IMG/VR virus record: IMGVR_UViG_3300021962_000668
Coordinates: 1 to 23,551 of that record
Length of the DNA: 23,551 bases
Source of the DNA: a virus
Reading direction: 5' to 3' (one strand)
Below are positions 1 through 23,551 of the stretch, piece after piece. Position 1 is the stretch's first letter, and each line of letters opens with the position of its first letter. Under the pieces are notes generated by a model that was not told the DNA's origin, searched no databases, and saw only the letters and a list, made by a program, of their open reading frames with translations. A program made the translations under genes and the position numbers.

Positions 1-2219
1 CCCGTAAGGACTGGATTCAGACCTACGTGGATGGGCTTGAACTGCTTGGTCTGAAAATTGAGGAGCGCACGGAGCCGTGGCCCGGTGCCTGTGGTGTCTA
101 CCACCCCCTGCTGTCCGAAGCCCTTGTGAAGTTCCAAGCTGAGACCATGATGGCGACGTTCCCCGCCGCTGGTCCGGTGCGTACGGAGATTGTGGGCAAG
201 GAGACCCCGGAGAAGAAAGAAGCCGCCATGCGCGTGCAGGCGGATATGAACTACCAGTTGACCGACGTGATGGCCGAGTACCGGCCTGAGCATGAACGGA
301 TGCTGTGGGGTTTGGGCCTGTCGGGTAATGCGTTCAAGAAGGTCTACTACGACCCCAGCCTTGGTCGTCAGGTATCCATGTTTATCCCGGCGGAAGACGT
401 GGTTGTGCCTTACGGTGCCAGTAATCTCCAGTCTGCTGAACGTGTCACGCACGTCATGCGCAAGACCGAGAATGAGCTGAAGAAGCTGCAGGCTGCTGGC
501 TTCTACAAGGATGTGGAACTTGGAGACCCGGTAGATACGTTCGATGAGGTGGAGAAGAAGATCGCGGAGAAGATGGGCTTCCGGGCCTCGTCGGATGACC
601 GCTTTAAGCTCCTTGAGATGCACGTCGATCTCGACCTGCCGGGGTTTGAAGACAAGGATGACGACGGTGAGAAGACCGGAATCGCACTACCTTATGTTGT
701 CACGCTCGAAAAAAATACGCAGACCGTCCTCGCTATCAGAAGGAACTGGCACCCCGATGACGAGTCAAAACAGAAGCGCAACCACTTTGTCCATTACTCG
801 TATATTCCGGGCTTTGGGTTCTACGCTTTTGGACTTATTCATCTTATTGGCGCTTTTGCCAAGTCTGGTACTTCTATTATCCGCCAGCTTGTTGACGCTG
901 GCACTCTTTCCAATCTGCCGGGTGGTTTCAAAACTCGTGGGCTCCGTGTCAAGGGTGACGACACGCCTATCTCACCGGCTGAATGGCGGGACGTAGATGT
1001 TTCTTCGGGGGCGTTGAAGGACAACATCCTGCCGCTCCCGTACAAGGAACCGTCTCAGGTTCTCTACACTCTTCTCGGCACTATTGTTGAAGAAGGCCGT
1101 AAGTTCGCTGGTGCAGCCGATCTGCAGATTAGTGATATGTCGGCGCAGGCCCCTGTCGGTACGACGCTGGCTATTCTTGAACGCACCCTGAAGATGATGT
1201 CGGCGGTACAGGCCCGCATCCACTACGCCATGAAGCAGGAGTTTGGTCTCCTGCGGGACATTATCCGGGACTACACCCCTGAGTCCTACGACTACGAGCC
1301 GGTTGAAGGCACACCCCGTGCGAAGAAGGGCGACTACGATCTGGTCACTGTTATTCCGGTGTCCGATCCAAACGCAGCCACGATGGCCCAGAAGGTGGTG
1401 CAGTATCAGGCTGTGCTCCAGCTGGCCCAGACGGCTCCGCAGATTTACGATATGCCGTACCTGCATCGGCAGATGCTGGAGGTGTTGGGTATCACTAACG
1501 CCGAGAAGCTGGTCCGCATTGAGGACGATATGACTCCTGTGGACCCCGTCAGCGAAAACATGGCGGTCCTCAACGGCAAACCCCTGAAGGCGTTCCTTTA
1601 TCAGGACCACAAGGCGCACATCACCGTGCATATGTCCATGATGCAGGACCCGCACGTCGCCCAGCTGTTGGGGCAGAACCCTCAGGCACAGGCCATGATG
1701 GCGGCTCTTCAGGCTCACATCTCCGAACACTTGGCCTTCGAATATCGCAACCAGATCGAAGAACAGGCGGGTGTCCCCTATCCCGCCCCCGATGCCAAGA
1801 TGGACGAGGAGACCGAAATTCAGGTGTCCCGTCTGGCGGCTATGGCGGCGCAGCAGCTTACGCAGAAGAACCAAGCCCAAGCCGCGCAGCAAAAGGCGCA
1901 GCAGATGCAGCAGGACCCCCTTGTTCAGATGCAGCAGCAGGAGCTGCAGCTCAAGGCAAAGGAAGTCGATATCAAGCAGAAGAAGCTGCTTACGGATGCC
2001 TCCGAAAAGGCAGACCGGCTCAGTATCGAACGCGAACGTCTCGCCGTTCAGGAAAGAATCGCTGGCATGAATGTCGGTGCAAAGATCGCCACGGACAAGG
2101 CCAACCTGTCTGCCAAACAGCAGGAAGCCAAGCTCCGTATAGGCGTCGATATCGCTAGGGAGATGGCTCAGGAAGCCAGAACCACGGCGCAAGTAAGTAA
2201 ACCAGAGGAGACTGAATGA
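1..2219 (+). CDS. Portal protein (5' end outside the window)
   Basis: The portal is the dodecameric ring at the capsid vertex through which DNA is packaged and ejected, and to which the neck attaches. The frame is open to the left edge: codons from base 3 read RKDWIQTY straight into the GTG at 27, so that GTG is almost certainly internal and the gene begins upstream. 738 codons are visible, in the range of large P22-type portals. The N-terminal part carries the segment EPWPGACGVYHPLLSEA, typical of portals of uncultured podovirus-like phages as I remember them. From about base 1846 the protein becomes Gln-rich and then a long charged helix to about base 2195, as in the P22 portal barrel. The stop overlaps the next start as ATGA. 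The terminase large subunit probably lies just upstream. Portal identity rests on family resemblance and position; the barrel comparison is inference. Confidence 0.88.
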   Translation, partial: RKDWIQTYVDGLELLGLKIEERTEPWPGACGVYHPLLSEALVKFQAETMMATFPAAGPVRTEIVGKETPEKKEAAMRVQADMNYQLTDVMAEYRPEHERMLWGLGLSGNAFKKVYYDPSLGRQVSMFIPAEDVVVPYGASNLQSAERVTHVMRKTENELKKLQAAGFYKDVELGDPVDTFDEVEKKIAEKMGFRASSDDRFKLLEMHVDLDLPGFEDKDDDGEKTGIALPYVVTLEKNTQTVLAIRRNWHPDDESKQKRNHFVHYSYIPGFGFYAFGLIHLIGAFAKSGTSIIRQLVDAGTLSNLPGGFKTRGLRVKGDDTPISPAEWRDVDVSSGALKDNILPLPYKEPSQVLYTLLGTIVEEGRKFAGAADLQISDMSAQAPVGTTLAILERTLKMMSAVQARIHYAMKQEFGLLRDIIRDYTPESYDYEPVEGTPRAKKGDYDLVTVIPVSDPNAATMAQKVVQYQAVLQLAQTAPQIYDMPYLHRQMLEVLGITNAEKLVRIEDDMTPVDPVSENMAVLNGKPLKAFLYQDHKAHITVHMSMMQDPHVAQLLGQNPQAQAMMAALQAHISEHLAFEYRNQIEEQAGVPYPAPDAKMDEETEIQVSRLAAMAAQQLTQKNQAQAAQQKAQQMQQDPLVQMQQQELQLKAKEVDIKQKKLLTDASEKADRLSIERERLAVQERIAGMNVGAKIATDKANLSAKQQEAKLRIGVDIAREMAQEARTTAQVSKPEETE

Positions 2220-2410
2220 GTAATGACGTACTGAAATATCTTTCAGACAAGATACAGGAAGAAATCAGGATCGTGTCAGACGACACGGCCACAGGAAAAG
2301 CCAAGGACTTTGGCGAATACAAGTACGCCTGCGGAATCATCCGGGGGCTTATGATTGCAAACAGTGCCATTATGGACACAGCAGAAAGGTTGAATAATTC
2401 CGATGACTGA
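2216..2410 (+). CDS. Small conserved phage protein of unknown function (64 aa)
   Basis: I do not recognise a named family. The protein is 64 residues, mainly helical and mildly acidic, with a central segment (KYACGIIRGLMIANS) that could form an amphipathic helix. The start overlaps the portal stop as ATGA and follows a good Shine-Dalgarno GAGGAG at 2205-2210, so it is probably translated by coupling to the portal. The stop lies 8 bp inside the next gene. Its fixed place between portal and co-chaperonin suggests an assembly accessory role, but nothing in the sequence shows one. Confidence 0.75.
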   Translation: MSNDVLKYLSDKIQEEIRIVSDDTATGKAKDFGEYKYACGIIRGLMIANSAIMDTAERLNNSDD

Positions 2411-2813
2411 ACTTCTCGTCGGCTCAAACCCCGACAATCTAGAAGACGTTACCGTACTCCCCGCTACCGCCGAAGAAAAAGCCAAGCAGCTGCCGATCCC
2501 CAGCGGATATCGGATTCTTTGCGCCACCCCTGACATCGACAAGACTACCGAAGGTGGCATCCTGAAGGCTGACATCACCCTTCAGCATGAGGAACTTCTT
2601 ACCACTACTCTGTTTGTGGTGGAGATGGGTCCTGATTGCTACAAGGACGATAAGCGGTTCCCCAGTGGGCCTTGGTGCAAGAAGGGTGACTTTATCCTTA
2701 CCCGTCCGCACGCCGGTACCCGGGTGAAAATCCATGGACGTGAGTTCAGGATCATTAACGATGACTCCGTCGAAGCGGTGGTCGAAGACCCTAGGGGAAT
2801 CAGTCGTGCATAA
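2403..2813 (+). CDS. GroES-like co-chaperonin (Cpn10 family)
   Basis: GroES-type proteins form a heptameric lid on GroEL and help fold encapsulated proteins. Residues about 31-128 follow the Cpn10 layout: an N-terminal strand (IPSGYRILC), a mobile-loop region with EGGIL at 50-54, a strand entering FVVEMG, a roof segment with CYKDDKRFPSGPW, then GDFIL and a C-terminal strand ending EAVVED. The N-terminal extension of about 30 residues is longer than in bacterial GroES. In E. coli GroES the GroEL-contacting tripeptide after GG is IVL; here it reads ILK, so the third hydrophobic residue appears to be lysine. No groEL gene is in the window, so host GroEL is the likely partner, as for T4 gp31. It lies immediately before scaffold and capsid genes, which suggests capsid folding as its job (inference). 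It overlaps the previous gene by 8 bp. Confidence 0.85.
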   Translation: MTELLVGSNPDNLEDVTVLPATAEEKAKQLPIPSGYRILCATPDIDKTTEGGILKADITLQHEELLTTTLFVVEMGPDCYKDDKRFPSGPWCKKGDFILTRPHAGTRVKIHGREFRIINDDSVEAVVEDPRGISRA

Positions 2814-2847
2814 AAAGGTAACAAACCCTACAAAAAGGAATAGCTAA

Positions 2848-3825
2848 ATGGTTGATAACACTAAAGAAAAAGACGATTTTGAGTTTGAGGTCGAGCAGGA
2901 AGGTGCGCCCCAGACGCAGGCTGGCAAGCCGAATAAGCCGGAGATTGAGGTGGAGGATGATACCCCACCGGAGGACCGGGGCCGTGCCCCGATGCCCAAG
3001 GCGCTGGTAGAGGAGCTGGAGGCTGACGACCTTGAAGACTACTCCGATAAGGTCAAGACCCGTCTGAAGCAGATGAAGAAGGTCTGGCATGATGAGCGCC
3101 GGGAGAAGGAGGCGGCTCTTCGGGAGCAGCAGGAGGCTATCAGCCTCGCCCGCCGTATGCTGGATGAGAACAAGCGGCTGAAGTCCACCCTGAGCAGGGG
3201 TGAGGAGACACTGATCGGGTCTTATCGGGACAGGTCGGAGATGCAGCTGGAGCAGGCGAAGAAGGCTTATAAAGAAGCCTATGAAGCTGGTGACTCCGAC
3301 AAGCTGGTGGAGGCCCAGACCAAGCTGTCTGAGGCTAACTACGCCGTGCAGCGGCTGAAGGAATACAAGCCGACTTTACAGCAAGAGGAACCTGAGGTAG
3401 AAATACCACAGAATACACAGCAGGCACCACAAGCGCCTGTCATCGACGCCAAAACCCGTGCGTGGCAAGAGCGCAATACGTGGTGGGGCAATGATGAAGA
3501 AATGACGGCTAACGCTCTGGGTCTTCACCAGAAGTTGGTTAAACAGTACGGCGGGGAATACGTTGGTACTGACGAATACTGGCGGTCCATTGATGAAACA
3601 ATGCACCGTCGTTTCCCCGAATACTTCGGGGACGATAAATTCGCTGGTGGGGGCGGCAAGCCCACTGCACGCGCAGAAACAAAAGCGGCCACAGTAGTCG
3701 CTCCAGCGTCTAGAAGTACCTCTTCAAAAAAGATCGTACTTAAGCAGTCACAAGTGTTGATTGCGAAAAAACTAGGTCTAACCCCTGAGCAATATGCCCG
3801 GGAAATGAGAAAGCTGGAGAACTAA
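2848..3825 (+). CDS. Putative capsid scaffolding protein
   Basis: Scaffold proteins guide the capsid protein into a procapsid and then leave or are degraded. This 325-residue protein has the expected build. Residues 1 to about 65 are very acidic and Pro-rich. Residues of about 68-175 are charged heptad-like helix with many Glu, Lys and Arg (for example LARRMLDENKRL). A Gln/Pro linker follows, then a Trp-rich conserved patch (NTWWGNDEE) and a segment YGGEYVGTDEYWRS. The C-terminus, about 294-325, is a basic helix including KKIVLKQSQVLIAKKLG, like the capsid-binding tail of known scaffolds. There is no Ser/His/Asp protease signature. Position between portal and capsid genes supports the call. 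The start has AAAAAGGAA upstream. A minor virion protein is the main alternative. Confidence 0.6.
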   Translation: MVDNTKEKDDFEFEVEQEGAPQTQAGKPNKPEIEVEDDTPPEDRGRAPMPKALVEELEADDLEDYSDKVKTRLKQMKKVWHDERREKEAALREQQEAISLARRMLDENKRLKSTLSRGEETLIGSYRDRSEMQLEQAKKAYKEAYEAGDSDKLVEAQTKLSEANYAVQRLKEYKPTLQQEEPEVEIPQNTQQAPQAPVIDAKTRAWQERNTWWGNDEEMTANALGLHQKLVKQYGGEYVGTDEYWRSIDETMHRRFPEYFGDDKFAGGGGKPTARAETKAATVVAPASRSTSSKKIVLKQSQVLIAKKLGLTPEQYAREMRKLEN

Positions 3826-3826
3826 G

Positions 3827-4276
3827 ATGGCCGAAGAAAGACTTGCACGCGAACTTGATAGCCGTACCAAAACCGAACGCCCCAAGACTTGGCAACCAGC
3901 TTCAACGCTGCCCGAGCCTGACAAGCAAGCCGGTTATGCGTATCGGTGGGTCCGTATTTCGACCCTGCAACAGGCTGACCCCCGCAATATCTCGGCCAAG
4001 CTGAGAGAAGGTTGGGAACCCGTTCGGATCGAAGAACAGCCCAAGTTCCGTGCCATGGTGGACCCCAATAGTCGTTTTAAGGACAACATTGAGGTCGCTG
4101 GACTGCTGCTCTGCAAGATTCCGTCTAGTTTCATGGATCAGCGTAAAGAATATTTCGCTAAGAAGAACCGGGACCAGATTCAGTCTGTAGACAGTAATTT
4201 TATGAGAGAAAACGACCCTAGAATGCCGCTTTTTAAGGAAGGGCGTTCTACTACGTCGTTTGGCAAAGGCAAATAA
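3827..4276 (+). CDS. Conserved phage protein between scaffold and capsid genes
   Basis: No named domain is recognised. The 149-residue protein is basic and soluble, with no membrane segment. Its N-terminal half carries a pattern I associate with homologues in uncultured phages: RPKTWQPASTLPEP, then YAYRWVRIST and LREGWEPVRIEE. The C-terminus is polar and ends in GKGK. It begins one base after the scaffold stop and is followed at 13 bp by the capsid-associated gene, so it belongs to the head operon. A head-assembly or minor head-protein role is inferred from position only. Confidence 0.7.
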   Translation: MAEERLARELDSRTKTERPKTWQPASTLPEPDKQAGYAYRWVRISTLQQADPRNISAKLREGWEPVRIEEQPKFRAMVDPNSRFKDNIEVAGLLLCKIPSSFMDQRKEYFAKKNRDQIQSVDSNFMRENDPRMPLFKEGRSTTSFGKGK

Positions 4277-4289
4277 CTAGGAGAGACTA

Positions 4290-4889
4290 ATGGCTTATCC
4301 CTCTGTCTCAGCCCCTTACGGGCTGATCCCGATCAATCTGATCGGTGGGCAGGTCTTTGCTGGTGCTACTCGCCAGATTCCCATCGCTTCGGCCTCCGCG
4401 ACTGCCGTCTTTTTCGGTGACGTGGTCAAGCTGAACAGCGACGGTACTCTGGACAAGGACACCGGTACTGATGCTGCTACCCCTGTCGGCGTTTTCCTCG
4501 GTTGCACCTATACGGATGCCACCTACGGCAAGACGTTCCGCCAGTCCTACCCCGGCGCTGTTACTGCTTCGGACATCTTTGCCTACGTGGCGGATGACCC
4601 GGACCAGCTGTACAAGGTCGCTATTGTTTCCTCGGGCACCACGATTGGCTATGTCAATCGTACCTCGGTTGGTAATAACGCGGTTCTGGTTCAGAACTCC
4701 GGTAATACTACTAACGGCAATTCGCGGGTCGCTATCGACAATACCACCGCCACCACTTCGACGTGGCCGGTTCGTGTTATCGACGTGGTGCCTGAGACTG
4801 CTACTGCTGGTAATCCCGGTTCCTACACGGAAGTTATCGTGAAGTGGAATCAGGGTATGCACCAGTACCTCAACCCCACTGGCGTGTAA
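4290..4889 (+). CDS. Capsid-associated structural protein (possible decoration protein)
   Basis: The 199-residue protein is rich in Thr, Ser, Val, Ala and Gly, as expected for a beta-rich virion protein. It starts with SAPYGLIPINLIGG and continues with GQVFAGATRQIPIA, FFGDVVKL and TPVGVFLGCTYTD, a pattern familiar from head proteins of marine and freshwater phages that sit directly before the major capsid gene. No signal peptide or membrane segment is present. It has a strong Shine-Dalgarno (AGGAGA) about 7 bases before ATG, consistent with high expression, and codon choice matches the capsid gene. Decoration or cement function is inferred from position, size and composition; a capsid-stabilising minor protein is equally possible. 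Confidence 0.7.
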   Translation: MAYPSVSAPYGLIPINLIGGQVFAGATRQIPIASASATAVFFGDVVKLNSDGTLDKDTGTDAATPVGVFLGCTYTDATYGKTFRQSYPGAVTASDIFAYVADDPDQLYKVAIVSSGTTIGYVNRTSVGNNAVLVQNSGNTTNGNSRVAIDNTTATTSTWPVRVIDVVPETATAGNPGSYTEVIVKWNQGMHQYLNPTGV

Positions 4890-4902
4890 GGAGATTTGAA
4901 CT

Positions 4903-5814
4903 ATGGCTATTTCACGCGCACAGCTCCTTAAGGAGCTTCTGCCCGGTCTGAACGCCCTGTTCGGTCTGGAATATGCTCGCTATGGCGAAGAGCATAAGGA
5001 AATCTACGACACCGAAACGTCTGAACGTTCGTTCGAAGAAGAAACCAAGCTGTCGGGCTTCTCGGCTGCTCCGGTTAAGAACGAAGGTTCGGCCATTGCG
5101 TATGACAATGCGCAGGAAGCTTGGACGGCTCGCTACAACCACGAAACCATTTCTTTGGGTTTCTCGCTGACGGAAGAAGCGATTGAGGACAACCTCTACG
5201 ACTCTCTGTCTTCGCGTTACACCAAGGCTCTGGCTCGTGCCATGGCGTACACCAAGCAGACCAAGGCTGCGGCGACTCTGAACAACGGCTTCGACACCGA
5301 TTATCCCGGTGGCGACGGCCAGCCCCTGTTCAGCGCTTCGCATCCGCTGGTCTCCGGTGGCACTAACTCGAACATCCCCGCCACCCCTGCCGACCTGAAC
5401 GAAACCAGCCTCGAAGCTGCTGTCATTCAGATCGCTGCGTGGACGGATGAACGTGGTCTGCTGATTGCGGCGAAGCCGCGTAAGCTGATCGTGCCGCCGA
5501 GCCTGATGTTTGTTGCCACCCGCCTGCTTGAGACCGAACTGCGTGTCTCGACTGCGGACAACGACATCAACGCCATCAAGTCGAACGGTTCGATCCCGGA
5601 GGGTTACGCTGTTAACCACTTCCTGACCGACACCGACGCTTGGTTCCTGACGACGGATGTTCCGAATGGTCTGAAGCACTTTGTCCGTTCGCCCATGGCG
5701 AATTCGATGGACGGTGACTTCGACACCGGCAACGTCCGTTACAAGGCCCGCGAGCGTTATTCGTTTGGGTGGAGCGATCCTCTGGGTATGTATGGATCAG
5801 AGGGGGCGGCTTGA
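4903..5814 (+). CDS. Major capsid protein (HK97-fold, gpT-like)
   Basis: This is the shell protein. At 303 residues it is in the normal range for HK97-fold capsid proteins. An N-terminal helical region (LLKELLPGLNALFGLEYA) is followed by an E-loop-like charged segment with SERSFEEETKLSGF, then FSLTEEAIEDNLYDSL and RYTKALARAMAYTKQTKAA, typical of the spine helix. The C-terminal part contains PPSLMFVATRLL, a P-domain strand pattern, and ends in a compact RYSFGWSDPLGMYGS motif that looks like a natural terminus. AAGGAG precedes ATG at good spacing. Codon choice is highly biased: the first 18 of 22 Gly codons are all GGT or GGC, and no ATA, CTA, AGA or AGG occurs, which fits very high expression. 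That bias breaks in the last 15 codons (see findings). A nuclease gene follows. Confidence 0.87.
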   Translation: MAISRAQLLKELLPGLNALFGLEYARYGEEHKEIYDTETSERSFEEETKLSGFSAAPVKNEGSAIAYDNAQEAWTARYNHETISLGFSLTEEAIEDNLYDSLSSRYTKALARAMAYTKQTKAAATLNNGFDTDYPGGDGQPLFSASHPLVSGGTNSNIPATPADLNETSLEAAVIQIAAWTDERGLLIAAKPRKLIVPPSLMFVATRLLETELRVSTADNDINAIKSNGSIPEGYAVNHFLTDTDAWFLTTDVPNGLKHFVRSPMANSMDGDFDTGNVRYKARERYSFGWSDPLGMYGSEGAA

Positions 5815-5867
5815 CAACTCACGGATAACTCCATACAAAGTTCCTCAATAGTCTTGGGGAGGTTAGT

Positions 5868-6710
5868 GTGGTTTATACCGAGTGTAGTTACGCTGGCTGC
5901 GGCAACCCTGTGTTTTCTACGGGGATTTGTCGGAAACACTACGAACGGGAGCGGCTGGAAACAGCCGCTCCTTGTTCTATTCCGCAGTGTGCGAACAAGG
6001 CGTACAGAGGCACCCTATGCGGGCACCACTACCGGGAAGAGCGCAATGCGGCGCATCCACCTTGCACAGTACCTAATTGCGGGCACCCCCAGAAGACATT
6101 AAAATCAGGGTTGTGCGAAAGGCATCTATTCCGTTTTTCTCGCCACGGGTCTTTGGAACAGCCCCGTCGCCCAGATTGGGGCTCCCGCGAGTCCCACCCC
6201 CTCTACCAAACGTGGTATTGGCATAAGCGCGTTAAGGGTGGCCTTTGCCCCAAATGGCAGACAGATTTTTGGGCGTTTGTTACCGTTGTAGCACCTAAGC
6301 CCGGGGGCTGCTCCCTGCGGAGGCTCCGCGCAAACGAGCCTTTAGGGCCGGATAACTGGTTCTGGAAAGAGCCAATTCAAAGCGAAAACGGGGCTGACCG
6401 CGCACGTAAGCAGCGGGTGTACAACCCCCGGGCAGCTAAGAATTCTGACCTAAAAAAGATGTACGGCATAACCGTAGATGACTTTGACCGGATGGCGCAC
6501 GAGCAAAACTACTGCTGCGCAATATGCCACCGGCAAGAAACCTCCGTGGACAAGTTGGGGTTACCCCGCCGCCTAGCCGTAGACCACTGCCATACAACTG
6601 GCAAAGTACGCGCCCTACTATGCACAAACTGCAATAAATCCCTTGGGGGGTTTAAAGACGACCCCCGTTTGCTTAGGGAGGCGGCGGCGTACCTAGAACG
6701 GCATCACTAA
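5868..6710 (+). CDS. Free-standing HNH / endonuclease VII-type homing nuclease with three zinc knuckles
   Basis: A 280-residue DNA endonuclease, probably a homing enzyme that spreads its own gene. Three repeated zinc-binding units come first: C6-C11-C21-H24, C36-C41-C51-H54 and C66-C71-C83-H86. A middle domain, about 110-168, has HPLYQTW, a central Cys/Trp patch and GPDNWFW, the pattern seen in DNA-binding regions of many phage HNH proteins. The C-terminal part, about 195-280, matches the T4 endonuclease VII/HNH fold: C217-x2-C220, VDHCH with D239, H240 and H242, then C252-x2-C255-N256. The start is GTG with a strong GGGGAGG at 5856-5862. It uses ATA, CTA and CGG codons absent from the capsid gene. 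It separates the capsid gene from the next structural gene. A Holliday-junction resolvase is a less likely alternative, given the zinc knuckles and location. Confidence 0.85.
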   Translation: MVYTECSYAGCGNPVFSTGICRKHYERERLETAAPCSIPQCANKAYRGTLCGHHYREERNAAHPPCTVPNCGHPQKTLKSGLCERHLFRFSRHGSLEQPRRPDWGSRESHPLYQTWYWHKRVKGGLCPKWQTDFWAFVTVVAPKPGGCSLRRLRANEPLGPDNWFWKEPIQSENGADRARKQRVYNPRAAKNSDLKKMYGITVDDFDRMAHEQNYCCAICHRQETSVDKLGLPRRLAVDHCHTTGKVRALLCTNCNKSLGGFKDDPRLLREAAAYLERHH

Positions 6711-6832
6711 CCCTTGCGCCACCTGTGTTTTCCTATACACTCCGGCGCAACTAGGGTTCCCCACCCGTACCGACTGACCTAGCAGACGTAGTAGAGACGG
6801 TATGGGGTTGTGCTACTACACGGAGAAATTCA
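6711..6832 (+). promoter_or_regulatory. Structured intergenic region: hairpin plus putative pseudoknot before the 6833 gene
   Basis: This is the longest non-coding stretch in the window (122 bp). Three complementary pairs are visible. First, TTGCGCC at 6714-6720 pairs with GGCGCAA at 6744-6750, with an inner GTGT/ACAC (6725-6728 and 6737-6740). Second, CCCGTACCG at 6764-6772 pairs with CGGTATGGG at 6798-6806 (9 bp with one G-U). Third, GTAGTAG at 6788-6794, inside the loop of the second stem, pairs with CTACTAC at 6813-6819 outside it, giving an H-type pseudoknot. The ribosome site GGAG at 6822-6825 follows three bases later and ATG is at 6833, so the fold could affect initiation of the next gene. 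No U-tract follows any hairpin, so it is not a standard terminator. Function is inference. Confidence 0.45.
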
Positions 6833-7234
6833 ATGGCGCAGACTACTTTCAGCGGACCGGTTGTGTCCGATAATGGCTTTGTTGGTAATGTCACCGGCAA
6901 TGCGACTGGTACCGTTACGGGTACTGTTGTTCAGCCGGTTTCGGCTGTTGCCGCTACGGGTACTAACCTTGCCACTGCCGCTGCTTTGTCGGCTGGCATT
7001 AACGTTGTTTCGGCTGCTGACGGTACCAAGGGCGTGAAGCTCCCCGCTGCGGTGGCTGGCACGACCATTACGGTTTACAGCTCGGTTGCCTCCAGCGGTC
7101 TTGTGGTCTACGCGAACACCGGAGACACCATCAATGGCAGTGCGTCGGTGACGATGGAAGGTCAGACGTGGTTGCAGGCTGTTGCGACGACTGCTGATGT
7201 CTGGCTGACGACGATCTTCACTGCCAACACCTAA
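6833..7234 (+). CDS. Small beta-rich virion structural protein (133 aa)
   Basis: The protein is made almost entirely of Ala, Val, Thr, Gly and Ser. The N-terminus (TTFSGPVVSDNGFVGNVTGN) has the Gly-spaced Val/Thr pattern of fibrous virion proteins. The C-terminal half, from about residue 48, forms a compact predicted beta domain (GVKLPAAVAGTTITVYSS, GDTINGS, WLQAVATTADVWL). I associate this domain with head or tail decoration-type proteins of uncultured phages but cannot name a Pfam family with certainty. The start follows GGAG at 6822-6825 and lies just behind the putative pseudoknot. Codon choice is again GGT/GGC-biased, like the capsid gene. A head-fibre or decoration role is inferred. Confidence 0.68.
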   Translation: MAQTTFSGPVVSDNGFVGNVTGNATGTVTGTVVQPVSAVAATGTNLATAAALSAGINVVSAADGTKGVKLPAAVAGTTITVYSSVASSGLVVYANTGDTINGSASVTMEGQTWLQAVATTADVWLTTIFTANT

Positions 7235-7264
7235 TCGGTAACAACCCCATAAAGGAAAGTACCG

Positions 7265-7570
7265 ATGGCTATGCAGACAGATGTCAAAGCATCTAAGCCC
7301 CTGACTACTACGGGGGATTTTAAGGATCAGGGTAATAATTCTATTGGCCGTGCTCGTATCAAGGCTATCTACGCTATGTGCGGGGCTGGACTGGGCAGTG
7401 TTGTGATTACCGACGGTAGCGGCGGTCCCACTCTGTATTCTTTTGAAACCCCCACAGCGGCTAATGCAGGTTCGGTTTATGTCCTGATCCCCGATCAGGG
7501 TATCTTGGCTCAGAACGGCCTGTACGGCACTGTGACCAATACGGCCTCTACCGTCATCTTTTACGGGTGA
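7265..7570 (+). CDS. Small virion structural protein (101 aa)
   Basis: A 101-residue beta-rich protein with no membrane or enzyme motif. The first half holds TTTGDFKDQGNNSIGRARIKAIYAM, split here by function: a polar lead-in and a basic strand. The second half carries TDGSGGPTLYSF and IPDQGILAQNGLYG and ends VIFYG. The pattern of GILxxNGLY plus a C-terminal FYG is one I know from short structural proteins of related phages. It has AAAGGAAA before ATG and shares a leader-like upstream sequence with the scaffold gene (see findings). It probably sits in the virion near the 6833 product. Function unknown. Confidence 0.65.
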   Translation: MAMQTDVKASKPLTTTGDFKDQGNNSIGRARIKAIYAMCGAGLGSVVITDGSGGPTLYSFETPTAANAGSVYVLIPDQGILAQNGLYGTVTNTASTVIFYG

Positions 7571-7574
7571 TGCT

Positions 7575-8315
7575 GTGGCGGCTGAAAGAGGGTTTGATCT
7601 AGCGGGGCGTAGTATCTTCATCGCCCTGCCAGCGTATGACTTCAAGGTTTCCTTGAAGCTGGCTATTTCTTTGGCGCGGTTTGCTCAGGTAGCGCCTAGG
7701 CATGGTATCGACGTGCAGATCGGTAGTATCTGCGGTTGCTCTGTCGTGTCTCGCGCTCGCAACCTGCTGGTCCGTGACTTTCTTGATTCCCCCTGCACCG
7801 AACTGCTCTTTATAGACAGCGACATCAACTTTGAACCCGACGCTATTACCCGGCTCATGGCTTGGGGTAGTGACAAGGAGAAGGGTATCGTCGCTGCGGT
7901 TCCGCGCGTACGGGATGTAAACAAGACGTATATTGCTGACCTAGACCACGACGAAGACGGCCAGCTTACCATGAATAGTATGGGGTTAGTCCGTGCGCAG
8001 CGTGTGGCTACTGCCTTTATGTGGGTGCAGCGCGGTGTGTTCGAGAAGCTGGTGGCTGAGAACCCGGACTGGACTTATTTCGACAAGCGTGCGGGCAAGG
8101 ACCTGAGCGCTGTATTTGACTTCAAGGTTACCCGCGAAGGCTACATTGGGGAGGACTTCCTCTTCTGTGACCGCGTCCGTGAGGCTGGCTACGAAGTCTG
8201 GATTGATCCCACCATAACCTTGGGTCACATGGGCGTGCAGGAGTACACGGGTAACTTCGGTCACGACATCCTGTATCCCATGGTTGTCCCGGCACAGAAG
8301 GTGTCAAATGGCTAA
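7575..8315 (+). CDS. GT-A fold glycosyltransferase-like protein
   Basis: Glycosyltransferases of this type move a sugar from a nucleotide-sugar donor to an acceptor. The 246-residue protein opens with IFIALPAYDFKVSL, a donor-site strand pattern, then SRARNLLVRDFL. LLFIDSDINFEP follows, with the metal-binding DSD at residues 81-83. Near the C-terminus are GEDFLFCDR (E193, D194) and TLGHMG with H218, a likely third metal ligand. These are the landmarks of a GT-A enzyme. The start is GTG at 7575, four bases after the previous stop; a nearby ATG at 7570 is out of frame. It overlaps the next gene by 8 bp. Acting inside a virion operon it may glycosylate a capsid or fibre protein, or host surface sugars; the acceptor cannot be read from sequence. 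Confidence 0.75.
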   Translation: MAAERGFDLAGRSIFIALPAYDFKVSLKLAISLARFAQVAPRHGIDVQIGSICGCSVVSRARNLLVRDFLDSPCTELLFIDSDINFEPDAITRLMAWGSDKEKGIVAAVPRVRDVNKTYIADLDHDEDGQLTMNSMGLVRAQRVATAFMWVQRGVFEKLVAENPDWTYFDKRAGKDLSAVFDFKVTREGYIGEDFLFCDRVREAGYEVWIDPTITLGHMGVQEYTGNFGHDILYPMVVPAQKVSNG

Positions 8316-8562
8316 GTCCCCCGCGTGGACACGCAAGGAAGGCAAGAACCCCAAGGGCGGTCTAAACGCCAAGGGGCGTGCTTCCTACAATGCTGCCAAC
8401 CCCGGGAAACCCGGCCTGAAGCGCCCCCAGCCTGAAGGTGGCCCGCGTAAAAAGTCCTTCTGTTCGAGGATGACCGGAATGAAGAAGAAGCTCACCAGCA
8501 AGAAAACTGCCAACGACCCCAACAGTCGGATCAACAAATCCCTTAGGGCGTGGAACTGCTGA
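8308..8562 (+). CDS. DUF6321-like small basic protein
   Basis: An 84-residue protein rich in Lys, Arg, Gly, Asn and Pro. It contains SPAWTRKEGKNPKGGLNAKG, then ASYNAANPGKPGLK and KKSFCSRMTGMKKKLTS, and ends NKSLRAWNC. I recognise this arrangement as the DUF6321 type found in cyanophages, pelagiphages and related viruses; the assignment is from memory. An in-frame upstream ATG at 8284 exists, but the start at 8308 is preferred because family members begin MAKSPAW and it gives the usual 8-bp overlap with the glycosyltransferase. Two cysteines sit near the C-terminus without a zinc pattern. Function unknown; its charge suggests nucleic-acid contact. Confidence 0.75.
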   Translation: MAKSPAWTRKEGKNPKGGLNAKGRASYNAANPGKPGLKRPQPEGGPRKKSFCSRMTGMKKKLTSKKTANDPNSRINKSLRAWNC

Positions 8563-8563
8563 T

Positions 8564-8809
8564 ATGGAGATGATGGTATGGAACATCGTCCTGAGCGCCG
8601 TGGTAGCGGCTATGGGTGTCATGCTTAAGGGCAAGCTCGATGAGCTTTACCGGGTGGGTATCCTGCTGAACAAGACCCGTGAGGAAGTCGCTAGGAATCA
8701 TATCACACGTGAAGAATACAGCCGTGATCTGGAGAAGCTGGGTGATCGCTTCGACGCTGGTATCCTTAGGTTAGAGGCCAAAATAGATGCCATTTATAAG
8801 AAGGCTTAA
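8564..8809 (+). CDS. Small membrane-anchored coiled-coil protein
   Basis: The 81-residue protein has one N-terminal hydrophobic segment, about residues 4-21 (MVWNIVLSAVVAAMGVML), followed by a charged helix with heptad-like spacing to the end (DLEKLGDRFDAGILRLEAKI). The layout resembles XhlA-like haemolysin/holin accessory proteins, but the hydrophobic segment is at the other end from classical XhlA, so I do not assign it. The start is one base after the previous stop with no clear Shine-Dalgarno, so re-initiation is likely; ATGs at 8570 and 8573 are alternatives. It could be a lysis accessory, a virion ejection protein or a membrane-bound assembly factor. Confidence 0.62.
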   Translation: MEMMVWNIVLSAVVAAMGVMLKGKLDELYRVGILLNKTREEVARNHITREEYSRDLEKLGDRFDAGILRLEAKIDAIYKKA

Positions 8810-8813
8810 GGAA

Positions 8814-9155
8814 ATGTTTAAGAAGGTAGTTAACAAGGTCAGGAAGTACGCTGATGGTGGTAACGTGGCTTCCGGCCCAAACTACGGAGCGTCCCAGCTG
8901 AACCCGGTTATGGGTGGTGGTACTGGTGGTGCGTATCCCCCTGCTCCTCAGGCTCCGCAGGCTCGTTTTGGTAACGCCAACCCCCCGGCTTTTGCCCAGA
9001 ATAACGGTACCCGGGGACCTATGGCTCCTAATCCGACCCCGTTCAAGAAGGGTGGCAAGGTGAAAGCCAAGGCCAAGAAGAAGACAAAGACCTCCACTTC
9101 CAAGCGTGCGGACGGAATTGCGCAGCGGGGTAAAACTCGTGGGAAGATGGTGTAA
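8814..9155 (+). CDS. Lys/Gly/Pro-rich basic protein with YADGG motif
   Basis: A 113-residue low-complexity protein. A basic N-terminal helix (FKKVVNKVRKYADGG) leads to a Gly/Pro/Gln/Asn-rich middle with PPAPQAPQARF, then a strongly basic C-terminus with KKGGKVKAKAKKKTKT and ADGIAQRGKTRGK. The last motif recurs in the next gene as ADGVAKKGKTKGK, so the two proteins share a C-terminal module. An in-frame ATG at 8787 lies inside the previous gene; the start at 8814 is preferred because TTAAGGA precedes it and related proteins start this way. It overlaps the next gene by one base (TAATG). Function unknown; DNA binding is plausible from charge. Confidence 0.65.
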   Translation: MFKKVVNKVRKYADGGNVASGPNYGASQLNPVMGGGTGGAYPPAPQAPQARFGNANPPAFAQNNGTRGPMAPNPTPFKKGGKVKAKAKKKTKTSTSKRADGIAQRGKTRGKMV

Positions 9156-9448
9156 TGCCTGCTAAGTCCGCTAAGCAGGAGAAGTTTATGCAGGCGGTGG
9201 CGAACAATCCGTCGTTTGCAAAGAAAGTAGGCGTCCCGCAATCCGTGGGGCGTGAGTTCACAACAAAGAAAGGTACTGACATGAAGAAGATGAACATGGG
9301 CGGAATGTACGCCAAGGGTGGCATGAAGAAGATGGCCGGTGGTGGTCTGGCTGCTGGTCACAAGTCGGCTGACGGCGTTGCCAAGAAGGGTAAGACCAAG
9401 GGCAAGCAGATCGCCATGGCTCGCGGTGGTATGAAGGGCTGCAAGTAA
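9155..9448 (+). CDS. DUF3008-like N-terminus fused to a YAKGG basic tail
   Basis: The 97-residue protein has two parts. Residues 1-42 begin PAKSAKQEKFMQAVANNPSF and continue VGVPQSVGREF, a DUF3008-like pattern found in phages and bacteria. Residues 43-97 are Met/Gly/Lys-rich with YAKGGMKKMAGGG and end in ADGVAKKGKTKGK plus MARGGMKGCK. The second half could be its own gene: ATG at 9281 is preceded by AAAGG at 9269-9273, and similar 50-60 residue proteins are free-standing in relatives as I recall. Thus this may be a fusion or may give two products. Function unknown. Confidence 0.68.
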   Translation: MPAKSAKQEKFMQAVANNPSFAKKVGVPQSVGREFTTKKGTDMKKMNMGGMYAKGGMKKMAGGGLAAGHKSADGVAKKGKTKGKQIAMARGGMKGCK

Positions 9449-9449
9449 T

Positions 9450-9950
9450 ATGCGCTCTTCTCGTGGTATGGGGGCCGTCAAGGCTTCCAAGATGCCTAAG
9501 GCAAAGACGATCACCCGGAAAGACAACCCGGATAAGGTCGAGATGTACGCTAAGGGCGGCAAGGTGAAGAAGTACAACGCGGCAGGTTCGGTTAAGGAAC
9601 AATTTGACCGTATTAACGAAATCGTTACCCGCCCGCGCCCGAAGGCTGAACCGAAGAAAGAGGCCCCGATGAAGCGTCTGGGGCCTAGCGATGAGGATAT
9701 CGTTGGGAATAAGCCTCTGGTCAAGGGTCCCGATGGGAAGCCGTACGTCCCTGAAAGTCGTCGTAAGGCCAAGGGTGGTAAGTTTATTCAGCAGGCTATC
9801 AAGAAGCCCGGTGCTCTCCGTGCCAGCCTTGGTGCCAAGAAGGGCGAACCTATCCCGGCTAAGAAACTGGCTAAGGCTGCTAAGGCCCCCGGTAAGCTTG
9901 GTCAGCGGGCTCGTTTCGCTGAGATGCTGAAGGGTTTTAGGAAGAAGTAA
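9450..9950 (+). CDS. Basic YAKGG-type protein with conserved C-terminal domain (166 aa)
   Basis: The largest of the local basic proteins. It starts RSSRGMGAVKASKMPKAKT, has ITRKDNPDKVEMYAKGGKVK around residues 21-40, then a Pro/Lys linker. The C-terminal 55 residues (FIQQAIKKPGALRASLG, then IPAKKLAKAAK, then LGQRARFAEML) form a helical basic module that I know from many uncultured phages. Roughly a quarter of residues are Lys or Arg. The gene starts two bases after its neighbour's stop and its own stop overlaps the next ATG by one base. Nothing indicates an enzyme. Possible roles are packaging, DNA condensation within the head, or virion scaffolding; none is shown. Confidence 0.68.
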   Translation: MRSSRGMGAVKASKMPKAKTITRKDNPDKVEMYAKGGKVKKYNAAGSVKEQFDRINEIVTRPRPKAEPKKEAPMKRLGPSDEDIVGNKPLVKGPDGKPYVPESRRKAKGGKFIQQAIKKPGALRASLGAKKGEPIPAKKLAKAAKAPGKLGQRARFAEMLKGFRKK

Positions 9951-10345
9951 TGGCTCGTACCGACGAGAGTAAGTGGAAGCGTGTTGTCGCCAGTGTAAAA
10001 GCTGGCGACAAAGGCGGCAAACCGGGTCAATGGTCTGCCCGTAAAGCCCAGCTTGCTACTCAGCGATACAAGAAATCCGGTGGGGGGTATAAAGGCCCCA
10101 AGACTGAAGCCCAGAAGTCCCTGTCCAAGTGGACTAAGGAAGACTGGGGAACTCGGTCTGGCAAACCCTCCACACAGGGGTCTAAGGCGACAGGCGAGCG
10201 GTATCTGCCTAAGGCGGCTCGTCAGTCCCTTTCCTCGGCTGAATATGCTGCTACTACTAAAGCAAAGCGGGAAGGCACCGCCAAGGGCAAACAGTTCGTC
10301 AAGCAACCCAAGGCTATCGCCAGTAAAACGGCAAGGTACAGATGA
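9950..10345 (+). CDS. DUF5872-like protein
   Basis: A 131-residue basic protein. The motifs WKRVVASVKAGDKGG, PGQWSARKAQLATQRYKKSG, LSKWTKEDWGT and ATGERYLPKAAR, followed by EYAATTKAKREGT, match the DUF5872 type found in phages and giant viruses, as I recognise it. No catalytic motif is known to me. It begins as TAATG with the previous gene and ends as ATGA with the next, so it is tightly coupled to both. Its presence in unrelated large DNA viruses suggests a role in handling viral DNA or virion content, which is inference. Confidence 0.8.
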   Translation: MARTDESKWKRVVASVKAGDKGGKPGQWSARKAQLATQRYKKSGGGYKGPKTEAQKSLSKWTKEDWGTRSGKPSTQGSKATGERYLPKAARQSLSSAEYAATTKAKREGTAKGKQFVKQPKAIASKTARYR

Positions 10346-11082
10346 CCACTTCTGGATCGGCTTCGTTTAACCTAGACCTCAATAACCTGATCGAAGAAGC
10401 CTTCGAACGGTGCGGGGTAGAGCTGCGTACTGGTTACGACCTGCGTACAGCGCGTCGTAGTTTGAACCTGTTGACAATAGAGTGGGCAAATAAGGGGATA
10501 AATCTCTGGACTATTGAACAGGGGTCGATCCCCATGGTTCAGGGGACGGTTACCTACAACCTTCCTGCAGACACGATTGATCTGCTGGACCACGTGATTC
10601 GTACGCAGTCGGGTATCAACCAGACCGACATCAATATTACCCGTATTAGCGTAGATACTTACGCTACCATCCCCAACAAGCTGACCCAAGGCCGTCCCAT
10701 TCAGGTCTGGATCAACAGGCAGTCAGGTGCAAAGTATCCGGTGGGCGGGCAACCTGCGGGTACGGATGTGGCTACGGGTATTGACTACCCGAACATTAAC
10801 GTCTGGCCGTGCCCCGACCAGAGCAATTACTACACCTTCGTATACTGGCGGCTGCGCCGTATTCAGGACGCCGGAAATGGCGTCGATACGCAGGATATCC
10901 CCTTTCGTATGCTGCCCTGCATGGTGGCTGGGTTGGCCTATTATCTGGCCCTGAAAATCCCAGATGCCCTTGAACGGGTGCCCATGCTGAAGGCCATGTA
11001 CGACGAGCAGTGGCAGTTGGCGGCGGATGAGGACCGTGAGAAAGCCTCCCTCCGTCTGGCCCCTCGCCAGATGTTCTTCTAG
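10342..11082 (+). CDS. Putative neck/head-tail connector protein
   Basis: The 246-residue protein begins with a helical segment LNNLIEEAFERCGVELRTG, followed by RRSLNLLTIEWANKGINLW and a beta strand section VQGTVTYNLPADTIDLLDHV. The end is helical (MVAGLAYYLALKI, then DEDREKASLRL). This plan of a short helical bundle, a beta insertion and a C-terminal helix is typical of adaptor/tail-tube-A type proteins (P22 gp4, T7 gp11) that dock under the portal. Identity between those families is low, so the call leans on pattern and on the adaptor gene at 11897. It lacks an obvious enzymatic site. It may be one of two ring proteins of the neck. Confidence 0.65.
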   Translation: MTTSGSASFNLDLNNLIEEAFERCGVELRTGYDLRTARRSLNLLTIEWANKGINLWTIEQGSIPMVQGTVTYNLPADTIDLLDHVIRTQSGINQTDINITRISVDTYATIPNKLTQGRPIQVWINRQSGAKYPVGGQPAGTDVATGIDYPNINVWPCPDQSNYYTFVYWRLRRIQDAGNGVDTQDIPFRMLPCMVAGLAYYLALKIPDALERVPMLKAMYDEQWQLAADEDREKASLRLAPRQMFF

Positions 11083-11091
11083 GGGGCGTAG

Positions 11092-11529
11092 ATGCCCAAT
11101 AGGTTTGCTTCCGGTAAAAAGGCTATCGCAGAGTGCGATAGATGCGGCTTCAGATATAAGCTGAAAGAACTCCGGCAGCTCGTCATCAAGACAAAAAACG
11201 TCAATATTCTGGTCTGCCCCACCTGCTGGGAACCCGACCAGCCCCAGCTCCAGCTGGGTATGTACCCCGTGGACGACCCCCAAGCCCTGCGCAACCCGCG
11301 TCGGGATAACAGCTACCTTCAGGCCGGTCTGACTGGCCTGCAAATCCTGACGGTAAACCCGCCGGTCCCCAGCGCGGAGGATGCTTTTGGCACGCCTTCT
11401 GGTGGTAGCCGTGTTATACAGTGGGGATGGGACCCGGTAGGGTTGAATAATCCGTTAAATCTGTCTGGCCTTGTAAATACCCTTTTGGGACAGGGTCAGG
11501 TAGGCACCGTAACTATACAGACTACATAG
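11092..11529 (+). CDS. Zinc-ribbon structural-module protein
   Basis: The N-terminal half carries a four-cysteine zinc ribbon: C15-x2-C18 (ECDRCGF) and C42-x2-C45 (CPTCW), with a basic strand between. It continues QPQLQLGMYPVDDPQALRNP and RRDNSYLQAG. The C-terminal half is Gly/Asn/Leu-rich and low in charge (VIQWGWDPVGLNNPL) and ends in short beta-like repeats. I know homologues only as conserved phage proteins located among neck genes. A strong purine run GGGGG lies before the start. The zinc site could hold a fold together in the neck or bind DNA; neither is proven. Confidence 0.7.
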   Translation: MPNRFASGKKAIAECDRCGFRYKLKELRQLVIKTKNVNILVCPTCWEPDQPQLQLGMYPVDDPQALRNPRRDNSYLQAGLTGLQILTVNPPVPSAEDAFGTPSGGSRVIQWGWDPVGLNNPLNLSGLVNTLLGQGQVGTVTIQTT

Positions 11530-11538
11530 GAGTAGAAT

Positions 11539-11745
11539 ATGGCTAAGAACGATATCAAGCAGGACAAGGCCATGGTTAAGGCCGCTGTCCATAAGCACGA
11601 AAAGGGTATGCACCCGGGTAAGCCGATGACCAAGTTGGCTAAGGGCGGCAAGACCAATATGCAGATGAAGGATATGGGCCGTGGTCTCGCCAAGGTGGCG
11701 AACCAGAAGAAGTCCGTGCGCTCTGTCCGTAAGGCGGGAATTTAA
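11539..11745 (+). CDS. Tiny basic protein with LAKGGK motif (68 aa)
   Basis: A 68-residue protein of mostly Lys, Met, Gly and Ala. It has a helical N-terminus (IKQDKAMVKAAVHKHEKGMH) and LAKGGKTNMQMKDMGRGLAK, then a basic end RSVRKAGI. AGGAG lies before ATG at good spacing. The AKGGK motif ties it to the basic proteins at 8814-9950. I recognise similar short proteins in related phages, without function. Disordered, nucleic-acid-binding character is inferred from composition. Confidence 0.68.
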   Translation: MAKNDIKQDKAMVKAAVHKHEKGMHPGKPMTKLAKGGKTNMQMKDMGRGLAKVANQKKSVRSVRKAGI

Positions 11746-11746
11746 C

Positions 11747-11896
11747 ATGGCCGAGAAGATTTACAGGAAGCCGAAGCCGGTTCCGATTAACGGTAACAGT
11801 GGCTATCCGAACAACGTCGCTAACACCCAGACGCAGAAGACACGCGGCACTGGTGCGGCCACGAAGGGTACTGGTCACAGCACGAAGATGGGCTAA
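11747..11896 (+). CDS. Tiny basic protein with RGTGAATKG motif (49 aa)
   Basis: A 49-residue protein starting AEKIYRKPKPVPINGNSG and ending with KTRGTGAATKGTGHSTKMG. The RGTGAATKG box is a signature of short proteins in this phage type, from memory. Longer in-frame reading upstream (from 11681) would run through the previous gene and is not preferred, since ATG at 11747 follows the previous stop by one base. The stop TAA is directly followed by the ATG of the adaptor gene. Function unknown. Confidence 0.65.
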   Translation: MAEKIYRKPKPVPINGNSGYPNNVANTQTQKTRGTGAATKGTGHSTKMG

Positions 11897-12559
11897 ATGA
11901 ACTACGCCACGCTTGTCAGCACGATCAAGGCTTATACTGAGAACGACTTCCCGGATACGGAGGGGTCTGGCGGTCTTACGTCTACCCAGCAGATTGATAC
12001 GTTTATAGAGCAGGCTGAAACCCGTATCTATAACAATGTACAGCTTTTGGACTTGCGTAAGAACGTTACGGGTAATGCCTCCTTGGGTAATATGTACCTG
12101 AGCGTACCGTCTGACTGGCTGGCTAACTTCTCTTTGGCTGTGATCGACCCGGTTACTGGTGGGTATGAATACCTGCTGAACAAGGATGTTAACTACATCC
12201 GTGAGGCGTTCCCGTACCCGGCAACCACTGGCAAGCCCACTCACTACGCCATGTTTGACCAGAACTCCTACATTCTTGGCCCGACACCCGATGCCAACTA
12301 CAACATGGAGCTACATTACTTCTACTACCCGCCGTCTATTGTGACTGCTGGTACGTCGTGGTTGGGCGATAACTTCGACACCGTGCTGCTTTACGGGTCT
12401 TTGTTGGAAGCCGCGACTTACATGAAGAGCGAAGCTGACGTAGTGGCGCAGTACCAAAATCGGTACAACGAAGCTCTGGCACAACTGAAGGCACTGGCGG
12501 AAGGCAAGAACCGGCAGGATATGTACAGAACCCAGCAAGTCCGTTACCCGGTGAGATAA
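11897..12559 (+). CDS. Phage adaptor protein (SU10-adaptor-like head-tail connector)
   Basis: The 220-residue protein begins with a helix (YATLVSTIKAYTE), then IDTFIEQAETRIYNNVQLL, and a beta region with LSVPSDWLANFSLAV and YEYLLNKDVNYIREAF. SYILGPTPDANYNMELHYF and a C-terminal helical run (LLEAATYMKSEADVV, then RYNEALAQLKALAEG) follow. The order of helix, beta insertion and terminal helices, with the FIE-AE-RI motif, fits the podovirus adaptor family (SU10-like) that forms a ring between portal and nozzle. Its start abuts the previous stop. I am fairly sure of adaptor identity; the exact ring position is inference. Confidence 0.8.
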   Translation: MNYATLVSTIKAYTENDFPDTEGSGGLTSTQQIDTFIEQAETRIYNNVQLLDLRKNVTGNASLGNMYLSVPSDWLANFSLAVIDPVTGGYEYLLNKDVNYIREAFPYPATTGKPTHYAMFDQNSYILGPTPDANYNMELHYFYYPPSIVTAGTSWLGDNFDTVLLYGSLLEAATYMKSEADVVAQYQNRYNEALAQLKALAEGKNRQDMYRTQQVRYPVR

Positions 12560-12560
12560 G

Positions 12561-12845
12561 ATGTTTGACGTTATTAGTGGCAACATTGGCAGCGTTATGG
12601 TGCAGGCGACCCAAGGGCGTGGTGCGTCTCCCGAAGAGCTGGCTGAACGGGCTCTGGATAAGATCATTTATGTCGGGGGTAATGCGCACCCGGCTATCCG
12701 TGAGCAGGCCGAAGCGTTCAAAGACAGCATTCGCTCCGTGCTTGTGTACTACATGAATGAGGCCGTTAGGGCTCACAACGTGACTCTGGTTAGTAAGTTC
12801 AACAAGGCTGGCTACCCAGAGCTGGTTAAAATTCTAGATAATTAA
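12561..12845 (+). CDS. Conserved helical phage protein (94 aa)
   Basis: A helical 94-residue protein: FDVISGNIGSVMV, then GASPEELAERALDKIIYVGG, AIREQAEAFKDSIRSVLVYY and VTLVSKFNKAGYPELV. The EELAERALDKI segment and the long amphipathic helix are recognisable in homologues between adaptor and tail genes of similar phages, where function is not known. There is no membrane segment or zinc site. It starts one base after the adaptor stop. A tail-completion or chaperone role would fit the place, but is unsupported. Confidence 0.7.
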   Translation: MFDVISGNIGSVMVQATQGRGASPEELAERALDKIIYVGGNAHPAIREQAEAFKDSIRSVLVYYMNEAVRAHNVTLVSKFNKAGYPELVKILDN

Positions 12846-12855
12846 GGAGACTTAC

Positions 12856-13329
12856 ATGGCGATTACGCAGGCGATGTGCACTAGCTTCAAGGCTGAGATT
12901 CTCTTGGCCGTGCATGACTTCCGCGCTACTGGTGGCGACACCTTCAAACTGGCGCTTTACACTTCTTCGGCTTCTATCGACGCCAACACTACGGCGTACA
13001 CGTCTTCGAACGAAGTTTCTGGTACTAACTACTCGGCTGGTGGCGGTTCGCTGTCCAATCTGGGTGTGGTTACGTCCAACAACACCGCTTCGACGGGTAC
13101 TGGCTTTACGGATTTCAGCGACCTTACCTTTGCCAACGCGACCATCACGGCTCGCGGTGCGCTGATCTACAACAGCACTCCGTCCGCTAACTCCAACGCC
13201 AACACCACCCTGACCAATGCGGCTGTGTGCGTGCTGGACTTTGGTTCGGACAAGACCTCCACGGCTGGTGATTTCACCATCATCTTCCCGGCGGCTACCA
13301 ATGCGGCGGCTATCATCAGGATTGCCTAA
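12856..13329 (+). CDS. Conserved beta-rich virion protein (157 aa)
   Basis: The 157-residue protein starts with TQAMCTSFKAEILLAVHDF and FKLALYTSSASIDANTTAY, then SNEVSGTNYSAGG. It is otherwise Thr/Ser/Ala/Asn-rich beta strand and ends FPAATNAAAIIRIA. This is a familiar, widely spread phage structural protein, found next to fibre genes; no experimentally named role comes to mind. A strong AAGGAG lies before ATG. It directly abuts the fibre gene (TAAATG), so both are probably made together. Confidence 0.72.
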   Translation: MAITQAMCTSFKAEILLAVHDFRATGGDTFKLALYTSSASIDANTTAYTSSNEVSGTNYSAGGGSLSNLGVVTSNNTASTGTGFTDFSDLTFANATITARGALIYNSTPSANSNANTTLTNAAVCVLDFGSDKTSTAGDFTIIFPAATNAAAIIRIA

Positions 13330-14565
13330 ATGGCTTTGGTTCTAGCGGATCGCGTAAAAGATACTACGACTACGACTGGTCAGGGCACGGTTACCCTTAG
13401 CGGGACTGCGCCTACTGGTTTTCAGAACTTCTCAGTTATCGGTGACGGGAACACTACCTATTATACGATTGCCGGTGGTTCTGAATGGGAAGTCGGTATC
13501 GGTACCTACACGTCGTCAGGTACCACGCTTTCGCGTGATACGGTGCTTTCTTCCAGTGCGGGCGGCACGACCAAGGTTACGTTCTCCGCAGGCACTAAGG
13601 ATGTGTTTGTCACGCTTCCCGCTGAAGTTGTTCCGAACTACGTCTATACCAAGACTACCTTCACAGCCACGGCTGGGCAGACCACCTTCACGGTGGCCTA
13701 TACCGTTGGGTACATAGATGTCTACCTGAACGGCGTGAAGCTGACGACGAGCGAATACACGGCGACAAACGGCACAAGCGTTGTGCTGGGAACTGCTGCG
13801 GCGCTTAACGATATTGTTGAAACCATCGCGTGGTCAACATTTTCTGCCACCAACACTAATATCGGCGTCGGCACGGGTACGTCACTGGCGCTGGGCGGCG
13901 CAACTATTGGCACTAATGCTCTGGCGGTTACTGGGACGGCGGCTATTAGCGGCGCGACTACTTTGGGCGTTGCCTCCACCACCCAAGGCTCCCTTGTCCT
14001 TGCCAATACTTCAGCCAATTCTACCACCATCAAGTCCAGCAACAGCGCCAGCGCGGCTTACACCATCACCTTGCCGGTTTCAGCTGGAACCAGCGGGCAA
14101 GTGCTTTCAACTGATGGGACAGGCATTACGTCGTGGATTACGGTTAGCGGCGCGGAATACGGCACATGGACGCCGGGGCTTTCGTTTGGCGGTGGTACGA
14201 CTGGCATAACATACGGTGGTCAATCCGGGACGTATGTAAAGGCCGGGAGAAGCGTTCTTTACGGTATATACATCAACACGACCAGCAAGGGTTCGTCCAC
14301 GGGTCTAGCACGGATTACCGGATGCCCGTATACCGTTGAAAGCGGATCGACTACCAGATACTCATACGGCCAGCCGGTAAACGGCGGGAGCGGTATTACC
14401 GTTACTTCTGCTTACACGCTATTCCTTGGAACATATTACACGGGAAGCGCGACAACGCTGGATTTCTATGAAGTCTCACTCGGCACGCCATCGTCCATGA
14501 GCAATACAGCGTTTTCCAACAGCATGACTTTTTATGGGTCCGTTTCTGTTATTACTACCGCTTAA
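13330..14565 (+). CDS. Tail fibre / receptor-binding protein with modular N-terminus
   Basis: A 411-residue fibre. Residues of about 1-102 form a widespread phage fibre head (LADRVKDTTTTTGQGTVTLS through FVTLPAEVV). A second module, about 106-170, has TAGQTTFTV and DVYLNGVKL, a beta unit repeated in many phage fibres. The middle is Ala/Thr/Gly-rich with repeating strands, followed by AAYTITLPVSAGTSGQVLS, a common shaft element. The C-terminal tip begins at YGTWTPGLSFGG and contains SKGSSTGLARI, typical of fibre ends. The tip uses ATA, AGA, CTA and GGA codons more than the N-terminus, suggesting exchange. Receptor binding is inferred from family layout. Confidence 0.78.
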   Translation: MALVLADRVKDTTTTTGQGTVTLSGTAPTGFQNFSVIGDGNTTYYTIAGGSEWEVGIGTYTSSGTTLSRDTVLSSSAGGTTKVTFSAGTKDVFVTLPAEVVPNYVYTKTTFTATAGQTTFTVAYTVGYIDVYLNGVKLTTSEYTATNGTSVVLGTAAALNDIVETIAWSTFSATNTNIGVGTGTSLALGGATIGTNALAVTGTAAISGATTLGVASTTQGSLVLANTSANSTTIKSSNSASAAYTITLPVSAGTSGQVLSTDGTGITSWITVSGAEYGTWTPGLSFGGGTTGITYGGQSGTYVKAGRSVLYGIYINTTSKGSSTGLARITGCPYTVESGSTTRYSYGQPVNGGSGITVTSAYTLFLGTYYTGSATTLDFYEVSLGTPSSMSNTAFSNSMTFYGSVSVITTA

Positions 14566-14576
14566 AGGATATAAAT

Positions 14577-14921
14577 ATGCACAAACGCGCAGACATTGAC
14601 CGCATCGACTTCCAGCCTGACGGCACGATGATGGTCCGCATTGCCAAGTATCTGGTGGACGACGATGGCTCCATTCTGAACATGGGCAGCGACAGCAAAT
14701 ACCATGCGACATCGTTCATCCCGGCTGGGCAGGATCACGAAGCCACCATTGAGGCCAACAATGCCGATTTGGTCCGTCAGGGCTTCGGCGCGGTGCCGTC
14801 CGACCAGTGGGATAACGTCCGCACCCTTATCGCGGTCAAGCACACGCCGGAAGTCATCAAGGCTTACCAAGACGCCCAAGCCGCTGCGCGGGCTGCTAGG
14901 GACGCAGAACGCGGACTGTAA
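14577..14921 (+). CDS. Small fibre-associated protein (114 aa)
   Basis: Not a family I can name. The 114-residue acidic/helical protein has an N-terminal beta part (IDFQPDGTMMVRIAKYLVDD), a centre DHEATIEANNADLVRQGFGA, then IAVKHTPEVIKAYQDAQAAA and an Ala/Arg helix. The EANNADL and HTPEVIKAY pieces recall small proteins next to tail fibres in proteobacterial phages. AAAGGA precedes ATG. Lying between two fibre genes it may be a fibre chaperone or a fibre-tip partner; this is context only. Confidence 0.62.
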   Translation: MHKRADIDRIDFQPDGTMMVRIAKYLVDDDGSILNMGSDSKYHATSFIPAGQDHEATIEANNADLVRQGFGAVPSDQWDNVRTLIAVKHTPEVIKAYQDAQAAARAARDAERGL

Positions 14922-14924
14922 ACC

Positions 14925-16037
14925 ATGGCTATTAACCGCAACCTATCCATCCTTGCTCAAGGCGCTAGTTCTACTGGCAACCTGTTGAACTACGCGGGCG
15001 CGAACAAGATCATCAATGGGGATATGGTGATCGACCAGCGCAATGCTGGGGCAAGTGTGACGCCTACGGTCAATCCGACCTACACCTTAGACAGGTGGGC
15101 CACCGTTTTCAGTGCGGCGAGTAAGTTCAGCGTTCAGCAAAATGCTGGTTCCGTGGCTGTTCTTGCGGGGATGCCGAAAAACTACGCAGGCATCACATCG
15201 CTCTCCAGCTATTCGCTCTCAAGCAGCGACTATTTCTTCCTAACCCAGTATATTGAAGGTTTGAATTGCGCGGACCTGAACTTCGGAAGCTCTATCGCAA
15301 GTGACATAACTTTGTCGTTCTGGGTGCGGTCAAGCCTGACAGGAACCTTTGGTGGCGTGCTACAGAATTCTGCTCAAAATCGTACTTACTGTTTTAGCTA
15401 TTCTATTGCTTCAGCCAATACTTGGACGAAAATTTCAGTCACAATTCCGGGGGATCAGAGCGGCACTTGGCTGACTACCAACGGAATAGGTCTACGCATA
15501 TTCTTCACACTTGGCACCGGCTCGACGTTCAAAGGCACTCCTGCCGGGTGGAGCGCCGCTGCTATATTTGCCCCAACTGGTGCTGTTGATATTGTAGCGA
15601 CTAACAGCGCAACTTGGTACGTCACGGGCGTCAAGCTGGAAGTCGGCACCGTCGCCACGCCATTCGTGCCGGATGATTATCAGGTGTCGTTGGGGAAGTG
15701 TCAGCGGTACTATAGCAAATCTTATGACACAGAAGTTGCTCCCGGCACTTCAGCCGGAGCAGGAACTTATTACATGAGCGGATCAACAGATAACTCAAGC
15801 CTTCTGCTTGGACCCATTGCTTTCAAAGTCAAGATGAGGGCCGTCCCTACCATGCTGGCGTTTAGGAATCCCGGTACTGCAAGCATCTGGGATTATGGGC
15901 GCAACGGAGCAACAGGGACAGCCACAGTTACATTTACCTCTATCGGCCAGCAAGGTTGTACTCCTTATCTTGATGCAGGCGCTGCTTGGGTTGTCGGGTT
16001 TATGTATGGTCAATGGACAGCAAGTGCGGAGCTATAA
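14925..16037 (+). CDS. Tail fibre / adhesin with jelly-roll-like carbohydrate-binding region
   Basis: A 370-residue protein. The start (AINRNLSILAQGASSTGN) is a short virion attachment segment. INGDMVIDQRNAG then YTLDRW opens a beta region found in many phage tail proteins. LTQYIEGLNCADL, ITLSFWVRSSLTGTFGG, WTKISVTIPGDQSGTWLT and ATWYVTGVKLEVGTVATPF follow; this order resembles carbohydrate-binding jelly rolls. QRYYSKSYDTEV marks the switch to a separate C-terminal tip. It is probably a receptor-binding or side-fibre protein. Ligand unknown. The start lacks a clear Shine-Dalgarno and probably depends on the preceding gene, which ends three bases before it. Confidence 0.78.
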   Translation: MAINRNLSILAQGASSTGNLLNYAGANKIINGDMVIDQRNAGASVTPTVNPTYTLDRWATVFSAASKFSVQQNAGSVAVLAGMPKNYAGITSLSSYSLSSSDYFFLTQYIEGLNCADLNFGSSIASDITLSFWVRSSLTGTFGGVLQNSAQNRTYCFSYSIASANTWTKISVTIPGDQSGTWLTTNGIGLRIFFTLGTGSTFKGTPAGWSAAAIFAPTGAVDIVATNSATWYVTGVKLEVGTVATPFVPDDYQVSLGKCQRYYSKSYDTEVAPGTSAGAGTYYMSGSTDNSSLLLGPIAFKVKMRAVPTMLAFRNPGTASIWDYGRNGATGTATVTFTSIGQQGCTPYLDAGAAWVVGFMYGQWTASAEL

Positions 16038-16038
16038 G

Positions 16039-16242
16039 ATGGAAACATATGGGCTGATCTCTTTTCGTGGAATTGTCGAAGGTGTGGTGCGAGATGACGG
16101 GGCAACTATCCCCTTCGCCCCAGACAACACCGACTACCAGCAGTTCCTAAAAGACTGGAAAAACGGCGCGGAAGTGCTGGACGCGGACGGCAATCCGCTA
16201 CCTTACAGCGATGAAGCGTTAGCAGCCTTGGAAGTTAAGTGA
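16039..16242 (+). CDS. Small tail-fibre-adjacent protein (67 aa)
   Basis: The 67-residue protein begins ETYGLISFRGIVEG and carries IPFAPDNTDYQQFLKDWKNG then VLDADGNPLPYSDEA. The pattern IP-D-N-DYQ-FL-W-G followed by Pro-rich Asp residues recurs in small proteins downstream of fibre genes, including fibre-assembly proteins, which suggests a similar role here. In-frame sequence extends upstream to 15895 but inside the fibre gene; ATG at 16039 is the natural start, one base after the fibre stop. Its TGA overlaps the next tiny gene as GTGA. Confidence 0.62.
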   Translation: METYGLISFRGIVEGVVRDDGATIPFAPDNTDYQQFLKDWKNGAEVLDADGNPLPYSDEALAALEVK

Positions 16243-16313
16243 CCACTGCGTTTCAAACAAACGCCTTTCAGAACAACCCCCCGGTGGTGACGCCGCCTCT
16301 GCCTTGGGCTTAA
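16239..16313 (+). CDS. Possible 24-residue peptide with AFQxN repeat
   Basis: A GTG at 16239 overlaps the previous TGA (GTGA) and opens a 24-codon frame ending at TAA 16311-16313. It reads TTAFQTNAFQNNPPVVTPP and then LPWA. The doubled AFQTN-AFQNN motif is one I associate with termini of structural proteins in such phages, so the frame is probably not random. It fills most of the otherwise empty 86 bp before the holin gene. No Shine-Dalgarno is needed if translation re-initiates. Could also be a remnant of a longer gene. Confidence 0.4.
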   Translation: MTTAFQTNAFQNNPPVVTPPLPWA

Positions 16314-16328
16314 ACAGGACGTACTAAA

Positions 16329-16751
16329 ATGGACGACCAGATCGCGCTCCTTCGTGAGCAAGCCAAGATTGAGCTGACCAAGCTGGAGGCCGCTGCGTCG
16401 GCCAAAGATGTTGCGGGGAAGGCTATTGGTAAGCAGGGGCTGTTCTATATCACCCTGATCGTTGTGATCGGCGTGGGCGCATCTATTGTGCTGGAAAACC
16501 AGAAGATCGCCGCCGTTATGGGCCTGCTGGGTGCGTCCCTGACCGCCCTGATCTCCATGCTGACCGGCATAGCCGGGGCAAGCCCCAAGCAAGAACGCCC
16601 TGAGTTCGAGGTCATCAAGAGCCTGATCGAGCGGCTGGACCGTCTGGACCGCCCAGAGCAACCCATGCGGGTTGACGTTGAAGGTGATAAAGTCACCGTG
16701 CGCCGTGGCGAAGACGTTGTGATGGCCCAAAAGCCTGACCAGAAAAAATAG
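16329..16751 (+). CDS. Holin-like membrane protein
   Basis: The 140-residue protein has a charged helical N-terminus (ALLREQAKIELTKLEAAA), two hydrophobic segments at about 38-55 (LFYITLIVVIGVGASIV) and 60-83 (AAVMGLLGASLTALISML), and a long charged C-terminus with EVIKSLIERLDRLDR. Two membrane helices and a charged tail, directly before an endolysin (3 bp apart), fit a class II-type holin that permeabilises the inner membrane. No named holin family is recognised, so an assembly membrane protein remains possible. GGAC is the only weak ribosome site. Confidence 0.65.
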   Translation: MDDQIALLREQAKIELTKLEAAASAKDVAGKAIGKQGLFYITLIVVIGVGASIVLENQKIAAVMGLLGASLTALISMLTGIAGASPKQERPEFEVIKSLIERLDRLDRPEQPMRVDVEGDKVTVRRGEDVVMAQKPDQKK

Positions 16752-16753
16752 CC

Positions 16754-17215
16754 ATGCAGCTCTCCCAGCACTTCACCTTAGAGGAGTTCACCAAGTCCCA
16801 GACTGGTGACCGGCTGGGTATTGACAACCTGCCCGGTGCTGCGGTGTTGGATAACATTATGGTGCTATGTGCACGGGTACTGGAGCCGGTGCGGGAGCAT
16901 TTTGGCCCCGTGCATATCAACTCAGGCTACCGGGGACCGGCGCTGAATAAGGCCGTTGGGGGTGTTGCTACTTCGCAACACTGTCTGGGTCAGGCTGCGG
17001 ATATTGAAGTTTCCGGGGTTGCTAACGGGGACTTGGCGCAGTGGATTGCCGAGAACCTAGACTACGATCAGGTTATTCTGGAGTGCTACCGCAAGGGGCA
17101 ACCGAATAGTGGCTGGGTCCACGTCAGTTACAAAACCTCTGGCAACCGCAAACAGCAACTGACTGCTGCCGTCATCAACGGCAAAATGGTATACACCCCG
17201 GGTCTGAACACCTAA
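16754..17215 (+). CDS. Endolysin, M15-type zinc peptidase
   Basis: A 153-residue peptidoglycan hydrolase of the Peptidase_M15 type, which cleaves peptide bonds in the cell-wall stem peptides. The opening QLSQHFTLEEFTKSQTGDR is the characteristic start. VHINSGYRGPALNKAVGG leads to SQHCLGQAADIEV with zinc ligands H76 and D83, and the third ligand is H123 in GWVHVSY. No signal peptide or membrane helix exists, so it should depend on a holin, consistent with the gene three bases upstream. Length is usual for single-domain M15 endolysins, without a separate wall-binding domain. Substrate specificity within the stem peptide is not visible. Confidence 0.9.
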   Translation: MQLSQHFTLEEFTKSQTGDRLGIDNLPGAAVLDNIMVLCARVLEPVREHFGPVHINSGYRGPALNKAVGGVATSQHCLGQAADIEVSGVANGDLAQWIAENLDYDQVILECYRKGQPNSGWVHVSYKTSGNRKQQLTAAVINGKMVYTPGLNT

Positions 17216-17230
17216 CCAGAGGGGGCTGAA

Positions 17231-18196
17231 ATGTTTGGTTTTTCCTCCTTTGCGGAAACCCCGTTTGCCGCTCTTGGTACTATATCGGTACAGGTCAGCG
17301 TAACTGGGGTTGAGGCTACTGGGTCTGTCGGTACCGTAGCTATTTCTGCTGCTGCCAGTATCTCCCTGACCGGGGTCTCGGCCACTGGGTCTGTCGGTAC
17401 GACTGCTGTCCAAGCTGCTGCTAATTTCAGTGTCACTGGGGTCGAAGCTTCCGGTTTAGTTGGCAGTGTGGCGGTCTCTGCTGCTGTCAATGTATTGGTT
17501 GATGTTACCGGGGTTGAGGCTCTAGGTAACGTTGGTACCGTTACGGTAGACGAGAATGAAGTCGTTGATGTTACTGGTGTTTTTGGCACTGGTGAGATCG
17601 GTACCCCCACAATCCAAGGTGCAGCCAGTGTAATCCTTACGGGGGTTGAAGCCGCTGGGTACATTGGAACCGTTCTAATACAGGGTGCGGCCAACACAAA
17701 CGTTACCGGGGTCGAGGCTCTGGGTGAGATTGGCACTGTTTTTATTTCGTTTGGTGTCAGCGTTTCGGTTACCGGGGTCGAAGCTTTTGGGTCAGTAGGA
17801 ACAGTAACCGCCCAAGGCGCAGCCAGTGTATTTGCTCTGGAAGCCCGGGGTACGGGTCAGGTGGGTACTGTTGCGGTTCAGGCTGAGGCGTTGGTCGATG
17901 CTACCGGGGTCTCGGCTACTGGGGAGGTTGGGGGTGTAGCGGTAGTCGTACGCCAAAACGTGCAGGTTACCGGGGTCTCGGCCACTGGGTCTATAGGCAC
18001 GGCGACCACTTCTGCCAACGCTACAGTTAATGTTACCGGCGTACAGGCTACCGGCTATATCGCAAACGTGCTGGTTTGGGGTATAATCAATGAAAATCAG
18101 ACCCCGAATTGGCAGGCGATAAACGACACGCAGCCGGGTGGGTGGATACAAATAAACGACGGAAATACAGTAACTTGGGTGGAAATCCCCACGTAA
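17231..18196 (+). CDS. Tandem-repeat virion protein with 12 copies of a 22-residue beta unit
   Basis: After a 22-residue Phe-rich start (FGFSSFAETPFAALG), residues 23-288 consist of 12 tandem units of 22 residues (the third has 24). The unit consensus is V-T-G-V-E/S-A-x-G-x-V/I-G-T-V plus a hydrophobic strand with Ala. Unit 9 is degenerate. The last 33 residues hold three short Trp repeats (TPNWQAI, GGWIQI, VTWVEI). I recognise this design as a common but unexplained structural protein of uncultured phages. A regular 22-residue period suits a stacked beta fibre or solenoid; this is inference. Ribosome site GAGGGGG precedes ATG. Confidence 0.75.
   Translation: MFGFSSFAETPFAALGTISVQVSVTGVEATGSVGTVAISAAASISLTGVSATGSVGTTAVQAAANFSVTGVEASGLVGSVAVSAAVNVLVDVTGVEALGNVGTVTVDENEVVDVTGVFGTGEIGTPTIQGAASVILTGVEAAGYIGTVLIQGAANTNVTGVEALGEIGTVFISFGVSVSVTGVEAFGSVGTVTAQGAASVFALEARGTGQVGTVAVQAEALVDATGVSATGEVGGVAVVVRQNVQVTGVSATGSIGTATTSANATVNVTGVQATGYIANVLVWGIINENQTPNWQAINDTQPGGWIQINDGNTVTWVEIPT
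17297..18094. repeat. Tandem coding repeat, period about 66 bp, 12 units
   Basis: Twelve units of 66 bp (one of 72 bp) encode the 22-residue repeat. Some units are close at DNA level: GGTCTCGGCCACTGGGTCT occurs near 17374 and again near 17985, and a variant with the ACTGGGTCTGTCGGTACC end occurs near 17316. Such local identity indicates recent duplication or recombination between units and makes the copy number likely to vary between relatives. Confidence 0.8.
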
Positions 18197-18205
18197 GGAA
18201 AAGCT

Positions 18206-19405
18206 ATGGCTAGTACATACAGTTCGCTGAAAATTCAGCTCATGGCGACGGGCGAGAACCTGTCTACTTGGGGTAACACCACCAACGTCAATTTGGGCAC
18301 TGCTCTGGAAGAAGCAATCGTCGGGTCCGCCGATGTAACTTTTGCCAGCGGTGCGGTTACCCTGACCCTTTCTAATACAAACGCGACCCAGACGGCGCGT
18401 AATATGCGGCTGAACCTGACTGGCACTTCGGGCGGTGCGCAGAACTTGATCGTCCCTGCGATTGAGAAGGTCTACATCGTTAATAATGGCTGCGCCGATG
18501 CTATCACAGTAAAGAACTCCACGGGCACAGGCATTGCGGTCCCTGCCGGTAAGACTATGTGGGTCTACAATGACGGCACGAACGTAGTGAATGTTGTCAC
18601 CCACCTCACCTCTCTTACCCTTGGTGCGGCCCTTCCGGTGGCTAGTGGCGGTACGGGTGTTACGACTTCTACTGGGTCGGGCAATGTGGTCCTGTCTACC
18701 AGCCCGACGTTGGTTACTCCGGCTCTTGGCACTCCGGCTTCCGGTAACTTGGCTAACTGCACGGGGATCAATGTTACGAGCGTCTCCGGCACGTTGCCTA
18801 TCGCTAACGGTGGTACTGGGGCTACGACGGCTGCAAACGCCCGCACGGCTCTTGATGTTCCCAGCACAGGGGGCACTGGTGCTACTGGTACGTGGGCTAT
18901 CAATATTTCGGGAAGCGCAGCAAGTGCCACCACGGCTACGTCTGCCACTTCGGCTACTAGCGCCACCACGGCTACGACGGCCACTACGGCTAACGCCCTG
19001 AACACGGGTAACAACTACCAAGTGAACTCTATCGGCGTCGGCACGGCTGCGTCTGGTTCGGCTGGTGAAATCCGGGCCACTGGTAACGTCACTGCTTACT
19101 ATTCGGATGATCGCCTGAAGCGCCGCCTTGGTTATATCGGCGGTGCCTTGGATAAGGTTATGTCTTTGAGAGGATTCTATTATGAAGCTAATGAAGTCGC
19201 TAACCAGCTTGGTTACGAGTCTGTACGGGAAGTTGGTCTGTCTGCTCAAGAAGTGCAAGCAGTTCTGCCAGAGATTGTTAAACCGGCTCCTATAGACCCG
19301 CAGTATCTGACCCTTGATTACGCGAAGCTGGTGCCGTTGCTGGTGGAAGCTATCAAGGAACAGCAGATTTTGATTAAAAATCTGAGCAAGAAGGTCAATG
19401 GGTAA
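18206..19405 (+). CDS. Tail fibre with C-terminal S74 self-cleaving chaperone domain
   Basis: A 399-residue fibre. Residues of about 1-135 are a widespread virion-binding module (LSTWGNTTNVNLGTALEEA, DVTFASGAVTLTLSN, VYIVNNGCADAITV, MWVYNDGTNVV). The shaft has the VASGGTGVTT and IANGGTGATT elements and an Ala-Thr triplet run at 240-262. The end, about 298-399, is an intramolecular chaperone (Peptidase_S74): YSDDRLKRR with Ser300 and Lys305, the five-residue spacing of the K1F endosialidase Ser911/Lys916 pair, then GLSAQEVQAVLPEIV and YAKLVPLLVEAIKEQQ. The domain trimerises the fibre and cuts itself off just before Ser300. The stop overlaps the next ATG (TAATG). Confidence 0.88.
   Translation: MASTYSSLKIQLMATGENLSTWGNTTNVNLGTALEEAIVGSADVTFASGAVTLTLSNTNATQTARNMRLNLTGTSGGAQNLIVPAIEKVYIVNNGCADAITVKNSTGTGIAVPAGKTMWVYNDGTNVVNVVTHLTSLTLGAALPVASGGTGVTTSTGSGNVVLSTSPTLVTPALGTPASGNLANCTGINVTSVSGTLPIANGGTGATTAANARTALDVPSTGGTGATGTWAINISGSAASATTATSATSATSATTATTATTANALNTGNNYQVNSIGVGTAASGSAGEIRATGNVTAYYSDDRLKRRLGYIGGALDKVMSLRGFYYEANEVANQLGYESVREVGLSAQEVQAVLPEIVKPAPIDPQYLTLDYAKLVPLLVEAIKEQQILIKNLSKKVNG
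18923..18991. repeat. Short in-frame Ala-Thr triplet repeat
   Basis: Coding repeat within the fibre gene giving about eight A-T-S or A-T-T triplets. The DNA alternates GCCACC/ACGGCT-type 9-bp elements. It probably forms a flexible or triple-stranded fibre segment. Length change by slipped pairing would keep the frame. Confidence 0.6.
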
Positions 19406-20163
19406 TGGCCCTTCCTTCCAGTGGCCCTCTTAGTCTGAGCGATATTCAGGGCGAGTTTGGTGGTTCAAACCCCATCTCGCTGTCAGAGTATTATGCTGGC
19501 GGTGGACTTGTTCCGTCTGGGACTAGCGGCACTTATGGCGCTGTTCCTTCTTCAGGGACGATCAGTATTCAAAATTTCTACGGTACTTCCAACACGCCGC
19601 CGTTTACCCCGGTGACAAATACCTACACCAGCGGTTCGGGTAATGAGACTGTGCCTTCTGGTGCCACTAGCCTGACCCTGACTGTGGTTGGCGCGGGTGG
19701 CTCTGGTGGCAGCTCGTACACCGATTTTGGCTCCGACATCTACAACAGCGGCGGCGGTGGTGGCGGTGCGGGCTATTCGATCATTACCAGAGCGGTTGCG
19801 TCTGGTGACTGGTCTACGACGATAGCGTATTCCGTTGGCACATCTGGCGGTGTTTCTTCGACCACCACGGGTTCGCTTTCCGCCGGGGCTGTGTCTCTGA
19901 CAGGCGGTGGTGGCAATTCGGGTACAAGTGCTGGCCCCAGCAGCGGTGGTGATGGAGGTACGGGTGGTACGGCTTCTGGCGGTTCTACCAATACTACCGG
20001 CTCTGCCGGTAACCCCGGTTCGACTAGTTCCAGCAGTGGTAATCCCGGCGGTGCTGGCGGTGCGTCTGGTGGCACGGCTTACGGTTACGGTGCTGATGGT
20101 GCCTCTGCCCCCGGTAGCCCCGGCTCTGTTGGTGGCGGCGTCGTTATCTTTGCTTGGACATAG
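19405..20163 (+). CDS. Glycine-rich adhesin-like tail protein
   Basis: Residues 1 to about 60 form a known phage tail module (LPSSGPLSLSDIQGEFGG, then PISLSEYYAGGG and GTISIQNFYG). From about 75 a beta domain (TSLTLTVVGAGGSGGSS) runs into long Gly/Ser/Thr tracts (SGGGGGGAGYS, GGDGGTGGTASGG, GNPGGAGGASGG) and ends VGGGVVIFAWT. Such Gly-rich ends recall the polyglycine sandwich of the S16 gp38 adhesin, and the VVGAGG to FAWT frame is found in other Gly-rich phage proteins. It sits directly after the S74 fibre with a one-base overlap and may be its tip or partner. Receptor unknown; the gp38 comparison is by composition only. Confidence 0.72.
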   Translation: MALPSSGPLSLSDIQGEFGGSNPISLSEYYAGGGLVPSGTSGTYGAVPSSGTISIQNFYGTSNTPPFTPVTNTYTSGSGNETVPSGATSLTLTVVGAGGSGGSSYTDFGSDIYNSGGGGGGAGYSIITRAVASGDWSTTIAYSVGTSGGVSSTTTGSLSAGAVSLTGGGGNSGTSAGPSSGGDGGTGGTASGGSTNTTGSAGNPGSTSSSSGNPGGAGGASGGTAYGYGADGASAPGSPGSVGGGVVIFAWT

Positions 20164-20172
20164 GAGGTTTAG

Positions 20173-20583
20173 ATGGCTTTCGATCCTGTAAGTGCGGCTC
20201 TTGATATTGGCGGCAAAGTCATTGACCGCGTTTGGCCCGATCCGGCTCAGAAGGATGCTGCCAAGCTGGAGTTGATGAAACTTTACCAGAACGGCGATCT
20301 TGCCAATCTTGCGGCCCAGACTGAACTTGCCAAGGGCGCTGCCGACATAATCAAGACCGAAGCGGCTGGCGGGTTTCTCGCCTCTAGCTGGCGTCCGATC
20401 ACCATGCTGATTTTTGTGGGTCTGATTACGGCCCGCTGGTTTGGTTTTGCTGCGCCTAACCTGCAGGAAGCTGAGTATCTGAAGCTGTGGGATATCGTGC
20501 AGTTGGGTCTTGGCGGGTACGTAATTGGGCGCAGCGCCGAAAAGATTGTGCCGTCTATCGCGGAAGCTCTGAACAAGAAGTAA
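20173..20583 (+). CDS. Holin of the 3TM (GTA-type) family
   Basis: The 136-residue protein has a helical N-terminus (DPAQKDAAKLELMKLYQ), then SSWRPITMLIFVGLITARWFG (a membrane helix at about 74-91 with the conserved SWRP), then PNLQEAEYLKLW and a second hydrophobic segment with IVQLGLGGYVIGRSAEK. This is the pattern of the Holin_3TMs family first noted in gene transfer agents. It is separated from the endolysin by tail genes, although that endolysin already has a holin-like neighbour. The ribosome site AGGAGG is the best in the region. Expected role is timing of lysis; with two candidates, either could be holin, antiholin or pinholin. Confidence 0.82.
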   Translation: MAFDPVSAALDIGGKVIDRVWPDPAQKDAAKLELMKLYQNGDLANLAAQTELAKGAADIIKTEAAGGFLASSWRPITMLIFVGLITARWFGFAAPNLQEAEYLKLWDIVQLGLGGYVIGRSAEKIVPSIAEALNKK

Positions 20584-20588
20584 ACTAA

Positions 20589-22502
20589 ATGGCTCTTATC
20601 AAGCTTCAGTTTCGCCCCGGCGTTAATCGGGATCAGACCAACTACTCCGGTGAGGGTGGTTGGTTTTCTTGCGACAAAATCAGGTTCCGCTCTGGCTACC
20701 CGGAAAAGATTGGCGGCTGGATAAAGGCTACCCCCACGTCGATTATCGGTGTGTGCCGCCAGATGTGGAACTGGGTTACCACGTTTACCGATAACCTTCT
20801 GGCTCTCGGCACAAACGTAAAAGTCTATATCGAAGCTGGTGGCTACTTCAACGATATCACCCCATTGCGGGCAGTTGATCCTACCCTGTCGTCACCCGAT
20901 ACAAATAATTGCGTGCAGACAGACAATGGGTCTACTACCGTCATCATCAACCTTGCTGCAGCGCATAACGCTGTGTCCGGGCAGTACGTTACTATCTCTG
21001 GCGTAACCGGAACTGTTGGTGGCGTGCCTAACTCCGAAATCAACGCTAACCACGAGATTACGGTAATTGACGCTGACTCTTTCTCCATCACGGTTACGAC
21101 GGCGGCTACTTCCACAGTTGCTTCTGGTGGCGGCACAGGCATTAGCATCGACTTTGAAATTGAACCGGGCTACCCCATTCTGACTGCGGGTTATGGTTGG
21201 GGCACTGGTACTTGGAGTCGTGGCGCTTGGGGTCTGGGTTCCACAGAGCCTGTTTACTTCCCACAGCGTGACTGGTGGTTTGATAACTTCGACAACGATT
21301 TGGTTATGAACATCCGCAACGGCGCTCCCTACTACTGGGAACGTGGTTCGAACCAAGACCCGTCTAGTGCCTTGGCTACCCGGGCTATTACGCTTCAAGC
21401 TTACGCCACCAGCCAAGGGTATAGTTCTAGCGCTGTGCCCGTGCAGGTTATGCAGTTGCTGATATCTCAGCAGGATAAGCATATTATAGCTTTCGGTGCG
21501 GTTCCTTACGGCAGCACCAGCACGGCGGACTTTGACCCGTTGCTTATCCGGTGGGCTGACCAAGACAACCCGGGGCAGTGGACTCCCACACCGACTAACT
21601 CTGCTGGCTTTTTGCGTGTTTCTCGTGGGTCCGCGATTGTCCGGGCGTTGCCCACCCGGCAGGAAATTCTCGTTTTCACTGACACCAATCTGTACTCGCT
21701 GCAGTTCTTGGGGACTACGGATGTCTTTGGTCTGCAGGAATATCAGGATAACCAGTCCATCATTTCGCCCCGCGCTGTGGCTACAGCGGCCAGTATCACG
21801 TACTGGATGGGTCAGGATAAGTTCTACGCCTATACAGGTCGCGTTGAAACGCTGGCTTGCTCCCTGCGTAACTATGTTTTTCAGGACCTTAACTACGCCC
21901 AGAGGGACCAGATCGTTAGCGGCACTAACGAAGAGTGGAATGAAATCTGGTGGTTCTACCCCAGCGCTGCCTCTTCCTATAATGACCGTTACGTGGTGTT
22001 TAACCATCTCGACAAGATTTGGTACTACGGCACCATAGAACGCACGGCTTGGCTGGACACCCCGCTTCGCGCTAACCCGCAGGCTATAGAAACTTCCACG
22101 GACTACACTACCGGCTACCTGTACAACCACGAAGACGGCATTAACGACGGTGCAGTGGGTATGTCTGCGTATATTGAGTCCAACGACTTTGATATCGGGG
22201 ACGGCGAGAAGTTTATGCTTTCCAAGCGTGTGATCCCGGATATTGGGTTTGCAGGGTCCACGGCGGCTGATCCTGAAGTTACTTTGACCATACGCTCACG
22301 TAACTTCCCCGGTAACCCGTTGTCCAGCGAAGCTGCCGACTCCAAGCTGGTTATCGAAACTGCAGTCGATACGTATACTAGCCAAGTGTTTATCCGGTCT
22401 CGTGCGCGTCAGATGGCGCTTAAAATCAGTTCTGAGACTTTGGGTGTGCAGTGGCAGGTGGGTGCGCCCCGTTTGGATGCTAGGGAAGACGGTAAGCGCT
22501 AA
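20589..22502 (+). CDS. Nozzle/tail-hub-like structural protein (P22 gp10-type role)
   Basis: A 637-residue protein. The start (LQFRPGVNRDQTNYSGEGG then DKIRFRSGYPEKIGGW) is typical of tail proteins that seal the DNA channel in podoviruses. An insert at about 95-195 is Thr/Val-rich and includes a Gly hinge. The rest has propeller-like repeats: DLVMNIRNGAPYYWE, ADQDNPGQWTPTP, EILVFTDTNLYSLQFLG, ASITYWMGQDKFYAYTG and RYVVFNHLDKIWYYG. It ends with a beta region (EVTLTIRSRNFPG) and IKISSE-like strands. Order after adaptor genes and absence of a tape measure support a nozzle role; sequence similarity to P22 gp10 or T7 gp12 is not visible by eye. The stop overlaps the next ATG (TAATG). Confidence 0.68.
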   Translation: MALIKLQFRPGVNRDQTNYSGEGGWFSCDKIRFRSGYPEKIGGWIKATPTSIIGVCRQMWNWVTTFTDNLLALGTNVKVYIEAGGYFNDITPLRAVDPTLSSPDTNNCVQTDNGSTTVIINLAAAHNAVSGQYVTISGVTGTVGGVPNSEINANHEITVIDADSFSITVTTAATSTVASGGGTGISIDFEIEPGYPILTAGYGWGTGTWSRGAWGLGSTEPVYFPQRDWWFDNFDNDLVMNIRNGAPYYWERGSNQDPSSALATRAITLQAYATSQGYSSSAVPVQVMQLLISQQDKHIIAFGAVPYGSTSTADFDPLLIRWADQDNPGQWTPTPTNSAGFLRVSRGSAIVRALPTRQEILVFTDTNLYSLQFLGTTDVFGLQEYQDNQSIISPRAVATAASITYWMGQDKFYAYTGRVETLACSLRNYVFQDLNYAQRDQIVSGTNEEWNEIWWFYPSAASSYNDRYVVFNHLDKIWYYGTIERTAWLDTPLRANPQAIETSTDYTTGYLYNHEDGINDGAVGMSAYIESNDFDIGDGEKFMLSKRVIPDIGFAGSTAADPEVTLTIRSRNFPGNPLSSEAADSKLVIETAVDTYTSQVFIRSRARQMALKISSETLGVQWQVGAPRLDAREDGKR

Positions 22503-23446
22503 TGGCCCTTGTAAGGTTCAAGCACACCCCACTGCCTAACCCGCCATCGGATTACGACCCCCAGTACGTGCGGCAGATGATCCGCGTGCTTGAGATTTAC
22601 TTCAACCAGCTGGACTCGCTTACTCCGAACCAAGCACAGTCTTACACGGCTGATGAGTTTATCGGGGGTAACTTCACCGGGACTAATGTAAGTGTAAGCA
22701 GTCTTGTTACTTCGTTTCTTAGTTTCCAAGCCGCCCTTGGGGGTTACCTAGACGCTAGTGGTGTCCGCGCAACTGCGCTTATCTCCAGTGGGCATAGTAA
22801 CGGCAGGCAGGTCTCTACTGATGTAAGCGCTGTTAATTTTTACGGTGGTTCGTTCTACGGCGATGGTAGGTATATTGACACACCGTACAATCAGCTTATC
22901 AGCAGCACTGACCAGACTGCAGCTAATACGTATACTGCCTACGCTATTACCTACGATACCGAAGACTTTCCAGACGGTATTTCAGTAGTAAGCAATTCTC
23001 AGATTACCTTTGCCGAGCCGGGTATTTACAACATCGCCTATAGTATCCAGCTCAAAAATACGAATAACGATCTTGAAACCGTTGACATCTGGTTCCGCAA
23101 AGACGGTACCGACATAGCAGGGTCTAATACTCGGTTTGCTATACCAGCCCGTAAGTCTACGGGGGACCCGTCTTATCTTGTGGCGGTAACGCCGATCATG
23201 GTCGATATCACTGCGGTCAATCAGTATGTCCAGATTATGTGGCATACATCGAACACGGCGGTTACGATTGAACACCTAGCGGCAGTTACCGCCAACCCCG
23301 GTGTCACCCCGGCTATCCCGGCTACCCCTTCCGTCATTGTGGGGGTCACATTTATTTCTGCCCAGTTCCCGCCGGTCACCCGGGTCGCCCCGCTTCCGGT
23401 CTTTGGTTTTGGGCAAATTGGTAATATAACCGTTTCAACGCCTTAA
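22502..23446 (+). CDS. Virion fibre protein with C1q/TNF-like region
   Basis: A 314-residue protein. Residues 1-45 (FKHTPLPNPPSDYDPQYVRQ and a following helix with VLEIYFNQLDSL) form a short attachment helix found in related phages. The middle, about 48-125, is a Gly/Ser/Val repeat of fibre type (GGSFYGDGRYID). Residues of about 132-260 have the strand pattern of a C1q/TNF-like jelly roll: TYTAYAITYDTEDF, QITFAEPGIYNIAYSIQL, VDIWFRKDGTDI and QYVQIMWHTSNTAVTIEHL. A Pro/Val-rich tail follows. Such trimeric jelly rolls often bind ligands at fibre tips; binding here is inferred. Start is coupled to the previous stop by one base. Confidence 0.72.
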   Translation: MALVRFKHTPLPNPPSDYDPQYVRQMIRVLEIYFNQLDSLTPNQAQSYTADEFIGGNFTGTNVSVSSLVTSFLSFQAALGGYLDASGVRATALISSGHSNGRQVSTDVSAVNFYGGSFYGDGRYIDTPYNQLISSTDQTAANTYTAYAITYDTEDFPDGISVVSNSQITFAEPGIYNIAYSIQLKNTNNDLETVDIWFRKDGTDIAGSNTRFAIPARKSTGDPSYLVAVTPIMVDITAVNQYVQIMWHTSNTAVTIEHLAAVTANPGVTPAIPATPSVIVGVTFISAQFPPVTRVAPLPVFGFGQIGNITVSTP

Positions 23447-23458
23447 TCGGGGCTCCAG

Positions 23459-23551
23459 ATGCACTCCCTAGCGCAGCACTTACAATCCCAAGGCCGGGGG
23501 AACGACACGGTCCTAGTCCACATGACCCCCCGGGAAGTAGGGGGTTTGCAG
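23459..23551 (+). CDS. Start of a further virion gene, cut by the right edge
   Basis: ATG at 23459 follows the previous stop after 12 bases and opens a frame that runs to the window end (31 codons): HSLAQHLQSQGRGNDTVLVH and then MTPREVGGLQ. The phrase DTxLVHMTPxEVxGLQ is one I recognise from the start of a large structural or ejection-type protein of similar phages. No clear Shine-Dalgarno precedes it (GGGGCTCC only). Product identity beyond that is uncertain because the gene is incomplete. Confidence 0.6.
   Translation, partial: MHSLAQHLQSQGRGNDTVLVHMTPREVGGLQ

Follow-up and report, generated by a model that had tools for sequence, protein, structure and literature searches.

What is the role of the short intergenic stretch that lies immediately upstream of a virion gene in this phage? 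The window, by which we mean the whole viral DNA analysed, is positions 1-23,551 (23,551 nt) of the IMG/VR record IMGVR_UViG_3300021962_000668. It is a phage late-gene region with genes for a portal protein (27-2219) and a GroES-like protein (2403-2813), followed on the plus strand by a major capsid protein of the Mu gpT type (4903-5814; Pfam Phage_capsid_4, 7.2e-15, and Mu-like_gpT, 8.7e-11; PHROG 371, major head protein), an endonuclease VII/HNH protein (5868-6710; Pfam Endonuclease_7, 5.4e-22) and the putative controlled gene (6833-7234). The product of the 6833 gene has the N-terminus MAQTTFSGPV and appears to be a virion protein of the cement or decoration type. It has no Pfam match, and in phage DSL-LC04 the gene in this slot carries the annotation 'cement protein'. 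Sequence searches of the PDB with the capsid and 6833 proteins as queries returned nothing useful. The capsid gene is the upstream neighbour of the RNA element described here; the nuclease gene is inserted between the two, is not part of the RNA, and is missing from this gap in most relatives, for example in L019. Within the nuclease gene, a perfect 11-bp hairpin with a GAAA loop (5947-5972) weakly resembles a stem of the Moco riboswitch and is probably a mere hairpin.

The element, on the plus strand, can be described as composed of five paired parts that are found in relatives, P0, P1, P1a, P2 and P3. P1 is a 9-bp helix in which CCCGTACCG (6764-6772) pairs with CGGTATGGG (6798-6806), with one G-U pair at 6767/6803. 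It closes a loop that contains the inner hairpin P1a (6774-6785), made of CTG (6774-6776) and CAG (6783-6785), and the 5' strand of P2. The loop of P1a (6777-6782) holds the segment CCTAG (6778-6782), which pairs with the 5' strand of P0, CTAGG (6751-6755). P2 consists of 6 bp between UAGUAG (6789-6794) and 6813-6818, and this second strand is also the 6-nt loop of the 3-bp hairpin P3 (6810-6821; GTG 6810-6812 with CAC 6819-6821). As judged from sequence comparison, the element is a pair of interlocking pseudoknots, one formed by P0 with the P1a loop and the other by P2 with the P3 loop. The Shine-Dalgarno sequence GGAGA (6822-6826, plus strand) abuts the 3' end of P3. The unpaired bases A6773, A6786-C6787 and A6795-G6796-A6797 are invariant, and so is G6782, the last base of the P0 partner.

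The original prediction had recognized part of this structure. Its H-type pseudoknot corresponds to the interlocking helices P1 and P2, both backed by covariation in the alignment described below; this fold is confirmed and strongly conserved, yet makes up just one half of an RNA with two pseudoknots, helices P1a and P0 having been missed. The three complementary pairs on which it was built, TTGCGCC (6714-6720) with GGCGCAA (6744-6750), the 9-bp pair of P1, and GTAGTAG (6788-6794) with CTACTAC (6813-6819), are all present in the window, and the proposed loops of 15, 3 and 6 nt agree with the sequence. The distance from the second pseudoknot strand to GGAG (6822-6825), given as three bases, is two. 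Of the seven pairs assigned to the second stem, six are conserved, while the seventh, 6788/6819, is not, C6819 pairing instead with G6812 in P3. The first hairpin (6714-6750, plus strand) does not belong to the structure: it is lineage-specific, seen only in the window and the near-identical record L004/L025, and lies outside the conserved RNA, in sequence that arrived together with the endonuclease gene. Its region overlaps the P0 strand, AACCCT (6709-6714) being complementary to AGGGTT (6753-6758), and one may speculate that in read-through transcripts of the window this hairpin could compete with P0.

Relatives of the element were collected for comparison. A 16-mer from the element pulled the first contigs, in which it lies directly 3' of the capsid gene and the nuclease gene is absent. 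The canonical set, obtained with a context-blind core pattern and by searching with the 6833 product and the capsid protein as queries, comprises at least 118 unique elements. The core pattern fixed P1a and the bases flanking the loop and of P2 prescribed only the terminal U and AG, leaving P1, P0, P3 and the three middle bases of P2 free; among 118 canonical elements, L161 alone was admitted through its P2 complement. The alignment, A2, has 110 rows (the window and 109 others) drawn from the 118 unique canonical-core elements listed. Excluded beforehand were L004, the element of which is identical to that of the window, and L161, L211, L212, L216, L217, L246 and L267, which have a different 3' half; a filter for duplicates and boundaries accounts for the remaining shortfall.

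In A2, 98.1% of the 2310 cells of P1, P1a, P2 and P3 are paired. P1 has two-sided changes at all nine of its pairs with 95.8% of cells paired, and P2 at three of six pairs with 99.8% paired. P1a is 100% paired, its middle pair being U-A in 99 and C-G in 11 of the 110 sequences. P3 is 100% paired as well, a figure valid for the canonical class only because the seven copies with a different 3' half were left out; it reads GUG/CAC, with GCG/CGC in 6/110 and GAG/CUC in 1/110 (middle pair U-A in 103 rows, C-G in 6, A-U in 1). Altogether, two-sided changes occur at 14 of the 21 pairs, in 310 cells compared with a shuffled mean of 49.8. The covariation score is 0.416 versus 0.149 for shuffled and at most 0.091 for slid alignments, and in this check, which the original prediction had called for, none of 500 shuffles reached the observed value. 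G-U combinations are far more frequent than A-C in P1 and P1a taken together (51 versus 7 cells), all 51 falling in P1 because P1a is always Watson-Crick; this excess points to selection on the plus-strand RNA and not on the DNA or the minus strand. Folding energy, the other measure proposed, stood out from shuffled sequence for the 151 nt of 6700-6850 (z -2.2) but not for the 79-nt element itself, 6751-6829 (z -0.79). Energy alone is uninformative here, as expected, since the folding program cannot score pseudoknots.

The spacer between P0 and P1 varies in length and MAFFT misplaces P0, so P0 was tested not by alignment columns but by comparing the complement of each element's own loop with that of permuted loops. 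In 111 of the 118 listed elements the upstream sequence contains the exact complement of that element's loop, compared with a mean of 71.7 and a maximum of 81 in 2000 permutations, and complements to other loop types were found in 23 of 708 trials. All seven misses have the loop GCCCAG and CTAGGG upstream, with one mismatch. A general descriptor composed of P0, P1, P1a and P2 was also applied to capsid genes found by protein alone: among the matches listed, it fits 56 of 74 nonredundant flanks, versus 3/74 after shuffling. Among the 18 missed flanks, L108, L109, L110 and L149 carry the canonical core with a mismatch in P0 or P2, L140 and L165 carry by eye an element of the sister class described below, and the other twelve may have inserted genes or be short. 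One of the 56 matches, L180, may be due to chance. Over 464 loci (3.57 Mb, both strands) the descriptor gave 333 matches versus 19 in shuffled sequence. There are at least 265 distinct matches, of which at least 226 have a capsid gene upstream and 15 more lie near a locus start; the 24 (of 265) with no capsid gene and not near a locus start look mostly like chance.

A sister class, retrieved by a pattern of its own, has at least 99 distinct copies. Its P1, left free in that pattern, is 97.3% paired, compared with a shuffled maximum of 79.1%, and the P0 5-mer is present in all 99 listed copies. P3 in these copies is CUU/AAG (55), CUC/GAG (32), ATC/GAG (8), TTT/AAG (2) or CTT/GAG (2). Since AAG or GAG begins the Shine-Dalgarno sequence AAGGA or GAGGA, the ribosome site of the sister class is itself an arm of P3. 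Across 241 elements of all classes, the Shine-Dalgarno sequence overlaps P3 in 114, a figure inflated by the one-base shift allowed at the P3 border; it overlaps P2 in 8, follows P2 by 0-5 nt in 112 and was not seen in 7. In L161, L166 and L150, P2 itself covers it. In L217, L267 and L320, P3 is CCTT/AAGG with the Shine-Dalgarno sequence in the arm and the rest is canonical, as in a bridge to the sister class. A capsid gene lies upstream of 111 of the 118 canonical copies listed and of 95 of the 99 sister copies listed, the remainder being near locus starts. R1, a covariance model of the canonical class, also matches bridging types, among them L130 (5.7e-6), L123 (0.004) and HTVC023P (1.7e-4). 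It gave no match in most of the sister-class loci searched at E up to 10, for which reason a shared ancestry of all classes is probable rather than established. The element appears once per phage, R1 having a single match in each of the 12 records matched among 19 searched.

The element is attached to the gene downstream of it. The distance between the capsid match and P0 is at most 150 nt in 179 of the 226 listed copies and more than 400 nt in 41, mostly because of inserted genes. By eye, the longest frames of these genes are HNH-like, GIY-YIG-like, acetyltransferase-like or other, and the gap between capsid gene and element has the look of an insertion hot spot (for example in L121, L139, L209, L234, L384 and L400). 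In these 41 of 226 listed copies the element adjoins the downstream start codon despite the changed upstream context. The descriptor scan itself required a nearby start codon, and this adjacency is therefore backed independently by the listing of flanks and by the downstream frames. As the element is kept at the downstream start, and as the gene there is annotated as cement protein in DSL-LC04, we regard it as a leader of the downstream gene. Nearly all downstream proteins of the canonical class start with MAxTTFSGPV or similar and then have very different remainders, and a few downstream proteins start in the MGFATHLGPW or MALSTTQSIW type. The N-terminus MAxTTFSGPVxSxNGF (6833-6880 in the window, and relatives) is likewise joined to very different protein bodies, as if leader and first codons formed a cassette before exchangeable decoration domains.

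In the relatives, a separate transcript would start at the element. In 64 of 75 flanks the capsid gene is followed by a terminator-like hairpin, versus 1 of 75 when shuffled, and among 113 distinct elements 85 have a -10-like hexamer whose end is 7-10 nt from the start of P0, with a peak at 7; the same four distances hold about 17% in shuffled segments. From these two features together, the mRNA of the relatives probably begins at P0. The window has no promoter-like site that we could find and no terminator between the capsid and nuclease genes, so this part of the reading rests on the relatives.

We propose that the element is a cis-acting 5' leader whose two interlocking pseudoknots gate translation of the cement gene (6833), and consider this probable. 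The sequence comparisons show its helices, its nature as a plus-strand RNA, its single copy, its fixed place and its attachment to the downstream gene; the regulatory steps are our interpretation. P3, being too short with its 3 bp to be stable alone, would depend for its formation on the docking of its loop through P2. In the folded state the leader would then hide or crowd the Shine-Dalgarno sequence and restrain binding of the 30S subunit, and unfolding would permit initiation. In the canonical class of the window the masking would be indirect, since the Shine-Dalgarno sequence sits just after P3 and not inside it. The output of cement protein, which is probably needed in a fixed ratio to the capsid protein, could thereby be set or switched, and in relatives the RNA is predicted to form the extreme 5' terminus of a separate late mRNA that follows the terminator behind the capsid gene. 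Candidate triggers are a small molecule or a protein, perhaps the capsid or cement protein itself; there may also be no trigger. Among the readings originally offered, a translational switch at the 6833 gene is the best supported, by the covariation, by the position on the ribosome site and by the Shine-Dalgarno sequence inside the structure in the sister classes; that part of the interpretation stands, without the first hairpin and without the link to self-splicing and the nuclease. A packaged or decoy RNA, also among those readings, drew no support from these comparisons. A bolder version, which we advance only tentatively and hold to be the less likely case, is that this is a new and widespread class of aquatic-phage RNA that senses capsid assembly or host state and gates cement synthesis through a docked hairpin that hides the Shine-Dalgarno sequence. 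If true, virion stoichiometry would be controlled at the level of RNA, and a cultured member of the abundant HTVC023P-type pelagiphages would share this control.

The alternative that competes most directly with translational gating is a constitutive leader that protects the mRNA: the 5' end would be tied up in P0, host ribonucleases would find no single-stranded entry from which to begin degrading an abundant late mRNA, and translation would be unregulated. The predicted start of the transcript at P0 in relatives (85/113), the capacity of the 5' strand to pair with the element's own loop (111/118 listed elements) and a downstream product of the virion structural type all speak for it. However, it leaves unexplained why P3 and P2 are placed on the Shine-Dalgarno sequence, why this sequence is an arm of P3 in the sister class, and why the unpaired A6773, A6786-C6787 and A6795-G6796-A6797 are invariant; moreover, no promoter-like site was found in the window. 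We consider it unlikely as the whole explanation, and nevertheless a serious rival or a second role. Somewhat less likely again is a strict sensor, a riboswitch or an operator for a protein such as free capsid or cement protein, that would switch cement synthesis with the state of assembly. Such a sensor would account for invariant unpaired bases within a covarying double pseudoknot, for a Shine-Dalgarno sequence within or beside the last helix and for a controlled gene that comes after the capsid gene, and T4 gene 32 offers a phage precedent for a pseudoknot operator, as a section of PMC3014915 describes. On the other hand, proteins of three different-looking types are encoded behind this one RNA, which argues against binding of the downstream product unless a part that they share is what binds.

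The remaining explanations have much lower probability than translational gating. That the element is a processing or self-cleavage site separating the capsid and cement messages would suit its highly conserved core and its position between two virion genes, but neither the window nor 18 relatives have an Rfam match at the gathering threshold, no model matches the window's element at E up to 10, and the relatives need no processing because they already have a terminator between the two genes; we find it highly improbable. Barely credible is the suggestion that these are the remains of a self-splicing or mobile element that arrived with the nuclease gene. A nuclease gene does lie directly upstream in the window, and in many relatives this gap holds nuclease-like genes of other kinds, but most relatives have no such gene (in 179 of 226 listed copies no more than 150 nt separate the element from the capsid match), and the element stays with the downstream gene while varied genes are inserted upstream. 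The capsid flanks, the downstream frames and the copies that lack the nuclease gene all contradict such a relic of the nuclease insertion. Chance complementarity in a short intergenic stretch can practically be dismissed: the folding energy of the element alone is ordinary, but covariation, conservation, the P0 loop test, the capsid flanks and the sister class all contradict it.

The element occurs in the cultured Pelagibacter phage HTVC023P and in the sequenced phage DSL-LC04. In a genome collection, the core pattern had 27 matches versus about 30 expected by chance (hand arithmetic). The full structure is present in five of the 27, each of them a metagenome-assembled contig, and hence no host is inferred. 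These five bacterial bins, L319, L320, L331, L336 and L345, are labelled Chitinophagales, Maricaulis, Dehalococcoidia, Alphaproteobacteria and Chloroflexi, and the copies are perhaps phage contigs binned with bacteria. Another possible pseudoknot lies upstream of a TTFSG/TTFTG-type gene in the pelagiphages HTVC027P (L292:4384-4575) and 023Pt_psg01 (L301:3217-3550); by eye, CCTAG/CTAGG covers the Shine-Dalgarno sequence there, and R1 gave no match.

Conserved pseudoknot control of a structural gene is hardly known in DNA phages. The element is a two-pseudoknot class with strong covariation, absent from our Rfam 15 scans, with at least 226 distinct copies beside capsid genes, and this RNA is retained by hundreds of freshwater and marine phage fragments. 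It makes the balance of capsid and cement protein in phages testable, and the RNA, being small and well defined, lends itself to structural studies. A literature search of the main texts of papers free of subscription found no published description of it. With Rfam 15, the window and 18 relatives gave no match at the gathering threshold, hence the element belongs by model to no riboswitch or ribozyme class known in Rfam. A lax scan of window positions 5815-6860 gave three weak matches, all outside the element, and every match in a lax scan of L290 fell far short of the gathering score.

The SAM-II and preQ1 riboswitches are compact H-type pseudoknots that mask the Shine-Dalgarno sequence. The element resembles them in having a compact H-type pseudoknot beside or covering this site. 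It differs in the hairpin within its first loop, the loop of which pairs upstream, in the presentation of a P2 strand in the loop of P3, and in having no Rfam match.

A closer neighbour by position is Mu-gpT-DE (RF03012), which is filed in Rfam as an sRNA gene. At E up to 10 its model found nothing in the window record, and it exceeded the cut-off in one of 19 records, that of Roseobacter phage CRP-902 (L293:3399-3451, 72.3 bits), in which R1 gave no match. Like the element, which in relatives directly follows such a gene, Mu-gpT-DE lies between a capsid gene of the Mu gpT type and the next gene and reaches into the ribosome site of the latter. However, it has 53 positions of a different sequence, drawn as an outer 4-bp stem and one 5-bp hairpin, and by eye its hairpin loop can pair downstream, whereas the P1a loop of the element pairs upstream. 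At least two different-looking RNA folds thus occupy the slot between the capsid gene and the next gene in related phages. In a passage of PMC7657543, Mu-gpT-DE is named only as a member of a set of five families that differ between two database versions.

The nearest functional parallel is the operator of gene 32 in phages T4, T2 and RB69, which, like the element, is a pseudoknot in a phage mRNA leader, and which controls translation of the gene that follows (described in a section of PMC3014915). According to the same section, this pseudoknot is placed 67 nt ahead of the start codon, and gp32 that has bound to it goes on to cover the ribosome site; the T4-type gene 32 pseudoknot may be, as that 2010 review puts it, the sole viral example in translational autoregulation. 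The gene 32 operator is a single pseudoknot, whereas the element has two pseudoknots placed directly on the Shine-Dalgarno sequence.
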